A DNA stretch of 64,000 bases. It comes from Opitutia bacterium. GTDB taxonomy: Bacteria > Verrucomicrobiota > Verrucomicrobiia > Opitutales > Opitutaceae. The position numbers were made by a program, and so were the translations under genes. How positions within the stretch are numbered: position 1 is the first letter of the stretch; each line of letters begins with the position of its first letter. Below the pieces are notes generated by a model. It was not told the origin of the DNA. It saw only the letters and a program-made list of their open reading frames with translations, and did not search any database. The stretch lies in assembly GCA_016187925.1 (NCBI GenBank), contig JACPIS010000023.1, positions 171,869-235,868 on the forward strand, given 5' to 3'. Shown here one piece after another: positions 1 to 64,000 of this stretch.

Positions 1-791
1 TCGGTGATCATGCGCTCCTCGTGGCACTCGAAGCACAGCGCGTAGTTCTTGATCTCGAATGCCGCATAGAAGCTGGCCGGGTACTCCTGGTTCAGGAGGC
101 GGAAATTGTCGAAGCCATGCGGGTTGTGACAGGAGCTGCAGTCGCCGCTGGCGACGGGGCCGTGATGGCGCGGGTTGTCGGTGAGGAGCTGCTTGATGTT
201 GGTGAGCTTCCGACCGGTGTGGTCGGTGACATCGTCCTTGTCATGACAACCGAGGCACTGGTTCATGGGCAGCTGGGTCAGCAGATGCTCGACGTGGGCG
301 CCGTGGGGGTTGTGGCAGTTCAGGCATTTGGCCCCGGTCGTGACAGCGTCGTGCTTGATCTGGGAATGATTGACCTGGTCGCGGACCTTCTCGTGGCAGC
401 TCAGACAGCCGGTGCCGACCTCATCGACAAGCAGCTTAGGCAGCGTGGAGTTATGGGGGTTGTGGCAGTTGCTGCAACTCGCGGTGGCGGCAGCGTGCGT
501 GGATTTGCGGGCAAGGATGTCCTTGAAGTCATCGTGGCAGCCGAGGCAGAGGTCGTTCACGCCGCCGTTGATCGGGCCGGGATTGCGCGCATCGGCGTTC
601 TGGTGGCAGAGGGAGCAGTCGCCGCTTTCGAAAGCGGCGTGCGCTGAGGTCACCTTCAGGTCGGCGCCGACGGGCGCAACGTGCGTGACACGCGTCTTGG
701 GAACGGACGAGTCGTCGGCGCGGGCGAGGAGCGGGAACAGGGCCGCTACCAGTGCGCAGAGGCTGGATGAGAGGAAACGGGAGGCAGGCAT
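1..791 (-). CDS. Multihaem c-type cytochrome, at least 8 haems (3' end beyond window)
   Basis: Last visible gene of the minus-strand cytochrome cluster; it starts at ATG 791 and is still open at the left edge, so 263 residues are seen. A Sec signal peptide (MPASRFLSSSLCALVAALFP, then Ala-Arg-Ala) is followed by eight CXXCH haem sites: CSLCH, CLGCH, CSNCH, CLSCH, CLNCH, CLGCH, CSSCH and CFECH. Several are followed by NPH (for example CSNCHNPHN), the spacing typical of paired CXXCH (NrfB/DmsE/decahaem-like) cytochromes. It begins 13 bp after the 12-haem gene, so it is presumably co-transcribed. Inferred role: periplasmic or outer-surface electron carrier of the conduit. The exact family cannot be fixed because the C-terminus is missing. 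Confidence 0.9.
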   Translation of the reverse strand, partial: MPASRFLSSSLCALVAALFPLLARADDSSVPKTRVTHVAPVGADLKVTSAHAAFESGDCSLCHQNADARNPGPINGGVNDLCLGCHDDFKDILARKSTHAAATASCSNCHNPHNSTLPKLLVDEVGTGCLSCHEKVRDQVNHSQIKHDAVTTGAKCLNCHNPHGAHVEHLLTQLPMNQCLGCHDKDDVTDHTGRKLTNIKQLLTDNPRHHGPVASGDCSSCHNPHGFDNFRLLNQEYPASFYAAFEIKNYALCFECHEERMIT

Positions 792-804
792 GGGCGGGCA
801 GGGG

Positions 805-2472
805 TCAGTAGCTGTAGTTGGAGTGGTTCTCGCCGTGGCAGGCCAGGGTGCAATTGCCGCGGTAGGTGCCGGTGCTGTTGAATTGCAGCACGCCGTTGAG
901 CGGAGTGACGTAGCTGGTATTGAAATTGATCAGCTTAGGCTTGCCTTGGACGCCGTGCGGGTCGTGGCAGGTGGTGCAGGCGGTGCGGACCGAGACGATG
1001 TGCTTGTTGTGCTCCTTGAAGCTCTGGTTGCCCAGAATGCTGGTGCGACTGTGACATTTGTAGCAGAGCGCGTAGATGGCGGCGCTCTCGGTCTGGTTGT
1101 CCGTCAATTCCTGACGGCGTTCGAGCAGCGGGACATAAGCCGAGCCGTGCGGACCCTTTGGGCCGGAGCCGCCCGCGCCCGGCCCCTGGTTGTTGTTGTG
1201 GCAGTCTGTGCAATACATGCGGCTGGTGGTGGTCCACGGTGCGATCAGGCTCGGGACGCTGGTGTTCTTGCCCGCTGCGACGACGGAGTGGTAGGAGGCG
1301 TTGGTCGATTGGAACTCGAGGCGGGTGTTGGTCTGCACGGACTGCCGGGTCACGCGCGCCGCCCCGCGGTTGGTGCTGTCAGCGTGGCAGCGGAAGCACA
1401 GCTCGTACTGATTTGTCAGCGGATTGACGCCGGCGCCGGCGGCGTTGACACCGGCAATGCCGGCCTGATCGCCGGAGGCGGCCGGGGCGGACGCGGCCAG
1501 CGATTTCACGGCATGGGGGTTGTGGCAATCGGCGCAGGCGGCATGCCGGGTCGAATTGACGGGATCCTCGGTGGGATCATGCAGGTTGCCCGTGGTGGTG
1601 ACGGGGTGCACGCTCAGCTTGGAAAACTCGTTCTGGACGTTCTTGGCGGCGACATTGCCGTTATGGCAGGTGAAGCAGTTGTTCTCGATACCCGCCACGT
1701 TGAGGAGGCGCGGCTTGTTGCCGGCCGAGTGCGGGCGATGGCAGTTTTCGCAGCCGTTGGCCTGCACGGTGGAGTAATTTGTATGGGGCCAGGGATTGGC
1801 CCCGATCCCATTCCATGTCTTGGTGGAGGTTTTGTGGAGGGAGGCGTCCCAATAATTCTTGCTGTGGCAATTCAGGCAAAGGGCCGAGGCGGTGTTGTCA
1901 GTTACGAGAAATTTTCCAAACTGGTTGTCATGGGCATTGTGGCACGCTGTGCATTGCAGCTGACCGTTGGTATCGAGGCGCACGGCGCCAGTGAGGGTGG
2001 AGGGCGGGCGCAACTGCCCGCGGGCGGCCACCAGCGCCGCGTCGAAGGTGAAGGAAATGGGATGATCGTCCGCCAGGTCGGTGCCGACCAGAGACCGTCC
2101 GGCCGGGAGGAGATTCACGCCGCTTCGCATCTGAATCTGGGCACGGCTGCGGACCATACCCATCGCGATGGTGCCGTCGTGGCAGCTGAGGCAGAGCTTG
2201 GAATCGCCGGTCGGCTGGCCGTGGACGGCCTTGCTCGTCGTGCTCGTGTACGGCGTGTAGGTCGAGCCGGAGCTGAATCGATTCCACAGCGGAGCCTCGC
2301 GGCTGCTGTTGTGGGGAGTGTGGCAGAAGATGCAGATTTCCGACTCGGTCGCGGCCTTGATCGTGCCGGGTCCGCTGGCGGAGAGATTGTGCGCCGAGCC
2401 AACGATGCTCGCCGCGCGCAGGCAACCGGCGAGCAGTGGGAGTGCAAAGAGGAAGAGGCGCAGCGCGTTCAT
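805..2472 (-). CDS. Secreted dodecahaem c-type cytochrome
   Basis: 555 residues. Signal peptide MNALRLFLFALPLLAGCLRA, possibly a lipobox (LLAGC). Eleven CXXCH motifs can be read (CIFCH, CLSCH, CTACH, CLNCH, CENCH, CFTCH, CADCH, CFRCH, CTDCH, CYKCH, CTTCH), plus a final CTLACH near the C-terminus that has three residues between the cysteines. The first four haems form a module (CIFCHTPHN, LWNR, GTDLADDHPISF) that closely matches the whole of the 4-haem cytochrome at 7398-8015. The ATG at 2472 overlaps the stop of the upstream NHL gene in an ATGA, so the two are translationally coupled. Inferred role: terminal extracellular or barrel-inserted cytochrome of the electron conduit. The longer open frame up to 3012 is ruled out because it would run across the NHL gene. 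Confidence 0.92.
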   Translation of the reverse strand: MNALRLFLFALPLLAGCLRAASIVGSAHNLSASGPGTIKAATESEICIFCHTPHNSSREAPLWNRFSSGSTYTPYTSTTSKAVHGQPTGDSKLCLSCHDGTIAMGMVRSRAQIQMRSGVNLLPAGRSLVGTDLADDHPISFTFDAALVAARGQLRPPSTLTGAVRLDTNGQLQCTACHNAHDNQFGKFLVTDNTASALCLNCHSKNYWDASLHKTSTKTWNGIGANPWPHTNYSTVQANGCENCHRPHSAGNKPRLLNVAGIENNCFTCHNGNVAAKNVQNEFSKLSVHPVTTTGNLHDPTEDPVNSTRHAACADCHNPHAVKSLAASAPAASGDQAGIAGVNAAGAGVNPLTNQYELCFRCHADSTNRGAARVTRQSVQTNTRLEFQSTNASYHSVVAAGKNTSVPSLIAPWTTTSRMYCTDCHNNNQGPGAGGSGPKGPHGSAYVPLLERRQELTDNQTESAAIYALCYKCHSRTSILGNQSFKEHNKHIVSVRTACTTCHDPHGVQGKPKLINFNTSYVTPLNGVLQFNSTGTYRGNCTLACHGENHSNYSY

Positions 2473-3509
2473 GGTGCGGCAAGGTACTGGAAGACCTGCA
2501 GGCGGCGGTTGTAAGAATCGGCCACGTAGATCCGACCGTCGGGCGTGATGGCCAGGCCCGCAGGCAGCCAGAATTCGCCGCGTTGTGAACCCGCGGCCCC
2601 GAAATCGAGGAGGAAACGGCCGTCGTGGTCGAAAATCTGGACGTTGTCGAAGAGTGCGTCGCCGACGTAGATCCGGCCCTGCGAGTCGACCGCGATGCCC
2701 TTGGGCCGGCTGAAGTGCCCGGAGCCGTCGCCGAGACTGCCGATCGTGCGCACGTAGCCCCCGTCGCGCGTGAAGACCTGGACGCGCGAATTCATCGCAT
2801 CGGTCACGTAGATGTTCCCGCGGCCATCCGTGGAGATATGGGTGGGAAAATTGAATTTTCCCGGCTCGACGCCGCGACCGCCGAATTGCGAGAGCGCGTG
2901 GCCCTGCAGGTCGTACACTCGCACGACGTGGGTGTTCGAGCAGGCGACGTAAAGCCGGTCGCCGTCGAGCGCGAGACCGCTGGGCCGGTCGGACTCTTCG
3001 GTGATGCGCCACTGCACGCGGCCCTGTTCGTCCAGCGCCACGACCTCCTGCCGGCCGCTGTCGGCCACGTAGATCAACCCCGAGCGCTTGGCGACGGCCA
3101 CCGGCGTGTCGAACGGCACCGTGCCGGCCTTGGTCCAGCGGCGATACTGGTGGCGGGCGCGATCATAGTAGCAGACCGCGCCGGCCCCGGGATCGGTCAC
3201 GCAGAGATTGCCGGTTTCATCGACGCCGACCCCGAAGGGACGGACGAGTTGCTCCCGCCCGCGGTCGCCGCCGGTCAGGAAATTGCCGACGCGCGAGAGG
3301 AATGGCACCTGTATATCCAGATCCGCGGGATTGGCGATCTGCCCGATCCAGCGGATCCTCGGCTCGGCAGGCGGAGCGGGCCAGACCGGCGCCGGTTTGC
3401 CGGCAGGAGCGTCCGCCGTGGTGCGCGGTTCGGTCGGAACGCTGCACGCGGCCAACAGGAGCGGCAGCAGGAGGGCGGATGTGCGGCGGATGGAGAAAGG
3501 GAAATGCAT
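2469..3509 (-). CDS. NHL-repeat beta-propeller lipoprotein
   Basis: 346 residues. Lipoprotein signal ending in LLLAAC (Cys about residue 22), so it is lipidated. The rest consists of NHL repeats with the recurrent pattern PxGVxVDxxGNLYVTDxxNxRVQVF (for example GLALDGDRLYVACS, HISTDGRGNIYVTDAMNSRVQVF, GIAVDSQGRIYVGDALFDNVQIF, GLAITPDGRIYVADSYNRRLQVF), giving a six-bladed propeller. It starts 1 bp after the stop of the beta-barrel gene and overlaps the 12-haem gene by 4 bp. NHL proteins are commonly found next to multihaem cytochrome/porin genes; a scaffold or docking role is inferred. Paralogue of the lipoprotein at 6136-7257. Confidence 0.9.
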   Translation of the reverse strand: MHFPFSIRRTSALLLPLLLAACSVPTEPRTTADAPAGKPAPVWPAPPAEPRIRWIGQIANPADLDIQVPFLSRVGNFLTGGDRGREQLVRPFGVGVDETGNLCVTDPGAGAVCYYDRARHQYRRWTKAGTVPFDTPVAVAKRSGLIYVADSGRQEVVALDEQGRVQWRITEESDRPSGLALDGDRLYVACSNTHVVRVYDLQGHALSQFGGRGVEPGKFNFPTHISTDGRGNIYVTDAMNSRVQVFTRDGGYVRTIGSLGDGSGHFSRPKGIAVDSQGRIYVGDALFDNVQIFDHDGRFLLDFGAAGSQRGEFWLPAGLAITPDGRIYVADSYNRRLQVFQYLAAP

Positions 3510-3510
3510 G

Positions 3511-5499
3511 TCAGAATTTTCTATTTCCGCGGAAGAAGACGTAGTGTTTGAGGTGGCGGTCGGTGAGATAGCTTTCCTTTTCGTATTCGTATCCGAGGTC
3601 GAAATTCAGTTTGCCGTAGTCGAAATTCACGAGCGAGCGCAGGGTCGTCAGACGTTGGTCGAAATCGCGCCCGGTCTCGCGCCGGACGCCGCCCTCGAGC
3701 GTGAAGAGCAGGAACGCATAGGGGCGGGCATGCCAGCGGGCGATGGCGCTGGTGTTGTGCCGGCTCCGGCCGGTGCCCGGGAAGCTGAGCCAGTGCTGGT
3801 TGAGCTCGAGTGAGAGAAGCGTGCCGGTGCTGCCGTCATAAGTGAGGGTCTCCGACAGCCGTTGCGAGCGGAAGGGCGATAGGTTGGACTGGAAATCCTC
3901 CTGCTCGCCGCTGATCTGCAGCCAGCCCCACTTGAACTCCGCCCCGGCGGTGCGGTCGGTGATGTTCTGCAGCACCAGAAAACGGGCTCCGGTGTTGTCG
4001 ATCTGGTTTACGCGCCCGTACACGGCCAGCAGGTTGTCGAAGAGCTCCAGCCTCACCTGCAGCATGCGCGTATAGGTGGTGAAGCGACCCGCGGGCGGCG
4101 CCGCCGCCGTGTAGCTGACGAGGACCGTGCTGCCGTTCGGAATCAATCCGCCGGGCACGCGCCGGATTTCGAGGAGCGCGCCGTGGGAGACCAGCGTGTA
4201 GTCGAGGAGCTCCGCGAAAGCGCGCCCGCGCCCGTCGGTCACGCGGGTGACCCCTCGGACATCGGATTGGAGGAGGAAGACCGGGTTGCCGTCGGCCAGG
4301 ACATGCGCCTCGTCGGCGACCATGATGAGCTGTCCGGCGGACTCGCGATGCTCCTGATCGACGCGGAGATCCCCGGCCAGGCTCAGGCGTCCCCACGAGC
4401 CGAGGAGCTTGGTGTAGGATTCAGCCAGGCCGGCGCCGACGCGGTCGATCGCAAGCCGGGAGCCCGGACTGCGCAGCTCCTGCGAGAGGCCTTGGAATTG
4501 GAGGTGCGAGGTCAGGCTGGTGTAGAGTTGGTGGGTGAGGGAGAAGGTGCCTTCGTGCGCCTGCTCGTCCGTTTCGCCGGAGCGGCGATGGTTGTAGGCG
4601 TAGTGCGTGTTGCTGGTCAGGCGACGCGCATGTTCCTGGGAAAGATTTTCGTTCAGCGTGAAAAACTGGTCCGCCCGGGTCCGGTCTTCCGTGCGGGTGA
4701 ACAGCAGGGCGGATTGCAGCTCGCCCTTGCGGTTCCGGCCCCAGGAGACGTTGTCGAGGAGGGTGGCGCTGTGATTCGTGCCGGCGGTAAATACGCTCCC
4801 TTCTTCCCCGCGCTCAAAGCGGTTCAGCTCGTACGCGAGCTTGGTCTGCCCGGCATGGCCTCGCAGGTGGCTCGCGCCCAGGGAGAGAATCTCCTCCTTG
4901 TCCCGCAGGCGGTGGATCAGGCCCCCGGTGACTTCCTCCCGCGTGCGGAGGTAGCTGAGGGTGAGCGGCACCGGCCCGGCGTTGTAGCCGGTGCTGCCGC
5001 CGTAACGGTGGCTGTCGATTTGTGCGCGGTTGAAAAAATCGAAGTCGCGGAACGTGAGGTCACGATCCGCGAAGAGATGAGTGGCGTACGCCTTTGCTTT
5101 CAGCACGGAGACGTCGACGTGATAGCGCTGAAGCGGACGAGTGTTCTCCCGGTTATCGCCAGGCGGATCAAGCCGCACCCGCTGGTAGCTCAGTCCGAAT
5201 TGGGGTCGCAGAATGAACTCGAGCAGGTTGGGGTGGTAGATGGAACCGCGCAGATCGACGTTGAGGCTGGTTTCGGCAAACAAGTGATCCCGCTGGGTGA
5301 GTTCATCCCGCAGGCGGCGTTGTTCGTACTGTCCGTCCAGCTTCATCTCGAGGGCGATTTCATGGACCTTTATGCGGAAACGTCGGAAATCATCGTCGGG
5401 TATTTCGCCCTGGGCGCGCGCGGGGCCTGCGCCGGCCGAAAAAAAAACCACCAAGGCGGCGAGGCCCGGAAGCACGGCGTTGGCGGGCCGGGTGCTCAT
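3511..5499 (-). CDS. Outer-membrane beta-barrel protein, probable porin of a porin-cytochrome conduit
   Basis: 662 residues with a cleavable signal peptide (LVVFFSAGAGPARAQ). The body has alternating polar/hydrophobic strands with many Tyr, Arg and aromatic residues (for example LEFILRPQFGLSYQRVRL, GYEYEKESYLTDRHLKHYVFF) and ends in Phe, the usual C-terminal residue recognised by the BAM machinery. No haem motif, plug or TonB box was seen, which argues against a TonB receptor. It lies between two cytochrome/NHL gene pairs and overlaps the 5-haem lipoprotein gene by 4 bp (ATGA). By analogy with known porin-cytochrome complexes (Geobacter-type and MtrB-type barrels of comparable or larger size) it would sheath a cytochrome through the outer membrane. 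That function is inferred from context and fold, not from a recognised family signature. Confidence 0.82.
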   Translation of the reverse strand: MSTRPANAVLPGLAALVVFFSAGAGPARAQGEIPDDDFRRFRIKVHEIALEMKLDGQYEQRRLRDELTQRDHLFAETSLNVDLRGSIYHPNLLEFILRPQFGLSYQRVRLDPPGDNRENTRPLQRYHVDVSVLKAKAYATHLFADRDLTFRDFDFFNRAQIDSHRYGGSTGYNAGPVPLTLSYLRTREEVTGGLIHRLRDKEEILSLGASHLRGHAGQTKLAYELNRFERGEEGSVFTAGTNHSATLLDNVSWGRNRKGELQSALLFTRTEDRTRADQFFTLNENLSQEHARRLTSNTHYAYNHRRSGETDEQAHEGTFSLTHQLYTSLTSHLQFQGLSQELRSPGSRLAIDRVGAGLAESYTKLLGSWGRLSLAGDLRVDQEHRESAGQLIMVADEAHVLADGNPVFLLQSDVRGVTRVTDGRGRAFAELLDYTLVSHGALLEIRRVPGGLIPNGSTVLVSYTAAAPPAGRFTTYTRMLQVRLELFDNLLAVYGRVNQIDNTGARFLVLQNITDRTAGAEFKWGWLQISGEQEDFQSNLSPFRSQRLSETLTYDGSTGTLLSLELNQHWLSFPGTGRSRHNTSAIARWHARPYAFLLFTLEGGVRRETGRDFDQRLTTLRSLVNFDYGKLNFDLGYEYEKESYLTDRHLKHYVFFRGNRKF

Positions 5500-6122
5500 G
5501 GGCGGTCGGCCGGTTGCAAGCCGGCGGCAGCTTGCCAGCCCTCCCGGAGATAGTACCGGCGTTCGCTGCCGTGAGGATTGTGGCAGACATGGCAGGCCAT
5601 CTGGCCGATGCGCTCGTGTTCTACGGTTTGCGCCAGGTCCTTGTCATCATGGCATTCGAGGCAGAGCTGCCGGCCGGACTGGATCAGCAGCGCCTTTTCC
5701 TGCGACTGGTGCGGATTGTGGCAGCCGAGGCAGTGCCCGGACTCGGCGGGCGCGTGTCGGTGGGTGGCCTTGGCGAACACGTTTTTGTGGCAGATCTGGC
5801 AGAGATCGATCACTTCACTGACCAGTTTCTGAGAGAAGACCGATTCGTGACAGGAACTGCATTCGTGGTTGGCGTAGGGCCGGTGCACCACGAGGGCGGG
5901 GCCGCTCCGGTCGGAAGACGGTCCTGGTGCCGGCGCGGATACCGCTCCCGGCGGGATTGCCCCCGGTGTCGCACTCGCGACGGAAGCCGGGGCAGGCTCC
6001 GGCGGCACGCCGTCGAAGAATATCCGCTGCCACTTCCGTCCGGCCGGCGAGTTGCACGCGCCCACCAGCAGGGCCGTCAGGCACCCGGCGAGGATGATGA
6101 GCTGTTTTCTGGTGCCGGACAT
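5496..6122 (-). CDS. Pentahaem c-type cytochrome lipoprotein
   Basis: 208 residues from ATG 6122 (a TTG at 6152 is possible but would overlap the upstream gene). Lipobox LLVGAC gives a lipidated Cys about residue 23, followed by a Pro/Ala-rich linker and five haem sites: CSSCH, CQICH, CLGCH, CLECH, CHVCH, three of them followed by NPH or similar. Likely the periplasmic-face cytochrome that feeds electrons into the barrel encoded directly downstream (ATGA overlap at 5496-5499). Its last residues, AGLQPADRP, come from a palindrome (minus strand 5525-5508) that differs by one base from a palindrome inside smc, suggesting that the C-terminus was extended or replaced by a repeat. Confidence 0.92.
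   Translation of the reverse strand: MSGTRKQLIILAGCLTALLVGACNSPAGRKWQRIFFDGVPPEPAPASVASATPGAIPPGAVSAPAPGPSSDRSGPALVVHRPYANHECSSCHESVFSQKLVSEVIDLCQICHKNVFAKATHRHAPAESGHCLGCHNPHQSQEKALLIQSGRQLCLECHDDKDLAQTVEHERIGQMACHVCHNPHGSERRYYLREGWQAAAGLQPADRP
5508..5525 (-). repeat. Palindromic repeat at the 3' end of the 5-haem cytochrome gene
   Basis: On the minus strand GCCGGC, then TTGCA, then ACCGGCC. The 18-base unit matches 17 of 18 bases with the palindrome at 43637-43654 in smc and is read in the same frame (AGLQPA) in both genes. Whether it is a mobile REP-like unit or chance in high-GC DNA cannot be settled from two copies. Confidence 0.45.
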
Positions 6123-6135
6123 GGTGGCTGCTGCT

Positions 6136-7257
6136 TCAATTGCCGTGCCCAAAACCGAAGACGCTCACCTTGCGGTCGCCGAATTGATTGGTGACGAGCA
6201 CCAGGTATTCCAAGTGGAAGCCCGGCGCGGCATAGGATTGGAAAAGCTCCACGTGCTCGTAGTCAATGATGACCTTGGCGGGCAGGTCCAGTCCCGGCAT
6301 GTTCTCCAGCATCTCACCGAAGAAGGGCAGCAGCCTTCCTTCCGGATCGAAGATCTGCACCACCTGAGTGCCGGCGTCGACAACGTAGACCCGGCCCTCG
6401 CGGTCCACGGCCACACCCTTGGGGCGGGCGAACTCGCCGGGTTTGTCGCCGGCGCCCAGCCCGAACGTGCGCAGGTAGCGTCCGTCGCTGTCGTATTGCT
6501 GCACGCGGAACGCACCGAGGTCGGACACATACAAGCGGCCCTGCGTGTCGAGGGCGAGGTTGACGGGGGAGAAGAGACGGCTGGCCGCGTCGGCCGTGTC
6601 GGGATTGCGGGGGATGGTGTGAAGCAACTCGCGCTTGGTCTTGTCGTAGACGTGCACCGACCGGCTCTTGAGATCGGCGACAAAGAGCCGGTTGCCCGCG
6701 ACGAGCACATCACTCGGTTTCAGCGCGTCGGCCGATGCGGCCGAGCCGGATTCGCTTTTGACGGTTTTGGCACCGATGGCGCCGAGGTAACGGTCATCCG
6801 CACTGTAGATGAGCACCTGACCGCGGACCGGATCAGTGACGTAGCGCGTGCCGTCCTGGTCGATGGAAATGTTGATGGGTGTGACGATCTTGCCCTCGCC
6901 GGCCGGGGTGAAATAGCGGAAGGTGCGCTGCTTCAGGTCGAGAATATCGATGGAGCCGGAGCCAAGATCGCAGACGTAGAGCTGGTTGCCACGCAACGCC
7001 ATGCCGTAGGGTTTACCGATTGGCTTTTTCGCGACCTGCTTGCCCACGACATAAGCCTCGAATTTGCTGACCTCACGTCCCAAGTCTTGCTCGCCGGAAA
7101 AACTGGTGAGGTATTGCAAGCGGGGCGGCTGGGGAGCCTGCGGGTAAAAGACCGCGCTCTTTTGGGTTTCGGTCGGAGCTGTCGCGCAGCCGGCCACGAG
7201 GAGGAGCAACGAGCCGGTTAGTATACTGCGCAAAGGAACGGTGGGGAATGGTTTCAT
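6136..7257 (-). CDS. NHL-repeat beta-propeller lipoprotein
   Basis: 373 residues. Lipoprotein signal LLLLVAGC (Cys about residue 24). NHL-type repeats follow: GMALRGNQLYVCDLGSGSIDILDL, NISIDQDGTRYVTDPVRGQVLIY, VLVAGNRLFVADLKSRSVHVYD, NLALDTQGRLYVSDLGAFRVQQYD, GVAVDREGRVYVVDAGTQVVQIFD. It ends 13 bp before the 5-haem lipoprotein gene and is the first gene after the terminator at 7289-7321. Presumed outer-membrane-anchored propeller of the electron-transfer complex; the exact partner is unknown. It shares architecture but only modest sequence with the 2469-3509 protein. Confidence 0.9.
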   Translation of the reverse strand: MKPFPTVPLRSILTGSLLLLVAGCATAPTETQKSAVFYPQAPQPPRLQYLTSFSGEQDLGREVSKFEAYVVGKQVAKKPIGKPYGMALRGNQLYVCDLGSGSIDILDLKQRTFRYFTPAGEGKIVTPINISIDQDGTRYVTDPVRGQVLIYSADDRYLGAIGAKTVKSESGSAASADALKPSDVLVAGNRLFVADLKSRSVHVYDKTKRELLHTIPRNPDTADAASRLFSPVNLALDTQGRLYVSDLGAFRVQQYDSDGRYLRTFGLGAGDKPGEFARPKGVAVDREGRVYVVDAGTQVVQIFDPEGRLLPFFGEMLENMPGLDLPAKVIIDYEHVELFQSYAAPGFHLEYLVLVTNQFGDRKVSVFGFGHGN

Positions 7258-7288
7258 GGCGTGGAAGAGGATGGATTGGCTTTGGGTG

Positions 7289-7321
7289 AAAAAAGGCGCC
7301 GCGGCTACAGGCCGCGGCGCC
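7289..7321 (-). terminator. Strong intrinsic terminator between the 4-haem cytochrome and the conduit genes
   Basis: Perfect 11-bp stem GGCGCCGCGGC / GCCGCGGCGCC with a 5-base loop (7306-7310), followed on the minus strand by six T. It sits 76 bp after the stop of the 4-haem gene and 31 bp before the next start, so it should make the 4-haem gene more abundant than the downstream genes (partial read-through) or end its transcript. Confidence 0.88.
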
Positions 7322-7397
7322 GGGAATAAACCCGCGTGAGTAATGCCGCCTCGGAGACTGATCCCAACAACCGTTCCGGGCGGTACGCGCCGCTGGG

Positions 7398-8015
7398 TTA
7401 TTTGTTATGACAGGTGAGGCAAAGGGCGCTGCCGGAGTTGCTCTTCCGGAGGAAGGGGGCGTTGATGTTGTTGTGCACATCGTGGCAGGATGCGCATTCC
7501 ATCTTGCCCGCGAACAGTGGGACGGCATGGCCGGCGTCGACGAAGCTGGCGCTGGCCGGAGTCACCAGACTGCCGTCGGCCGTGGCCAGTGCGGTGTCGT
7601 AGGTGAACGAGACCGGGTGATCGTCGCTCAGGTCGGTGCCGACTTTCGCGCTGCCTGTCATGAGGTGCGTGCCGGTGTTGTTGCCGAAGGAGTCCATCGC
7701 CACCGTGCCGTCGTGACAACTGAGGCAAGCCTTGGAAATGCCGGCAGGTTGGCCCATGGTGGCGTTCAAGGTGCTGCTTGAGTAAAGTGTGAACGTCGCA
7801 ACCGTTGCCGCACGGTTCCATAGCGGAACGGTCTGGCCGGTCTTGGCATTGTGCGGGGTGTGACAGAAAACGCATTTTTCCGTCGAACCCCATGCGTTGC
7901 CTGACAAATCATGCGCTGTGCCTGATATCGCGCTCCAGCCGGTCGCGGGAGCGAGTGCGGCGCAAAGGAGTAGTGCAGCCGCTCCGAGTTTTGTGAGTTT
8001 ATGGGTGATGTTCAT
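7398..8015 (-). CDS. Secreted tetrahaem c-type cytochrome
   Basis: 205 residues with a Sec signal peptide (LGAAALLLCAALAPATGWSA) and four haem sites: CVFCH, CLSCH, CASCH, CLTCH; it ends shortly after the last haem (CHNK). The motifs CVFCHTPHN, LWNRA, CLSCHDGTVAMD and GTDLSDDHPVSFTYD are repeated in the first 200 residues of the 12-haem cytochrome at 805-2472, so the two are paralogous. RBS AGAGG lies just ahead of ATG 8015. First gene of the cluster, placed before a strong terminator, so probably the most highly expressed; a soluble periplasmic shuttle is the likely role (inference). Confidence 0.92.
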   Translation of the reverse strand: MNITHKLTKLGAAALLLCAALAPATGWSAISGTAHDLSGNAWGSTEKCVFCHTPHNAKTGQTVPLWNRAATVATFTLYSSSTLNATMGQPAGISKACLSCHDGTVAMDSFGNNTGTHLMTGSAKVGTDLSDDHPVSFTYDTALATADGSLVTPASASFVDAGHAVPLFAGKMECASCHDVHNNINAPFLRKSNSGSALCLTCHNK

Positions 8016-8276
8016 TTTCGCCTCTACCGAGTTTTAGTGTTTGGTTGTTTTTTTGGCGTGGCGGGCTCGCAGAATTAGAATACCTAAAATTAGAAACGCT
8101 GGCTGAGCGGCTATTGCGATAGCTTATGCACAGCTTGTATAGACTATTGGGCAGGTTATTTCTTACCTATGTATAGGGTATATTTTACCTATATCATGAC
8201 GCAGAAGTGGAATATATCCAATTGACAGACATTGTGATATACACTTAATTAGCCATCTCGATATCCTCTGAAGTTT
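8016..8276. promoter_or_regulatory. AT-rich divergent promoter region
   Basis: Spacer between the divergent cytochrome cluster and the pyroglutamate operon, clearly richer in A+T than its surroundings. TTACCTAT occurs twice in direct orientation (8163-8170 and 8185-8192, 22 bp apart, about two helical turns) with an inverted ATAGGGTA between them (8173-8180), which looks like an operator. A TTGACA at 8222-8227 is a possible -35 for pxpB, but the matching -10 (TTAATT at 8245-8250) is poor. No gene is seen here. Confidence 0.5.
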
Positions 8277-8984
8277 ATGCATCTCACGCCCTTGGGAGAC
8301 TCGGCCTTGATCGTCCACGTAGGCGACCGCATTGACGAGGCGACGCATGCCCGGGTGCAGGCGGTGATGGAGAAACTCGAAAGGGAACCCTTGCCGGCAG
8401 TGACCGAACTTGTGCCGGCCTACACGACCGTGACGCTCTTCTACAACGTGCCGGTTGCCGTGGCGGCGGGAGCGCCGGCAGATGGCGTTGTGGGCTGGCT
8501 GGGAGACAGGGTCGCCGCGCGGCTGGCGGAGGTGCCCGCCGACGTGAAACCCCGCCGCGGCCGGGTGGTGGAGGTGCCGGTCTGCTACGATACGGAGTTT
8601 GCTCCCGATCTGGCGGAGATCGCGCAGCGGACCGGGCTCGCGCCCGAGAAGGTCGTCGAACTGCACCAGCAGGCCGACTATCTGGTCTATCTCGTCGGTT
8701 TTGCGCCGGGCTTCCCGTACATGGGTGGTTTGCCGGCCGAACTGGCCGTGATGCCGCGCCGCGCGACGCCCCGCACGAAAGTCGCGCCGGGCTCGGTGGG
8801 CATCGTCGGTGCGCAGTGCTGCATTTACCCGCTGCCGACGCCGGGTGGCTGGAATCTGCTCGGGCGCACGCCGCGTCGGCTCTTCGACCCGCAGGATGAT
8901 CCGCCGGCGGTGCTGCGCGCCGGCGACCGCGTGAAGTTCCGCGCCATCACGCGCGAGGAGTTCGAGCACTGGAGGGAGAAATGA
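8277..8984 (+). CDS. pxpB: 5-oxoprolinase subunit PxpB (KipI family)
   Basis: 235 residues. The KipI/PxpB family acts with PxpC and PxpA in ATP-dependent opening of 5-oxoproline (pyroglutamate) to glutamate. Family motifs: GDSALIVHVGD at the start, LVGFAPGFPYMGGLP (about 140-155), VAPGSVGIVGAQCCIYPLPTPGGWNLLGRTP, and the end FRAITREEFEHW. First gene of the operon; it overlaps pxpC by ATGA at 8981-8984, preceded by a good RBS (GGAGGGAG). In Bacilli relatives inhibit the KinA kinase, but the pxpB-pxpC-pxpA order here supports the metabolic role. Confidence 0.95.
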   Translation: MHLTPLGDSALIVHVGDRIDEATHARVQAVMEKLEREPLPAVTELVPAYTTVTLFYNVPVAVAAGAPADGVVGWLGDRVAARLAEVPADVKPRRGRVVEVPVCYDTEFAPDLAEIAQRTGLAPEKVVELHQQADYLVYLVGFAPGFPYMGGLPAELAVMPRRATPRTKVAPGSVGIVGAQCCIYPLPTPGGWNLLGRTPRRLFDPQDDPPAVLRAGDRVKFRAITREEFEHWREK

Positions 8985-9973
8985 GCCTGACCGTGCTCAA
9001 GCCCGGATTGCTCACGACGGTGCAGGACCAGGGCCGGCCCGGCTGGCAGCGCCATGGCGTGGTGGTCGGCGGGGCGGTGGACGCCTTTGCCGCCCGCGTG
9101 GCGAACGTTGTGGTCGGCAACGCGGAGAGCGCCGCGGTGCTCGAGATGGCGCTGCTCGGCCCGGAACTGCGGGTCGGGCAGGACATGCTCGTCGCGCTGT
9201 GCGGCGCGGGATTCGAGCTCATGATCGGCGGCCGGGCCGCGCCCCATGACCGTCCGGTGCTCGTGGCGGCGGGGGAAACGATGGCCTTTGCCCCGACGGA
9301 TCGCGGCGCGCGCGCCTGGCTCGCCGTGGCCGGCGGCATCGACGTGCCGCTCGTGCTCGGCAGCCGGAGCACCTACGTGCGCGGCCGCTTGGGCGGATTC
9401 GAAGGACGGCCGTTGATCGCCGGTGACAAGGTTTCCGTCGGGCCGCCTCCGGAGTGGGCGAAAGGCCTGGCCGGCCAGATGAAGGCGCGGGGGCGGACGA
9501 CCGTGCCGTGGAGCGTGCGACCGGAGACGCTCGGACGCTCCGTCGGCGGGGCGACGGTGCGCGCCATCCGCGGTCCGGAGTGGAGCCTGTTCACCGAGTT
9601 GTCGCACCGGGAGTTTTTCGGCACGGATTACGCGGTGACGAAGGACGTCGACCGCATGGGCATGCGGTTGGAGGGCGTGCCGCTGGCGCTGCGGGAGCCG
9701 CGGGAGGAGATATCCTCGGCGGTCAACGTGGGCGTGGTGCAGGTGCCGCACTCCGGGCAGCCCATCGTGCTGCTGGTCGGACGCCAGACGGTGGGCGGTT
9801 ATCCGCGCATCGCCGCGGTGGCGACGGTCGACCTGGGCAAGCTCGCCCAGTTCAAGCCCGGCGACCCCATCCGCTTTCAGGAAATCACGGTCGAGCAGGC
9901 GCACGAACTGCAGCTGGGGCGCGAACGTGATTTTGCGCGTGTCATTTCGGGGCTGAGCCGCTTGGTTGCGTAG
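8981..9973 (+). CDS. pxpC: 5-oxoprolinase subunit PxpC (KipA family)
   Basis: 330 residues, normal for the family. Biotin-dependent-carboxylase-like (KipA) fold; motifs LLTTVQDQGRPGWQRHGV, GGAVDAFAARVANVVVGN, AWLAVAGGIDVPLVLGSRSTY and GGYPRIAAVATVDLGKLAQ are typical. Partner of PxpB and PxpA in cytosolic 5-oxoprolinase. It ends 2 bp before the pxpA start. Confidence 0.95.
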   Translation: MSLTVLKPGLLTTVQDQGRPGWQRHGVVVGGAVDAFAARVANVVVGNAESAAVLEMALLGPELRVGQDMLVALCGAGFELMIGGRAAPHDRPVLVAAGETMAFAPTDRGARAWLAVAGGIDVPLVLGSRSTYVRGRLGGFEGRPLIAGDKVSVGPPPEWAKGLAGQMKARGRTTVPWSVRPETLGRSVGGATVRAIRGPEWSLFTELSHREFFGTDYAVTKDVDRMGMRLEGVPLALREPREEISSAVNVGVVQVPHSGQPIVLLVGRQTVGGYPRIAAVATVDLGKLAQFKPGDPIRFQEITVEQAHELQLGRERDFARVISGLSRLVA

Positions 9974-9975
9974 GC

Positions 9976-10722
9976 ATGGCGCACCTCGACCTGAATTGTG
10001 ACCTCGGCGAAGGAGCCGGCCACGATGCAGAACTGATGCCGCTGATCACGTCCGCCAACATCGCGTGCGGCGTCCACGCGGGCGACGAGGCCACGATGCG
10101 CGCGACCATCGCACTCGCGAAAAAACACGGGGTCGCCCTCGGCGCGCACCCCAGCCTCGACGACCGCGAGAACTTCGGCCGGCGCGAGATGGTCGTGATG
10201 CCCGAGGAGGTTTTCCATCTGGTGCTGGCGCAGACGCGCACCCTGCAGCGCCTCGCGGACGAAGCCGGTGCGCGAGTCACGCACCTGAAGCCGCATGGGG
10301 CGCTCTACAACATGGCGGCGCGCAACACGCTGCTGGCCGAGGCCGTGGCCCACGCGGCTTACGAGGCGGACCCGCGGCTCGTGGTCTTCGGTCTCGCCGG
10401 CAGCCACCTGCTCACGGCCGCGCACGCCGGCGGACTGGCGGCCGCCAGCGAGGTGTTCACCGACCGGACTTATCAGCCGGACGGCTCGCTGACGCCGCGT
10501 GGCCGGCCGGACGCACTGATCACGGATGAGGAGGCGGCCGTGGCGCAGGTACTGCGCATGGTGCGCGAGGGCCGGGTGCGCACGACCGACGGCACGGACA
10601 GGGCCATCGCGGCTGACACGGTCTGCCTGCACGGCGACGGCGCGCACGCGGTGGCGTTTGCCCGGCGGCTGCGCGCGGAACTCGCCCGGGCGGGCGTGGA
10701 GATCAAATCCTTCGCCGCATGA
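9976..10722 (+). CDS. pxpA: 5-oxoprolinase subunit PxpA (LamB/YcsF family)
   Basis: 248 residues. Family signature at the N-terminus (LDLNCDLGEGAGHDAELMPLI, then SANIACGVHAGD), VKPHGALYN-type motif (LKPHGALYNMAARN) and AASEVFTDRTYQPDGSLTPR. The catalytic subunit of bacterial 5-oxoprolinase, a distorted TIM-barrel metal enzyme in this family. The stop overlaps the next start as ATGA at 10719-10722. Confidence 0.95.
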   Translation: MAHLDLNCDLGEGAGHDAELMPLITSANIACGVHAGDEATMRATIALAKKHGVALGAHPSLDDRENFGRREMVVMPEEVFHLVLAQTRTLQRLADEAGARVTHLKPHGALYNMAARNTLLAEAVAHAAYEADPRLVVFGLAGSHLLTAAHAGGLAAASEVFTDRTYQPDGSLTPRGRPDALITDEEAAVAQVLRMVREGRVRTTDGTDRAIAADTVCLHGDGAHAVAFARRLRAELARAGVEIKSFAA

Positions 10723-11459
10723 TCAAGCTCATCGGCATCCTCGTTGTGGCGATCGGCTTCGCGCTGCGGTTCAACACGCTGCTGGTCGTGATGGCGGCGG
10801 GGATCATCACGGGCTTGGTGGCGGGGATGTCGTTCCACGAGATATTGGAGCTGTTTGGGAAGTATTTCGTCGAAAACCGCTACATGACGCTGCCCATCGT
10901 GCTGATGGTGCCCCTCATCGGGTTGCTGGAGCGTTACGGTTTGCAGGAGCGCGCGGAGACGCTGATTCGCCGCGCTGCATCGGCGACAGCCGGCCGGGTC
11001 ATCATGATCTATACGCTGGTGCGGCAGATCTCGATCGCGCTCGGAGTGCGGGTCGGCGGGCACGCCGAGGCGGTACGGCCGTTGATCGTGCCCATGGCCG
11101 AGGCCGCCGCCAAACTGCAGTTGGAGCGGGCGGCAGAGCGGTCGGGAGGCCAGGCCGTAACCGCTCCAGAGCTCCCCGACAAGACGACCCAAGCCATCCG
11201 CGCCAACGCGGCGGCGGCGGAAAACGTCGGCAATTTCTTCGGGGAGGACGTGTTCATTGCCGTCGGTGCGATCTTGCTGATGAAAGGTTTTTTCGAGGCG
11301 CAGGGCATGATTGTCAGCGTATGGGCGATGGCGCTGTGGGGCATCCCGACGGCGCTGGTCGCCTCGCTGGTGATGTGGTGGCGCACGCGGGTGCTCGACA
11401 AGCGCATCGCGCGGGACGTCGCCGAAGCAGTCAAAGCGAGGGAGAGGAGTGTGCCATGA
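10719..11459 (+). CDS. DUF969 membrane protein, probable 5-oxoproline permease subunit
   Basis: 246 residues with about six hydrophobic segments (for example IKLIGILVVAIGFALRFNTLLVVMAAGIITG and VFIAVGAILLMKG). DUF969 and DUF979 proteins always come as a pair and are commonly found beside pxpBCA or pcp; a joint transporter for 5-oxoproline or its peptides is inferred from that context. It overlaps both neighbours by ATGA. Confidence 0.85.
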   Translation: MIKLIGILVVAIGFALRFNTLLVVMAAGIITGLVAGMSFHEILELFGKYFVENRYMTLPIVLMVPLIGLLERYGLQERAETLIRRAASATAGRVIMIYTLVRQISIALGVRVGGHAEAVRPLIVPMAEAAAKLQLERAAERSGGQAVTAPELPDKTTQAIRANAAAAENVGNFFGEDVFIAVGAILLMKGFFEAQGMIVSVWAMALWGIPTALVASLVMWWRTRVLDKRIARDVAEAVKARERSVP

Positions 11460-12427
11460 ATCCGACACCGCTTATCACCGTCGAAGCGTTCTATTCGATC
11501 ATCGGTCTTGTCTTTGCGTTCATCGCCGTGCGGCTCGTGCGCGATCGCACGCACGGCAAGCGCTGGGGTTCCGCACTGTTCTGGGGGCTGCTGGCGGTGA
11601 CTTATCTTTTCGGCAAGGTGCTGCCGCCGCTCGTGGTCGGCTATCTCGTGTTGGCGATGGTTGCGCTCGCCGCCGCCCGGCAGGTGGCCCGCTCCGAGGA
11701 GCGCGGCCCGACGCGGGCGGAGCGGCTGGCCTCGGCGGAGCGCCTGCGGAACAAATTGTTCTGGCCGGCGCTGCTTGTGCCGGCGGTCGCCGTCGTCGGC
11801 ACGCTGTTGCTCGACCGGGTGCATGCCGGGCGTTTCTGGCTGATCGAGCCGAAGCAGGTGACACTGATCTCGCTCGGATTGGGCGCTCTGATCGCGATCG
11901 GCGTCGCGATGCGCACAACCGGCGCGAGGGTGACCGTACCGGTGCAGGAGGGCGGCCGGCTCCTGCAGGCGATCGGCTGGGCGTTGATCCTGCCCCAGAT
12001 GCTCGCGGCGCTGGGTGGGATTTTTGCGAAGGCGGGGGTGGGGCCGGTGGTCGCCGACCTGGTCGCGCAGGCGCTGCCGACACAGTTTCCCTTTGTGGCG
12101 GTGGCTGCCTATTGTCTCGGCATGGCGGTCTTCACGATGTGCATGGGCAATGCCTTTGCGGCTTTTGCGGTCATCACCGGCGGCATCGGTCTGCCGCTGA
12201 TCGTCCAGCAGCATCACGGCAACGTGGCGATCATGGCCGGCATCGGCATGCTCGCGGGCTACTGCGGCACGCTCATGACGCCGATGGCGGCGAACTTCAA
12301 CATTGTGCCCGCCATGCTCCTCGACCTACGCGACAAGAACGCCGTCGTGAAGGCACAGGTGCCCATCGGCCTCACCATTCTTGCCGCGAACATCCTCATC
12401 ATGTATTTCGCCGTCTACCGGTTTTGA
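11456..12427 (+). CDS. DUF979 membrane protein, probable 5-oxoproline permease subunit
   Basis: 323 residues from the ATG at 11456 that overlaps the DUF969 stop; RBS GGAGAGGAG just upstream. About nine hydrophobic segments and the conserved stretch FTMCMGNAFAAFAVITGGIGLP, followed by GYCGTLMTPMAANFNIVPAMLLDLRDKN. Partner of the DUF969 protein. Together they likely import the substrate for PxpABC; no direct evidence of substrate in the sequence. Confidence 0.87.
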   Translation: MNPTPLITVEAFYSIIGLVFAFIAVRLVRDRTHGKRWGSALFWGLLAVTYLFGKVLPPLVVGYLVLAMVALAAARQVARSEERGPTRAERLASAERLRNKLFWPALLVPAVAVVGTLLLDRVHAGRFWLIEPKQVTLISLGLGALIAIGVAMRTTGARVTVPVQEGGRLLQAIGWALILPQMLAALGGIFAKAGVGPVVADLVAQALPTQFPFVAVAAYCLGMAVFTMCMGNAFAAFAVITGGIGLPLIVQQHHGNVAIMAGIGMLAGYCGTLMTPMAANFNIVPAMLLDLRDKNAVVKAQVPIGLTILAANILIMYFAVYRF

Positions 12428-12465
12428 CACCGGTCCCCGGCCTCCGGCTCCCCGCTTTACCCCGC

Positions 12466-13104
12466 ATGAAAAACATCCTGCTCACCGGCTTCGAACCGTT
12501 CGGCGGCGACGCCCTCAACCCCTCCGAGGAAATCGCCCGTCAGTTGAATGGCATCACCATCGCGCGGCACCGGGTCGAGGGCGCGTTGCTGCCGTGCGTG
12601 TTTGGCGCGGCGATCAAGGAGCTGAAGCATCAGATCAAATTGCACGAACCGGCGCTCGTCATCTGCCTCGGCCTGGCGGGCGGCCGGGCCGAGATCACGC
12701 CCGAGCGTGTGGCCATCAATGTCGACGACGCCCGCATCGCCGACAACGCGGGCCAGCAGCCGATCGACCGGCCCGTCGTCAAGGACGGCCCCGCCGCCTA
12801 CTTCAGCACGCTGCCGATCAAGGCCATCGTGCAGGAGCTGCGGGCGAAGGAGATTCCGGCGGCGGTCTCGCAGACCGCGGGCACGTTCGTCTGCAATCAT
12901 GTCTTCTACGGATTGATGCACGAGCTGGCGTTGCACCAGAAACGCGTGCGCGGCGGTTTCATTCATGTGCCGTATCTGCCCGAGCAGACCGCCGATAAAC
13001 CGAGCCTGCCCTACGACAAGATGATCGAGGGCATCACACTCGCGATCGAGACGGCCGTCGAATATCGCCGCGACGTGAAAGCCGCCGGCGGGCAAAGCAG
13101 CTGA
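12466..13104 (+). CDS. pcp: Pyrrolidone-carboxylate (pyroglutamyl) peptidase I
   Basis: 212 residues, the usual size. Cysteine peptidase (C15) that removes N-terminal pyroglutamate from peptides; the catalytic triad can be placed at E80 (EITPE), C143 (AGTFVCNHVFYG) and H167 (GGFIHVPYLPEQ). N-terminal LLTGFEPFGGDALNPS is the family signature. Lies 38 bp after the permease pair, so the operon covers release (Pcp), uptake (DUF969/979) and ring opening (PxpABC). It converges on the PEP-CTERM gene with only 13 bp between stops and no clear terminator. Confidence 0.96.
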   Translation: MKNILLTGFEPFGGDALNPSEEIARQLNGITIARHRVEGALLPCVFGAAIKELKHQIKLHEPALVICLGLAGGRAEITPERVAINVDDARIADNAGQQPIDRPVVKDGPAAYFSTLPIKAIVQELRAKEIPAAVSQTAGTFVCNHVFYGLMHELALHQKRVRGGFIHVPYLPEQTADKPSLPYDKMIEGITLAIETAVEYRRDVKAAGGQSS

Positions 13105-13117
13105 GAACGAGGCGCGT

Positions 13118-14059
13118 TCAGGCGACCGTCCGGCGCATGCGCCGCCATGTGGCAAAGGCGAGCAGTCCGCCGGTCAGCACCGCGCCGTAGGTCGCGGGCT
13201 CCGGCACCGGAGTGACCTGGTGATCATAGCTCTGCCAGATGGTGTCGGCGCCGGTGAAGCCGGTGAATACGATCTGGCCGGCGGTGCCGGTGCCGCGGCT
13301 GTCGAGGGTGGCCCCCGTAAAGTTCGTCGTGTAGATGAAGTCCACCGTATCCTGCCAGTTCTGGATCGTCAGGGTGACGCCGGCGCTGATCGTGAGATTG
13401 GTGAGGTTCAGGGTCGTACTGCCGGCGAGGTCGATGACAGAATTCGCGGTGACGTTCAGGCCGCCGAAGGAGTAGCTCGCGCCGCCGAGCGCGAGCGTGC
13501 CGCCGCCGAGCGTGACCGTGCCGGCGAGGGAGAGGCTGTTCGTGAGGGACAGCGTGCCGTTGTAGCCGGAGACGGTGTTGATGTTCAGGTTGTTGCCGGT
13601 ACCGGTGCTGGTGAGCGCACTGGAGAAGATGAGGGTGCGACCGGCGCCGATCTTGATATCGGGCGAGGTATCGCTGAACCGGATGGTGCCGCCGGACAAG
13701 GTCGGCGTGCCTTCGTCGACCGTGATGCTGGAGACGCGTTGCGTGCCGCTGACCGTGACGGTGAAAGCGTTGACCGCGTCGGTGCCGGCGCTGAAGACAG
13801 CGTCGCGACCCGAGGTCCAGTTGACCGTCGAGGCTGTGCCGGCGGAATTAGTGGTCCATTTACGGTTCGATGAGCCGCTGGTCGACCATGTGCCGGTCGG
13901 AGTCGCGCCTGCGCCGGCCGTCGTGCTGTTGGCATCCCAGTACAGTGTCTGCGCGGGAAGAGAGACGGCTGCGATCATCGCGAGCAGAAATACCGACAAG
14001 CCGGTGGCCATCCACTTGCTGGAAGCACGGGTCGGCGGGTATGTCGGTTGGGTCTTCAT
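13118..14059 (-). CDS. PEP-CTERM sorted surface protein with autotransporter-like repeats
   Basis: 313 residues from ATG 14059 (a TTG at 14107 would add 16 residues). Signal peptide (TGLSVFLLAMIAAVSLPAQT), then a Ser/Thr/Gly-rich beta-helical passenger with repeats such as GTLSLTNSLSLAGTVTLGGGTLALGG. The C-terminus is a PEP-CTERM anchor: VPEPATYGAVLTGGLLAFATWRRMRR, that is PEP motif, membrane segment, Arg cluster. Expected to be processed by an exosortase encoded elsewhere. Such proteins are abundant in Opitutaceae. Function unknown. Confidence 0.88.
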   Translation of the reverse strand: MKTQPTYPPTRASSKWMATGLSVFLLAMIAAVSLPAQTLYWDANSTTAGAGATPTGTWSTSGSSNRKWTTNSAGTASTVNWTSGRDAVFSAGTDAVNAFTVTVSGTQRVSSITVDEGTPTLSGGTIRFSDTSPDIKIGAGRTLIFSSALTSTGTGNNLNINTVSGYNGTLSLTNSLSLAGTVTLGGGTLALGGASYSFGGLNVTANSVIDLAGSTTLNLTNLTISAGVTLTIQNWQDTVDFIYTTNFTGATLDSRGTGTAGQIVFTGFTGADTIWQSYDHQVTPVPEPATYGAVLTGGLLAFATWRRMRRTVA

Positions 14060-14294
14060 GGCCTTTTCTTTAGCTAGGAGTTTACCCCTATGCGCAGAAA
14101 TATCCAATTACATAAATTAGCTAAGTTGGAGACAGAAAGCGATTCCTGGAGCGTTCCGGAAGTTTATTGCCCGCAATGCTATGCAGACAATCGCTCGAGA
14201 GCTTGGTCGGGTTGAAGGATGGCTAACTGAGGTTGACCCACTGCGGCCCATCTGTCGGACGGCAAGCATATCGCCGTCCCGTGCTGCGCTGCGC

Positions 14295-15398
14295 TCAGTT
14301 GTTGAAGCGGAAAAGGGCGACGTCGCCGTCTTGAAAGACGTAGTCCTTGCCTTCGAGACGGTACTTGCCGGCTTCACGCGCGGCGGCGGTGGAGCCGAGG
14401 CGCACGAGATCTTCGTAGCTGACGACCTCGGCCTTGATGAAGCCCTTTTCGAAATCGGTGTGGATGACGCCGGCGGCCTGCGGGGCTTTCCAGCCCTTCA
14501 CGATGGTCCAGCAGCGGACTTCCTTTTCGCCGGCGGTGAAGTAGGTCTGCAGGCCGAGCAGCGCGTAGGTGCCTTTGATGAGCGCGGACACGCCGGAGTC
14601 GTCGACGCCGAGATCCTTGAGGAACGCCTTGGCGTCCTCGGGGGTGAGGTCGATGAGCTCGGCCTCGATCTTAGCGCTGATCGGCACGTAGGCGGCATCG
14701 TGGTGGGTGCGGACGTATTCGGCGACCTTCTGGACGAACTTGTTCTGCTCGGCGGTGGCGAGGTCGGACTCGGCGACGTTGCAGGCGAAGAGCACGGGCT
14801 TGGCGGTGAGCAGCTGGAAGAGCTTCATCAGCGCCTTTTCCTCGGTCGTGGCCTCGAGGGTGTTGGCGGTCTTGCCGGCGTTGAGGTGGGGGAGGAGTTT
14901 CTCGAGCAGGGCCATCTCGGCGATGGCTTCCTTGTCGCCGGACTTGGCCTTCTTCTGCGTCTTGTCGATGCGCTTGGTGACGGCGTCCATGTCGGCGAGC
15001 ACGAGTTCGGTGGTGATGACCTCGATGTCGCGGACCGGATCGACGCCGCCCATGGTGTGGACGACATCGCTGTCCTCGAAGCAGCGGACGACCTGCACGA
15101 TGGCGTCGACCTCGCGGATGTTGGCGAGGAACTGGTTGCCGAGACCCTCGCCCTTGCTGGCGCCGGCGACGAGGCCGGCGATGTCGACGAATTCGATGGC
15201 GGCGGGCACGACGACCTTGGTCTTGGCGATGTCTTTCAGCACGTAGGCGCGCTCGTCGGGCACGATGACGACGCCGACGTTCGGGTCGATGGTGCAGAAC
15301 GGATAGTTGGCGGCCTCGGCCTTGCGGGAGCGGGTGAGGGCGTTGAAGAGGGTGGATTTGCCCACGTTGGGCAGACCGACGATGCCGGCTTTAAGCAT
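14295..15398 (-). CDS. ychF: Redox-regulated ATPase YchF (Obg family)
   Basis: 367 residues from ATG 15398 (MLKAGIVGLPNVGKSTLFNAL); an in-frame upstream start at 15437 is less likely because it adds residues absent from the family. P-loop GLPNVGKST, switch II DIAGLVAGASKGEGLGNQFL, the NxxE substitute for NKxD (NVAE, giving ATP preference), and a C-terminal TGS domain (CWTIVKGWKAPQAAGVIHTDFEKGFIKAEVVSYEDL). Universally conserved ribosome-associated ATPase. Divergent from rpsP. The 235-bp spacer downstream holds an unremarkable hairpin and no gene. Confidence 0.97.
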   Translation of the reverse strand: MLKAGIVGLPNVGKSTLFNALTRSRKAEAANYPFCTIDPNVGVVIVPDERAYVLKDIAKTKVVVPAAIEFVDIAGLVAGASKGEGLGNQFLANIREVDAIVQVVRCFEDSDVVHTMGGVDPVRDIEVITTELVLADMDAVTKRIDKTQKKAKSGDKEAIAEMALLEKLLPHLNAGKTANTLEATTEEKALMKLFQLLTAKPVLFACNVAESDLATAEQNKFVQKVAEYVRTHHDAAYVPISAKIEAELIDLTPEDAKAFLKDLGVDDSGVSALIKGTYALLGLQTYFTAGEKEVRCWTIVKGWKAPQAAGVIHTDFEKGFIKAEVVSYEDLVRLGSTAAAREAGKYRLEGKDYVFQDGDVALFRFNN

Positions 15399-15444
15399 AA
15401 ATTTGGTGAGGGAAAGGGTCGAATGCAGCGACCACACTGGGGGC

Positions 15445-15473
15445 TTGACAAGGCGAAAGTTGTTCCGTCACCT
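15445..15473 (+). promoter_or_regulatory. Candidate sigma-70-type promoter of the rpsP operon
   Basis: GCTTGACA gives a perfect -35 box at 15445-15450; at a 17-bp spacing the -10 would be TCACCT, a poor match. Placed 56 bp upstream of the rpsP start in the ychF-rpsP divergent spacer. Confidence 0.35.
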
Positions 15474-15528
15474 CTCACACTTTTCCAATCGAAATCCGCT
15501 GTCCGCACAGCATCCACTACATCACCAA

Positions 15529-15786
15529 ATGGCACTCAAAATCCGTCTTTCCCGCTTCGGCACCAAGAACGAGCCGCACTTCCGCGTCATCGTGACCGAA
15601 GAGCGTTCCCGCCGTGACGGCGCGGGCGTCGAGCAGATCGGCGCCTACAACCCGCGCGCCAAGGGCAACCCCCTGAACATCAAGCTCGACCGCTACGACT
15701 ACTGGGTTTCCAAGGGCGCCAAGCCGAGCGAGACCCTGCATGCCATGGTCAAGCGCACCAAGCGCGCCGCGACCGCCAAGGCCTGA
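15529..15786 (+). CDS. rpsP: 30S ribosomal protein bS16
   Basis: 85 residues. N-terminal MALKIRLSRFGTKNEPHFRVIV, then RRDGAGVEQIGAYNPRAKG, diagnostic of bS16. First gene of rpsP-trmD-rplS. In most bacteria rimM lies between rpsP and trmD; here that place is taken by a 117-bp spacer with an intrinsic terminator. Confidence 0.98.
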   Translation: MALKIRLSRFGTKNEPHFRVIVTEERSRRDGAGVEQIGAYNPRAKGNPLNIKLDRYDYWVSKGAKPSETLHAMVKRTKRAATAKA

Positions 15787-15852
15787 GGCACGGGTCGCCG
15801 CCAAAGCCTGAGCGATTCCGGCGAACCGCGCTTCCGTAGCGCAGTCCATTTT

Positions 15853-15881
15853 AAAGGTTCGGCTCGCGCCGGACCTTTTTT
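15853..15881 (+). terminator. Intrinsic terminator/attenuator between rpsP and trmD
   Basis: Stem AAAGGTTCGGC / GCCGGACCTTT (11 bp with one G-U pair), loop TCGC, then a run of six T. It should reduce transcription into trmD relative to rpsP. Confidence 0.8.
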
Positions 15882-15903
15882 ATTGGGAAAACCACCTCCA
15901 CCG

Positions 15904-16581
15904 ATGCGCATCGACGTTCTCACGCTTTTCCCCGCCATGCTCGAAGGCTTCCTGTCCGAGAGCATGCTGGGCCGCGCGCGCGAGGCGAAGCTGCTGGAGA
16001 TCAATGTCCGCAACATCCGCGATTGGGCGACCGACAAGCACAAGACCACCGACGACCGGCCTTTCGGCGGCGGGGCCGGCATGGTAATGAAGTGCGAACC
16101 GATTTTCTCCGCCATCGAGGAACTCCAGACTCCCGGCTGCCGCCGCATCTACCTGACGCCGGACGGCGCACCTTTTACATCGGCCAAGGCCGAGGAGCTC
16201 TCGAAACAGCAACACCTTATCTTCCTCAGCGGCCACTACGAAGGCATCGACCAGCGCATCCGTGATACGATCATCGACGAGGAGATCAGCATCGGCGATT
16301 ATGTGCTCACCAACGGCACCCTCGCGGCGGCGGTCGTCATCGACGCGCTGGCCCGTTTCATTCCCGGCGTGCTCGGTGAAGAAAAGTCATTGACCACTGA
16401 AAGTTTCACCCGCAACTTGCTCGACTTTCCCAATTACACGCGTCCCGCCGTTTACCGCGGCATGTCCGTGCCGGAAGTGCTCCTCCAGGGCAACCACGGC
16501 GAAATCGAGAAGTGGCGGCACGCGCAGCAATTGGAAAAAACCAAGCAAGTCCGTCCCGATTTACTGAAAAAACAGCCATGA
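15904..16581 (+). CDS. trmD: tRNA (guanine37-N1)-methyltransferase
   Basis: 225 residues. Makes m1G37 in tRNA using S-adenosylmethionine. SPOUT trefoil-knot motifs: DVLTLFPAMLEGFL, DDRPFGGGAGMVMK, SGHYEGIDQRI, SIGDYVLTNGTLAA and the conserved NYTRPAVYRGMSVPEVLLQGNHGEIEKW. Its stop overlaps the rplS start as ATGA. Confidence 0.98.
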   Translation: MRIDVLTLFPAMLEGFLSESMLGRAREAKLLEINVRNIRDWATDKHKTTDDRPFGGGAGMVMKCEPIFSAIEELQTPGCRRIYLTPDGAPFTSAKAEELSKQQHLIFLSGHYEGIDQRIRDTIIDEEISIGDYVLTNGTLAAAVVIDALARFIPGVLGEEKSLTTESFTRNLLDFPNYTRPAVYRGMSVPEVLLQGNHGEIEKWRHAQQLEKTKQVRPDLLKKQP

Positions 16582-16943
16582 ATCCGATCATCAAAGAACT
16601 TACCGCTTCCCAAGTGAAGAAAGACGTCGCGTCCTTCAAGGTCGGCGACGGCGTCCGCGTGCACACCAAGGTGCGCGAGGGCGACAAGGAGCGCGTGCAG
16701 GTTTTCGCCGGTGTCGTCATCGCCCGCAAGGGCCACGGCATCCACGAGACGTTCACCGTCCGCCGCATCAGCTACGGCGAGGGCGTCGAGCGCGTGTTCC
16801 CGGTCAACTCGCCCAACATCGAGAAGGTCGAGGTCGAGAAGGATTCCGAGCCGGGCAAGGCCCGCCTCTACTACCTCCGCTCGCGCACCGGCAAGGCCGC
16901 CATGGCCGTCAAGGAGAAGCGCTTCGAGGAAGCCAAGGCCTGA
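16578..16943 (+). CDS. rplS: 50S ribosomal protein bL19
   Basis: 121 residues. Motifs FKVGDGVRVHTKVREGDKERVQVFAGVVIARKG and FTVRRISYGEGVERVFPVNSPNIEKVEV are those of bL19. Coupled to trmD; a terminator follows at 16968. Confidence 0.98.
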   Translation: MNPIIKELTASQVKKDVASFKVGDGVRVHTKVREGDKERVQVFAGVVIARKGHGIHETFTVRRISYGEGVERVFPVNSPNIEKVEVEKDSEPGKARLYYLRSRTGKAAMAVKEKRFEEAKA

Positions 16944-16967
16944 GCCTCCGGCCAGTCCGCCAATTTC

Positions 16968-16999
16968 AAAGCGAGCCCGCGTGGCTCGCTTTTTTATTT
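16968..16999 (+). terminator. Intrinsic terminator of the rpsP-trmD-rplS operon
   Basis: Perfect stem AAAGCGAGCC / GGCTCGCTTT with loop CGCGT, followed by a T-rich tract. Confidence 0.9.
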
Positions 17000-17074
17000 T
17001 TATAACAAAAAAGGACTTTGCACGCCCGCGCCGTGCTGCGCTATGCGTGGAGCCTTCGTTTCCCGCCCATTTCC

Positions 17075-19063
17075 ATGAAGCTTCAGACTGAGATCCTCGC
17101 CCAAGCCTGTGCTCAAGCCCGCGGCCTCGCCATCGATGCCGTCCATAAATGCTCCTCCGGCCACCTCGGCCTGCCGCTCGGCGCCGCCGAGATCGGCGCC
17201 GTGCTCTACGGCCACGCGCTGGTGCACAATCCCGACGAGCCGCGCTGGCTCAACCGCGACCGCTTTGTGCTCTCCGCGGGCCACGGTTCGATGTTCCTCT
17301 ATTCGTGGCTGCACCTCAGCGGCTACGATCTCTCGCTCGACGATCTGAAGAATTTCCGCGTCCTCCACAGCAAGACGCCCGGCCATCCCGAGTTCCATGA
17401 GACGCCCGGCGTCGAGTGCACCACCGGCCCGCTCGGTCAGGGCATCGGCAACTCCGTCGGTTTTGCCCTCTCCGGCAAGATGGCCGAGGCACGCTTCAAC
17501 ACCGCGGAGCACGCCATCTTCGACCATCACGTCATCTGCCTCGCCGGCGACGGCTGCATGCAGGAGGGCGTCGCCATGGAGGCCTGCGCTTTCGCCGGCC
17601 ATCAGGGTCTCGACAACCTCATCCTCATCTACGACTCGAACGACGTCACGCTCGACGCCATGGCGGACCGCACGCAGAGCGAAAACACCGCCGCGCGCTT
17701 CAAGGCCATCGGCTGGGACGTGCAGACGCTCGCCGACGGCCACGATCTCGCGGCCATCCTCAAGGCGGTCAGCAAAGCCAAGCGGACCCAGAGTGGCCGC
17801 CCGCAGCTCATCATCGCCAAGACCCAGATCGCGCGCGGCATACCGGAAGTTGCCGGCACCTCGAAGGGGCACGGCGAGGGCGGGGTGAAGTTCGCCGATG
17901 CCGCCCGCGCAGGCCTCGGTCTGCCCGCGGAGCATTTCTTTGTGAGCGCCCCGGTGCGCGAGTATTTCACGGCGCACAAGAAGCGCCTGAAGCGCGCCTA
18001 CGCCAAGTGGCGCAAGACCTACGAGGCCTGGCGCGCCGCCAACCCCGACAAGGCCGCGTTGCTCGACTCGCGCAATGATCGCGTCAGCGCCGCCGCGTTG
18101 CTGGAGAAGATCCCGGGCTTTGCGGCCGATGCCAAGCTCGCCACCCGCGCCGCCGGGCAAACGGTGCTGCAGCCGCTCGCCGCCGCGCTGCCGCTGCTCA
18201 TCTCCGGCTCGGCCGACCTGCACGGCTCGACGCTCAACTACATCGCCGCCGACAAGGATTTTGACCGCACGAACCGCACGGGACGCAACCTGCGCTACGG
18301 CATCCGCGAGCACGGCATGGCGGCCATCAACAACGGCGTCGCCTACGATGGCATCTTCCGCACGTCGTGTGCGACGTTCCTCGTGTTCGCCGATTACTCG
18401 CGGCCTTCGATGCGCCTCGCCGCGTTGGCCAAGCTGCCGGTCACCTACATCTACACGCACGATTCCATCGGCGTCGGCGAGGACGGCCCGACGCACCAGC
18501 CGGTCGAAACAGTCTCCGGCCTGCGCGTCATCCCGAATCTCGATGTCATCCGTCCGGCCGACCCCGAGGAGACCGCGGGGGCTTTCGCCGCCGCGCTGGA
18601 GCGTCACGACGGCCCGACGCTGCTCTCACTCACGCGCCAGGCGGTGCCGATGCTCAACGACATCCCGGCCAGCGTCCGCCGCGCCGGTGTGCTCAAGGGC
18701 GGTTACGTCGCCGTGCAGGAAACTGCGCCACTCACGCACATCCTGCTCTCCGCGGGCAGCGAACTGCAGTGGGCGGTGGCCGCGGCCAATGTGCTCGGAC
18801 CCGGCACGCGCGTCGTTTCCGTCCCCTCGTTCTCGCGCTTCGACGCGCAGTCGCAGGAATACCGCGACTCCGTACTCCCGCCCGCGTGCCGCAAGCGCGT
18901 AGCCATCGAGGCCGGCGTGACCGGCCTCTGGCACAAATATGTCGGCTTGGACGGCCGAGTCGTAGGCATCGACCGCTTCGGCCTGAGCGCCCCCGGCAGC
19001 ATTGCCATGAAGGAGCTGGGCATCACCGCGGAAGCGGTGGTGGCCGCCGCCAAGGCGCTTTAA
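17075..19063 (+). CDS. tkt: Transketolase
   Basis: 662 residues, normal length. Thiamine-diphosphate enzyme of the non-oxidative pentose phosphate pathway. N-terminal [20 protein letters not shown], the GDG...N ThDP/Mg motif ([16 protein letters not shown]...DSNDVTLD), [13 protein letters not shown] carrying the catalytic Glu, and [18 protein letters not shown] in the pyrimidine domain. ATG 17075 is chosen because it fits the family N-terminus; an in-frame start at 17018 would overlap the promoter zone. Monocistronic, with terminators on both sides. Confidence 0.97.
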
Positions 19064-19089
19064 CTCGCAAAATTCCGCCCTTTGGTGCG

Positions 19090-19116
19090 AAGCCGGTCCT
19101 GTGGGGCCGGCTTTTT
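19090..19116 (+). terminator. Intrinsic terminator of tkt
   Basis: Stem AAGCCGGTCC / GGGCCGGCTT (one G-U pair), loop TGTG, then five T. Confidence 0.82.
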
Positions 19117-19392
19117 GTTTCAACCTCCCGGAGGGGAGGGTGGCATGGCGGAGCATGACCATGACCCTGACCTCCGAGGGATGCGGCGGCGCGGCGGGTT
19201 CTGCTAACTTGGGCACGCTCCCGCCGCTCCATGCAGAAATTCATCCGCGAACTCGCCACCGCCCTGCGCCAGCTGCGCCGCGCCGGTGCCGAGGGGAGGG
19301 TGGCCTTTCGGCTAAGGTTGAAAAACTCTCCTTGCGATTTTCGTTAGGAGGCTAACCATCAGCCCCCTCACTACTCGTCATCTCCCTCCACC
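19117..19392. other. Spacer with a short direct repeat, upstream of the marR-RND operon
   Basis: A 14-base direct repeat, GAGGGGAGGGTGGC, at 19131-19144 and 19291-19304 lies exactly 160 bp apart. Between them is a short open frame that looks like a gene remnant (see 19231-19347). No convincing promoter was recognised. Confidence 0.4.
19231..19347 (+). pseudogene. Possible remnant of a MacB/FtsX-type ABC permease (N-terminus only)
   Basis: A 38-residue frame beginning MQKFIRELATALRQLRRAGA. This strongly recalls the first residues of MacB-like permeases (LRYALRQLRRAPGFT...), but the frame then runs into unrelated sequence and stops, and the first membrane helix is missing. The break falls at the second copy of the 14-base direct repeat, consistent with a deletion between repeats. 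Could also be a chance frame; only the N-terminal similarity supports the call. Confidence 0.3.
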
Positions 19393-19983
19393 ATGCCTCA
19401 CCTATTGCTCAAGGATCTGCCGCGCTACGAGTGCCTGCTCGAGGCCGCCAAGGAATTTCCCGAACTCGATCCCTCTGCGGCCGAGGCTTTTCTCCATCTC
19501 CTGCGGACGGGCGACGAGGCTTTCGGAGTGACGGAGCGAAATATGTCGGAGCATAACATTTCCCAAGGACGTTTCGGTGTCCTGATGCTGCTCTGGCGGT
19601 GCACCGGTACTCAGGGTCGCAGCGCCAGGTCGTCCGGCGAAGAGTGCGGGTCCGGTTCGCGCACCCCCGCGGAACTGGCCGAGGCCGCCGGGGTCACCCG
19701 GGCGACCATGACCGGCCTGATCGATACGCTGGAGCGCGACGGTTTCGTCAAACGCGAGCCCGATCCCGTTGACCGCCGGATGATGTCCGTGCGGATCACC
19801 GCCCGGGGCGAGCGGTTTCTGCGCGATTTCCTGCCCAGCCACTTCAAGATGCTGGCTGCGATGATGAGCGGCCTCACCGAGGCCGAGCGCAAGACCCTCG
19901 TCCACCTGCTCAGCAAGATTCTCGATCGCGCAGCCACGCTGCTCGCCGTTCAAGACACTCCCTCGACCGCTGCTGCGAAATAA
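19393..19983 (+). CDS. MarR-family transcriptional regulator
   Basis: 196 residues. Winged helix-turn-helix of MarR type at about 95-150: TPAELAEAAGVTRATMTGLIDTLERDGFVKREPDPVDRRMMSVRITARGERFL; NISQGRFGVLMLLWR gives the preceding helix. Lies 47 bp upstream of the RND membrane-fusion gene in the same direction, so it is the probable local repressor of the efflux operon. A loop of about 20 Gly/Ser/Arg-rich residues (TGTQGRSARSSGEECGSGSR) before the recognition domain is longer than usual. Confidence 0.92.
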   Translation: MPHLLLKDLPRYECLLEAAKEFPELDPSAAEAFLHLLRTGDEAFGVTERNMSEHNISQGRFGVLMLLWRCTGTQGRSARSSGEECGSGSRTPAELAEAAGVTRATMTGLIDTLERDGFVKREPDPVDRRMMSVRITARGERFLRDFLPSHFKMLAAMMSGLTEAERKTLVHLLSKILDRAATLLAVQDTPSTAAAK

Positions 19984-20030
19984 TCCGCTGCTCCGGCCGA
20001 TTCCCCTTAATCTCCTCAATCCCTGATTTT

Positions 20031-21152
20031 ATGCTCAAGAAGTTCCTCATCGCCCTCGCCGGCTTCGCCGTCGTCGTCTTCACGCTCGGTGCCGTCAAGT
20101 TCGGCCAGATCAAGAAAATGGCCTCCGCTCCGCACGTCATGCCGCTGAGTTCCGTGACCACCTTGGAGGCCCGTGCCGTCGACTGGCACTCGCACATCAA
20201 GGCCATCGGCACGCTCGCCCCCGTCGAGGGCGTGACGATCAGCGCGGATGCCGACGGCATCATCGCCCGCATCGTCGCCGACAGCGGCGCCGCCGTGAAG
20301 GCCGGCGACCTCCTCATCGAGCTCGATGCCAGCGTCGAGACCGCCCAACTCGCCGCCTCCGAGGCCCGCGCCAATCTCGCGCGCATCAACCTCGATCGCG
20401 CCTCCGAGTTGTGGGGCCGGCAGGCGGTCGCGAAGTCGGAATACGACGCCGCTGACGCCACCTACAAGCAGGCCACCGCCGACGTGACCGCGCTCAAGGC
20501 CCTGATCGCGAAGAAGCAGGTCCGCGCGCCGTTCGACGGCCGCGTGGGCATCCGCATGGTCAACCTCGGTCAGTTCGTCGGCCGCGGCCGCTCGCTCCTG
20601 CCGCTGCAGAAGCTCGACCCGATCTACGTCAACTTCAGCGTACCGCAGCGCCAGTTGCCCGCGCTCTCGCTCAACCAGAAAGTCAGCGTGCTGATCGACG
20701 CCTTCGAGAACACGCCGTTCGAGGGCACCATCACCGCCATCAACTCCGAGGTCGATGCCGCCACGCGCAACATCAGCGTGCAGGCCACGCTCGCCAATCC
20801 CAAGGAAGAGCTCCGCGCCGGCATGTTCGCCCGCGTCGAGGTCGAGATGCCGCAGAGCGAATCACTCGTCGTCGTGCCCGCGACCGCCATTGCCTACGCC
20901 TCGTATGGCAACTCCGTGTTCATCGTTGAAAAAATGAAGGGCCCCGACGGTCACGAATATCTCGGCGTCCGCCAGCAGTTCGTGAAGCTGGGCGCCACCC
21001 GCGGCGATCTCATCGCCATCACCGAGGGCGTGCAGCCCGGCGAGCAGGTCGTCACCGCCGGAGTCTTCAAGCTCCGCAACGGCGTGCCCGTCCAGGTGAA
21101 CAACGTCGTCACGCCTTCCAGCAACCCCGCGCCGAAGCCGGCCAACACCTGA
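20031..21152 (+). CDS. RND efflux periplasmic adaptor (membrane fusion protein)
   Basis: 373 residues. N-terminal membrane anchor FLIALAGFAVVVFTLGAVKF, lipoyl/barrel-sandwich halves (GVTISADADGIIARIVADSGAAVKAGDLLIELD; VRAPFDGRVGIRMVNLGQFV) around an alpha-hairpin, then beta-barrel and membrane-proximal domain (LGATRGDLIAITEGVQPGEQVVTAGVFKLRNG). HlyD/AcrA (MexE-like) family. It links the pump and the TolC channel encoded next. Confidence 0.95.
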   Translation: MLKKFLIALAGFAVVVFTLGAVKFGQIKKMASAPHVMPLSSVTTLEARAVDWHSHIKAIGTLAPVEGVTISADADGIIARIVADSGAAVKAGDLLIELDASVETAQLAASEARANLARINLDRASELWGRQAVAKSEYDAADATYKQATADVTALKALIAKKQVRAPFDGRVGIRMVNLGQFVGRGRSLLPLQKLDPIYVNFSVPQRQLPALSLNQKVSVLIDAFENTPFEGTITAINSEVDAATRNISVQATLANPKEELRAGMFARVEVEMPQSESLVVVPATAIAYASYGNSVFIVEKMKGPDGHEYLGVRQQFVKLGATRGDLIAITEGVQPGEQVVTAGVFKLRNGVPVQVNNVVTPSSNPAPKPANT

Positions 21153-21190
21153 GCTGCCGCGCTCGCCAACCTCCCCCGAGGGTCTCCGCC

Positions 21191-24100
21191 ATGCTATCCA
21201 AGAGTTTCACCGACCTATTCATCCGCAAACCGGTCATCGCACTGGTCGTCAACATCGTGATCCTGGTCGTGGGTGTGCTCGCTTACTTCAAGCTGAACAC
21301 CCGCCAGTATCCCCGCAGCGACAGTGCGGTGGTCAACGTCACCACCGTCTACTTCGGCGCCAGCGCCGAGACGGTGCGCGGCTACATCACCACGCAGCTG
21401 GAGCGCGTCATCGCCAGCGCCGACGGCATCGATTACATCGAGTCATCCAGCTCCGCCGGCGTCAGCACCATCAGCGTCTACCTGCGCCTCAACTACGACA
21501 CCAACGCCGCGCTCGCGCAGATCAGCTCCAAGATCGACCAGGTCCGCAGCCAGCTGCCGCCCGAGGCCGAGGTGCCCGTCCTCAGCGTCCAGTCGGCCGA
21601 CAACCAATTCGCGTCCCTCTATCTGAGCTTCTACTCGGACACGATGGACCAGAACCAGATCACCGACTACCTCGACCGCATGGTCCAGCCCCGCCTTTCC
21701 TCGGTGAAGGGCGTGCAGCGCGCCGATATCCTCGGCGGCCGGGTGTTCGCCATGCGCGTCTGGCTGAAGCCCGACGAGCTGGCTGCCCGCGGCCTCAGCC
21801 CCTCCGAGGTGCGCCAGGCTCTCCAGGCCAACAACGCGCTCGCCGCCGTGGGCTCCACCAAGGGCTCGATGCTCAGCGTCAGCCTGATCGCCAACACCGA
21901 CCTGAAGAACGTCGACGAGTTCAAGAAGATGGTCGTGGCCGAGCGCAACGGCACGGTCATCCGCCTCTCCGACGTCGCCGACGTCGTGCTGGGCGCGGAG
22001 AACTACGATTCCGAGGTCCGCTTTGGCGGCAAGGTCGCCACGTTCATGGGCATCTGGGTGCTGCCGAACGAGAGCACGGTGGAGGTCATCAAGCGCGTGC
22101 GCGACGTCATGCCCGACATCGAGCGTGCCCTGCCGGCCGGCCTGAAGGCGTCGATCGCCTATGACTCGACCAAGTACATCGACGACGCGCTGCACGAGAT
22201 CGTGCGCACGCTGCTCGAGACGCTGCTGATCGTCATGGTCGTCATCTTCCTCTTCATGGGCTCGCTCCGCTCGGTGCTCATCCCGATCGTCGCCATGCCG
22301 CTGTCGCTCGTCGGCGCGTTGTTCCTGATGCTCGCCCTCGGGTTCACCATCAACCTGCTGACGCTGCTCGCCATCGTGCTCGCCGTCGGCATCGTGGTCG
22401 ACGACGCCATCGTCGTCGTCGAGAACGTCGAGCGCCATATCCGCGAAGGCCGGACGCCCGTCGACGCCGCCATCCTCGGCGCGCGCGAACTGGTCGGCCC
22501 CGTCATCTCGATGACGATCACACTCGCCGCGGTCTATGCGCCCATCGCCTTCCAGGGCGGCCTGACCGGCGCGCTCTTCCGCGAGTTCGCCATGACGCTC
22601 GCCGGCGCCGTGATGGTGTCGGGCTTCGTCGCCCTCACGCTCTCACCCATGATGAGCGCCTACCTCCTGCAGGGACACGACGCGGAGGAGCGGGGCCTCA
22701 CCGGCTGGACCAACCACGTCTTCGACCGCCTGCGCAACCGCTACGACCGGATGATCGGCGCCAGCCTCGGCTGGGTGCCCGTGACCATCACCACGGCGGT
22801 CATGCTCACGCTGCTGCTCGTGCCGTTCTTCATGTTCGCCCAGCGTGAGCTGGCGCCGAAGGAGGACCAGGGTGTCGTGTTCAGCATTCTCCAGCCTTCG
22901 CCCACCTCGACCATCGATCAGAACGTGATCTTCGCCCAGCAGGTACAGAAGATGTTCACGAGCGTCGAGGAGTACGAGCAATCCTTCCAGGTGACCGGTG
23001 CGAATTTCGGTTTCTCGGGCATTCTGCTGAAACCCTGGTCGCAACGTAAACGCAGCTCCATCCAGCTCGAGCAGGAACTCCAGACTCCGGCGGCGACCAT
23101 CCCGGGCCTGAATGTCATCGTCACCACGCCCGAGCCGCTGCCCTCCGGCGGCCAGTTCCCGATTGAGCTCGTCATGCGCTCGACGGCCGACCATCGCGAG
23201 ATGCTGGAGTACGCCCAGAAACTCGTGCTCTACGCCAACACCGAGGCCAACGCCGGCGGCGGCGCGCCCACGTTCTACTTCGCCGACAGCGATCTCAAGT
23301 TCGACGTCCCGCAGGTCGAGATCGACATCGACAAGGACAAGGTCGCCTCGATGGGCCTCAACCTCGTCGACGTCGCGCGCGATCTCGGCTCGATGCTCGG
23401 CGGCGGCTACGTCAACCGCTTCGTCAACGACGGCCAGAGCTACCGCGTCATCCCGCAGGTCGAGCGCGGCCAGCGCCTCAACGCCAGCCAGCTCCTCGAT
23501 TACCATGTGCGCGGCCCGGCCGGCCAGCTCATCCCGCTGTCGACCATCGCCACGCTCAAGGAGACCGTGCAGCCGCGCTCGCTCAACCGCTTCCAGCAGC
23601 TCAACTCGGTCAAGATCACCGGCGTCGGCCCGAGCATCGACAACGCCCTGAAGAAGCTCGAAGCCAAGGCCGCCGAGATTCTCCCGGCCGGCTACTCGAT
23701 CGACTACGGCGGCCAGTCGCGCCAGCTGCGTTACGAGGGCAACGCCCTCTGGACGACCTTCGCGCTCGCCGGCGTGCTCATCTTCCTCGTGCTCGCCGCG
23801 CAGTTCAACAGCTTCCGCGATCCGTTCATCATCCTGCTCGGCTCCGTGCCGCTCGCCATCGTCGGTGCCACGCTGCCCATCTTCCTGTGGAAGACCTCGC
23901 TCAACATCTATTCGCAGATCGGCCTCATCACGCTGGTCGGCCTCATCGCCAAGAACGGCATCCTGATCGTGGAGTTCGCCAACACCCTCCAGGAACAGGG
24001 CGTGGCCAAGCGCGACGCCATCCGCCGCGCCGCCGCCACCCGCCTGCGCCCGGTGCTCATGACCTCCGCCGCCACGGTCTTCGGCCACTTGATGCTCATC

Positions 24101-24295
24101 TTCGTGACCGGCCCCGGCGCCGCCGCGCGTAACAGCATCGGCTGGGTGCTCGTCGTCGGCATGGCCGTCGGTACCGTCTTCACGCTCTACGTCGTCCCGG
24201 CGTTCTACATGCTCATCGCCAAGGACCATGTCCGCAGCCGGGTGGCCGCGCACGCCGCCGTCCCCGTCGAGGCCGAACCCGCCCTTGTCAAATGA
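21191..24295 (+). CDS. RND multidrug efflux pump, inner-membrane transporter (HAE-1/AcrB family)
   Basis: 1034 residues. TM1 start FIRKPVIALVVNIVILVVGVLAYFKL; TM2-TM4 with SLVGALFLMLALGFTINLLTLLAIVLAVGIVVDDAIVVVENVERH carrying the paired Asp residues needed for proton relay; second half NSFRDPFIILLGSVPLAIVGATLPIFLW and LITLVGLIAKNGILIVEFAN. Proton-driven drug or solvent export. Lies between the adaptor and the TolC gene with short gaps. Confidence 0.96.
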   Translation: MLSKSFTDLFIRKPVIALVVNIVILVVGVLAYFKLNTRQYPRSDSAVVNVTTVYFGASAETVRGYITTQLERVIASADGIDYIESSSSAGVSTISVYLRLNYDTNAALAQISSKIDQVRSQLPPEAEVPVLSVQSADNQFASLYLSFYSDTMDQNQITDYLDRMVQPRLSSVKGVQRADILGGRVFAMRVWLKPDELAARGLSPSEVRQALQANNALAAVGSTKGSMLSVSLIANTDLKNVDEFKKMVVAERNGTVIRLSDVADVVLGAENYDSEVRFGGKVATFMGIWVLPNESTVEVIKRVRDVMPDIERALPAGLKASIAYDSTKYIDDALHEIVRTLLETLLIVMVVIFLFMGSLRSVLIPIVAMPLSLVGALFLMLALGFTINLLTLLAIVLAVGIVVDDAIVVVENVERHIREGRTPVDAAILGARELVGPVISMTITLAAVYAPIAFQGGLTGALFREFAMTLAGAVMVSGFVALTLSPMMSAYLLQGHDAEERGLTGWTNHVFDRLRNRYDRMIGASLGWVPVTITTAVMLTLLLVPFFMFAQRELAPKEDQGVVFSILQPSPTSTIDQNVIFAQQVQKMFTSVEEYEQSFQVTGANFGFSGILLKPWSQRKRSSIQLEQELQTPAATIPGLNVIVTTPEPLPSGGQFPIELVMRSTADHREMLEYAQKLVLYANTEANAGGGAPTFYFADSDLKFDVPQVEIDIDKDKVASMGLNLVDVARDLGSMLGGGYVNRFVNDGQSYRVIPQVERGQRLNASQLLDYHVRGPAGQLIPLSTIATLKETVQPRSLNRFQQLNSVKITGVGPSIDNALKKLEAKAAEILPAGYSIDYGGQSRQLRYEGNALWTTFALAGVLIFLVLAAQFNSFRDPFIILLGSVPLAIVGATLPIFLWKTSLNIYSQIGLITLVGLIAKNGILIVEFANTLQEQGVAKRDAIRRAAATRLRPVLMTSAATVFGHLMLIFVTGPGAAARNSIGWVLVVGMAVGTVFTLYVVPAFYMLIAKDHVRSRVAAHAAVPVEAEPALVK

Positions 24296-24312
24296 CCGCC
24301 CAGTCGTCTTAA

Positions 24313-25692
24313 ATGAAAAACTTCATGCGTCCGTCCCATCTCCTCCTCCTGGGTGCGAGCCTGCTCGCGACTCTGCCGGCCGTTGCCCAGATCAACGACG
24401 GCAAGGCCGATCCCGAATTCTCCGTGCCCGACCGGCTCGACCTGAACTACGCGCTCGGCTTCGCCCTCGATAACAACTTCGCCATCCGCCAGGCGAAGGA
24501 GCGCATCCGCCAGCAGGAAGGCGTCGTCCTCGAGGTCCGCTCCGCGCAGATCCCGAACATCACCGGCGCCGCCGGCTACCAGCGCAACGCCGACGAGATT
24601 TCGTCCAACGGCCGCGACCACGTCTGGTCCGTCAACATTACCGCGCGGCAGACCCTGTTCGCCGGCGGCGGCGTGGCGGCCAACGTCCGGGGCCAGCGCC
24701 TCACGCTCGATGCGGCCGCCCTCGCGCTCCAGTCCGTCATCAACGACGCGCTGCTCGATGTCCGCACCAAGTTCTACACCATCCTCGTCAACCGCGAGAA
24801 GATCAAGGTGCAGGAGCAGAGCACCGAGCTGCTCAAGCGCCAGTTGCAGGACGTGAAGAACCGCTACGAGGCGGGCACCGTGTCCAACTTCGAGGTGCTC
24901 CGCGCCGAGGTCGCCCTGGCCAACGCCCAGCCAGCCCTCATCACCGCGCGCAACGACTACCGCCTCGCCATCGAGGAGCTGCGCCGCGCACTCGGCTTCG
25001 TCACCGCGGCCGATACGAACGTCGCCAAGGTGCCCGATTTCCTCGGCACGCTCGAGTTCACGCCCGCCAGCTTCGAGCTCCGCGCCGCCCTCACCGCCGC
25101 GCGCAACCAGCGCCCGGACCTGCAGCGGCTCTACAAGCTGCAATCCGCCGCGGAGGAGGGCGTGCTCGTGCGCCGCGCCGGGTATCTCCCGAACCTCTCG
25201 CTCTACGGCGCCTATGACTGGCGGATGAACTCCACCGGCTCCAGCAGCCTGTCCAACGCCCGGGACGGCTGGTCGGTCGGCCTGCAGTCGCAGTGGGATA
25301 TCTTCGACGGCCGCGCCACCTCCGGCCGCGTCGCCCAGGCCCGCTCGCTGCTCGAACAGACCAAGCTCGCCGTCGCCGAGGCCCAGCTGACCGTCGATGT
25401 CGACGTCCGCCGCGCCATCTCCACCTTCCAGCAGGCCAACGAACTCGCCGAGGCCTCGAAGAAGGTCGTCGAACAGGCCGAGGAAGCCGTCCGTCTCGCC
25501 GACGCGCGCTTCTCCGCCGGCACCGCCACCCAGCTCGACGTGCTCACCGCGCAGAACGACCTGACCACGGCGCGACTCAACCAGCTGCAGGCCTACTACA
25601 GCTACAACGTCGCCGTCGCGAACGTCCGTCGCGCCATGGGCCTGACCGACGAGATGCGGCCCACGGGCGAGCTGCCCTGGCCGCCGAAATAA
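24313..25692 (+). CDS. TolC-family outer-membrane efflux channel
   Basis: 459 residues with a signal peptide (LLLLGASLLATLPAVAQ). Two OEP repeats of coiled-coil and beta-strand: NYALGFALDNNFAIRQAKERIRQQEG ... NRYEAGTVSNFEVLRAEVALANAQPALITARNDYRLAIEELRRALG and the second copy ending DARFSAGTATQLDVLTAQNDLTTARLNQLQAYYSYNVAVANVRRAMG. Completes the tripartite pump; followed by a terminator. Confidence 0.95.
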   Translation: MKNFMRPSHLLLLGASLLATLPAVAQINDGKADPEFSVPDRLDLNYALGFALDNNFAIRQAKERIRQQEGVVLEVRSAQIPNITGAAGYQRNADEISSNGRDHVWSVNITARQTLFAGGGVAANVRGQRLTLDAAALALQSVINDALLDVRTKFYTILVNREKIKVQEQSTELLKRQLQDVKNRYEAGTVSNFEVLRAEVALANAQPALITARNDYRLAIEELRRALGFVTAADTNVAKVPDFLGTLEFTPASFELRAALTAARNQRPDLQRLYKLQSAAEEGVLVRRAGYLPNLSLYGAYDWRMNSTGSSSLSNARDGWSVGLQSQWDIFDGRATSGRVAQARSLLEQTKLAVAEAQLTVDVDVRRAISTFQQANELAEASKKVVEQAEEAVRLADARFSAGTATQLDVLTAQNDLTTARLNQLQAYYSYNVAVANVRRAMGLTDEMRPTGELPWPPK

Positions 25693-25716
25693 CCCGCCGC
25701 CCCGGCGTACGCGCTC

Positions 25717-25743
25717 AAGGCCGCCGTGAGGCGGCCTTTTTTT
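25717..25743 (+). terminator. Intrinsic terminator of the RND operon
   Basis: Perfect stem AAGGCCGCC / GGCGGCCTT with loop GTGA and seven T. Confidence 0.9.
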
Positions 25744-25855
25744 CAACGCGCCGGGCATCCGCTCCCATACCGGGATCGTTCCTTCTCCGCTCGTTTCAGT
25801 GTCGCGCGTTCCGCGCAACCTCCGTCACACTTCTGTGTCGTAGTCGAATCCTCCC

Positions 25856-28800
25856 ATGAAGCCGGTCCGTCCGCTGCTTATTGCCCTTGTTGTCGTGTTT
25901 GCTCTGGCCGCCGTGGCGGCGGGCGTCGCCTTGCTGCCGGGCGTGCAGCGCTGGGCCGTCTATCGCGTGGCGGCGGGCCGGCCGGGTTGGCAGCTCCAGC
26001 TGGAATCCGTTTCCGCCGACCCGGCCTCCCTCGCTCTCCGCGGCGTGCAGCTCGCCCAACACGGCGTGCAGCTCAAGGTCGCCCGGCTCGAGGCGGATTA
26101 CTCCCTGTTTCAACTCGTCTTCCGCCGGCGCCTGCAGGTCGACCGCCTCGTGGTGTCGGGCGTCGCGATCGACGCCACGCGCCTCTCGCGTTCGAAAGCG
26201 GGCACCGGGGCCGCGGCGGCACCGGCCGTCGCGCCCGGAGCCATCGCGGGCGTCGAGCTGCCGCTCGAACTCGTGCTCGGCGAGATCGACATCGCGGGAC
26301 GCGTCCTCCTGCCGGGGAGCGCCGGCCGGCCGCCAGCGCCCGCCGAATTCAGGATTTCCGGCGGCGGGCTCGCGCCCGGCCGCGAAAGCACGGTGCGGCT
26401 CAAGGCCCATGTGTCCGACCCCACGCCCGGAGCCAGCGTCGCCGAGCTGCAGCTGCAGGTCGCGCTGCAGTTGAAGCAGACGCTTCAGCGCTCCTTCGAC
26501 CGCATCGGCGTGACCGCCGTGGTCGACGCCGACGGTCCGCAGTTTGCCGGACAAAACCAGTTGAAGCTCGCCGCCGAGCTCGCCCGGATCACCACCGGCG
26601 AAAGCTACCGGCTGCAGCTCGACACGCTCCGCGGCGGCCGCACGGAGAGCGTGTTGTCCGTCAACGCCAAGCTGCCGACGGGGCAGGGCACCTTTGCCGG
26701 CGAGTGGGCGCTCAACGCCCGCACGGCGCAGCTCGAGCCGTTCTTCCTCGGCGCGCGCCTGCCGAAGTTCGACGCGCGCGGCACGGGCCGCTTCACCTTC
26801 ACGCCCGCGACGCGCGCGCTCAGTCTGCAAGGCAGCCTGCAGGGCGAGGTGCGCGAGCTCGAGGTGCTGCAGCCCGCGTTGCGCGCCATCGGGCCGCTCA
26901 AGCTCCGCAGCGAGTTCGATCTTTCCGAGGCAGACGGGGTCGCCCGCCTGACGAAGCTTGCCGTCAGCCTCGCGGGCGAGCAGCCCGTGCTCGAACTCAA
27001 CGCGTCGGGCGCGGCGGCCTTCAATCTCAAGGAGCGCCGCCTCCAACTCGGCGGCACCGCCACCGGTGAAGTCCTGCGGCTCAAGCTGCTCGGCTTGCCG
27101 CTGGCGTGGGCCCGGCCGTTCATCGGCGCCGCCGATGTCTCCGGCGGCGCGCTGGCCGGTGAGATCGTCTTCGCCATCGCGGAGGGCCAGAAGCTCACCG
27201 CGCAAACCGTGGCGCCGCTGCGCGTTGATGGCCTCAACGTCGTCCGGGCTGGTCGCCTGCTGCTTGGCAAGACCGACCTCACGCTCGAGGCCGATGCCGA
27301 ATTGTCCGCGGCTTCCGCCCGGGCCACCGTGCGCCAGTTCGCCCTTCAGACCGCCGCGGGCGACCGCGCCGTCGCCGCCTTGCAGCTCTCGGCTCCGTCC
27401 GGCCTGCAATGGCCGGTCGTGGTCACCGGCGATTTCACCGCGAACCTGCCCAAGCTGCTCGCCCCGTGGCTGCCGCTCGGCCCGCTCCGCTCCAGCGGCG
27501 CCCTGGATTTCACGCTGCAGAAGGACCGCGTCGAATTTCGCCGCGCGACCGCCGACGTCTCGGTCGTGGAGAAGGACGAAGCCGGCGGGGAGCTGATCCA
27601 GCCGCTGGCCTCGGTCGCGCTCGTGCGGCCGTTCGCGCTCGACCCTGCCACGCTGCAAGCCGACACCGGGGCGGACGACGTGGAGCTGGCCCGCCTCACG
27701 CTCGGGCGGTTGCCGCTGGCCCCGCTGCTGCGGGCCGCGCCCGGTTTCACGGTCGGCGGTGCGCTGGCGCGCGGTGAATTCGTCCTCGCGGCGCAGGGGG
27801 ATAAACTCCTGTTGCGCGCCAAGTCGCCGCTCACGCTGGCCGACGTGAGCGTGCGCCAGCTCAACCGTCCGTTGCTCGACAAGATCGCCGTGCAGGCCTC
27901 CCCGGTCATCGAAATCGTCCGCCGCTCGGTCGCCCGGGTGGCCAGCGGCGAGGTGACGCTGCGCGATTCCGGCGGGGCGGCGTTTGCCACGCTGTCCGGC
28001 GAGTTCACCCACACCGGCGAAACCGGTCTGCGCGCCGGGCTGACGTTCAATTTCGATCTGCCCGCCTTCGCGACACAGCCCGTGCTCGCGCGCACCGACG
28101 CGCTGCTCGCCGGCCGGGCCAGCGGGGAAGTGCGCGCGGCGTTCGACAGCGGCGCGACGCAGGTCGAGGCGCGCGCCACCCTCAACGGTCTCGTGGCCCG
28201 CGAGGGCAACCAGACTCTGCCGGTCGCCAACCTCAGCCTGCGCGCGGTGGCGACGCCGGACGGACGCGTGAGCGTGCAGGCGCCCATCCTGCTCGACCGG
28301 GCGGGCCAGCGCTCCGACTTGAATTTCTCCATCGAAACCGCGCGCCAGGGAGCGGGATTCAGCTTCGATGGCCGGCTGACTGGCGAGCATGTCGACTTAG
28401 GCGATGCGTTGCTGCTCTTCGCGGCCGCCGGAGCGCCGCTGGGCTCCGAGGGGCCGGAGAGTTCCGCCGCGCAGGCGCGTGCGTTGTCGCCGCCACCCGC
28501 GGATGAAAAACCGTTCTGGACCGGTGTCACCGGGCAGCTCGCGCTCGACCTTAAGTCCGTCACGCGCGGCCAGGACTGGACGATGTCCGGTCTCAGCGGC
28601 CGGCTCACGGTCGAACCGGAGGGGGTGCGCCTGCCGAAGCTGGAGGCGGATTTCGGCGAGAAGAGCCGGTTCGTCGCGAAGGGCGGGATCGCGTTCGCGC
28701 CGGGCCCCGACCCGTACCACCTGACGGGGGACTTTTCGCTGACGGAGTTCGATGCGGGGAAATTCTTCAAGGCGCTCGATCCGGCACGCGCGCCGACGGT

Positions 28801-29440
28801 CGAAGGCGTCTTCTCCGTCGCCGGCCGGCTGGAGGGCAAGGGCCTGACGCTGGACGACACGCTCGACCGCACCCGCGGCCAGTTCCAGCTGACGAGCCGG
28901 CAGGGCGTGTTCCGCGGGTTGAAGCGCTCGACCGACAAGCTTTCCGTGGCGAGCAAGGCGGTCGAGTTCGGTGCGGCGCTCGGCTCGATTTTCAAGACCG
29001 GCCGCGTCAAGGAGGCGGTCGAGAAGGTCGCGGGGAACGCCTACTACGTCGACCAGCTCGCGCAGGCGCTGGGCGAGTTCAACTACGACCATTTTTCCCT
29101 GAAGCTCGTGCGCGACGAGTCGCTCGATGTGGAGCTGCAGGACATCAGCCTCGTCTCGCCCGAAATCCGGCTCAACGGCAGCGGCCGCGTGACCCACGAG
29201 GCGGGCAAGCCGCTGCTGGAGCAGCCGCTCAACGTGTCGCTCACCCTCGCGGGTCGCGGCAAAATCGAGCAACTGGTCGGCCGGTTGCACGAACTCGACG
29301 GCACGCGCGACGAGCTCGACTACGCCCGCGCCAAGAACCCCGTCGTCCTCGGCGGCACGCTGGCCAAGCCCGACCCGACGCCGTTCTTCACCCGCGTCGC
29401 GGCCTCGAAGTTTACGGATTTTCTGACGCCCGATAAATGA
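25856..29440 (+). CDS. Large AsmA/TamB-like protein
   Basis: 1194 residues. One N-terminal membrane anchor (PLLIALVVVFALAAVAAGVALLPG) and then a long periplasmic beta-rich region. The N-terminal part (YRVAAGRPGWQLQLESVSADPASLALRGVQL ... LEADYSLFQLVFRRRLQVDRLVVSGVAID) and C-terminal part (VEGVFSVAGRLEGKGLTLDDTLDRTRGQFQLTSRQGVFRGL; PEIRLNGSGRVTHEAGKPLLEQPLNVSLTLAGRG) are typical of AsmA-like bridge proteins. These are thought to move phospholipids between the membranes. No partner gene is adjacent. Family-level call; the specific function is inferred. Confidence 0.75.
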   Translation: MKPVRPLLIALVVVFALAAVAAGVALLPGVQRWAVYRVAAGRPGWQLQLESVSADPASLALRGVQLAQHGVQLKVARLEADYSLFQLVFRRRLQVDRLVVSGVAIDATRLSRSKAGTGAAAAPAVAPGAIAGVELPLELVLGEIDIAGRVLLPGSAGRPPAPAEFRISGGGLAPGRESTVRLKAHVSDPTPGASVAELQLQVALQLKQTLQRSFDRIGVTAVVDADGPQFAGQNQLKLAAELARITTGESYRLQLDTLRGGRTESVLSVNAKLPTGQGTFAGEWALNARTAQLEPFFLGARLPKFDARGTGRFTFTPATRALSLQGSLQGEVRELEVLQPALRAIGPLKLRSEFDLSEADGVARLTKLAVSLAGEQPVLELNASGAAAFNLKERRLQLGGTATGEVLRLKLLGLPLAWARPFIGAADVSGGALAGEIVFAIAEGQKLTAQTVAPLRVDGLNVVRAGRLLLGKTDLTLEADAELSAASARATVRQFALQTAAGDRAVAALQLSAPSGLQWPVVVTGDFTANLPKLLAPWLPLGPLRSSGALDFTLQKDRVEFRRATADVSVVEKDEAGGELIQPLASVALVRPFALDPATLQADTGADDVELARLTLGRLPLAPLLRAAPGFTVGGALARGEFVLAAQGDKLLLRAKSPLTLADVSVRQLNRPLLDKIAVQASPVIEIVRRSVARVASGEVTLRDSGGAAFATLSGEFTHTGETGLRAGLTFNFDLPAFATQPVLARTDALLAGRASGEVRAAFDSGATQVEARATLNGLVAREGNQTLPVANLSLRAVATPDGRVSVQAPILLDRAGQRSDLNFSIETARQGAGFSFDGRLTGEHVDLGDALLLFAAAGAPLGSEGPESSAAQARALSPPPADEKPFWTGVTGQLALDLKSVTRGQDWTMSGLSGRLTVEPEGVRLPKLEADFGEKSRFVAKGGIAFAPGPDPYHLTGDFSLTEFDAGKFFKALDPARAPTVEGVFSVAGRLEGKGLTLDDTLDRTRGQFQLTSRQGVFRGLKRSTDKLSVASKAVEFGAALGSIFKTGRVKEAVEKVAGNAYYVDQLAQALGEFNYDHFSLKLVRDESLDVELQDISLVSPEIRLNGSGRVTHEAGKPLLEQPLNVSLTLAGRGKIEQLVGRLHELDGTRDELDYARAKNPVVLGGTLAKPDPTPFFTRVAASKFTDFLTPDK

Positions 29441-29574
29441 CGCGCAGTTTGCGCCAAAAAATGCCCGGGGAACGGGCTCGACCCGGCGCGTCGGGCGGAT
29501 AGTTTTTGGGTTCCAAGAATTTCACCGGCGCGACCCCACGGCCGGGCCGGTCCCAACCCCAGGAGACCACGCTT

Positions 29575-31683
29575 ATGAACGGCCAACGTCCGGGAGACAT
29601 CAGGAACTTCGCCATCGTGGGACACGCGGGCTCCGGCAAGACCATGCTTGCCGAGGCCATGCTGCTCTGCGGCGGCGCCATCCATCGGATGGGTGCCATC
29701 GCCCAGGGCACCACCGTGTCGGACTACCATGTGGGCGAGCAGCAAAGGCACCTCTCGCTCCACGGCACGCCGCTCAACTGCGAATGGCAGGGGCGGCGTT
29801 TCAATTTCATCGACTCGCCCGGTTCGCTCGATTTCTCGAACGAGGCGATCAACGCCCTCAAGGTGGCCGACTTCGCGCTCGTCGTCATCCACGCCGGCCA
29901 CGGCATCGGCGTCGGCACCGAGCTGATGTGGGACTACGCCGGGCAGCTCGGCATCCCGCGGATCGTCGTCGTCAATGTCCTCGACAAGGAGAAATACGAC
30001 TTCGACGCGCTCGTCGCCGAGATCCGCGAGCGGTTCGGCAATGCGGTCTTCCCCATGCAGGTGCCGATGGACACCGGCCCGGGTTTCCACCAAGTGCTCG
30101 ATGTCCTCCGCAGCGAGGTGGTCAGCTACGCCGCCGACCGCTCCGGCAAATACAAGGAGGAGCCCGCCGCGGGCGTGTGGAAGGAGCGCGTCGAGGCGAT
30201 GCACAAGGAGCTCATCGAGCACATCGCCGAGAGCGACGACTCGCTGCTCCAGAAATTTTTCGACGAGGGTGGCCTCTCCGAGGAGGTGATGCGCACCGGC
30301 ATCCACCCGGCCGTGCAGAACCAGGTGTTCGTTCCGCTGCTCTGCACCTCCGGCGAGACCAACGTCGGCGTCGCGCGCCTGATGGATTTCATCGGCAAAT
30401 ACGGCTCGTCGCCCGAGGACCGCAAGACCGTGGGCGCCGTCGCCACCGCCACCGGCTCGCCCTGCCTCGTGCGCCTCGACGGCGCCGAGCCCGTCGCCTA
30501 CGTCTTCAAGACCCTCACCGACACGCAGAGCGGCGATCTCTCGATCTTCCGCGTCTACTCCGGCGCCATCAAGGCCGGCATGGACATGCACAACAGCGAG
30601 CGCCGCGTTTCCGAGCGCATCGGCCAGCTCTACCGGCTCAACGGCAAGCTCCGCACGCCCGTCGAGGCGCTGACCGCCGGCGACATCGGCGCGGCGGTGA
30701 AACTGAAGGACACCCACACGGGCAACACGCTCTGCGACGCCCGCCACACCGTGGCGCTGCCCAAGCTCACTTACCCGACGCCCTACACGCAGGCCGCGCT
30801 CAAGCTCAACGCGCCCGGCGACGAGGAGAGGCTCGCCGCCGGCCTCGCCGCGTTGCACGAGGAGGATCCGGCGTTCTCGTATCACACCGACCCGGAGATC
30901 CACCAGTTCATCATCGCCGCGCAGGGCGAGTTGCACCTCGAGGTGCTCTTCGAGCGGCTCAAGCGCCGGTACAAGGTCGACGTCTCGCTCGAGCCGCCGA
31001 AGATCCGCTACCGCGAGACCATCCGCGGCAAGGCCGAGGCGCGCTACCGCCACAAGAAGCAGACCGGCGGCGCCGGCCAGTTTGCCGAGGTGTGGCTGCG
31101 CCTCGAGCCCGGCCCGCGCGACAGCGGGCTGAAATTCGCGGAGACGCTCGTCGGCCAGGATGTCGACCGCGTCTTCGTGCCGTCGGTGGAGAAGGGCGTG
31201 AAGACCGCGGGCGGCGAGGGCGTCCATGCCGGCTACCGCGTCACCGACGTGAAGATCGATTTCTTCGGCGGCAAGATGCACCCGGTCGACTCGAAGGACA
31301 TCGCCTTCCAGATCGCCGGCTACTTCGCCTTCCGCGAGGCGTTCCAGAACGCCCGCCCCGTGCTGCTCGAGCCCATCCACGAGCTGGAGATCCGCGTGCC
31401 GGAGGAGTTCGTCGGCCGCGTGGTCGGCGACCTGTCCGGCCGCCGCGGGCGCATCCTCGGCATGGACGTGGCCGGCCGCCTGCAGATCGTCAAGGCGCAG
31501 GTGCCCGCCGCCCAGCTCTACCACTACGGCACGGTGCTCCGCTCGCTCACCGGCGGGCGCGGCCTGCACAGCGAGAAATTCGGCCACTACGAGGAGATGC
31601 CGCCCGAGACCGAGAAGAAACTCGTCGAGGAATACCAGAAAGCCCGCGCCGCCGGCACCGCCGGCCACAACCACGCGCACTGA
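29575..31683 (+). CDS. Elongation factor G-like GTPase (EF-G II type)
   Basis: 702 residues from ATG 29575, chosen because AGGAG lies 9 bases upstream and the P-loop follows at residues 16-23 (GHAGSGKT). All EF-G domains are present: G domain, domain II (GSPCLVRLDGAEPVAYVFKTLTD), domain III-IV (EIHQFIIAAQGELHLEVLFERLKRRY; YRHKKQTGGAGQFAEVWLRLEP) and domain V (ELEIRVPEEFVGRVVGDLSGRRGRILGM). Oddities: switch region GTTVSDY without the usual EF-G spacing, G3 DSPG for DTPG, and the base-specificity motif reads N134-V-L-D instead of NKxD. Not the housekeeping fusA, which normally sits in the str operon. Likely an accessory ribosome-associated factor. Confidence 0.88.
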   Translation: MNGQRPGDIRNFAIVGHAGSGKTMLAEAMLLCGGAIHRMGAIAQGTTVSDYHVGEQQRHLSLHGTPLNCEWQGRRFNFIDSPGSLDFSNEAINALKVADFALVVIHAGHGIGVGTELMWDYAGQLGIPRIVVVNVLDKEKYDFDALVAEIRERFGNAVFPMQVPMDTGPGFHQVLDVLRSEVVSYAADRSGKYKEEPAAGVWKERVEAMHKELIEHIAESDDSLLQKFFDEGGLSEEVMRTGIHPAVQNQVFVPLLCTSGETNVGVARLMDFIGKYGSSPEDRKTVGAVATATGSPCLVRLDGAEPVAYVFKTLTDTQSGDLSIFRVYSGAIKAGMDMHNSERRVSERIGQLYRLNGKLRTPVEALTAGDIGAAVKLKDTHTGNTLCDARHTVALPKLTYPTPYTQAALKLNAPGDEERLAAGLAALHEEDPAFSYHTDPEIHQFIIAAQGELHLEVLFERLKRRYKVDVSLEPPKIRYRETIRGKAEARYRHKKQTGGAGQFAEVWLRLEPGPRDSGLKFAETLVGQDVDRVFVPSVEKGVKTAGGEGVHAGYRVTDVKIDFFGGKMHPVDSKDIAFQIAGYFAFREAFQNARPVLLEPIHELEIRVPEEFVGRVVGDLSGRRGRILGMDVAGRLQIVKAQVPAAQLYHYGTVLRSLTGGRGLHSEKFGHYEEMPPETEKKLVEEYQKARAAGTAGHNHAH

Positions 31684-31694
31684 GGCTTCTAGCT

Positions 31695-31727
31695 GTCATT
31701 GCGAGGAGCGAAGCGACGCAGCAATCC
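31695..31727 (+). repeat. Dispersed repeat, GTCATTGCGAGGAGCG type
   Basis: Begins GTCATTGCGAGGAGCG and ends GCAGCAATCC. A related unit with the core GAGCG(A/C)AGCGAAG occurs at 39031-39112 and about 61100, in spacers only. Short intergenic repeat of unknown origin. Confidence 0.5.
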
Positions 31728-31800
31728 AGTCGGACGGAGCGGCACGCCCGACTTTGCAGACTCGCGACGACAGACTCAATTGGACTGTGTCTTGCCCAAT

Positions 31801-31868
31801 GGGGGAGGGGCTTCCCGCCCCGACTGGCTCCGTTGCCGCCTTTCGTCGCGGCGTAAAGCCGCTCCCAC
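31801..31868. repeat. Degenerate REPIN-like inverted pair
   Basis: Left arm 31801-31824 (GGGGGAGGGGC ... GCCCCGAC) and right arm 31845-31868 (GTCGCGGC ... CCGCTCCCAC) in inverted orientation with a 20-bp spacer. Diverged relative of the perfect copies at 60551-60619 and 61241-61311. Confidence 0.6.
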
Positions 31869-31924
31869 ATCCGCGCGCCGCCGCGGAGCTTGAGCTTTCG
31901 CGGGGGCGCGCGTAATTTTGCGGC

Positions 31925-32935
31925 GTGATCGCCTCGGTCCAGTTCAAGAATTTCAAGGCGTTGCGCGCGGCGGACGTGCGGCTGGAGCTGTTCAACCTCG
32001 TGCTCGGCCCGAGCGGCAGCGGCAAGACGAGCCTCATCCAGGCGTTGCTGCGCCTGCGCGCGCTGGCGGGCCTGCCGGCGGTGCACGCGCATGAACTGAA
32101 GGCTGCCCGGCCGGACGGCCCGCGTCTGGAATTCCGTTTCATGCCGCCGTTTCAGGACGTGTTGGTCACCCTCGCATGCGGCTCGGTCGAGCCGGTCTGC
32201 AACCTGCTCGTGGTGGATCATCCGCCGGGGCCGGCGGGGGAGAAACTTTGGGAGCAGCTGCGCGCGCGGCTGATGACGATCCGGGCCTACCTGTTCGACC
32301 ATTACGCCATGGCGGCGCCGGCGAAGCGCGCCGAGGGCACGGAGCTTGCCTCCAACGCCGGCAACCTCGCCGCCGTGCTGGCGGACTGGCGGGAGAAGCA
32401 GCCCGCGGTCTACACGGCGCTCATGGCGGAGTTTTTCCGGATCATGCCCGAGTTCGACCTCGTCGATTTCCACGACGTGGGCGACGGACGGGTGGAGCTG
32501 CGGGCGAAGCTGGCCGAGGGCGGCGAGTTCATTCCTGCGGAGAATTTGTCCCAAGGCATGCTCTACCTGCTGGCGACGCTGACCCTCGCCTACAATCCGG
32601 CGCCGCCCGCGGTGGTCTGCCTGGAGGAGGCCGACCGAGGCGTGCATCCGCGCATGCTGCGCGAGGTGCGCGACGCGCTCTACCGGCTCGCCTATCCGCG
32701 GGACTGCGCGCTCGAGCGCGCGCCGGTGCAGGTGATCGCCACCACCCATTCGCCGTACCTGCTCGACCTGTTCAAGGACCATCCGGAGGAGGTCGTGCTC
32801 GGCCACAAGCGCGGGCGCGCGGCCACCTTCGAGCGACTCTCCGAGCGGACCGACCTGCTGGAGCTGATGCGCGAGGCGCACCTCGGCGACCTGTGGTTCA
32901 GCGGCATCCTCGGCGGTGTGCCCGGCGAGGAGTGA
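31925..32935 (+). CDS. AAA ATPase (RecF/OLD-like, AAA_21 type)
   Basis: 336 residues, GTG start. Walker A GPSGSGKT (28-35) right after a RecF-like beginning (ASVQFKNFKALRAADVRLELFNLVL); ABC-type signature NLSQGMLYLLATLTLAY; Walker B VVCLEEADRGVHPRML; switch His in IATTHSPYLLDLF. This is the arrangement of stand-alone ABC-ATPase-like NTPases that act with a TOPRIM or other nuclease partner. A TOPRIM-like gene follows after 163 bp on the same strand. The pair may be an anti-phage or DNA-quality module; function not established. Confidence 0.85.
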   Translation: MIASVQFKNFKALRAADVRLELFNLVLGPSGSGKTSLIQALLRLRALAGLPAVHAHELKAARPDGPRLEFRFMPPFQDVLVTLACGSVEPVCNLLVVDHPPGPAGEKLWEQLRARLMTIRAYLFDHYAMAAPAKRAEGTELASNAGNLAAVLADWREKQPAVYTALMAEFFRIMPEFDLVDFHDVGDGRVELRAKLAEGGEFIPAENLSQGMLYLLATLTLAYNPAPPAVVCLEEADRGVHPRMLREVRDALYRLAYPRDCALERAPVQVIATTHSPYLLDLFKDHPEEVVLGHKRGRAATFERLSERTDLLELMREAHLGDLWFSGILGGVPGEE

Positions 32936-32955
32936 AGAAAGCCCCGATGCTCTCA

Positions 32956-33064
32956 GCCACAAAAAGGCACAAGGACCCGATTGCTGTTGAGACCATCCTG
33001 GCGCCTATAGGCGCGCGGAAGATGCGGCCGGCCGGCCATGAGTTGTTTTGTGCCTCTTTGTGGC
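32956..33064. repeat. Inverted-repeat element between the ATPase and TOPRIM-like genes
   Basis: 17-base inverted repeat, GCCACAAAAAGGCACAA (32956-32972) and TTGTGCCTCTTTGTGGC (33048-33064), one mismatch. The interior contains the palindromes GGCGCCTATAGGCGC and GGCCGGCCGGCC. A related half-site (GGCCACAAAAACGCACAA) is at about 60422. Resembles a miniature inverted-repeat element or a bidirectional terminator. Confidence 0.6.
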
Positions 33065-33098
33065 CAACAGTTCGGCAGTCCGAAGGTCGGATGCTCGC

Positions 33099-33785
33099 AT
33101 GAAGCTCGCGATCCTCAGCGAATCGCCCGCCGACGAGGCCGCGCTGCGCGTGCTGGCGGGCTACGTGCTCGACGGCCCCATCGAACTCGTCGCGCCAACG
33201 CTGCGCGCCCGCGGCTGGCCGTCGGTCGAGCAGGTGCTGCCGTCCATCCTGCGCCATCTGCATTTCAACACCACGGCCGAGGGCCTCGTGGTCGTGGTGG
33301 ACTCGGACGATTCGCCCGTGCACACGCCGGAGCACGACGCCCAGGGCTACCATCACCCGCTCTGCCGCGTCTGCCGGTTGCGCGCGGTGTTCCGCCGGAC
33401 GTTGAAAAACCTGCCGCGCCCCCGGCCGCGCTTTCCGCAGGCGGATTCACCCGCGTCTGCCGCGCCCGGCCGCGAGCGGGTGTTGCGCGCCGTCGGGCTG
33501 GCCGTGCCGGCCATCGAGGCGTGGTATCTTTGCGGGCGTGACGGTTCGGTGACCGAGGAGGCGTGGACACAGGGACAGGAGAGCGGGCGGCTGCCTTACA
33601 CGCGGCGCGACCTGAAGTGGCGCGTCTACGGCACGGAGCGGCCGTCGCTGCCGCTGGAGATCCGCCGTGCGGTGCAGGAGGTGTCGCGCCACCACGGCGA
33701 CGTGCGCCGGCTGGAGAACGATTTTCCGAACGGCTTCGGCTCGCTCGCCCGCGACCTGCGCGAGTGGCGGAAGCCGGCGGGGTAG
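33099..33785 (+). CDS. TOPRIM-like (DUF4276-like) protein paired with the AAA ATPase
   Basis: 228 residues from ATG 33099. N-terminal LAILSESPADEAALRVLAGYVL places an acidic residue (E8) and D12 where TOPRIM nucleases have the catalytic Glu; VVVVDSDDSP gives the DxD(D) motif at 68-71; AVPAIEAWYLCG (E140) matches the ExEAW-type motif of DUF4276/OLD-like TOPRIM proteins. A HxxxCxxC cluster (HHPLCRVC, about 86-92) might bind metal. Family assignment is by motif recognition only. The pairing with an AAA_21-type ATPase resembles PARIS/RloAB/OLD-type defence pairs, but neither protein can be assigned to a named system. Confidence 0.7.
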   Translation: MKLAILSESPADEAALRVLAGYVLDGPIELVAPTLRARGWPSVEQVLPSILRHLHFNTTAEGLVVVVDSDDSPVHTPEHDAQGYHHPLCRVCRLRAVFRRTLKNLPRPRPRFPQADSPASAAPGRERVLRAVGLAVPAIEAWYLCGRDGSVTEEAWTQGQESGRLPYTRRDLKWRVYGTERPSLPLEIRRAVQEVSRHHGDVRRLENDFPNGFGSLARDLREWRKPAG

Positions 33786-33911
33786 AGACGTTCGGCCTCA
33801 GCACGCGCGTGTGGCCAGCCTGCCCAAACGTGCTTCGACAATCCATGCAAGCCGCAGGAACGGTCTTGCCCGCGGTGTGGGTGGTCGCACAGTCTTGCGT
33901 GTCACCCCTGC

Positions 33912-36900
33912 ATGAAATCACCCCGCGTCTCGCTCGCGGCCCTCATGGCCGCGCAAGCTCAGGTAGCCTTCAATGATAATGCGGCCAAGCTGATGCTGAT
34001 TGCCTTGGCGCAGTTCCCCGGAGTGCTGGGGTGGGGCGATCCGAACACCGTCAAGGCCCTGCTGGCCGGCCTGCTCGTCGCGCCATTCGTGCTGTTTTCC
34101 CCCATCGCGGGCTGGATGAGCGACCGTTTTCCCAAGAGCCGCGTGCTCAACCTGACGCTCGCCGGGCAGTTCATCGTGATGGTGCTGCTGGTGGCGGCGT
34201 TGAAGTTCCGCTCGCTCGAGGGCGCGGTGGCGTGCTTCTTCCTGCTCGCGGTCCAGGCCTCGCTCTTCACCCCGGCCAAGCGCGGCATCCTGCGCGAGCT
34301 GGTCGGGCCGGAGCAACTCCCGCGCGCGGTCGGCTGGATGGAGATGTTCTCCGTCACCGCCATCCTCACGGGCGCGTTCGCGGGCGGCGTGTTCTTCGAT
34401 TTGCTGACGAAGCGCTGCGGCGGCGATCCGTGGACGGGGGCCTACTGGACCGCCGTGGCGCTGACCGTGCTGGCGGCGCTGCCGTGGCTGATGATCCAAT
34501 TCATGCAGGCGACGAAGGCTCAGTCGGCGCAGCCGTTCCGCCTCGGGCTCCTGGGGCAGCACGGTAAGCAGGTGAAAGAGCTGTGGCGCGACCAACCGCT
34601 GCGGCGGGCCACGTTCGGCATCATGTTTTTCTATGCGCTCGGCGGCTATGTCGTGCTGCTTTTCGCCCAGATCGGCGCGGAGGCGCACGGGGGCGGCGTC
34701 GGCTCGGCGACCGACGCGAGCGTGATGATGCTCCTGCTCGGCATCGGCACGCTGCTGGGCAATCTCGTGGCCGGGCAACTCTCGCGCCGCGGCGTCGAAC
34801 TCGGCCTGGCACCCATCGGTGGCGCGATGCTGACGGCGGCGCTGTTCGCGCTCGGGCTCCTGCACGTCGGCGGACTGGCGTTCCGGGCCTGGATCGTCAT
34901 CGCCGGTTTCGCCTCGGGTTTCTTCCTCGTGCCGCTCTATGCGTTCATCCAGGAAGCGGCGGGCGACCACCGCCGCGGCCGCATTCTCGCCGGTGTCGGT
35001 CTGCTCGACAGCTCGGCCGGGCTCGCGGCGAGCGGCGTCTACGGGCTGCTGGCCTCGCCGCAACTGCTGCACTGGACGCAGCAGGCGCAATGGTTCGCGC
35101 TGACGGCGGCCTCGCTGGCGATGCTGGCCTTCGGCCTGTGGGTGCTGCCGCACCAGACGGTGTGCGCGGTCATGCGGCTCATCGGCCCGCTCTTCTACAA
35201 GGTGCGCGCGCGCGGCCTGGAGAATCTCCCGGCGGGCGGCGGGCTCGTCATCTGCAACCACCTTTCCTACGTCGATGCGGTCGTGCTGCAGGTCGCCTCG
35301 CCCCGGCCGCTGCGGTTCGTGGCGTTCGCGGGCTTTGCGCGCAGTCCGACGGTGCGCTTCCTTTTCCGCGCGGCGGGCGTCATCCCCGTGACGCCGAACA
35401 AGCCGATGAAGGGCATCCGCGTCGCCGTCGACGCCATCCGGCAGGGCGAGCTGGTCTGCGTTTTCCCCGAGGGAGCCATTTCGCGCACCGGGCAGCTGAT
35501 GCTGCTCAAGCGCGGTTTCGAGACCATCGCGCGGCAGGCGCACGCGCCGGTCGTCCCGGCGGTCATCGACGGTCTGTGGGGCTCGGTGTTTTCCTTCGCG
35601 GGCAACAAATACCTCTGGAAGTCGCCGCGCCTGAAACCGACCCATGTGTGCGTGATCTTCGGCCGGCCGATTGCGCCCGCGCTGGCCAGCATCGAAACGG
35701 GCCGGCTGGCCTTGCTCGACTTGGGCGAGGAGGCCTTTCAGGAACGGCCGGCGCTGCGGCGCCACCTCGGGCGCGAATGTGTGCGCGCCCTCGCCAAGCG
35801 CCCGTGGCATACCGAGGTCATCGATCGCACCGCCGACCGCCGCGCAGTCAGTGCCGCGCAGTTGCTGGCCGTGGCCGCGGCGTTGTCGCGCCGCATCAAG
35901 GCCACCGTGCCGGAGAAGCGCGTGGGCATCGTCCTGCCGCCCGGTGCGGGCGCGCACATCGCCAACCTCGCCATCGCCTGTGCGGGCAAGGTGCCCGTCA
36001 ATCTCAACTTCACCGTCGGCCGCGCCGCCGTCGAGACCGCGCTGCGCATCGGCGAGATCAAGACCGTCATCACCGCCGACGCCATGCGCGCGAAGGTGCC
36101 GAATTTCCCCTTCCCCGAACACACGGTCGATCTGAAGAAGGAAATCGAGGCGGCCGGTGGCAAACGGGCCATCCTGCCTTGGCTGCTCGCCGCCTACGTG
36201 CTGCCGAACCAGTGGTTCGCGGACCTGCTCGGCCTGCCGAAAACGGGCGACAACGAGGAAGCCGGCCTGCTGTTCACCAGCGGCAGCTCCGGCGAACCCA
36301 AGGGCGTCGTGCTCACGCACCGCAACCTGCTCGCGAACTGCGCGCAGATCTCCTCACTGTCGATCCTGCCGCAGACGGCGATCATCATCGGTTGCCTGCC
36401 GGTCTTCCACTCGTTCGGCTTCACCATCACGGTCTGGTATCCCATCCTGCGCGGCTGCCAGGTCGTCACGCTGCCCAGTCCGCTCGACACGCGCAAAATC
36501 GTCGAGGCCATCCAGCAGGAGAAGGCCACGGTGCTGGTCGGCGCGCCGACCTTCATCCGGCCGTTCCTCAAGAAGGCCACACGCGAGGAACTCCAGACGC
36601 TCGATCTCGTCGTCACAGGCGCCGAGAAGCTGCCGCTGGATCTCTACGAGGCATTCCTGTCGCAGTTCGGCATCGAGATGCTCCAGGGCTACGGCCTGAC
36701 CGAGACGACGCCGGTCGCGAGCGTCAACCAGCACAACCCGCCCGTCACCACCTCGACCGCCGAGGAGCAGCTCGGCAAGAAGGTCGGCGCCGCCGGCCGC
36801 CTGCTGCCGGGTGTGACGGCGCGCATCCTCGATCCCGACACCAACGAGGAGCTGCCGCTGACCTCGACCGGCATGCTCTGGCTCAAGGGTCCGAACATTT

Positions 36901-37355
36901 TCCAAGGCTACCTCAAGGACGCCGAGAAGACCGCCACGGCGCTCAGGGACCGCTGGTTCGTCACGGGCGACCTCGGCCGGTTCGACGAAGACGGCTTCCT
37001 CTTCATCGAGGGCCGGCTCTCGCGCTTCTCGAAGATCGGCGGCGAGATGGTGCCGCATGGCACGGTCGAGCAGCGCATCGCGGAGTTGTTCAATTGGGAC
37101 CAGAACGAGGGTCCGACCGCCGTCGTCACCGGCGTGCCCGACGCCACCAAGGGCGAGGCGCTCGTGCTGCTCACCACCCAGGACGTCACGCCCGAGCAGA
37201 TTCGCACGAAGCTGCTCGAAGCCGGCCTGCCCAATCTCTGGGTCCCGCGCATCATCCGCAAAGTGGACAAGATTCCCATGCTCGGCACCGGCAAGACCGA
37301 TCTCAAGGGTTGCCGCAATCTCGCCATCGAGCTGACCAAGGACGCGCTCAGCTGA
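33912..37355 (+). CDS. LplT-PlsC-acyl-ACP synthetase fusion (lysophospholipid recycling)
   Basis: 1147 residues, three domains. Residues 1-420: MFS/LplT-like transporter (AFNDNAAKLMLIALAQFP, then about 12 membrane segments). Residues about 430-610: PlsC acyltransferase with the H(X)4D motif VICNHLSYVDAVVL and FPEGAISRTGQL. Residues about 640-1147: AMP-forming acyl-ACP/CoA synthetase, P-loop LLFTSGSSGEPKGVVLTHRN, GYGLTETTPVASVN, WFVTGDLGRFDEDGFLFIEGR. In E. coli LplT and Aas are separate proteins that import 2-acyl-lysophospholipid and re-acylate it; here one chain could do both. No frameshift seen. Confidence 0.9.
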   Translation: MKSPRVSLAALMAAQAQVAFNDNAAKLMLIALAQFPGVLGWGDPNTVKALLAGLLVAPFVLFSPIAGWMSDRFPKSRVLNLTLAGQFIVMVLLVAALKFRSLEGAVACFFLLAVQASLFTPAKRGILRELVGPEQLPRAVGWMEMFSVTAILTGAFAGGVFFDLLTKRCGGDPWTGAYWTAVALTVLAALPWLMIQFMQATKAQSAQPFRLGLLGQHGKQVKELWRDQPLRRATFGIMFFYALGGYVVLLFAQIGAEAHGGGVGSATDASVMMLLLGIGTLLGNLVAGQLSRRGVELGLAPIGGAMLTAALFALGLLHVGGLAFRAWIVIAGFASGFFLVPLYAFIQEAAGDHRRGRILAGVGLLDSSAGLAASGVYGLLASPQLLHWTQQAQWFALTAASLAMLAFGLWVLPHQTVCAVMRLIGPLFYKVRARGLENLPAGGGLVICNHLSYVDAVVLQVASPRPLRFVAFAGFARSPTVRFLFRAAGVIPVTPNKPMKGIRVAVDAIRQGELVCVFPEGAISRTGQLMLLKRGFETIARQAHAPVVPAVIDGLWGSVFSFAGNKYLWKSPRLKPTHVCVIFGRPIAPALASIETGRLALLDLGEEAFQERPALRRHLGRECVRALAKRPWHTEVIDRTADRRAVSAAQLLAVAAALSRRIKATVPEKRVGIVLPPGAGAHIANLAIACAGKVPVNLNFTVGRAAVETALRIGEIKTVITADAMRAKVPNFPFPEHTVDLKKEIEAAGGKRAILPWLLAAYVLPNQWFADLLGLPKTGDNEEAGLLFTSGSSGEPKGVVLTHRNLLANCAQISSLSILPQTAIIIGCLPVFHSFGFTITVWYPILRGCQVVTLPSPLDTRKIVEAIQQEKATVLVGAPTFIRPFLKKATREELQTLDLVVTGAEKLPLDLYEAFLSQFGIEMLQGYGLTETTPVASVNQHNPPVTTSTAEEQLGKKVGAAGRLLPGVTARILDPDTNEELPLTSTGMLWLKGPNIFQGYLKDAEKTATALRDRWFVTGDLGRFDEDGFLFIEGRLSRFSKIGGEMVPHGTVEQRIAELFNWDQNEGPTAVVTGVPDATKGEALVLLTTQDVTPEQIRTKLLEAGLPNLWVPRIIRKVDKIPMLGTGKTDLKGCRNLAIELTKDALS

Positions 37356-37368
37356 GCCCGTTGGTCGT

Positions 37369-37461
37369 GGTAGGGCGAGGCGTCCCCGCCGAGCCGCAGG
37401 CTGGGGTGGGCGCGAAATATTTCTCGTGACGGGGCGGCTCACCCGGAGGGTTCGCCCTGCC
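37369..37461. repeat. REPIN-like inverted pair with GTAG head
   Basis: Left unit at 37369-37396 begins GGTAGGGCGAGGCGTCC and continues to GAGCCG; the right unit at 37435-37461, read on the minus strand, begins GGCAGGGCGAACC and ends GAGCCG. Partly degenerate. A further GTAG-headed weak hairpin starts at 37485. The stretch 37356-37581 holds no gene. Confidence 0.5.
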
Positions 37462-37581
37462 AGCGAAGCCGCGCTGCGTGACTCGTAGGGCCCGATCTCG
37501 CGTCGGCCTTTCTGCCTGCTGTGCCGGTCGCTGACACATTCTTGACTGGCGCGGCGCGCCGCCGCGCGCTTTGTTCGGCGC

Positions 37582-39012
37582 ATGAGCATCGCCACCGCCA
37601 CCCGCCAGTTGAAGAAGCGCCTCGGCGCGCGCGTCGACACGTCGCGCGAGGGTTGCTGGGCGGCCTCGTTCGACAGCAGCAAGATTTCCTTTCTGCCCGC
37701 GGCGGTCATCACGCCGCGCCAGGAGTCGGACGTCGGTATCGTGCTGGAGCTGGCGAACAAGCATCGCGTACCCGTGACCGTGCGCGGCCGCGGCACCACG
37801 CTCATGGGCTCGGCCGCGCCGGTGCGCGGCGGCTGGGTCGTCGACACGCTGAAGCTCGCCAAGGTCTCGATCGACGCCGATGCCGGGCTGGCGCTCGTGC
37901 AGGCGGGCGCCACCACGGCCAGCGCGCAGCGCGCGGCCGAGAAGCTCGGCTGGTTTTATCCGCCCGATCCGTCGTCGAAGGAATACTGCACGATCGGCGG
38001 CAACATCGCCTGCAACGCCGGCGGCATGCACGGGGGCAAATACGGCGTGACGCGCGATTTCGTGGTCGCGTTGCGCGGCTACCTGCCGACCGGCGAGTTC
38101 GTGGAGTGGGGCACGGCGACGAAGAAATTCTCCGCGGGCTTCAACCTGCGCGACCTGTGGATCGGCAGCGAGGGCATGCTCGGCATCGTCACCGGCGCCG
38201 TGCTCAAACTCATCCCGCAACCCGCCGCGCGCTGGACGCTGCTGACGTCGTTTCCCGACGAGGTGACAGCGCTCAAGGCCGCGCGGACGCTCTTCCGCTC
38301 CCGCGTGCAACCGGCGATCTGCGAGTTCCTCGACCGCGAGAGTGTGCTCTGCGCCGAACGCGCGACGGGCAAGACGGTCTTTCCCGGCCAGGCCGGCCGG
38401 CCGGTCATCCTGCTGGAGTTCGCCGGCGGCGTGGCCGAGGTCGACGACCTGAAGGCCGACGTGCTCGCGTGGGCGCAGCGCGAGGCGCTGGCGTTCCGCG
38501 AGGCGCGCAGCCGCGCCGAGGCCGAGGAGCTCTGGGCCGTGCGCCGCAAATGCTCCGGCGCGATGTTCGAACTCGGCGACGCGAAGCTGAACGAGGACAT
38601 CGTCGTCCCGATGAAAAATTACGAGAAGTTCGCCCGCTTCCTCGCCGGACTGAAGCGCTCGTCCAAACTGCCCGTCCCGACCTTCGGCCATCTCGCCGAC
38701 GGCAACCTGCACGTGAACATCATGTATCACCGCGAGGACAAGGCCGAGGCGAAGCGCGCCGAGGCCGCCGTGCAGAAGCTGATGGAGACGGTCGTGGCGT
38801 TCGGCGGCGCGATCTCGGGCGAGCACGGCATCGGGCTGGCGAAGACGCCGTTCCTGCGCCTGCAGCACTCGCCGGTGCAGGTAAAGGCCATGCAAGCCGT
38901 CAAACGCGCTCTCGACCCGCGCGGCATCTGCAATCCGGGCAAAATGTTCGACGTTGTCCGCATCTGGAAATTCCCGAAACTGGAGGTGAAGTTCCCGTGG
39001 GACCACAAGTGA
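37582..39012 (+). CDS. FAD-binding oxidoreductase, GlcD / D-lactate dehydrogenase family
   Basis: 476 residues. PCMH-type FAD domain: VTVRGRGTTLMGSAAPVRGGWVVDTLKL and PPDPSSKEYCTIGGNIACNAGGMHGGKYGVTRDFV; C-terminal FAD-oxidase domain with FGHLADGNLHVNIMY and GGAISGEHGIGLAKTPFL, LDPRGICNPGKMF. Oxidises a 2-hydroxyacid (glycolate, D-lactate or similar). GlcE/GlcF partners are not adjacent, so the substrate cannot be named. Stands alone between repeat-rich spacers. Confidence 0.92.
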   Translation: MSIATATRQLKKRLGARVDTSREGCWAASFDSSKISFLPAAVITPRQESDVGIVLELANKHRVPVTVRGRGTTLMGSAAPVRGGWVVDTLKLAKVSIDADAGLALVQAGATTASAQRAAEKLGWFYPPDPSSKEYCTIGGNIACNAGGMHGGKYGVTRDFVVALRGYLPTGEFVEWGTATKKFSAGFNLRDLWIGSEGMLGIVTGAVLKLIPQPAARWTLLTSFPDEVTALKAARTLFRSRVQPAICEFLDRESVLCAERATGKTVFPGQAGRPVILLEFAGGVAEVDDLKADVLAWAQREALAFREARSRAEAEELWAVRRKCSGAMFELGDAKLNEDIVVPMKNYEKFARFLAGLKRSSKLPVPTFGHLADGNLHVNIMYHREDKAEAKRAEAAVQKLMETVVAFGGAISGEHGIGLAKTPFLRLQHSPVQVKAMQAVKRALDPRGICNPGKMFDVVRIWKFPKLEVKFPWDHK

Positions 39013-39030
39013 CGCATCGGAGTCGCTGCG

Positions 39031-39112
39031 TCATCCCGAGCGCAGCGAAGGATCCAGGTGCGAATGCTCCACGAGTGATTTTTCCATGGATTCTTCGCTT
39101 CGCTCAGAATGA
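39031..39112. repeat. Inverted repeat of the GAGCG-AGCGAAG family
   Basis: 25-base arms at 39031-39055 (TCATCCCGAGCGCAGCGAAG...) and 39088-39112 (GGATTCTTCGCTTCGCTCAG...) match at 21 of 25 bases in inverted orientation. It lies just after the GlcD-like gene, where it could also act as a bidirectional transcription stop. Confidence 0.65.
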
Positions 39113-39137
39113 CATGCTTCCTGACTGACCCGATACG

Positions 39138-39569
39138 ATGGATCATCCCACAGTGAAAATCCGCCCTTACGCTCCCACCGACGAAGCCGCCGTCATCGCG
39201 CTCTGGCAGGCGTGCGATCTCGTGCGCCCGCAGAACGACCCGAGGAAGGACATCGCGCGCAAGCTGCGCGTGAATCCCGAGTGGTTCCTCGTCGCGGAAC
39301 ACGACGGACGGATCGTCGGCGCCGTGATGGCCGGCTATGAGGGGCATCGCGGCTGGGTCAATTACCTCGCCGCCGAGCCGTCGCGTCGGCGGATCGGTAT
39401 CGGCCGGGCGCTGATGACCGAGGCGGAGAAGCTGCTGCGCGCGGCCGGCTGCCCGAAGATCAACCTGCAGGTGCGCCCGGACAACCCCGACGTGATCGAG
39501 TTTTACCGGCGCATCGGTTTCGCCGTCGAAGGCGCCATCAGCCTCGGGAAACGATTGGTGAAGGATTGA
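39138..39569 (+). CDS. GNAT-family acetyltransferase, YpeA type
   Basis: 143 residues. GNAT motif A VNYLAAEPSRRRIGIGRALMTEAEKLL binds acetyl-CoA; the N-terminal IRPYAPTDEAAVIALWQACDLVRPQNDPRKDIARKL and VRPDNPDVIEFYRRIGFAVEGAISLGKRL are typical of the YpeA subfamily. Substrate unknown. Confidence 0.9.
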   Translation: MDHPTVKIRPYAPTDEAAVIALWQACDLVRPQNDPRKDIARKLRVNPEWFLVAEHDGRIVGAVMAGYEGHRGWVNYLAAEPSRRRIGIGRALMTEAEKLLRAAGCPKINLQVRPDNPDVIEFYRRIGFAVEGAISLGKRLVKD

Positions 39570-39619
39570 GGGACGATTGGAGGGCGGGTATTTAAGAACA
39601 TGTGCCTTCGATGGAAATA

Positions 39620-39646
39620 GGTAGGGGCCGTTGCCCTCAACGGCCC
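39620..39646 (+). repeat. REP hairpin at the left (3') end of the RAYT gene
   Basis: Head GGTAG, 9-bp perfect stem GGGCCGTTG / CAACGGCCC, loop CCCT. The RAYT stop codon lies within the stem. GTAG directly 5' of the hairpin foot is the signal recognised by RAYT proteins in E. coli. Confidence 0.85.
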
Positions 39647-40089
39647 TCGATCGTGAGATGATCCACATAATACGGCCAATCTTCCGCACGGGTGACGAGT
39701 CCGGCGCGAAGCGGGTTTTCCCGGATATAGCGGGCTTTTAGTTCCAGGTTTTCACCGGGACGCAAACGATGATCGAAGTAGTTTCTCTGCCATACGACTC
39801 CGGCGCGACGGGCGGTGAGCCGTTTCCAATGGCGAATGGTGTCAGACATGCGTGTACCGGCAGGGAACGCGACCAGGGCATGCAGATGATCGGGCATGAG
39901 CAGCAGCAGATGCACCGTCCAACGTCGTGTCCGATGGTAGAAAGCGGCATCGGCTAGCAACGTGGCACTGGTCGGCTGCGAACAAAGTTGATTCAGACCG
40001 CGGCGAGCGCAGCAGAGGGTGAGAAAAAACCAGTTGCCGTCGGGAACAAATGGCGGCGGGGTGTGGTAAAGCGGGCGGCGCGTGGGCAT
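39637..40089 (-). CDS. REP-associated tyrosine transposase (RAYT, Y1/HUH family)
   Basis: 150 residues from ATG 40089 (GTG 40098 also possible). HUH motif in LLMPDHLHALVAFP (H68, H70) and the catalytic Tyr in ARYIRENPLRAGLV (Y121), both diagnostic of Y1 transposases of the REP-associated (TnpA-REP) group. N-terminal FFLTLCCARR fits the family. Complete and apparently intact. It is enclosed by two inverted REP hairpins with outward GTAG heads (39620 and 40180), which makes a 561-bp REP-RAYT unit. Expected to catalyse single-strand cleavage/joining of GTAG hairpins and thus REP spread; not a self-mobilising IS. Confidence 0.93.
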   Translation of the reverse strand: MPTRRPLYHTPPPFVPDGNWFFLTLCCARRGLNQLCSQPTSATLLADAAFYHRTRRWTVHLLLLMPDHLHALVAFPAGTRMSDTIRHWKRLTARRAGVVWQRNYFDHRLRPGENLELKARYIRENPLRAGLVTRAEDWPYYVDHLTIEGR

Positions 40090-40153
40090 GTCTATCACAT
40101 GGCCCGTGCCAGAGGGTTGCTCGGCGGAGTGGTTAGGCGCAAGCGACAAACCT

Positions 40154-40180
40154 GGGCGCTTGAGGGCAAGCGCCCCTACC
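40154..40180 (-). repeat. REP hairpin at the right (5') end of the RAYT gene
   Basis: On the minus strand: head GGTAG, stem GGGCGCTTG / CAAGCGCCC, loop CCCT. Same design as the left copy; stem positions 5-6 are CG here exchanged for GC with matching changes on the other arm, i.e. covariation that keeps the hairpin. Confidence 0.85.
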
Positions 40181-40226
40181 GGATTGTGTGCGGGGAGGGA
40201 CGGTGGTTCTGTCTGGGGGCTACGCT

Positions 40227-41681
40227 CTACGCCGTCTCCAGATTCTCGCCTTCGGGCGAGTTGGGGCGGTTGCTGACGTTGTTGCCGTCGTTCGCGTGCA
40301 GCCGCCAGAACATGAAGGAGGAAATCACCGTGAGTCCGCCGAGCGTGAGGAACGCCCGGTGCAGCGCGACGACGAAGAAGGCGTGGTCGGATTGCGGCCG
40401 GCCGCCGAGGTAGAAGGCCGTGAGCAGCGACGCGAGCGCCACGCCGAAGCTCCACGCCATCATCTGCGCCGTGAGCGCGATGCTGTTGGCCATGCTGGCG
40501 TCGCGGTCGTTGGTGTCGGAGTAGACGAGCGTGTTCATGCTCGTGAACTGCAGCGCGGAGAACAGGCCTTGCGCGAAACTGAGCGGCAGGATGACCCAGA
40601 GCGGCGTGCCGGGGCCGACGAGCGAGAAGACGGTCAGCGTCAGGCCGAAGCATGCGGTGTTGGCCATCAGCACCTGCCGGTGGCCGAAGCGTTCGAGCAG
40701 GCGGTTGCTCCAGATTTTCATGCCGATGGCCGCGACGGCCTGCGGCATCGTCAGCAGGCCGGCCTGCCACGGTTCGTAGCCCATGCCGATCTGATAGAGC
40801 AGGGGCAGGAGGAAAGGCATGCCGGCCACGCCGAGCCGCGTGATGATGCCGCCGAGCACGGCGATCTTGAAGGTCCGGATGCGGAACAGCGCGAGCTCGA
40901 TGACCGGCCGCTCGGTCCGGCGTTCGTGCCAGCCGTAGAACAGGAGCAGGAAAAACGCCGCGGCGAACAGCAGCGTCAGCGGGCCGGCGGGCAGGCGGTG
41001 TTCGCCGAAAATCTCCAGCGCGTAGGAGAGCAGGGCGATGCCGCCGCCGAAAAGCACGAAGCCCACGCGGTCGAGCGGCGCCACGGCCTCGTTGCGGTAG
41101 TCGGGCATGTAGCGGCTGATCAGCCACAGGCCGAGCAGGCCGAAGGGCAGGTTGAGGAAAAAGATCATGCGCCACGGCAGCCAGTGGACGATCAGGCCGC
41201 CCGTGAACGGCCCGAGCAGCGGGCCGATGAGCGCGGGGATGACGACGAAGTTCATCGCCGCCAGCATCTCGGACTTGGGGAACGTCCGCACGAGCGCGAG
41301 CCGCCCGACGGGCGTCATCATCGAGCCGCCGATGCCCTGCAGCACGCGCGCGGCGACGAGCATGGGCGTGTTGAGCGCCAGTCCACAGAAGAGCGAGCCG
41401 AGCGTGAACAGCCACACCGCCCACGTGAACACCCGCTTCGTGCCGAACTTGTCGGCCATCCACCCGCTGATGGGGATGAAGACCGCGAGGCACAGCGTGT
41501 AGCTGGTCAGCACGCCCTTCAGGCTCAGCGGCTCGACCCCGAGGCTCTCGGCCATGGTCGGCACCGCCGTGTTCACGATGGTGGCATCCAGGCTCTCCAT
41601 GAACAGCGCCACGGTTACCAGCCACGGCATGTAGCGCTTGATCTGCGCGGTGCGGTCGGACGGTTGGGCGGTGCGGGCCAT
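40227..41681 (-). CDS. MFS drug efflux protein, DHA2 (14-TM, EmrB/MdtD-like)
   Basis: 484 residues from ATG 41681 (an in-frame ATG at 41711 adds ten residues). Motif D1 LFMESLDATIVNTAVPTMAESL, motif A GWMADKFGTKRVF, motif C ALIGPLLGPFTGGLIVHWLPWRMIFFLNLPFG; about 14 hydrophobic segments. Exports drugs or metabolites by proton antiport. No linked adaptor or regulator. Confidence 0.92.
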   Translation of the reverse strand: MARTAQPSDRTAQIKRYMPWLVTVALFMESLDATIVNTAVPTMAESLGVEPLSLKGVLTSYTLCLAVFIPISGWMADKFGTKRVFTWAVWLFTLGSLFCGLALNTPMLVAARVLQGIGGSMMTPVGRLALVRTFPKSEMLAAMNFVVIPALIGPLLGPFTGGLIVHWLPWRMIFFLNLPFGLLGLWLISRYMPDYRNEAVAPLDRVGFVLFGGGIALLSYALEIFGEHRLPAGPLTLLFAAAFFLLLFYGWHERRTERPVIELALFRIRTFKIAVLGGIITRLGVAGMPFLLPLLYQIGMGYEPWQAGLLTMPQAVAAIGMKIWSNRLLERFGHRQVLMANTACFGLTLTVFSLVGPGTPLWVILPLSFAQGLFSALQFTSMNTLVYSDTNDRDASMANSIALTAQMMAWSFGVALASLLTAFYLGGRPQSDHAFFVVALHRAFLTLGGLTVISSFMFWRLHANDGNNVSNRPNSPEGENLETA

Positions 41682-41845
41682 CCCTTGGGCATAACCCGGC
41701 CGCCCGGGCACGCAAGCGGCGCGGGAAAACCAGTAGCGCGGTTAAGGCAAGGCCCAAAAAAATATCATTTTGGCTTACTGCTTCGCGGTGTTTTTTCCGT
41801 TGCGCCGCCAGTTGGCGCTCCCTCTAGTTTTCCCTTTAATTTCGA

Positions 41846-44800
41846 ATGCATCTTAAGGCGCTAAAGCTTCACGGATTCAAAAGTTTCGCGGACAACACCA
41901 CCCTCAGCTTCCAACCCGGTGTGACGGCCATCGTCGGCCCCAACGGTTGCGGCAAGAGCAACATCGCCGACGCCATCCGCTGGGTGCTCGGCGAGCAGAG
42001 CGCCAAGGCCCTTCGCGGCGGCAAGATGCAGGACGTCATCTTCGAGGGAGCGGACACGCGCAAGCCCGCCCAGTTCTCCGAGGTCGCGCTCCTGCTCACC
42101 GAGTGCGAGCAGCAGCTCGGCAGCGATTTCCACGAGATCGAGATCATGCGTCGCGTCGCGCGCGACGGTTCGAGCGAGTATTATTTCAACGGCCAGGCCT
42201 GCCGCCTGAAGGACATCCACAAGCTTTTCATGGACACCGGCGTCGGCCGGACCAGCTACTCGATCATGGCGCAGGGCCAGATCGACCAGATCCTCTCGTC
42301 CAAGCCCGAGGAACGCCGCGTGGTGTTCGAGGAGGCCGCCGGCATCACCAAGTACAAGAGCCAGCGCCGCGAGGCGATGAACAAGCTCGCCCTCACCGAG
42401 CAGAACCTCGCTCGTGTCTCCGACGTCATCAACGAGGTCGCCCGCCAGATCGGCTCGTTGAAGCGCCAGGCCGCGAAAGCCATGCGCTACAAGCGCCTCA
42501 GCTTCCGCCTCCGCCACCTCGCGCTCGCCCACGCCGGTTACCAGTGGCACCAGCTCAGCACCGCGCTCGCCGACCTCGAGGGCCGCGTCTCCGGTCTCCG
42601 CGGCGAGGCCGACACCCGCCGCGCGACGCTCGAGGAGAAGACCCGCGCGCTCGACGAGCAGAAGGCCCGCCGCTCCTCCCTCCACCAACGCGTGCAGGAC
42701 GCCCAGCAGGCCGTCTTCGACCTCCGCTCCCAGAAGGAGCAGGCCGAGAACCAGTCCGGCCTCGCCCAGGTCAAGCGCACCGGTCTCGCCGAGCGCATCG
42801 ATGCCGGCAAGGACGACCTCGCCGAACTCGAGATGCAGTTGCGCGAACTCGCCTCGCAGGTCGACACCGGCGCGCAGGACAAGCAGATGCAGCTTTCGCT
42901 TCTCGGCAGCTCCGACGCCGTCTTTCAGGACCGCAACCGCGAGCTCGCCGTCCTCGAGGGCGAGCTGACCCGCGCCGAGCAGCAGCTCAGCCAGGACAAG
43001 TTTCAGCTCCTCCAGGTCGAGAGCGTCGTCGCGCGGCTGCGCACCGACAGCTCCAGCCTCGAGGTCGACGCCCGCACCAGCCAGAACAAGTTCGACCAGC
43101 TTTCCGCCGAGCTCGACCAGCTCCGCTCCGCCGTCGAGGGCGCCGCCGCCCAGATGGCGGAGGCCAGCCAGCGGGTGCAGGACGCCCGCACCGAGCAGAG
43201 CCGCACCAACAACGAGGCGCAGGCCGCCCAGGCCGCGTTGCAGGACGCCACGGGCAGATTCCGCGAAGCCCAGCGCAAGCTGCAGGAGATCGACCGCAGC
43301 CTCGCCCAGAAGACCGCCCGCCTGAAGCTGCTCCAGCAGCTCCAGGAGAAATGGGAAGGCTTCGGCGAGGGCGCGAAGGCGCTGCTTTCCGGCCGCTTGT
43401 CCGCCGTCGCCGGGGAAGGGCAGAAGTTCGTCCCCATCACACAGGGCCTCGAGGTCCGTCCGGAATACGCCAAGGCCCTCGAAGCGCTCCTCGGCGCTTC
43501 CGTCGAGGCCATCTCCGTCTCCGATCTCGCCACTGCGCAGAAGATTCTCGCCCGGCTCGAGTCCGACCAGATCGGCAGCGTGTGCCTGCAAGTACCGGCA
43601 CTCAGCACGCAGCCCTCCGCGCTCGGCGAATTGCCGGCCGGCTTGCAGCCGGCCATCGGCGCCGTCGCCCACCTCGACGCCTCGCACCCGGCCGCCAGCG
43701 TCCTCTCGGCCTGCTACCTCGCCGACGACCTCGGCGCGTTCCTCGAGTTCTGGCAGGCCAACCCGTCCTTCAGCTTCCTCATGGTCGCGACCGCCAAGGG
43801 CGACCTCGTCGACCGCCGCGGCCTCATCTTCGGCGGCCACCACAAGAAGCCCGCCAACTCCATCGTCCAGCGCGAGGTCGACCTCCGCGAGACCGGCAAG
43901 GCCGTCGTCGCCGAGCAGCAGGCGCACGACGAGCAGCGCGCGCTCATCGACCAGCTCAACCTCGCCCTCACCGACGCCGAGCACACGCTCGAGCAGAAGC
44001 GCAAGGACGTCCTTGCCGCCAAAAACGCCCAGCGCGCGCACGACGACGCCCGCACCCGTCTCCAGCGCATGGAGAACGAGCTGACCAATCTCAAGCGCGA
44101 CCACGACGAGGCCCTGGCCCGCCTTGCCAAGGCCCAGGCCCAGCTCGCCGAGGCCAACGCCAATGTCGAGGCGCACAAGCAGCAGATCGCCGCCACCGAG
44201 TCCGCCATCGCGGCGAAGCGCGCCGACCGCGACCAGAAGAAGGAACACCTGGCGCAGGCCCGCCTCGAGCTCGCCGAGCGCCGCCAGAAGGTCGAGGTCC
44301 TCGACCGCGGGCTCACCGAGATGGAGCGCCGCCGCGCCCAGCTCGCCGACCTGCACGACCAGCGCCAGATCGAGATCGAGACGTGGACCGAGCAGGTCTC
44401 CGTGCTCGAGCAGGAATCCGCCGGCCAGCGCGCCCGCGCCGAGGAGATCGCCACCACGCTCGGCGTCGCCCAGGAGAGCGTCGAGCGCTCCCGCGTCGAG
44501 CTCGCCGAGGTGGAGCAGGCCATCAACGCCGTCGAGGCCGGCATGACCACCATCCGCAGCGAGGCCGAGTCGGCCATGTCCGAGCTTTCCCGCAACGAGG
44601 TCAAGGTCGCCGAGACCCGCGCCCGCGTGCAGTTCCTCACCGAGGAGATCACCCACGAGTTCCAGGTCGACCTCGCCACCCTCGACTGGCGCCGCCAGCT
44701 CTGGCACGCCGACGACGAACCCGAGGGCATGAAGGACCTCGACCTCGACGACGACGAGAATGCAGAGGACGGAGGACAGAAGCCAGCAGCCGGCTCTCAA

Positions 44801-45748
44801 CCCTCAGCTCTCAACCCTCAACCTTCGGCTCCCGCCGCAGCGAGCAGCGAGCCGTCCGCGGTAGGGGCCGTTGCCCCCAACGGCCCTTCGGAGACCGGCG
44901 CTCCGCCCTCCGCGCTCAGCGCTCCGCAGGGGAGCGAAGCTCCCAAGCGCCGCCGCAAGAAGAAGGAAAACAAGGGCGAGCCCACCGAGGCCGATCTGGC
45001 CGCGCTCGACTCCACCCCATGGGACGCCATCAAGGCCGAGGTCGACGCCCTCCGCCAGCGCGTCGGTGCCATGGGCGCGGTCAACCTCGTGGCCATCGAG
45101 GAATACTCCGAGCTCAAGCAGCGCTACGAGTTCCTCAAGACCCAGAGCGACGACCTCACCAACGCCAAGGCCGCGCTCCTCAAGGCCATCGACGACATCA
45201 ACCAAACGTCGCTCGAGCAGTTCAAGGTCACCTTCGAGCAGATCCGCAAAAATTTCGCCTACACTTTCAACATCCTCTTCGGCGGCGGCCGCGCCGAGAT
45301 CGAGCTCGTCACCGCCGAGGATCCGCTCGAGAGCGGCATCGAGATCGTGGCCCAGCCCCCGGGCACCAAGCTCAAGGGCATCACGCTCCTCTCCGGCGGC
45401 CAGAAGACGCTCACCGCCGTCGCGCTCCTCTTCGCCCTCTACATGGTCAAGCCCTCGCCGTTCTGCTTGCTCGACGAGCTCGACGCGCCGCTCGACGAGT
45501 CGAACATCCACCGCTTCACCAACCTGCTGAAGCAGTTCGTCAGCAGCTCGCAGTTCATCATCATCACGCACAACAAGAGCACGATCGCCGCCGCCGACGC
45601 CATCTACGGCGTCACGATGCAGGAGCGCGGCGTCTCGCGCACGCTCTCGATGCGGTTCGACAAGTCCACCGGCGAAGCCGAGGCCCTGCCCACGACCGTC
45701 GCCGACTCCGTCCGCAACGCCAAGCCCCCGACCCCGGTCGGCCCCTGA
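41846..45748 (+). CDS. smc: Chromosome segregation protein SMC
   Basis: 1300 residues, longer than the usual 1150-1200. N-terminal head: Walker A GPNGCGKSN (about 32-40), LKDIHKLFMDTGVGRTSYSIMAQGQIDQILSSKPEERRVVFEEAAGI. Coiled coil, hinge about 510-660, second coiled coil, C-terminal signature LLSGGQKTLTAVALLFA and Walker B FCLLDELDAPLDESN (about 1180-1215). Extra length comes from two inserts: a hinge insert (LSTQPSALGELPAGLQPAIG, about 585-605) and an 80-residue low-complexity Pro/Ala/Ser insert near the second head (about 968-1048) that contains a REP hairpin read as VGAVAPNGP. The frame remains open throughout. ScpA/ScpB are not in the window. Confidence 0.96.
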   Translation: MHLKALKLHGFKSFADNTTLSFQPGVTAIVGPNGCGKSNIADAIRWVLGEQSAKALRGGKMQDVIFEGADTRKPAQFSEVALLLTECEQQLGSDFHEIEIMRRVARDGSSEYYFNGQACRLKDIHKLFMDTGVGRTSYSIMAQGQIDQILSSKPEERRVVFEEAAGITKYKSQRREAMNKLALTEQNLARVSDVINEVARQIGSLKRQAAKAMRYKRLSFRLRHLALAHAGYQWHQLSTALADLEGRVSGLRGEADTRRATLEEKTRALDEQKARRSSLHQRVQDAQQAVFDLRSQKEQAENQSGLAQVKRTGLAERIDAGKDDLAELEMQLRELASQVDTGAQDKQMQLSLLGSSDAVFQDRNRELAVLEGELTRAEQQLSQDKFQLLQVESVVARLRTDSSSLEVDARTSQNKFDQLSAELDQLRSAVEGAAAQMAEASQRVQDARTEQSRTNNEAQAAQAALQDATGRFREAQRKLQEIDRSLAQKTARLKLLQQLQEKWEGFGEGAKALLSGRLSAVAGEGQKFVPITQGLEVRPEYAKALEALLGASVEAISVSDLATAQKILARLESDQIGSVCLQVPALSTQPSALGELPAGLQPAIGAVAHLDASHPAASVLSACYLADDLGAFLEFWQANPSFSFLMVATAKGDLVDRRGLIFGGHHKKPANSIVQREVDLRETGKAVVAEQQAHDEQRALIDQLNLALTDAEHTLEQKRKDVLAAKNAQRAHDDARTRLQRMENELTNLKRDHDEALARLAKAQAQLAEANANVEAHKQQIAATESAIAAKRADRDQKKEHLAQARLELAERRQKVEVLDRGLTEMERRRAQLADLHDQRQIEIETWTEQVSVLEQESAGQRARAEEIATTLGVAQESVERSRVELAEVEQAINAVEAGMTTIRSEAESAMSELSRNEVKVAETRARVQFLTEEITHEFQVDLATLDWRRQLWHADDEPEGMKDLDLDDDENAEDGGQKPAAGSQPSALNPQPSAPAAASSEPSAVGAVAPNGPSETGAPPSALSAPQGSEAPKRRRKKKENKGEPTEADLAALDSTPWDAIKAEVDALRQRVGAMGAVNLVAIEEYSELKQRYEFLKTQSDDLTNAKAALLKAIDDINQTSLEQFKVTFEQIRKNFAYTFNILFGGGRAEIELVTAEDPLESGIEIVAQPPGTKLKGITLLSGGQKTLTAVALLFALYMVKPSPFCLLDELDAPLDESNIHRFTNLLKQFVSSSQFIIITHNKSTIAAADAIYGVTMQERGVSRTLSMRFDKSTGEAEALPTTVADSVRNAKPPTPVGP
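43637..43654 (+). repeat. Palindromic repeat in the smc hinge region
   Basis: GCCGGC, TTGCA, GCCGGCC, extended to a 7-bp stem from 43636. 17 of 18 bases match minus strand 5525-5508 at the end of a cytochrome gene, with the same reading frame (AGLQPA). Confidence 0.45.
44796..44823 (+). repeat. 14-base tandem repeat in smc
   Basis: CTCTCAACCCTCA(G/A) occurs twice in tandem and encodes part of the low-complexity insert (SQPSALNPQPSAP). The nearby GCCCTCCGCGCTC is shared with the hinge insert at 43612-43624. Confidence 0.5.
44860..44886 (+). repeat. REP hairpin inserted in frame in smc
   Basis: Head GGTAG, stem GGGCCGTTG / CAACGGCCC, loop CCCC: identical to the left RAYT-flanking REP except for one loop base. 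27 bases = nine codons, so the frame is kept; it encodes VGAVAPNGP. Confidence 0.85.
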
Positions 45749-45872
45749 GAGCAGGAGACGGAGTTCAGTAAGCAGAGATCGGCGGACGAGTACGTGTATG
45801 AATGGACGCGGTTGGGCAGCGCGTCCGCGATGAGGCATAGAGCCGGGTAGGTTTCACGAAGGACCAAGAAGG

Positions 45873-48800
45873 CTAACGGCTCTCGGGGGCTTGATCCTCG
45901 GCGACAGGGATTGCGTCGTAGATCGAGCGGGAGAGGACATCAAAGGCCGCAGCGCCAAACTCCTTGTCGTCCATGTAGCGGGTGACGATCTGGTCGTTCT
46001 CGCCCATGCGCTGGACCATCAGAGCCTCGATGAGCTGACGCAGACCGAGCTGGAATTTGTCGAACGGGTTTGCGCGACGGAGCTTGATGACTTGCTCGTC
46101 GCCGGCCGCCTTCTCGCGGATCTGCTCGAAGAAGAAGCGGTCCTCGTCGGTGAAATTCGTGCCGAAACGGTCGTTGAGCACCTTGATGATTTCGGAAAGC
46201 GGGGCTTTTTCCTCCTTCGCCCGGCCGGTGCCGACGTCGGTGGGGCTTTTCACGCCGGGAGCCTCGCCGACCTGCAGCGGAATCTCGCCGGAGAAGATGC
46301 GCTGCAGCCGGTAGAATTGCAGGCCGACCTCGTCGCCGAGCTTGATCCGAGTCATGTCGCGATCGAGCGGCAGGTGTGGGAGCAGCAACCGGCCATAGCT
46401 GTAGAGCAGCTCCAGCGCCGGGTCGCCGTAAGGCAGAATCTGGCTGAGGAACGAGTAAACTTTCACATAGCCGGACAGCTTCTCGCGGAACTCCGCGCGC
46501 TTCGCCTCGTCGGCGAGGCCTTTGAAGCGGTCCACGGCGGGCTGGAGATGCGCCTGCATGCGGGCGTGGTCCTGCGCGGCCTGCTTTTCGGGCGTCTTGT
46601 AGAAGACCCGGGCAAAGGCCTCGACTTCGCTCCAGTGGTAGACTTGGGCGCCGTCGAGTTCGTGCTTGAGCTGCTCCAGTTGGTGCGGATCGGCGGTCTG
46701 CTGCAGGCTCGTGGTGTCGTAGTAGGGTTTGAAGGCGCGGTAGATGTCCTCGGCCTCGTTGACGAAATCCAACACGAAGGGCGTCTCCTTGCCGGGCATC
46801 ATGCGGTTCAGCCGCGAGAGCGTCTGCACGGCCTGCACGCCGTCGAGGCGCTTGTCCACATACATGGCCTGCAGCAGCGGCTGGTCGAAGCCGGTCTGGT
46901 ATTTGTTGGCCACCAACAAGACCTGATAATCCGGCGAGGCGAAACGCTCCGCGAGCTGCTTCTCGCCGATGGGCTTCCCGCTTACGCGGTCGAGGTTCAT
47001 GCCCGACTCCGTGTATTCGAGCCCCGTCTGGGGGTCCTTCACCGTGCCGCTGAAGGCCACGAGCGGGCGGATGTCATGGTAACCGTGCTCCTCCAGGTAG
47101 CGCTGGAAGGCCTGCATGTAGCGCACGGCGTGCAGGCGCGACGAGGTGACGACCATCGCCTTGGCCCGGCCGCCGAGGTGTGAACGCACCTTGCTCCGGA
47201 AGTGCTCCACCATGACCTCGGTCTTCTGCTCGAGGTTGTGCGGGTGGAGGGTCATGAATTTCGCCAGTGCCTTCGCCGCCTTCTTTTTCGGGAGATTGGG
47301 GTCGTCCTCCACCGCCTTCACGAGTCGGTAATACGTGGCGTAGGTCGTGTAGTTGCGCACGACGTCGAGAATGAAACCCTCCTCGATCGCCTGCCGCATG
47401 CTGTAGAGGTGGAAAGCCTCGGGCTTGCCGCTGGCACCTTTGCGGCCGAAGAGCTCCAGCGTCTTGCCCTTGGGCGTGGCGGTGAAGGCGAAGAAACTCA
47501 GGTTCGGCTGGCGGCCCCGCGACTGCAGCACCTCGTTCAGCCCGTCTTCCCAATCCTGCGTCTGGCCTTCTTCACCCGCGGACTTGTCCGCCGCCGCGCC
47601 GCCGAGGATGCCCTTCAACTCGCGCGCCGTGTCGCCGGACTGGCTGGAGTGAGCCTCGTCCACGATCACGGCGTAGCGGCGCTGCGCGATGGCAGCTTCC
47701 CACTCGCGGGCCTGCTGCTTCTCCGCCTCCGTGGCTTGGTCCTGATTCTCGGCCCCCGCGGCATGCAGCAGGCCGCGCAGAACGAAGGGGAATTTCTGCA
47801 GCGTGGTGATGACGATCTTCGTGCCGTCGATCAGGGCCGCGGCGAGCTGCTTGGCATCCTGGTCGATCGCCTTCACCACGCCCTGGGCGTGTTCGATCTG
47901 GTAGATGGCGTCCTGCAACTGCCGGTCGAGCACCTGCCGGTCGGTGATGACGACCACGCAGTCGTAGATTTTCTCGTCCTGCGCGTTGTGCAGGCTGGCG
48001 AGGCGGTGTGAGAGCCAGGAGATGCTGTTGGTCTTTCCGCTGCCGGCGGAGTGCTGGATGAGGTAGTTGCGGCCCGGACCCTCCTCGCGAGCGGTGGCCA
48101 CCAGCCGGCGAACGGCGTCGAGCTGGTGGAAGCGCGGGAAGACCAGCGTCTCCTTCGTCACCCAGCGATGGCCGCCGCGGCCGTCGTCCACCTTCTCCTC
48201 CTTTTTCTCCACGAAGAGGAAGTGCCCGAGGATATCGAGGAACGAGTCGCGCTGGAGCACGTCGGCCCAGAAATAGCCGGTACGGTAGCCGGACTCGTGC
48301 TGCGGGTTGCCGGCGCCGCAGACGATCTGGCCCGGGTGGCTGCCGCGGTTGAGCGGGAGGAAGACAGTCTGCTCGCCCGCGAGGCGCGTGGTCATGTGCA
48401 CCTCGTCGGGGTCGGCCGCGAAATGGACGAGCGCCCGCTTCTTGAAGTCGAACAACGGCGCCCGCGGGTCGCGGTCCTGCTGATATTGGCGGACGGCGTG
48501 CCGCCAGGTTTGGCCGGTGCCGGGATTCTTCAGCTCGACCGTCGCCACCGGCAGGCCGTTGAGCGCCAGCACGAGATCGGCGGTGCAAGGGTCGCTCGGG
48601 TGACACGGCACTTGGCGGGTGACGGTCAGCTGGTTCTTTCCATAAAGGGCCAGCACATCGAAGTTGGCACCGTGCGCAGGCTTGAACTGCGCGAGGCGAA
48701 ACGTCTTGCCGTAGAACTTGAAACCGTGGCGCAGCACGTGGAGAGAGCCCTTGGCGTCGAGCTCCTTCACCAGCGTGGTCAGCAGCAGATCCTCCAAGCC

Positions 48801-48989
48801 CGCCCCGTGCAACGTGCGCATGTCGCCCCAGAGTTTCGGCTGCGTCGCCTCAAGGAAGGCGAAGATACGTTGAGGAAACAGCGCCCGCGCCTGATCCCAC
48901 TCCGCCACGTCCCCCTTCAGCCAATTGCCCGCCGTCAGCAGGATTTCCTGCACGTAGGTCTCGAAGGCCTTTTCGTTAGTCTGGCTCAT
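45873..48989 (-). CDS. hsdR: Type I restriction endonuclease subunit R
   Basis: 1038 residues from ATG 48989 (MSQTNEKAFETYVQEILL), whose A is shared with the upstream stop (TGATG). N-terminal PD-(D/E)XK nuclease: VLALNGLPVATVELKNPGTGQTW; SF2 motor with Walker A HSAGSGKTNSISWL, DEAH box VIVDEAHSSQSG, SFFAFTATPKGKTLELFG and VANKYQTGFDQPLLQAMYVDKRL; C-terminal subunit-contact region. ATP-dependent DNA translocation and cleavage of unmodified DNA, with HsdM and HsdS from the same operon. Last gene of the operon. Confidence 0.96.
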   Translation of the reverse strand: MSQTNEKAFETYVQEILLTAGNWLKGDVAEWDQARALFPQRIFAFLEATQPKLWGDMRTLHGAGLEDLLLTTLVKELDAKGSLHVLRHGFKFYGKTFRLAQFKPAHGANFDVLALYGKNQLTVTRQVPCHPSDPCTADLVLALNGLPVATVELKNPGTGQTWRHAVRQYQQDRDPRAPLFDFKKRALVHFAADPDEVHMTTRLAGEQTVFLPLNRGSHPGQIVCGAGNPQHESGYRTGYFWADVLQRDSFLDILGHFLFVEKKEEKVDDGRGGHRWVTKETLVFPRFHQLDAVRRLVATAREEGPGRNYLIQHSAGSGKTNSISWLSHRLASLHNAQDEKIYDCVVVITDRQVLDRQLQDAIYQIEHAQGVVKAIDQDAKQLAAALIDGTKIVITTLQKFPFVLRGLLHAAGAENQDQATEAEKQQAREWEAAIAQRRYAVIVDEAHSSQSGDTARELKGILGGAAADKSAGEEGQTQDWEDGLNEVLQSRGRQPNLSFFAFTATPKGKTLELFGRKGASGKPEAFHLYSMRQAIEEGFILDVVRNYTTYATYYRLVKAVEDDPNLPKKKAAKALAKFMTLHPHNLEQKTEVMVEHFRSKVRSHLGGRAKAMVVTSSRLHAVRYMQAFQRYLEEHGYHDIRPLVAFSGTVKDPQTGLEYTESGMNLDRVSGKPIGEKQLAERFASPDYQVLLVANKYQTGFDQPLLQAMYVDKRLDGVQAVQTLSRLNRMMPGKETPFVLDFVNEAEDIYRAFKPYYDTTSLQQTADPHQLEQLKHELDGAQVYHWSEVEAFARVFYKTPEKQAAQDHARMQAHLQPAVDRFKGLADEAKRAEFREKLSGYVKVYSFLSQILPYGDPALELLYSYGRLLLPHLPLDRDMTRIKLGDEVGLQFYRLQRIFSGEIPLQVGEAPGVKSPTDVGTGRAKEEKAPLSEIIKVLNDRFGTNFTDEDRFFFEQIREKAAGDEQVIKLRRANPFDKFQLGLRQLIEALMVQRMGENDQIVTRYMDDKEFGAAAFDVLSRSIYDAIPVAEDQAPESR

Positions 48990-49486
48990 CAGGCCGAAAG
49001 AACGAATTTCGCCGGGAGAGCCCGCAGCATCGAGAACACGTCGGTGTATTCGACGCCGAGGTCGCGACACACGTTTGGCATCGGCACCTTGCGGCGGGCA
49101 TCGGGGGCGTATTCCTCGTGCGTGACGAGCACGTGGTGTTTGGCCGCAGCATAGGCGATGAGCCAGGCATCCGCCTTGTTTGCAAACTCAGCGCGGGCGG
49201 CGTCGGCGAATTGCGGCTTTCCGGCCGCCCAAGCCTGGGCACGGGCGTATTGTCCGATGACATCCGCTTCCGGCGAAGAGGCGAAGAACGTGGGAGGGGC
49301 GGCTTCCGTCCACGTTTTCAACTCGTCGTTGCCGCGCAACAGCTCGGCTTGCACGCGGTCGATGCTCAACAGGCGGCCCGCGGCGTGATGCAGCAGCAAA
49401 GCGTCCCAGTAGCCGGGACAAATATCGAAACCGTAGTAGCGTCGTTTTGCTTCGATCAGGGCGTTGGCATCGAGAAGATAGCTCAT
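48989..49486 (-). CDS. PIN-like DUF4411 protein, probable toxin
   Basis: 165 residues. DUF4411 signature YLLDANALIEAKRRYYGFDICPGYWDALL (D6 acidic), SIDRVQAELLRGNDELKTW, FANKADAWLIAYAAAKHHVLVTHEEY: acidic residues of a PIN-like RNase fold. ATGA overlap with the upstream XRE/ImmA gene, a known partner type for DUF4411, so the pair is probably a toxin-antitoxin module built into the restriction operon. RNase activity is inferred. Confidence 0.87.
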   Translation of the reverse strand: MSYLLDANALIEAKRRYYGFDICPGYWDALLLHHAAGRLLSIDRVQAELLRGNDELKTWTEAAPPTFFASSPEADVIGQYARAQAWAAGKPQFADAARAEFANKADAWLIAYAAAKHHVLVTHEEYAPDARRKVPMPNVCRDLGVEYTDVFSMLRALPAKFVLSA

Positions 49487-50637
49487 GGGCGCGGCCTTCC
49501 GCTCAACGCCTCGGCGTATTGATCGAACGTCGCCCCGTAGAGCCCGGTAAGACGGTAGGCTTCTGTAAACAGCAGACGCCCCTCCTTGGCGGCGCGCACC
49601 ACGGCCTCACCGAAGCGTCGCCCGATGCGGACTTCCTGCGTCAGATAGAAATCGCCCCCGGGGGAGCGGCGGGCGGCTTGGCGGCGGTCGTCTTCGAGGT
49701 AGTGGCGATAGAACGAGAGGAATCCCTCCCGTCCGATCAGGCGCAGATCCAGCGCCCGGCGGGCGGTGACCAAAGGGCTCACCTTGAAGCGCCGGGCCAA
49801 AAACTGGAACGGCTCGGCGGTGACGTCGGCGGCCGGCCACAAGGCGGAGAGTTCGGACGCAGGCACGAGGAACTCCGCGGCGAGACGGTTGCACCAAATC
49901 TCCGCGGCGTAATCGGCCGGCTGCATGCCGGGCAGGCTGAATACGCCGCCCTGCCCGAGCCAGAGGTGAGCCAGCTCGTGCACCAAGGTGAACATTTGGG
50001 CGGCTTTCGCGTCGCTGCCGTTGACGAAGACGACCGGGGCATGCGGATCACTCAGCACGAAGCCGCGAAACTCCTCGGGGTCGAGCTTGCGGCGGGTGCT
50101 GTTGCCGACGACGCCATTGATCGTCACCACCACGCCGGCCGCTTCGCTGGCTTGCCGGAGCCCGCGCAGGGCTTCGGTCCAAGTCGGATAGTGGCGCGCC
50201 CAATCCGGGGCGAGGCCGAGCTGCTGCCGCACGCGGGCGGCCACGGCTTCCGGGTTCTCCTGCACGGTGGCGGAGCCGACAAAGGGCAGCGGAGGCTGCT
50301 CTTCCTCCAGCAGGTGGTCGCGCAGCCAGCTTTGCCGGCGCTGCATGATCTGGATCGTCTCGATGAGGTCCGGGCTGGGGCGGCGGACGGGGCGGTCCTG
50401 CACCGTGCGGAAGTCCGGCACCGGCAGGCGCTCAGTCGGTGGCTCGGGCAGGAAGAAGTAGCCGAGCGGGGCGTGCGTGGCCTTGGCCAGCTCCTCGAGC
50501 TGATGCAGCGTCGGCAGCCCTTCGCCGGACTCCCACCGCTCGTAACGGGGAAAGCGCTCGACCAACGCGGCCACGGTTAACCCGGCGCGGTCTCGCGCCC
50601 AGCGGATCAGCTCGGGTTTGACGGGGACGGTGGGCAT
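49483..50637 (-). CDS. XRE HTH domain fused to ImmA/IrrE metallopeptidase (probable antitoxin)
   Basis: 384 residues. N-terminal HTH of XRE type (LIRWARDRAGLTVAALVERFPRYERWESGEGLPTLHQLEELAKATHAPLGYFFL) and a C-terminal ImmA/IrrE-like zinc-peptidase with HELAHLWLG (about 219-227) and a downstream EIWCNRLAAEFLVP Glu. COG2856-type antitoxin/regulator partnered with DUF4411. It follows hsdS after 46 bp, the largest gap in the operon; this gap is AT-richer (TTTGATATAGG) and could hold an internal promoter. Confidence 0.92.
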   Translation of the reverse strand: MPTVPVKPELIRWARDRAGLTVAALVERFPRYERWESGEGLPTLHQLEELAKATHAPLGYFFLPEPPTERLPVPDFRTVQDRPVRRPSPDLIETIQIMQRRQSWLRDHLLEEEQPPLPFVGSATVQENPEAVAARVRQQLGLAPDWARHYPTWTEALRGLRQASEAAGVVVTINGVVGNSTRRKLDPEEFRGFVLSDPHAPVVFVNGSDAKAAQMFTLVHELAHLWLGQGGVFSLPGMQPADYAAEIWCNRLAAEFLVPASELSALWPAADVTAEPFQFLARRFKVSPLVTARRALDLRLIGREGFLSFYRHYLEDDRRQAARRSPGGDFYLTQEVRIGRRFGEAVVRAAKEGRLLFTEAYRLTGLYGATFDQYAEALSGRPRP

Positions 50638-50683
50638 AGGTAGCGGCGACCTATATCAAAGCGTATCGGGAAGGGCGTAAACC

Positions 50684-52039
50684 TCAAATCGGGTGGCCGT
50701 GCTCCGCGCGGACGTCGATTTTGCCGGTGACGGCGGCGGTGATCAAAGCAGTGCGATATTCCTGCAGGCGCTCGATGGCTTCCTCAGCTTTGCGCATGAG
50801 GGCGTCGAGTTGCGTTGTCGTGCGGTCGAGATAGTCGGAGATGAACTGCTGCTCAACGAACGGCGGCGTGGCGATGGCGAGATGCAGGACGTCGCTCTGC
50901 GCGATGTTTTTTGCCAGCCCCAATGCACCGCTGATCACCGACTGAATCTGTGAACGACTGCCGCTGCTTTGTAGCGCGTAGGCGAGGTAACGGGCAACGA
51001 CTTGGCCCTCCATCGGCACCAGCCGATAGATCTTATCGGAGAGTATCAATTTAGCGCGCGTCTGAGGAGGAACGATAGCCACAGATCCGATCAGTTCTTC
51101 CGATCCACTGGCTCGCGACATGAGCATGTCTCCTGCTGCTACTTCCAACTCATCCGGAACGTCGAACTCGTCGGGTATAGCTTTGTTTTCTTGCGCCCTA
51201 AAAATGCCGCGGTTGCAGCACCCGGCCTTAAGCACGCCCCATTCGTGTTCAGCAGCAGGCGCGTTGTCGCACTGAGGAGAAACTCCCTGCTCAATTTTGC
51301 AGAGAAGCCGGCGTAGTCGCTTGGTCTCCCAATACACCGGGATATCGCCGAGCCAGGGGAGGCCGGAGGGTTTGAGTTTGGCTTTGGGGTTAAGGCCCTT
51401 GGTGACGGCGTGGGAGATGAGGGCGATGCGCTTTTCCTGCAGCCGCTCGATCAGCTCCCGCTTCTTCGCCACCAACGTGTCGATCCGCCCCGTCTCCCGG
51501 TCCAGGAACGCCGCGATGGCGCGCTGCTCGGGTTCGCTCGGCAGCGGGATGGGGATGTCACCGACCTCAGAAGCGTTAATGGCGGGATAGCTTACTCCCA
51601 CGGAACGCGCGACCACCGACTCAACGAACGAGACCTCCCGAAGTGCGTAAGAGAGAAATTCCGGCACCACCTTGCGGGGACGCACAACCGCAAAGCCGGT
51701 CGAGACGACGAGATTTTTCGGAGGATTCCTGACCGGAGCGATGGCTCGAAGATACGTGCGCACCGTGGAAACAATGGTGTCGCCGTCGCGAACGGTCCGT
51801 CGTGCCCGAGAAGGAGCATTCTCAAAGACCAAGCTTTCGCGTGTGGTTATGCCCGCAACAGCGTCAACACTGCTGATATCGACATATTCCATTTCGAATT
51901 CTGGATCCGTGGTTTCAGGCAATGCGTCATCGTTGATGCTGGCCGAGTATTTGAGACGCTTCACGCCCCATGACGTCGGCACGGCACCGAGCCAGGCGAC
52001 GCCGGAGGGCTTGTAGGCCTTGTAGGGTTTAGCGCGCAC
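50684..52039 (-). CDS. hsdS: Type I restriction-modification specificity subunit S
   Basis: 451 residues. Two target-recognition domains, each introduced by a similar sequence (KPSGVAWLGAVPTSWGVKRL near residue 10; KPSGLPWLGDIPVYWETKRL near 225) and each followed by a conserved coiled coil (EQRAIAAFLDRETGRIDTLVAKKRELIERLQEKRIALISHAVTKGL; FISDYLDRTTTQLDALMRKAEEAIERLQEYRTALITAAVTGKI). So the sequence recognised should be bipartite. It overlaps the upstream nuclease gene by 11 bp. Base composition of the TRDs is lower in GC than the neighbours, as often with exchanged TRDs. Confidence 0.95.
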   Translation of the reverse strand: MRAKPYKAYKPSGVAWLGAVPTSWGVKRLKYSASINDDALPETTDPEFEMEYVDISSVDAVAGITTRESLVFENAPSRARRTVRDGDTIVSTVRTYLRAIAPVRNPPKNLVVSTGFAVVRPRKVVPEFLSYALREVSFVESVVARSVGVSYPAINASEVGDIPIPLPSEPEQRAIAAFLDRETGRIDTLVAKKRELIERLQEKRIALISHAVTKGLNPKAKLKPSGLPWLGDIPVYWETKRLRRLLCKIEQGVSPQCDNAPAAEHEWGVLKAGCCNRGIFRAQENKAIPDEFDVPDELEVAAGDMLMSRASGSEELIGSVAIVPPQTRAKLILSDKIYRLVPMEGQVVARYLAYALQSSGSRSQIQSVISGALGLAKNIAQSDVLHLAIATPPFVEQQFISDYLDRTTTQLDALMRKAEEAIERLQEYRTALITAAVTGKIDVRAEHGHPI

Positions 52040-53006
52040 CCTTGCTCCCTTCGTAGGCGGCTTCGAGGTAGGGAGCCGCGCGTTTCAGGTGCTCGTGATT
52101 CTCCAGCAGGATTTCGAGCGCGCCAGTGCCCCAGTGGCCCAACTGACCAACGTCCCGAAGGAATTGTCCGTCGATCAGGTAATTCGCCGGATCAAGGTGG
52201 AGGAACAGCCGGATGTTTTTGGCCTTCGGCTGGGCCACCGCCGTGGCGAAGTTGCGCAGGCGTTTGTAGGCGACGTATTTCTTCTGATCCTTGCGCTGTA
52301 CGTCGTCGCCCAGGGAGCGGATATACCGGTCCAGTGATTCGAACAGTTGCACCGTTTCCGGCGCGAGCTGGGGCAGCCAGTCCGGACGAGACTTCGGATC
52401 GTGGGACGGGCCGTGGAGGGCAACGGCCCCGACCTTTCGTCGGGAGGAAGAGCGGTTGGGGGCAACCGCCCCTACCGGGCGGCCGGAGTCGGAGGCGTCG
52501 GCGGTGACGGCGTTGACGAGTTCGAGCAGGAGCAGGTCGGCGCCGAAGCGGCGGTAGCGGACGAGGTCGATGTTGCGGCCGATCTGCTTGACGGCGTGGG
52601 CGTCGAACTTGGTGAAATCGGCGGCGATGCAGACGAGGCGGGGCGCGTCCCAGTCCACGGCCTCGGCGGCCTGGGCGCCGAGCTGCTTCCGCACGAGCTG
52701 TTCGAACTCGGCGCGGTGGTCGAGCAGCCAGTCGAGGTAGTAGAGGCCCTGGTTGATGACGTTCTCGCCGGTGGAGCGCTTGTATTCGAGGATGACGGGG
52801 CAGTCGTTCTCGTCGAGGCCGAGGGTATCGATGCGGCCGCCGTGGACCTTGCCGGTGGGATACTCGGTGGCGAGAAAGCGGATGGCGAGGAGCGGCCCGA
52901 GGTTGGCCTCGATGAGGGTCTGGAGCGGCTTCTCCAAGGCGGAGGCCGAGCCGGTGATCTCGGCGGCCCGGGTGCCGGTGAGGCGGAAGAGGCGGATGTC
53001 GCTCAT
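52029..53006 (-). CDS. PD-(D/E)XK nuclease-like protein with C-terminal DUF5655
   Basis: 325 residues. N-terminal half resembles NucS/PD-(D/E)XK domains: GRIDTLGLDENDCPVILEYKR has D...E-x-K. C-terminal half (TVQLFESLDRYIRSLGDDVQRKDQKKYVAYKRLRNFATAVAQ ... GQLGHWGTGALEILL) matches DUF5655. The linker (about 175-208) is built from two REP hairpins and reads VGAVAPNRSSSRRK then VGAVALHGPSHDPK, a 14-residue tandem. It lies between rhuM (4-bp gap) and hsdS (11-bp overlap), so is an accessory of the restriction operon; role unknown. Confidence 0.82.
   Translation of the reverse strand: MSDIRLFRLTGTRAAEITGSASALEKPLQTLIEANLGPLLAIRFLATEYPTGKVHGGRIDTLGLDENDCPVILEYKRSTGENVINQGLYYLDWLLDHRAEFEQLVRKQLGAQAAEAVDWDAPRLVCIAADFTKFDAHAVKQIGRNIDLVRYRRFGADLLLLELVNAVTADASDSGRPVGAVAPNRSSSRRKVGAVALHGPSHDPKSRPDWLPQLAPETVQLFESLDRYIRSLGDDVQRKDQKKYVAYKRLRNFATAVAQPKAKNIRLFLHLDPANYLIDGQFLRDVGQLGHWGTGALEILLENHEHLKRAAPYLEAAYEGSKGAR
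52408..52434 (-). repeat. REP hairpin (variant) in the nuclease/DUF5655 gene
   Basis: Head GGTCG, stem GGGCCGTTG / CCACGGCCC (one mismatch), loop CCCT. Direct orientation to the copy at 52450-52476, 42 bp (14 codons) away. Confidence 0.7.
52450..52476 (-). repeat. REP hairpin inserted in frame in the nuclease/DUF5655 gene
   Basis: Head GGTAG, stem GGGCGGTTG / CAACCGCTC (one G-U pair), loop CCCC. Encodes VGAVAPN in the same frame as the smc copy. Confidence 0.8.
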
Positions 53007-53010
53007 GAGG

Positions 53011-54081
53011 TCAGGACCGGGGTGGACGTTTGGTTTTCTTCGGGGCGGGTGCCGGCAGGAGCTGCTTCACGGCTTGGTCGAAGTGCAGGTCCACCGGGCG
53101 GGGCCGGGCGTCGGTGAGGGCGCGGTAGCGCTCGTATTCCGCCGTGGCGCGGGCGTGGGCGGCCTCGGCGGTGATGGCGCCGGCATGGTCGAGCAACTCG
53201 CGGCCGGAGAGGCGCAGAAAATCGTCGAGCTTGTCCACCCAGTTGCGCATGGTCATCACGCGGCGGCTGAGGGCCTGCAACTCGGCGAACTCGATGTAGG
53301 CGGAGACAACGCGGTTGAGGGCCTCCAGTTCCGGGGCGGCGAGGTAGTTCTTGGCGACGGTGACATCCTCCCGGCGCACGATGCCGCCGGGCCGGGTGGT
53401 GCGGAGGCCCATGAAGGGCTGGCTCGCGTCGGCCCGGGCTGCGATGACCTCCGCGGCGGTCTGGCCGTGCACGGCCCAGTGCATCTTGTTCTGGACGGTC
53501 GCGAAGAAGCGCTGGGAAAGCGCGTCGTCCGGGGTGTAGTCCACGCTCGTGGCGTAGATATCGAGGACCTTCTGGTAGAAGCGGCGCTCGGAGGAGCGGA
53601 TGTCGCGGATGCGCGCGAGCTGCTCCTCGAAGTAGTCCGTCTGGCCGGGGCCGGGCGGGTTCTTCAGGCGCTCGTCGTCCATCGTGAAGCCCTTCACGAG
53701 GTATTCGCTCAACCGGGCCGTGGCCCACTGGCGGAACTGAGTGCCGCGGTGGCTGCGGACGCGATAGCCCACGGCGAGGATGGCTTCGAGGCGGTAGATG
53801 CGCAGTTTGCGGGTGACCTCGCGCCCGCCCTCGAGCCGAACTTGTAAGCAATCCTTACAAGTTGCCGCCTCAGTCAACTCCCCCTCGGCGTAGATCGCTT
53901 TCAGATGCAGGGTTACGTTCTGGGGCGTGATCTCGAAAAGTGCCGCGATCTGGGCCTGCGTGAGCCACATCGTTTCGTTTTCGAACCGGCACTGGATACG
54001 CGTGCGCCCGTCCTCGGTCTGATAGAGGATGAACTCGCCGCCGGGGGCGGGCTGGCCGTAAGCCGGAGGCGTCTCGCTCAC
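53011..54081 (-). CDS. rhuM: RhuM-family protein
   Basis: 356 residues. The RhuM (virulence_RhuM) family is defined by an N-terminal DNA-binding-like region, here MWLTQAQIAALFEITPQNVTLHLKAIYAEGEL followed by RKLRIYRLEAILAVGYRVRSHRGTQFRQWATARLSEYLVKGF, and a C-terminal helical region. Family members often sit inside type I restriction loci; the biochemical role is unknown. ATGA overlap with hsdM. Confidence 0.9.
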   Translation of the reverse strand: MSETPPAYGQPAPGGEFILYQTEDGRTRIQCRFENETMWLTQAQIAALFEITPQNVTLHLKAIYAEGELTEAATCKDCLQVRLEGGREVTRKLRIYRLEAILAVGYRVRSHRGTQFRQWATARLSEYLVKGFTMDDERLKNPPGPGQTDYFEEQLARIRDIRSSERRFYQKVLDIYATSVDYTPDDALSQRFFATVQNKMHWAVHGQTAAEVIAARADASQPFMGLRTTRPGGIVRREDVTVAKNYLAAPELEALNRVVSAYIEFAELQALSRRVMTMRNWVDKLDDFLRLSGRELLDHAGAITAEAAHARATAEYERYRALTDARPRPVDLHFDQAVKQLLPAPAPKKTKRPPRS

Positions 54082-56207
54082 GAGGTGACCTCCTTGAGCA
54101 GGTCAAGGATCTCGGTCTCGAGGCGTTTGATATCCTGCTCGATGACATCCAGCGGCCGGGGCGGTTCGTAGCGGTAGAAGTGGCGGTTGAGCGGGATCTC
54201 GTAGCCGATCTTGGTCTTGGACTCGTCGATCCATGCATCGGGCACATGGGGCAGCACCTCGCGTTTGAAGTAGGCGTGGATGTCCTCCTTGAGCGGCACG
54301 GACTCGGTGTCGCGCAGCTCCGGGTCGGGCTCGGGGTCGCCGTCCTTGTCGCGGCAGATTTCCGCCGTCTCGTCGCGTTCACCCAGCGCGGCGAGCACGG
54401 CCTTGAGTTCGGCGGCGTCGAGGCGCGCGCCGGTCTTCTTTTCGACGGCGCGCAATTCGGTGAGAAAGGCGGCGCGATCCGTGAAGAGTTTCTCGCCGGT
54501 GGCTTTGGCGAGGACGCGGAGCAGAGCGACGATGTCCTTCTGGCGCTGCCGGCCGGCGGCGACCTCGGCGTCGTGCGCGGGGCCGGCCTTCTTGGCGGAG
54601 GTGACGAGGCTCTTGAATCCGCTCTCATCCTCGAGCCGGCCGAGGCGTGTGGCGGTGGCCTGGAAATTCAGGCGCAGCGGACGCTCGACGGTGATCTTGC
54701 GGTAACCGAAGTCGTCGTTGTCGAAGATGCGGCTGACGACGCGCGGGCGCTGGACGTCGCGGTGCGTGATGGCGTCCTCCTCGGTGAAGGTGCGCACGGC
54801 GCCGTCGGTGAAGTCGCCGTGCAGGCACGCGAGATCCTTGATGTGGTCCGGATCCTTCTTGTTCTTCTCGTCGCTCGGGTCGCCGATGCGGCGGCGCTTG
54901 TTGCCGAGGCTTTTCTCCATCTGGACCCAGAAGGCGCGGGCATCGATGAGCTGCAGCTTGCCCTTGCGGTGCCTCTGTTTCCGGTTGGTAAGGACCCAGA
55001 GGTAGGTCGAGATGCCGGTGTTGTAGAAGAGCTGCTCCGGCAGCGCGATGATGGCCTCGAGCCAGTCGTGTTCGATGATCCAGCGGCGGATCTCGCTCTC
55101 GCCGCTGCCGGCGTCGCCGGTGAAGAGGGGCGAGCCGTTGAAGACGATGGCGAGGCGCGAGCCGCCGTCCTGCGGCGCGCGCATCTTGGCGAGCATGTGC
55201 TGGAGAAAGAGCAGCGCGCCGTCGTTGACGCGCGGCGTGCCGGCGCCGAAGCGGCCGTGGTGGCCGAGGGTGTCGCGCTCGTTCTCGATGAACTTCTGCT
55301 GCTGTTTCCACTCCACGCCGAAGGGCGGGTTGGCCAGCATGTAGTCGAAGGTCCACTTCTTGCCGGCGGTGTCGCGGTCGAAGCCATCCTTGGTGAAGGT
55401 GTCGCCGAGGAGGATGTTCTCGGCGTCCTCGCCCTTGATGAGCATGTCGGATTTGCACACCGCCCAGGCCTCGTCGTTGAGGTCCTGGCCGAAGAGCTTG
55501 GGCTGCGCCTCGGTGTTGAGCGAACGGATGTAGTGCTCGGCGACGGAGAGCATGCCGCCCGTGCCACAGGCTGGATCGTAGATGGTCTTGACGACGTGGC
55601 TGCGGCGGAGGTCCTTCTCCGGCGAGAGGAGCAGGTTGACCATGAGCCGGATCACCTCGCGCGGAGTGAAGTGCTCGCCGGCCTCCTCGTTCGATTGCTC
55701 GGCGCCGATCCGGATGAGCTCCTCGAAGACATAGCCCATCTGGGCGTTATCGACCCGCTCCGGCGAGAGATCGATCGCGGCGAATTTCTGCACGACGAGA
55801 TAGAGCAGATCCTTCTCGGCCATCTTGGCGATCTGGGTGCCAAGGTCGAAGCGCTCAAAGATGACGCGAACGTTTGGGGAAAAGCTGTGGAGATAACTGG
55901 TGAGGTTCGGTGCGAGCTGGTTGGGGTCGTCGAGCAGCCGTGCGAGATCGAGCTTCGACAGGTTGTAGAACGGGCGCTTGGTGAGCTGGGAAAGCTTGTG
56001 GCGGATGAGTGTCTCGGGCTTGGTCTTGATCGTCGCGTATTCCTTCAGCACGGCGGCCTTGCTCGGCGCAAGAATGCAATCGAAACGACGCAGCACGGTG
56101 AGCGGCAGGATGACCTTGCGATACTCGTTCCGCTTGTAAGGCCCGCGGAGCAGATTGCAGATGCTCCAGATGAAACTCGCGAGCTGGGTGTGGGTTTCGA
56201 CGGTCAT
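54078..56207 (-). CDS. hsdM: Type I restriction-modification methyltransferase subunit M
   Basis: 709 residues. N6-adenine methyltransferase: motif I DPACGTGGM (about 213-221), catalytic NPPFG (about 296-300), EHFTPREVIRLMVNLLL; helical N-terminal HsdM_N domain (FIWSICNLLRGPYKRNEYRKVILPLTVLRRFD). A long C-terminal extension (about 560-709) after the core ends in a coiled-coil (IEQDIKRLETEILDLLKEVTS). Promoter-proximal gene of the operon; expression of methylase before nuclease fits normal control. Confidence 0.96.
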   Translation of the reverse strand: MTVETHTQLASFIWSICNLLRGPYKRNEYRKVILPLTVLRRFDCILAPSKAAVLKEYATIKTKPETLIRHKLSQLTKRPFYNLSKLDLARLLDDPNQLAPNLTSYLHSFSPNVRVIFERFDLGTQIAKMAEKDLLYLVVQKFAAIDLSPERVDNAQMGYVFEELIRIGAEQSNEEAGEHFTPREVIRLMVNLLLSPEKDLRRSHVVKTIYDPACGTGGMLSVAEHYIRSLNTEAQPKLFGQDLNDEAWAVCKSDMLIKGEDAENILLGDTFTKDGFDRDTAGKKWTFDYMLANPPFGVEWKQQQKFIENERDTLGHHGRFGAGTPRVNDGALLFLQHMLAKMRAPQDGGSRLAIVFNGSPLFTGDAGSGESEIRRWIIEHDWLEAIIALPEQLFYNTGISTYLWVLTNRKQRHRKGKLQLIDARAFWVQMEKSLGNKRRRIGDPSDEKNKKDPDHIKDLACLHGDFTDGAVRTFTEEDAITHRDVQRPRVVSRIFDNDDFGYRKITVERPLRLNFQATATRLGRLEDESGFKSLVTSAKKAGPAHDAEVAAGRQRQKDIVALLRVLAKATGEKLFTDRAAFLTELRAVEKKTGARLDAAELKAVLAALGERDETAEICRDKDGDPEPDPELRDTESVPLKEDIHAYFKREVLPHVPDAWIDESKTKIGYEIPLNRHFYRYEPPRPLDVIEQDIKRLETEILDLLKEVTS

Positions 56208-56870
56208 GAGCGGCGAAAAGGACAGCGGGTAGCTCTGATCATCGCAAGTGCCGAGAAGCAGGGATCGGAGATTCGAACCATCTGACGGGAAGAATGGGCA
56301 GTATGAAAATGCGCCGCTAAGACGTGCGGCGGACGTTGGCCCGTGTCGGGACGCTAGGAATCAAAGATGCCGAGCCAAGGCTAAAGGCGGTGCGCGGCAG
56401 TTGAGCGCTGAGAATTGAGGGCGCACAACCTTGCCTGCTAAAGCTGACCTCTGACCACTGACCGCTGAAGTAGTTTCCCGCTTAGAGCCTATCCGAATAA
56501 CACCTGTTTTGGCCTGCACCTGGGTAGGGCGGGGCGGCCCGCCCCGCCGCGGCGCACCGGCCGGTGCGCCCTACCGCGCAAAACCGGCCGATATTCGGAT
56601 AGGCTCTTATAGCTTACTGCTCCTGCTTATCGTCTATTGCTTTCCGCTTAAAGCTTCCCGCCCCGCGTCACGGTCCGCAAAAAGATTTGCCAAGGGGCGG
56701 AAGGGGAATCCTTGTAGCGGCGTCTGGCGCGAACTCGTACGCGACCGGACGCCCAAATCCTCCAACCCGTCCCTCGGACATCCAGGCTTGATCGCCATGC
56801 GAAAAGCACTCCCGTCCCCAACACCGCGCCCGCCGCAGGTTTTCCGATGTGAGAAAACTGCGGAGGCGGT
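56208..56870. other. 663-bp gene-free spacer between hsdM and panB
   Basis: Divergent spacer holding the hsdM and panB promoters. It contains runs like CTGACCTCTGACCACTGACC (about 56444) and an inserted miniature element at 56485-56606. No coding region is supported: the frame at 56509-56874 runs through the element and has no recognisable family. Confidence 0.6.
56485..56606. mobile_element. 122-bp miniature inverted-repeat element with two internal GTAG hairpins
   Basis: Perfect 15-bp terminal inverted repeats GAGCCTATCCGAATA, flanked by TTA on both sides (56482-56484 and 56607-56609), a 3-bp target duplication. Inside are two head-outward hairpins: GTAG + GGCGGGGCG / CGCCCCGCC, and on the other strand GTAG + the 20-bp palindrome made of GGCGCACC, GGCC, GGTGCGCC. 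No transposase in the element, so non-autonomous; TNA duplications and a GAG start would suit IS5-like ends (inference). Confidence 0.82.
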
Positions 56871-57662
56871 GTGAGCAGCATCCTCTCCTTTGCCCGCGCC
56901 AAGCGGGAGCAGCGTCCGCTCGTGATGGTCACCGCCTACGATGCGGTCACCGCGCGCACCTTGCACGAGGCGGGCGTCGACGCCCTCCTCGTCGGCGACA
57001 GCGCCGCCATGGTCGTGCACGGCTTCCCGTCCACCGTCCACGCAACGCTCGAAATGATGCGCCTGCACACGGCGGCGGTCCGGCGCGGCGCCCCCGAGGC
57101 GCTGGTCGTGGCCGACATGCCGTTCCTCAGCGTGCGACGCGGCGCAGACGCGGCGCTCGACGCCGCCGGTGAACTGATGCAGGCCGGCGCGACGGCCGTG
57201 AAGATCGAGGGCGTGGCCGGCCACGAGGAAGCCATCAGCCGGCTCATCGGCAGCGGCATTCCCGTGATGGGCCATCTCGGACTCACGCCACAATCCGTCC
57301 ATCAGCTCGGCGGCAACCGCATCCAAGGGCGTTCGCCCGCGGCGGCGGCGCAGTTGCGGGCGGATGCGGAGACTTTGGAAAAACTCGGCGCGTTTGCGCT
57401 CGTGCTCGAATGCGTGCCGGCCGCCCTGGCGGCGACGGTCACGCGCGAACGCAGCATCGCCACCATCGGCATCGGCGCCGGACGCGAGACGGACGGGCAG
57501 GTGCTCGTCGTCACCGACATGCTCGGCCTCGACCCGACGTTCTGCCCCAGCTTCGCCCGCCGCTACGTCGACGGGCACCGGGCGAACCTGCGCGCCATGC
57601 GGAGTTTCGTGCGCGACGTGCGCGCGCGGCGCTTTCCCGCGCGCAAGGAGGTGCCGGCGTGA
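56871..57662 (+). CDS. panB: 3-methyl-2-oxobutanoate hydroxymethyltransferase
   Basis: 263 residues, GTG start at 56871 with GGAGG just upstream. First step of pantothenate synthesis. Motifs MVTAYDAVTARTLHEAGVDALLVGDSAAMVVHG (Mg-binding Asp residues), HTAAVRRGAPEALVVADMPFLS, AVKIEGVAG and PVMGHLGLTPQSVHQLGG. Its stop overlaps the panC start (GTGA). Confidence 0.97.
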   Translation: MSSILSFARAKREQRPLVMVTAYDAVTARTLHEAGVDALLVGDSAAMVVHGFPSTVHATLEMMRLHTAAVRRGAPEALVVADMPFLSVRRGADAALDAAGELMQAGATAVKIEGVAGHEEAISRLIGSGIPVMGHLGLTPQSVHQLGGNRIQGRSPAAAAQLRADAETLEKLGAFALVLECVPAALAATVTRERSIATIGIGAGRETDGQVLVVTDMLGLDPTFCPSFARRYVDGHRANLRAMRSFVRDVRARRFPARKEVPA

Positions 57663-58420
57663 AGGTCTATCATTCAATCGCCGAATGGCGCGCCTTCCGG
57701 GGCAGCGTGCCGGAGTTCGCCGGCCGCCGCGTCGGCTTCGTGCCGACGATGGGCGCGTTGCACGCCGGGCACCGGGCGCTGCTCGAGCGCGCCGCCGCGG
57801 AGAACGACCACGTGGTGCTGAGCATTTTCGTCAACCCGACGCAGTTCGACAACCCGACCGATCTCGCGCTCTATCCGCGCACGCTGGAGACGGACCTGCA
57901 ACTCGCGGGCGGCCTCGTGCATAGCGTGCTCGCGCCCGCGCCGGAGGAGCTTTACCCGGACAAATACCGCTACCGGGTGACGGAGCAGGAGTTCAGCCGC
58001 GAGCTCGAGGGCGCGCACCGGCCGGGGCATTTCGACGGCGTGCTGACCGTCGTGCTCAAGCTGCTCAATCTCGTGCAGCCGCACCGCGCCTACTTCGGCG
58101 AGAAGGACTGGCAGCAGCTCCGGCTCGTGCACGACATGGCGGCGGCGCTTTTTCTACCGACTGAGATCGTGCCCTGCGCGACCGTACGCGATGCCGACGG
58201 CCTAGCGCTCAGCTCGCGCAATCGTCGCCTGTCGCCGGGCGGCCGGGCGCACGCGGCGATTTTTCCGCGGCTGCTCGCCGCATCCACCACGGCCGAACAG
58301 GCTGCTGCCGCCCTGGCGACCGAGGGATTCGGCGTGGACTACGTCGCGGACCGTGACGGCGTGCGGCTCGGCGCCGTGCGTCTCGAAAACGTGAGGCTCA
58401 TCGACAATGTCCGGCTCTAA
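57659..58420 (+). CDS. panC: Pantothenate synthetase
   Basis: 253 residues from GTG 57659, which has a near-perfect RBS (AAGGAGGTG) and overlaps panB. Joins pantoate and beta-alanine with ATP. HAGH motif (PTMGALHAGHRALL), SIFVNPTQF, HRPGHFDGVLTVVLKL, YFGEKDWQQL and DGLALSSRNRRLS. C-terminus about 25 residues shorter than many orthologues but complete in its conserved parts. Overlaps coaBC by 14 bp. Confidence 0.97.
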   Translation: MKVYHSIAEWRAFRGSVPEFAGRRVGFVPTMGALHAGHRALLERAAAENDHVVLSIFVNPTQFDNPTDLALYPRTLETDLQLAGGLVHSVLAPAPEELYPDKYRYRVTEQEFSRELEGAHRPGHFDGVLTVVLKLLNLVQPHRAYFGEKDWQQLRLVHDMAAALFLPTEIVPCATVRDADGLALSSRNRRLSPGGRAHAAIFPRLLAASTTAEQAAAALATEGFGVDYVADRDGVRLGAVRLENVRLIDNVRL

Positions 58421-59627
58421 CATCCTCTGCATCGTCACGGGCTCCATCGCCGCCTACAAGGCCTGCGAAGCGATTTCGCAGCTGGTGCAGCGCGGCCATG
58501 CCGTGCGCGTGGTGGCGACGGAGGCGGCGCTGCGTTTCGTCGGCCCGGCCACGCTTGAAGGACTGACGGGCCGGCCGGTGTTGAGCGATCTCTTCGCCCC
58601 CGGCGCGGCGCTGGAGCACATCGAGCTCACGCGCTGGGCCGACCTGATCATCGTCTGCCCGGCAACGGCGAACACGCTCAATCGCTTCGCCGCCGGCCTG
58701 GCCGACGATCTGTCCGGGGCGCTGTTCCTCGCCCGCGATCCGAAGAAGCCGTTCCTCGTCGCTCCGGCGATGAACCCCGCGATGTGGGCGCACCCGGCGA
58801 CGGTGGCGAGCGCGGAGAAGCTCAAAGACTGGGGCGTGCGCTTCCTGCCGGTCGGGCAGGGCCGCACCGCTTGCGGCGAGATGGGCGAGGGGCGTCTCGC
58901 CGAGCCGGACGCGATCGTCTCCGCCGTGGAGGCAGCGCTGGCGCGGCCGGCCAGGCGCCTGCGCGTGCTCGTGACCAGCGGAGGCACAGCCGAGCCGATC
59001 GACGGCGTGCGGGTGCTCACCAACACCAGTACCGGACGCACCGGCGCGCTCATCACCGGGCAGCTCGTGCGTGGCGGGCATGAGGTCGTGCTGTTGCGGG
59101 CCCGCGGCGCCGCCCGCCCCGGCGCGCCGTGCACGGAGGAGACCTTCTTCACTTTTGCCGACCTGGCCGCCGCGTTGGAGCGCCGGTTGGGCTCGGAGCG
59201 TTTCGACGCGATCATTCACGCAGCAGCGGTGAGCGACTTCCGGGTGGAAGGTGTTGCCACCAACGGCGAGGTGCAGCTCGCCGCCGCCGGGAAACTGGCC
59301 TCGGGGTCCTCACCGCTGCTGCGGCTGTCACCCAATCCCAAGCTCGTCGACCGCCTGCGTGGCTGGAGCGCGGGGCCGTTACGCATCGTGGCCTTCAAGC
59401 TCACGCGCGGCGCGGATGCCCCGGCGGCGCGCGCCGCGGTGCAGGAGCTGTTCGCCCATTCGGGCGCCGACCTCGTCGTGCACAATGACCTCGACGCGGC
59501 TCAGAACGGCGAGCTGCCGGCGGACATCCACCGGCCGGACGGCTCGCAGGCCGCGCGGTGCGCGACGCGCGCCGGCCTCGCGGAGACGCTCGAACGCCTG
59601 CTCGTCAACGAAACCCCGGCCCGGTAA
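58407..59627 (+). CDS. coaBC: Phosphopantothenoylcysteine decarboxylase / phosphopantothenate-cysteine ligase
   Basis: 406 residues, bifunctional. CoaC part: VTGSIAAYKA flavin site, the PXMNxxMW motif as PAMNPAMW, and the catalytic Cys in TACGEMGEGRLAEP. CoaB part: LRVLVTSGGTAEPIDGVRVLTNTSTGRTG and IHAAAVSDFRV ... KLASG. Converts 4'-phosphopantothenate to 4'-phosphopantetheine. Ends 9 bp before coaX. Confidence 0.97.
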   Translation: MSGSNILCIVTGSIAAYKACEAISQLVQRGHAVRVVATEAALRFVGPATLEGLTGRPVLSDLFAPGAALEHIELTRWADLIIVCPATANTLNRFAAGLADDLSGALFLARDPKKPFLVAPAMNPAMWAHPATVASAEKLKDWGVRFLPVGQGRTACGEMGEGRLAEPDAIVSAVEAALARPARRLRVLVTSGGTAEPIDGVRVLTNTSTGRTGALITGQLVRGGHEVVLLRARGAARPGAPCTEETFFTFADLAAALERRLGSERFDAIIHAAAVSDFRVEGVATNGEVQLAAAGKLASGSSPLLRLSPNPKLVDRLRGWSAGPLRIVAFKLTRGADAPAARAAVQELFAHSGADLVVHNDLDAAQNGELPADIHRPDGSQAARCATRAGLAETLERLLVNETPAR

Positions 59628-59636
59628 CTTCCTCCC

Positions 59637-60416
59637 ATGCTCCTCTGTCTCGACATCGGCAACACCCAGATCCACGGCGGCGTCTTCGACGGCGACCACC
59701 TGCGCCTGCAATTCCGCAAAACCACGCACCCGCTCGGCTCGTCCGACGAGCTTGGCGTGTTTTTCGCCGCGGTGCTGCGGGAGAACGGCCTGGAGCCCCG
59801 CGCCATCAAGCGCGTGGCGATCTGCTCGGTCGTGCCGCCCGCGCTCTACGCGCTGCGCGCGGCGTGCGTGAAGTATTTCCATTGCGAAGCCTTCGTGCTG
59901 CAGGCCGGCGTCAAGACCGGCCTGAAGGTGCGTTACCGCAACCCGCACGAGGTCGGCGCCGACCGCATCGCCAACGCCATCGCGGTCACGCAGCGCCATC
60001 CCGGACGCGACGCCATCGTCATCGATTGCGGCACCGCGACGACGTTCGACGTGGTGACGGCCGGCGGCGACTATCTTGGCGGCGCGATCCTGCCCGGCCT
60101 CGGCATCTCGGCCGAGATGCTGCAAAGCCGCACGGCCCGACTGCCCGCGGTGGAGATCACCCGGCCCGAGGCGGCGCTCGGCCGCACGACGACGGAGAGC
60201 ATCCAGTCCGGGCTTTACCACGGGCACGTCGGGGCGTTGCGCCAGCTCGTGGCGGAGCTGACGCGCGAGGCATTTCCCAACAGCTCGCCGGTCATCGTCG
60301 GCACGGGCGGATTCTCCCGGATGTTCGAGGGCGAGGGTCTTTTTAAGGAGCTCGTGCCCGAGCTCGTGCTCTGGGGCCTGCATCGCGCGGAGCTGCTCAA
60401 TCGCGAAGAGCAGTGA
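59637..60416 (+). CDS. coaX: Type III pantothenate kinase
   Basis: 259 residues. CoaX (Baf-like) motifs: DIGNTQIHGGVF (phosphate 1), NPHEVGADRIANAIAV, VIDCGTATTFDVV (phosphate 2 region) and VGTGGFSRMF. Phosphorylates pantothenate in the first step of CoA synthesis, using ATP and often a monovalent cation. Placed after coaBC in the same operon. Confidence 0.97.
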   Translation: MLLCLDIGNTQIHGGVFDGDHLRLQFRKTTHPLGSSDELGVFFAAVLRENGLEPRAIKRVAICSVVPPALYALRAACVKYFHCEAFVLQAGVKTGLKVRYRNPHEVGADRIANAIAVTQRHPGRDAIVIDCGTATTFDVVTAGGDYLGGAILPGLGISAEMLQSRTARLPAVEITRPEAALGRTTTESIQSGLYHGHVGALRQLVAELTREAFPNSSPVIVGTGGFSRMFEGEGLFKELVPELVLWGLHRAELLNREEQ

Positions 60417-60550
60417 GGACTGGCCACAAAAACGCACAAAGGAACGCAAACGTGGGCGACCCCTGAACGTGAACCAGCCATGAAACCCGTTTTCGAAGCC
60501 TGTCAGGGCGAGGCGCGCCGCGCCGAAGCAATCCGGATGACACCGCACGA

Positions 60551-60619
60551 GTGGGAGGGGCTTTATGCCCCGACTGGCTCGGGTCACCGCTGGATGTCGG
60601 GGCATAAAGCCCCTCCCAC
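60551..60619. repeat. REPIN: perfect inverted pair of GGAG-headed REPs
   Basis: 24-bp arms at 60551-60574 (GTGGGAGGGGCTTTATGCCC...) and 60596-60619, perfectly inverted; 21-bp spacer. Each arm is itself a hairpin (GGGGC, TTTAT, GCCCC). Same class as Pseudomonas-type REPINs (GTGGGAGGGGG core). Lies in the 266-bp coaX-panD spacer. Confidence 0.85.
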
Positions 60620-60682
60620 ATCCCGGCAGCAGGCCGAGAGCGGTTTACTCAAACCCTGAAAGTCCGATTTTTCCACGCACCC

Positions 60683-61069
60683 ATGCAACTGACCTTGATG
60701 AAATCGAAGCTCCACGGCGCGACGGTGACGGCCGCGGACCTGCATTACGAAGGCTCGATCGCCATCGACCCCGAGCTCGTCCGCTGTGCGAACCTGCGGG
60801 AGTTCGAGCGCGTCGACATCTACAATTGCCACAACGGCGCGCGCTTTTCGACCTATGTCATCCTCGGCGCGAAGCGCGGGGAAATGATGCTCAACGGCGC
60901 GGCGGCGCGGATGGTGCAGCCCGGCGACCGCATCATCGTGGTGGCTTACGCGGAGTTCAGCGAGGCCGAGGCGCGCCGGCACCGGCCCACGGTCGTGCTG
61001 CTCGATGCGGAGAACCGCCCAAAGCTCAAGCGCCCGGCGCGGCGCCCTGTCCGCACGAAGGTGCGTTGA
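60683..61069 (+). CDS. panD: Aspartate 1-decarboxylase proenzyme
   Basis: 128 residues. Makes beta-alanine for PanC. Self-cleavage site G24-S25 in HYEGSIAID (pyruvoyl group formed on Ser25), [32 protein letters not shown] and IIVVAYAEF. Separated from coaX by a repeat-bearing spacer, so it may be transcribed on its own. Confidence 0.97.
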
Positions 61070-61154
61070 GTTTGGCAAAGGCGCTCTCGCCCAGACGGCA
61101 TGGATTCTTCGCGGCGCTCAGAATGACACGCAGTTGATGGAGAAGTCGGGCCAA

Positions 61155-61223
61155 GGTTCGACACAAGGGCGAACCCTACGGGCCGAGGTGCGGCCATAGG
61201 CTCGACACAAGGTCGAGCCCTAC
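61155..61223 (-). repeat. Two tandem GTAG-headed hairpins
   Basis: On the minus strand, unit 1 (61199-61223): GTAG, stem GGCTCGAC / GTCGAGCC, loop CTTGT. Unit 2 (61155-61179): GTAG, stem GGTTCGCC / GTCGAACC with one mismatch, same loop. Direct orientation, 44 bp apart. A third family of REP-like hairpins, within the panD-thrA spacer. Confidence 0.75.
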
Positions 61224-61240
61224 GAAGTTGCGGTGGCCGT

Positions 61241-61311
61241 GTGGGAGGGGCTTTATGCCCCGACACTCGGGAACCGAAGCGTTGAACGTCGGGGCGTAAA
61301 GCCCCTCCCAC
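61241..61311. repeat. REPIN: inverted pair of GGAG-headed REPs
   Basis: Same 24-bp arms as 60551-60619 (61241-61264 and 61288-61311), one mismatch between arms, 23-bp spacer. Together with the tandem hairpins it fills most of the 344-bp spacer between the convergent panD and thrA genes and may terminate both. Confidence 0.85.
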
Positions 61312-61413
61312 AGCGCGGCGGAACCCGCATTTCGCGGAAGCGGGCATCCCCCGGTCGGCCGTATTCGCGCCGCAGAAGCGCATTGAGGTCAATGCGCCCC
61401 ACCTGGCGTCCGC

Positions 61414-63897
61414 TCAGCGGCTGCGCAGGTTCTGCGCGAGGCGGAGGATGTCGGAGAGGACGCCGGAGGCCGTGACGGCTCCGCCGGCGCCGGCGCCGCG
61501 CACGACGAGCGGAAAGTCGCGGTAGCGCTCGGTGTAGAAGGCGACGAATGCCTCCGCGCCACGCAGGGCGGCGGCGGGATGCGCGGCGTCGACCGCGACC
61601 GGGGAGACGGTGATCTTGGCGCCGGTCGCCTCGGGCTCGATGCGCGCGAGATAGCGGAGCAGCTTGCCTTCCTTCTTGTAGGCGGCCACGCGCGCGGAGA
61701 GGTCGGCGTCGACCGAGGCGAGCGATTGAAGAAATTTCTCGGGATCGTCCTCGGCGAGGTGCTTGGCGGGGACGAAGGGCTCGAGCGCCACGTCCTCGAG
61801 GTCGAGGGCGAGGCCGAGTTCGCGTGCGAGGATCAGGGCCTTGCGGGCGACGTCGAGGCCGGAGAGATCGTCGCGCGGATGCGGCTCGGTGTAGCCGAGT
61901 TCGCGCGCCTGGCGGACGGCGGCGGAGAGCGGGCGGCCGGCGAGCAACTGCTCGCAAAGATAGCCCAGCGTGCCGGAGAAGGCGCCCTCGATGCGCACGA
62001 CGCGGTCGCCGGTGCGGACGAGATTTTTCAGCGTCTCGATGACGGGCAGCGCGGCGCCGACGGTGGTCTCGTAATGGTAGGCGCGATACTGGCGTCGCGC
62101 GGCGGCGAGGAGGGCGTCGCGCTGCGCGCGCGGCAGGGCGAGCGGCTTTTTGTTCGCCGAGACGACGTTGATGCCTTGCGCGAAGGCCTCGATGTAGAGC
62201 TGCTCCATGCCGGAGGAGCCGGTGCAGTCGACGAGCACGGGGTTCGGCAGCCGGGCGAGCAGGGCAAGAAGTTCGCGCGCCTCGGGCGGGGTGCCCTTGG
62301 CGAGCGCCTTGTCCAACTGGGCGGCGGCGGTGGCGGGGTCGAGGCCGTGGGCGTCGAACACGCCGCCGCGGCTGCCGGCGAGACCGACGAGGCGCACCTG
62401 GACGTCGTGCTGCGAGCGCAGCGTGGCGCCGTGGGTTTCAAGCTGTTTCAACAGGCTGCCGCCGACGATGCCCTTGCCGAGCAGGAGGACGTTGACCTCG
62501 GCGTGCGCGAGGTTGAAGGCCGCGTGGACGGTGCGGACCGCGATGGCGGTGTCGTCGGCGTCGACGACGCAGGAGATGCTGCGGGCGGAGGCGCCCTGCG
62601 CGAGGGCGCGGACCTTGATGCCGACGCTGCCGATGGCGTTGAGCATGCGGCCGGCGACGTTGGGCTTCTGTCCCATCGACTCGGCGACGAGCGTGACAAG
62701 CGAGACCGGCGAGAGGATCGGCCCGAGCGAGAGGTCGCCCGCGTGCAGGTCGGGCGCGAGGGATTTCTGGAGAATCTGGCGGGCGCGCTCCTCGTCGGGC
62801 AGCGGCACGACGACGGAGAAAGTCTGGCCGAGCGTCGATTCGGTGGTGAGCCAGACGCGGACGCCGGCGCCGTCGAGGGCGGTGAGGATGCGGGCGGCGA
62901 TGGTGCGGCCCGGGCCGGTGCGGCGGGATTGCACGCCGATGAGGGAAAGTTGTTCGAGGCTGGTGACGCAGGTCGGGCGGTTGGCGTCGGGATGGCCGGT
63001 GGCATCGATGCGCGTGCCCGGGGCGTGCGGCTGCGTCGTGCTGCGGATGACGAGCGCGGCGCCGCACTCGCGCAGCGGGATGATGGTGCGCGAGTGGAAC
63101 ATCCGCGTGCCGAAGTAGGCGAGTTCGAGCGCCTCGTCGTAGGACAGGCGATCGACCGGCGAGGCCTCGCGCACGAAGGCCGGGTCGGCGGTCATGACGC
63201 CGAGCACGTCGGTCCACACCGTCACGGACTCGGCGCGAAGGAGCGAGGCGAGCAGCGTGGCGGTGTAATCGGAGCCGTTGCGGCCGAGCGTGGTCGTCTG
63301 GCCGTCGCGGGTGCGGCCGATGAAGCCGGTGACGATGGGCAGCTTGCCGCTCCATTGCGCGGCGATCGGGGCGAAAGCCTTGGCGGTGTCGTCGTGCTCG
63401 ACGACGGCGGCGCCGTAGGCGGTGTCGGTGACGACGAAATCGCGCGCATCGACGGCGAGGGCCGGCACCTCGCGCTCGCGCAGGGCGTGCGCGACGAGGG
63501 CGGAGGAGATGCGTTCACCGGCGCTGATGACGGAGTCGAGCGAACGCGGCGAGCACTCGCGGGTGAGCTCGATGCCGGAGAGGAGGCGCTCGACGGGCGT
63601 CAGCACAGCGTCGAGGTCGGCCTTGAAGGCGCGCAGGCCGTGCGGCGTGAGCACGGGGCGGGCGGTGTTGAGGGCGAGCTCGCGGACGCGCCCGAGTTCC
63701 TGGCGGGCCTGGGCGATCTCGCCGTCGGCGGCGGAGCGGGCGGCAAGGATGAGCCAGTCGGTGCTGTCCCCGAGGGCGGAGACGACCACGGCGAGCGGCG
63801 TGGGTCCGGCGGCGATGAGCTCGAGCACGCGGGGCAGGCGCCCCGGGGTGCCAAGCGAGGTGCCGCCGAATTTGTAGACCTGCCAGGATTTGCTCAT
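61414..63897 (-). CDS. thrA: Bifunctional aspartate kinase / homoserine dehydrogenase
   Basis: 827 residues from ATG 63897 (the frame continues upstream but overlaps the metX end). Aspartokinase: VYKFGGTSLGTPGRL at the N-terminus, DFVVTDTAYGAAVVEHDDT, TLGRNGSDYTATLLASLLRA, then two ACT domains (LSLIGVQSRRTGPGRTIAARILTALDGAGVRVWL; SLVTLVAESMGQKPNVAGRMLNAIGSVGIKVRALAQG). Homoserine dehydrogenase: NVLLLGKGIVGGSLLKQL nucleotide fold, VDCTGSSGMEQLYIEAFAQGINVVSANKKPLALP, FSGTLGYLCEQL, DDLSGLDVARKALILARELG. Supplies homoserine; the upstream metX overlap (ATGA) suggests the pool is directed to methionine. Confidence 0.97.
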   Translation of the reverse strand: MSKSWQVYKFGGTSLGTPGRLPRVLELIAAGPTPLAVVVSALGDSTDWLILAARSAADGEIAQARQELGRVRELALNTARPVLTPHGLRAFKADLDAVLTPVERLLSGIELTRECSPRSLDSVISAGERISSALVAHALREREVPALAVDARDFVVTDTAYGAAVVEHDDTAKAFAPIAAQWSGKLPIVTGFIGRTRDGQTTTLGRNGSDYTATLLASLLRAESVTVWTDVLGVMTADPAFVREASPVDRLSYDEALELAYFGTRMFHSRTIIPLRECGAALVIRSTTQPHAPGTRIDATGHPDANRPTCVTSLEQLSLIGVQSRRTGPGRTIAARILTALDGAGVRVWLTTESTLGQTFSVVVPLPDEERARQILQKSLAPDLHAGDLSLGPILSPVSLVTLVAESMGQKPNVAGRMLNAIGSVGIKVRALAQGASARSISCVVDADDTAIAVRTVHAAFNLAHAEVNVLLLGKGIVGGSLLKQLETHGATLRSQHDVQVRLVGLAGSRGGVFDAHGLDPATAAAQLDKALAKGTPPEARELLALLARLPNPVLVDCTGSSGMEQLYIEAFAQGINVVSANKKPLALPRAQRDALLAAARRQYRAYHYETTVGAALPVIETLKNLVRTGDRVVRIEGAFSGTLGYLCEQLLAGRPLSAAVRQARELGYTEPHPRDDLSGLDVARKALILARELGLALDLEDVALEPFVPAKHLAEDDPEKFLQSLASVDADLSARVAAYKKEGKLLRYLARIEPEATGAKITVSPVAVDAAHPAAALRGAEAFVAFYTERYRDFPLVVRGAGAGGAVTASGVLSDILRLAQNLRSR

Positions 63898-64000
63898 GAA
63901 CGGGGGAGAGGGAGCCGCAAAGCGCGGCGGATTATGGCGGCGAGCTGCCGCCATTCGAGGAGAAAGGCATCGTGGCCGTGCGGGCTGCGGATCGTCGCGC
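63894..64000 (-). CDS. metX: C-terminus of homoserine O-acetyltransferase (partial)
   Basis: Only the last 35 residues are in the window: ATIRSPHGHDAFLLEWRQLA, then AIIRRALRLPLPRS. SPHGHDAFLLE is the conserved catalytic-His block near the end of MetX-type alpha/beta-hydrolases. The stop overlaps the thrA start (ATGA), giving a metX-thrA operon. Assignment rests on this short motif and on context. Confidence 0.75.
   Translation of the reverse strand, partial: ATIRSPHGHDAFLLEWRQLAAIIRRALRLPLPRS

Follow-up and report, generated by a model that had tools for sequence, protein, structure and literature searches.

A gene cluster of an Opitutia bacterium predicted to encode an OmcE-type cytochrome together with a porin-cytochrome conduit

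How extracellular cytochrome filaments exchange electrons with the interior of the cell is not well understood (PMC10553843), and it is disputed whether such filaments serve as conduits in vivo (PMC11077965). In the nanowire protein OmcE, one of the four haems of each subunit is reported to be ligated by a histidine of the adjacent subunit (PMC9473688, PMC12954529). Among outer-membrane systems, the undecahaem electron transfer (Uet) cluster of Ca. Tenderia and Gallionella is described as containing a tetrahaem cytochrome (UetA), a barrel (UetC), two NHL proteins (UetHI), and an 11/12-haem protein with doubled CXXCH motifs (UetJ) (PMC10734462). The genomes that He et al. (2017) assembled from metagenomes are reported to lack homologues of the outer-surface cytochromes of Geobacter, with OmcE and OmcS named (PMC5615132).

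Here, we analyzed a window of 64 kb (the whole stretch of DNA under study) from an Opitutia bacterium. At its left edge lies an operon that has counterparts by kind of UetA, UetC, UetHI, and UetJ, likened on the basis of the published description (PMC10734462), and in which the tetrahaem protein is, by sequence, a homologue of OmcE.

The operon, its barrel and its surroundings

The operon consists of seven minus-strand genes, the last of which crosses the left edge of the window:

7398..8015, minus strand: tetrahaem OmcE-type cytochrome, 205 aa, predicted filament subunit (4 CXXCH; phmmer match to OmcE)
7295..7321, minus strand: terminator-like hairpin between the tetrahaem gene and the other operon genes (11 G-C pairs, then T6)
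6136..7257, minus strand: NHL beta-propeller lipoprotein 1 (NHL1), 373 aa (lipobox LVAGC; PF01436, E 1.2e-14)
5496..6122, minus strand: pentahaem c-type cytochrome lipoprotein, 208 aa (lipobox LVGAC; 5 CXXCH; PF09699, E 1.3e-24)
3511..5499, minus strand: outer-membrane beta-barrel, 662 aa (C-terminal Phe; AF2 pLDDT 91.4)
2469..3509, minus strand: NHL beta-propeller lipoprotein 2 (NHL2), 346 aa (lipobox LLAAC; PF01436, E 5.6e-35)
805..2472, minus strand: 12-haem cytochrome, 555 aa, predicted filament-to-conduit joint (11 CXXCH and 1 CX3CH)
1861..2394, minus strand: OmcE-like N-terminal domain of the 12-haem protein, residues 27-204, haems 1-4 (phmmer, Foldseek and VIA to 7tfs)
808..1860, minus strand: eight-haem C-terminal half of the 12-haem protein (seven CXXCH and the CX3CH; distal His conserved)
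1..791, continuing to about -285, minus strand: 10-haem c-type cytochrome, truncated at the left edge of the window (PF09699, E 4e-42 for the part in the window)

This gene set agrees with a preliminary description of the DNA, which had listed four multihaem cytochromes (4, 5, 12, and at least 8 haems, the 5-haem protein being lipidated), a barrel ending in Phe and two NHL lipoproteins. Of the last cytochrome, eight CXXCH lie in the window. The genes were also said to be co-directional with 4-bp overlaps; they share one strand, but only the pentahaem/barrel and NHL2/12-haem junctions overlap by 4 bp. The others are gaps of 1 bp (barrel/NHL2), 13 bp (NHL1/pentahaem and 12-haem/10-haem), and 140 bp (tetrahaem/NHL1), the latter containing the hairpin. 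Pfam matches of the operon cytochromes to the doubled-CXXCH family PF09699 (E 1e-12 to 4e-42) and of the propellers to NHL (E 1e-14 and 6e-35) are far beyond chance. For the pentahaem protein, the PF09699 value was obtained from a mechanical TTG start at 6152, which is too long; the ATG at 6122 gives the 208 aa listed. Following the contig further leftward, a check already suggested in the preliminary description, completed the last cytochrome (from 791) as a 10-haem protein that ends near -285 and has 358 aa, 9 CXXCH and one CX3CH; the seam contains a run of 12 N.

Throughout the 64 kb, the operon cytochromes are the only ORFs of at least 60 aa with at least two CXXCH. Just beyond the window lie genes for quinone-linked cytochrome complexes and for the maturation of cytochrome c; we found there a NapC type gene, an 11-haem and b561 protein, an NrfD/FeS/tetrahaem set, and ResB and CcsA type genes. 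The genome also seems to hold two further clusters of a porin with multihaem cytochromes (porin-MHC).

The barrel is confidently modelled as a large beta-barrel of about 28-30 long strands (AF2, pLDDT 91.4). In the VIA comparison of this model, MtrB (6r2q_B) is the first row (Z 22.2, 438 aligned), followed by TonB-type receptors (Z 20.8), so that the MtrB score exceeds that of unrelated receptors only slightly; Foldseek matches include usher structures. At the level of sequence, no Pfam or NCBIfam family was matched at E 0.01, including the MtrB/PioB profiles (PF11854 and TIGR03509), and no PDB sequence was matched at E 10.

The OmcE homologue and the OmcE-like domain of the 12-haem protein

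The tetrahaem protein has a signal peptide and, by eye, no lipobox. It matches OmcE (PDB 7tfs) across residues 9-205 (phmmer E 1.6e-37; 43% identity) and PDB 9yuq at E 4.9e-28. All four proximal and four distal histidines of the bis-His set are conserved, the latter being H35, H55, H133, and H181. Judged by sequence, it is a full-length OmcE homologue with a conserved haem-ligand set. Its closest solved relative, 7tfs, was solved as a filament according to the structure title, and we regard it as probable that the homologue also polymerises.

The hairpin following the OmcE gene is GC-rich (dG -27.4), which is consistent with a subunit produced in excess of the other operon products. In the OmcE-side gaps of relatives, a dG of -14 or below was reached in 15 of 36 cases compared to 5 of 180 dinucleotide shuffles, and of -8 or below in 17 of 36 compared to 28 of 180. 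Terminator-like hairpins were seen in fewer than half of the relatives, which counts against the reading favoured below.

According to both sequence and model, the 12-haem protein opens with an OmcE fold of its own, the second in the operon, which is conserved separately and is fused to an eight-haem half. Residues 27-204 match 7tfs (phmmer E 2.2e-32), which is also the sole PDB match of the model in Foldseek (E 2e-9) and aligns with it in VIA (Z 13.7, rmsd 2.8, 175 aligned). Searches with the whole 12-haem model gave no PDB fold for the eight-haem half in Foldseek, and VIA rows extending into this half reached Z 3.5 at most. For its 12 haems, 16 histidines outside CXXCH motifs are conserved at 90% or more. 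The 12-haem N-domains and the OmcE proteins separate in an exact split (70/70), with an SH-like support of 0.988 in the unrooted FastTree phylogeny of the trimmed alignment and of only 0.677 with the untrimmed alignment (midpoint-rooted).

H35, H55, H133, and H181 are kept in 59-62 of 62 OmcE-type proteins and in 68-70 of 70 12-haem N-domains. Since only these four distal histidines are conserved and one haem is ligated from the neighbouring subunit, nearly all 12-haem N-domains keep the swapped residue, whichever it is. Fold homology by itself would likewise lead to retention of the histidines in these domains.

An apparent lipobox (LLAGC) of the 12-haem protein was considered and rejected as a lipidation site because the cysteine is missing at that place in seven aligned relatives; one of the seven has a cysteine elsewhere in its signal region. 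The preliminary description, correct in its gene set, had missed that the tetrahaem protein is related to the OmcE nanowire and that the 12-haem protein contains an OmcE-like domain. Among the literature matches listed (titles and abstract openings), none reports a domain of OmcE type within a conduit protein of 11 or 12 haems; one review mentions both UetA and OmcE, and the link may already be noted there (PMC12575090).

Recurrence of the cluster and a proposed electron path

The best 80 of at least 558 relatives of the 12-haem protein, a biased sample, show 44-64% identity and come from many phyla. In their loci of at least 15 kb (n = 46), we found the barrel in 44, OmcE in 43, NHL1 in 43, NHL2 in 40, and the pentahaem type in 37; OmcE, barrel and 12-haem protein occur together in 42. 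All five core genes were present in 37 of the 46 in a rescan of all ORFs, compared to 23 of 46 with an earlier GC3-weighted gene caller, which lost genes in AT-rich loci and gave a same-strand upstream barrel in 41 of 54. Ten of the 80 loci lack a barrel match, eight of them being shorter than 15 kb, and the 12-haem protein is far better conserved than the barrel. Several loci of Bacteroidota, KSB1, Calditrichota, and Ignavibacteria have the order NHL2-12-haem-OmcE-NHL1-pentahaem-barrel; OmcE is therefore not always first in the operon. Among named carriers, Desulforhopalus sp. IMCC35007 (L111) has the genes from OmcE to the 12-haem protein on a single strand, whereas the locus of Planctomycetales bacterium ZRK34 (L108) shows 12-haem protein, barrel and NHL2 and lacks an OmcE label. 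As a control, none of 56 ORFs from elsewhere in the genome matched NHL1, NHL2, the barrel or the 12-haem protein at E 1e-5. One unrelated 8-haem cytochrome matched the OmcE, pentahaem and 10-haem models (E 6e-7 to 4e-6), so that cytochrome labels alone are not specific.

In the 80 loci, 50 neighbour pairs have the pentahaem-type label immediately 5' of the barrel. The label is absent in 12 of the 58 loci with OmcE, barrel and 12-haem labels, including most proteobacterial loci examined, and a conduit role of the pentahaem protein is therefore not universal. Seven proteobacterial loci, picked for the absent label, contain no pentahaem gene between NHL1 and barrel and keep OmcE, NHL1, barrel, NHL2, and the 12-haem gene (OmcE in L090 is cut by the contig end).

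The general traits of a porin-cytochrome conduit, a beta-barrel and co-encoded periplasmic or outer-membrane multihaem cytochromes, are present. Electron transfer through such a conduit, as proposed in the preliminary description, is well supported by the barrel model, the conserved operon, and the nearby quinone-linked complexes and cytochrome c maturation genes, and the operon very probably encodes an extracellular conduit. On balance, we favour the reading that it encodes both an OmcE-type cytochrome filament and the outer-membrane conduit feeding that filament. Quinol electrons from the inner-membrane complexes encoded nearby would pass to periplasmic cytochromes, the 10-haem protein and others, and then through the barrel, which might be threaded by the pentahaem lipoprotein and/or by the eight-haem half of the 12-haem protein. 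The 12-haem protein is a plausible, if not quite evenly favoured, candidate for the joint between filament and conduit. Its OmcE-like domain would lie outside the cell as the first 'subunit', on which OmcE subunits would stack by the same inter-subunit His ligation as among themselves. The two NHL lipoproteins might contribute to structure or assembly at the outer membrane, and the acceptor could be a mineral, humics or another cell. In a more specific and tentative form, which we consider rather unlikely, the nanowire would be covalently rooted, the eight-haem half threading the barrel and the OmcE-like domain forming an outside 'subunit zero' that donates or accepts the inter-subunit His for OmcE polymerisation; the seven proteobacterial loci without a pentahaem gene fit this arrangement.

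The alternative that survives best, though improbable, is a porin-cytochrome conduit only, in which the OmcE homologue would be a monomeric reductase or carrier, soluble or surface-bound, and the 12-haem protein would simply have kept an ancestral cytochrome module as its OmcE-like domain. Homology is no proof of polymerisation, and distal histidines would persist for ordinary bis-His ligation; however, the strong hairpin splits the OmcE gene from the conduit genes, as expected for an over-produced subunit, and the filament structure of 7tfs likewise speaks against a monomer. Somewhat less probable still, the 12-haem protein could be a homopolymer or a terminal surface reductase instead of a joint, given that its OmcE-like domain keeps the ligands and that OmcX homologues with 11 or 12 motifs, likened here by motif count, were proposed as filament formers in syntrophic sulfate reducers (SRB) (PMC10553843, PMC5539420), but its gene overlaps NHL2 and belongs to the closely packed conduit genes beyond the hairpin, a position that suggests a copy number below that of OmcE. 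It is least probable that barrel and propellers act mainly as an usher-like export or assembly platform while electrons cross via another porin-cytochrome cluster of the genome: the ushers among the Foldseek matches, the two other apparent porin-MHC clusters, and the proteobacterial loci without a pentahaem gene would fit, whereas the best VIA row is MtrB and no usher, and the pentahaem label recurs directly 5' of the barrel.

The favoured reading, filament plus conduit, offers a testable answer to how haem wires join the cell, as a filament-subunit fold fused to an eight-haem module is found in many phyla together with a barrel and an OmcE gene, in an order that recurs. The 12-haem protein provides a marker for finding such organisms in phyla seldom counted as electroactive. 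If the covalently rooted arrangement were true, it would represent an old, cross-phylum way of attaching and charging cytochrome filaments.

Comparison with described systems

The tetrahaem protein shares full-length homology, four haems and the distal His set with OmcE of G. sulfurreducens (7TFS). The two differ in context: the homologue described here adjoins a conduit operon of its own, and the 12-haem partner has a further OmcE fold fused into it. An OmcE homologue together with two NHL proteins is also described for a locus of Geoalkalibacter ferrihydriticus, which lacks mtoB according to its authors (PMC12016550), and NHL proteins lie beside outer-membrane cytochromes in Desulfovibrio ferrophilus (PMC9769857); both are likened by their published descriptions.

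MtrCAB and MtoAB likewise combine a large barrel with multihaem cytochromes, and MtrB is the first VIA row, although the barrel matches no MtrB/PioB profile. The window cytochromes stay below the NCBIfam cut-offs of the decahaem and MtrC/MtrF-domain models, while the 12-haem and 10-haem proteins pass the Pfam cut-off of the general MtrC/MtrF domain. The verrucomicrobial porin-MHC clusters of He et al. (2017), most likely from the same phylum, also place a porin beside a multihaem cytochrome; as described there, the porin is paired with an 8-haem periplasmic cytochrome, unlike here (PMC5615132). Assignment of the operon to this type was dropped because the composition differs. Another cluster of the source genome (on contig C40) resembles it.

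The Ext clusters of G. sulfurreducens (extABCD, extEFG) resemble the operon in composition only, combining a barrel, a pentahaem lipoprotein and a 12-haem cytochrome in one cluster, and the portion of the source at hand names no NHL or tetrahaem protein in them (PMC6148476).

Compared to Uet, the operon has NHL1 between the tetrahaem gene and the pentahaem/barrel genes, a pentahaem lipoprotein instead of the trihaems UetDEG, and no counterpart of the PPIase UetB (PMC10734462). The 12-haem protein agrees with UetJ in its number of haems and its type of domain. No ORF of at least 60 aa with exactly three CXXCH was found in the window or in the 30 kb to its left, and the PPIase matches of the genome (PF00639 and PF13145) are on contigs C19 and C12, with none on the operon contig C38. 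Two related loci bear on this comparison. In L175, a Uet-like locus of gammaproteobacterial class, an 11-CXXCH protein matches the 12-haem HMM (E 5e-82) and occurs with a putative PPIase, a probable barrel of 600 aa without a match to our barrel HMM, genes with 3, 4, and 3 CXXCH, and one NHL gene; if the locus has a tetrahaem gene, it is located beyond the part analyzed. L174, with two trihaem genes, is intermediate between the operon and the Uet type. The preliminary description had found no match to a named system; the set indeed differs, but several of its parts match Uet and its composition resembles Ext. The best reading is that Uet is the closest named system and that the operon is a variant in which a pentahaem lipoprotein is present and trihaems and PPIase are missing.

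Gene content and surroundings of the operon

The four multihaem cytochromes, the barrel and the two NHL lipoproteins named in the preliminary description were all recovered in 1-8015 on one strand by ORF analysis and a family scan. In transcription order, the genes are:

8015-7398, minus strand, tetrahaem cytochrome (first)
7257-6136, minus strand, NHL lipoprotein, NHL1 (second)
6122-5496, minus strand, pentahaem lipoprotein (third)
5499-3511, minus strand, barrel, 662 aa (fourth)
3509-2469, minus strand, second NHL lipoprotein, NHL2 (fifth)
2472-805, minus strand, 12-haem cytochrome (sixth)
starting at 791 and running off the window edge, minus strand, further cytochrome (seventh)

No other ORF of at least 60 aa in the whole 64 kb carries two or more CXXCH motifs. 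Extension to the left on the same contig, proposed earlier as a check, completed the edge cytochrome to 358 aa with nine CXXCH and one CX3CH motif; a run of 12 consecutive N marks the seam. Next comes the gene of a TPR protein; genes of the ResB and CcsA types, for cytochrome c assembly, stand beyond it to the left in the same orientation. Up to about 17 kb further left lie a NapC-type 6-haem protein and an NrfD/FeS/tetrahaem set, and the same region encodes an 11-haem protein that carries a fused membrane domain of the cytochrome b561 type (L021:11038-13206; L021 and L022 cover the 30 kb left of the window), which we take to resemble Geobacter CbcL. Extracellular electron transfer commonly starts at the inner membrane with proteins of the NapC, NrfD/FeS and b561 types.

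Translations additionally revealed a [NiFe] hydrogenase cluster, maturation genes included, some 20-30 kb to the left of the window (L022:840-9499) and, at L024:4095-8999, an 8-haem cytochrome close to a multicopper/nitrite-reductase-like protein with a fused cytochrome c domain. The plus-strand genes at 8277-13104 of the window look, from their translations, like a 5-oxoproline/pyroglutamate utilisation cluster, presumably pxpB, pxpC, pxpA, two membrane proteins and pyroglutamyl peptidase.

OmcE-like proteins and the barrel

By sequence, the tetrahaem cytochrome is a relative of OmcE. A phmmer search of all PDB chains up to E 10 gave two matches, each near full-length: OmcE itself (7tfs; E 1.6e-37, 43% identity by BLAST) and 9yuq (E 4.9e-28), whose entry comprises 16 chains and is described as a "putative multiheme cytochrome c". 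Each subunit of an OmcE filament binds four haems, one of which is ligated by a histidine of the adjacent subunit (PMC9473688, PMC12954529). The tetrahaem protein has only four conserved histidines outside its CXXCH motifs, each present in 59-62 of 62 OmcE-type sequences (59 from named loci, 7tfs, 9yuq and the window).

The 12-haem protein is predicted to contain a second OmcE fold, at its N-terminus. Its first 205 residues match 7tfs with E 2.2e-32, and 7tfs was the sole PDB match of its AlphaFold2 model (70 sequences, pLDDT 87.9) in Foldseek up to E 10 (E 2e-9). VIA-align superimposed 175 residues (model residues 27-204) with Z 13.7 and an rmsd of 2.8 A, the next row being OmcS at Z 4.3. The four distal histidines are present in 68-70 of 70 N-domains, and a trimmed alignment of 132 sequences places the 70 N-domains and the 62 OmcE-type proteins on opposite sides of one split, without exception; its SH-like support is 0.988, dropping to 0.677 on the untrimmed alignment. 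Because of this split and the retention of the distal histidines, the N-domain seems to be of old origin and conserved in its own right rather than a recent copy. The full protein has 12 proximal and 16 other histidines at ≥90% conservation, enough for its own haems plus one to donate; this count would be compatible with a role as a joint, but does not prove one.

A profile search, by which the preliminary description had hoped to place the barrel, assigned no family: the sequence matched nothing in Pfam, NCBIfam (MtrB/PioB profile included) or the PDB. Its AlphaFold2 model (54 sequences, pLDDT 91.4) has about 28-30 long strands, counted from the DSSP list, and retrieved many outer-membrane barrels in Foldseek, with MtrB fifth by E-value. 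In VIA, MtrB (6r2q_B) ranked top (Z 22.2, 438 aligned, rmsd 8.8); since siderophore receptors come next at Z 20.8, this rank is no proof of Mtr kinship.

Conservation of the module across phyla

Eight aligned 12-haem proteins, used as the query in a scan of genome_contigs (84,980 species), yielded at least 558 12-haem relatives among at least 586 pattern matches, of which the best 80 (44-64% identical) were used. By record title, these comprise 17 Verrucomicrobia/Kiritimatiellae-type, 15 Planctomycetes-type, 12 proteobacterial, 11 Bacteroidetes-type, 6 Nitrospirae and 4 deltaproteobacterial-type records, one each from Nitrospinota, KSB1, Ignavibacteria, Calditrichota, Hydrogenedentes, BRC1, Zixibacteria, Myxococcales and Neomarinimicrobiota, and six without a group. 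The closest named relatives among the matches listed are verrucomicrobial MAGs, which makes a verrucomicrobial host most likely.

All ORFs were scanned at E 1e-6 with HMMs built from verrucomicrobial members and first-round hits.

Module genes detected beside the 12-haem gene
Gene: best 80 loci; 46 of these ≥15 kb
OmcE: 61; 43
NHL1: 62; 43
Pentahaem type: 53; 37
Barrel: 70; 44
NHL2: 70; 40

OmcE, barrel and 12-haem genes co-occur in 42 of the 46 longer loci, and all five core genes in 37. Among 56 ORFs taken as a control from elsewhere in the window's genome, none matched the NHL1, NHL2, barrel or 12-haem models, and there was one cytochrome cross-hit. By first-round labels, the commonest order among 54 loci with 6 kb upstream was OmcE-NHL1-pentahaem-barrel-NHL2-12-haem (19/54); the 12-haem gene lacked other labelled genes upstream in 8/54, partly because the first-round caller lost AT-rich genes. 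Several Bacteroidota-type, KSB1, Calditrichota and Ignavibacteria loci have the order NHL2-12-haem-OmcE-NHL1-pentahaem-barrel.

The cytochrome directly 5' of the barrel, labelled as pentahaem type, has five CXXCH motifs in 31 of 50 cases among the best 80 loci and 3-21 in the rest; the number is odd in 44/50, and the top counts (15-21) occur in verrucomicrobial records. The pentahaem label is absent in 12 of 58 loci with OmcE, barrel and 12-haem labels. Seven proteobacterial loci chosen for this absence (L063, L069, L081, L090, L102, L105, L112) have no multihaem ORF of at least 50 aa between NHL1 and barrel; the L090 contig breaks off within OmcE, and in L102 a 9-haem gene follows the 12-haem gene. 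Another relative, L174, has two trihaem genes at the pentahaem position.

From NHL1 onward the genes are nearly contiguous, with median gaps of 21, -4, 2 and -4 bp (37, 43, 41 and 51 neighbour pairs) and a 4-bp start/stop overlap in 44/69 NHL2/12-haem pairs. The median OmcE-NHL1 gap is 120.5 bp (40 pairs). Within this gap, the window has a hairpin (dG -27.4) whose 11 G-C pairs precede a T6 run. Counting relatives' gaps of at least 35 bp, terminator-like hairpins with dG ≤ -14 occur in 15/36, compared to 5/180 dinucleotide shuffles (17/36 and 28/180 at dG ≤ -8). Partial termination past the first gene would leave the OmcE-type subunit in excess.

Of 387 genomes sampled from the window's phylum, 6 have the barrel, the window's own included, and the same 6 have the 12-haem protein; within its family, 7 of 150 genomes carry the OmcE type, two of them as weak matches (E ~2e-4). 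In the phylum of a Desulforhopalus locus, 22/198 genomes gave matches at E ≤1e-30, some covering the profile only partly; in a gammaproteobacterial class, 19/369 did so at E ≤1e-60, nine reaching the profile end as one piece of ≥500 positions. This patchy occurrence in its own phylum and other groups suggests horizontal spread of the module.

Two further proteins were observed in relatives' loci. Three proteobacterial loci (L112:16171-18528, L090:11896-14337 and L106) encode an additional match to the 12-haem model, a protein with 18-24 haem motifs that adjoins an NHL gene in the latter two and is possibly a longer paralogue. The other protein, some 243-257 aa long and bearing the motif ETMN (in most cases continued by YTYV), adjoins the operon or lies close to it in five loci, four from the window's phylum and one gammaproteobacterial; the L050 copy, the one scanned, had no Pfam match:

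L050:2156-2905, ETMN protein
L025:5702-6433, ETMN protein
L051:4330-5103, ETMN protein
L054:14585-15352, ETMN protein
L105:3994-4767, ETMN protein

Proposed mechanism and relation to known systems

Most likely, the operon encodes an OmcE-type filament and an outer-membrane conduit that charges it, linked by the 12-haem protein. The OmcE-like face of this protein would meet the filament, and its eight-haem half would point towards or into the barrel. Homology, fold, ligands, synteny and the terminator-like hairpin form the observed basis of this reading, from which we infer polymerisation, topology, electron direction and acceptor. Each part belongs to a known kind; an OmcE-fold joint and its wide conservation were not found described in the literature searched.

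The preliminary description could match the gene set to no named system. A near-neighbour has in fact been published, the undecahaem electron transfer (Uet) pathway, yet the window operon does differ from it in having a pentahaem lipoprotein and neither trihaems nor PPIase. A gammaproteobacterial-class locus, L175, shows most of the Uet parts as listed in PMC10734462 (PMC5371394 gives locus tags for trihaem, TPR and undecahaem): a PPIase (read from translation), a 600-aa probable barrel, genes with 3, 4 and 3 CXXCH motifs and an NHL gene. Since L175 combines these with an 11-CXXCH protein matching the 12-haem HMM (E 5e-82), we take Uet to be a probable divergent relative and the window operon a pentahaem variant.

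He et al. 2017 (PMC5615132) describe verrucomicrobial porin-MHC clusters with 8-haem cytochromes, and state that Geobacter outer-surface cytochrome homologues are absent from their MAGs. The window's genome seems to bear such clusters as well, on contigs C40 and C38. On C38 (~151.5-154.7 kb), the contig that has the window at 171869-235868, a cytochrome with at least six CXXCH motifs in the part seen (L021:2-589 and leftward) is followed by a 700-aa probable barrel without an NCBIfam match (L021:615-2717). On C40 (L023:5107-8004, ~83.1-86.0 kb), an 8-haem probable lipoprotein precedes a 708-aa barrel that matches the MtrB/PioB model TIGR03509 weakly (E 9.5e-7, below the curated cut-off). The C40 cluster is like the type of He et al. 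2017, whereas the window's cluster is of a different type.
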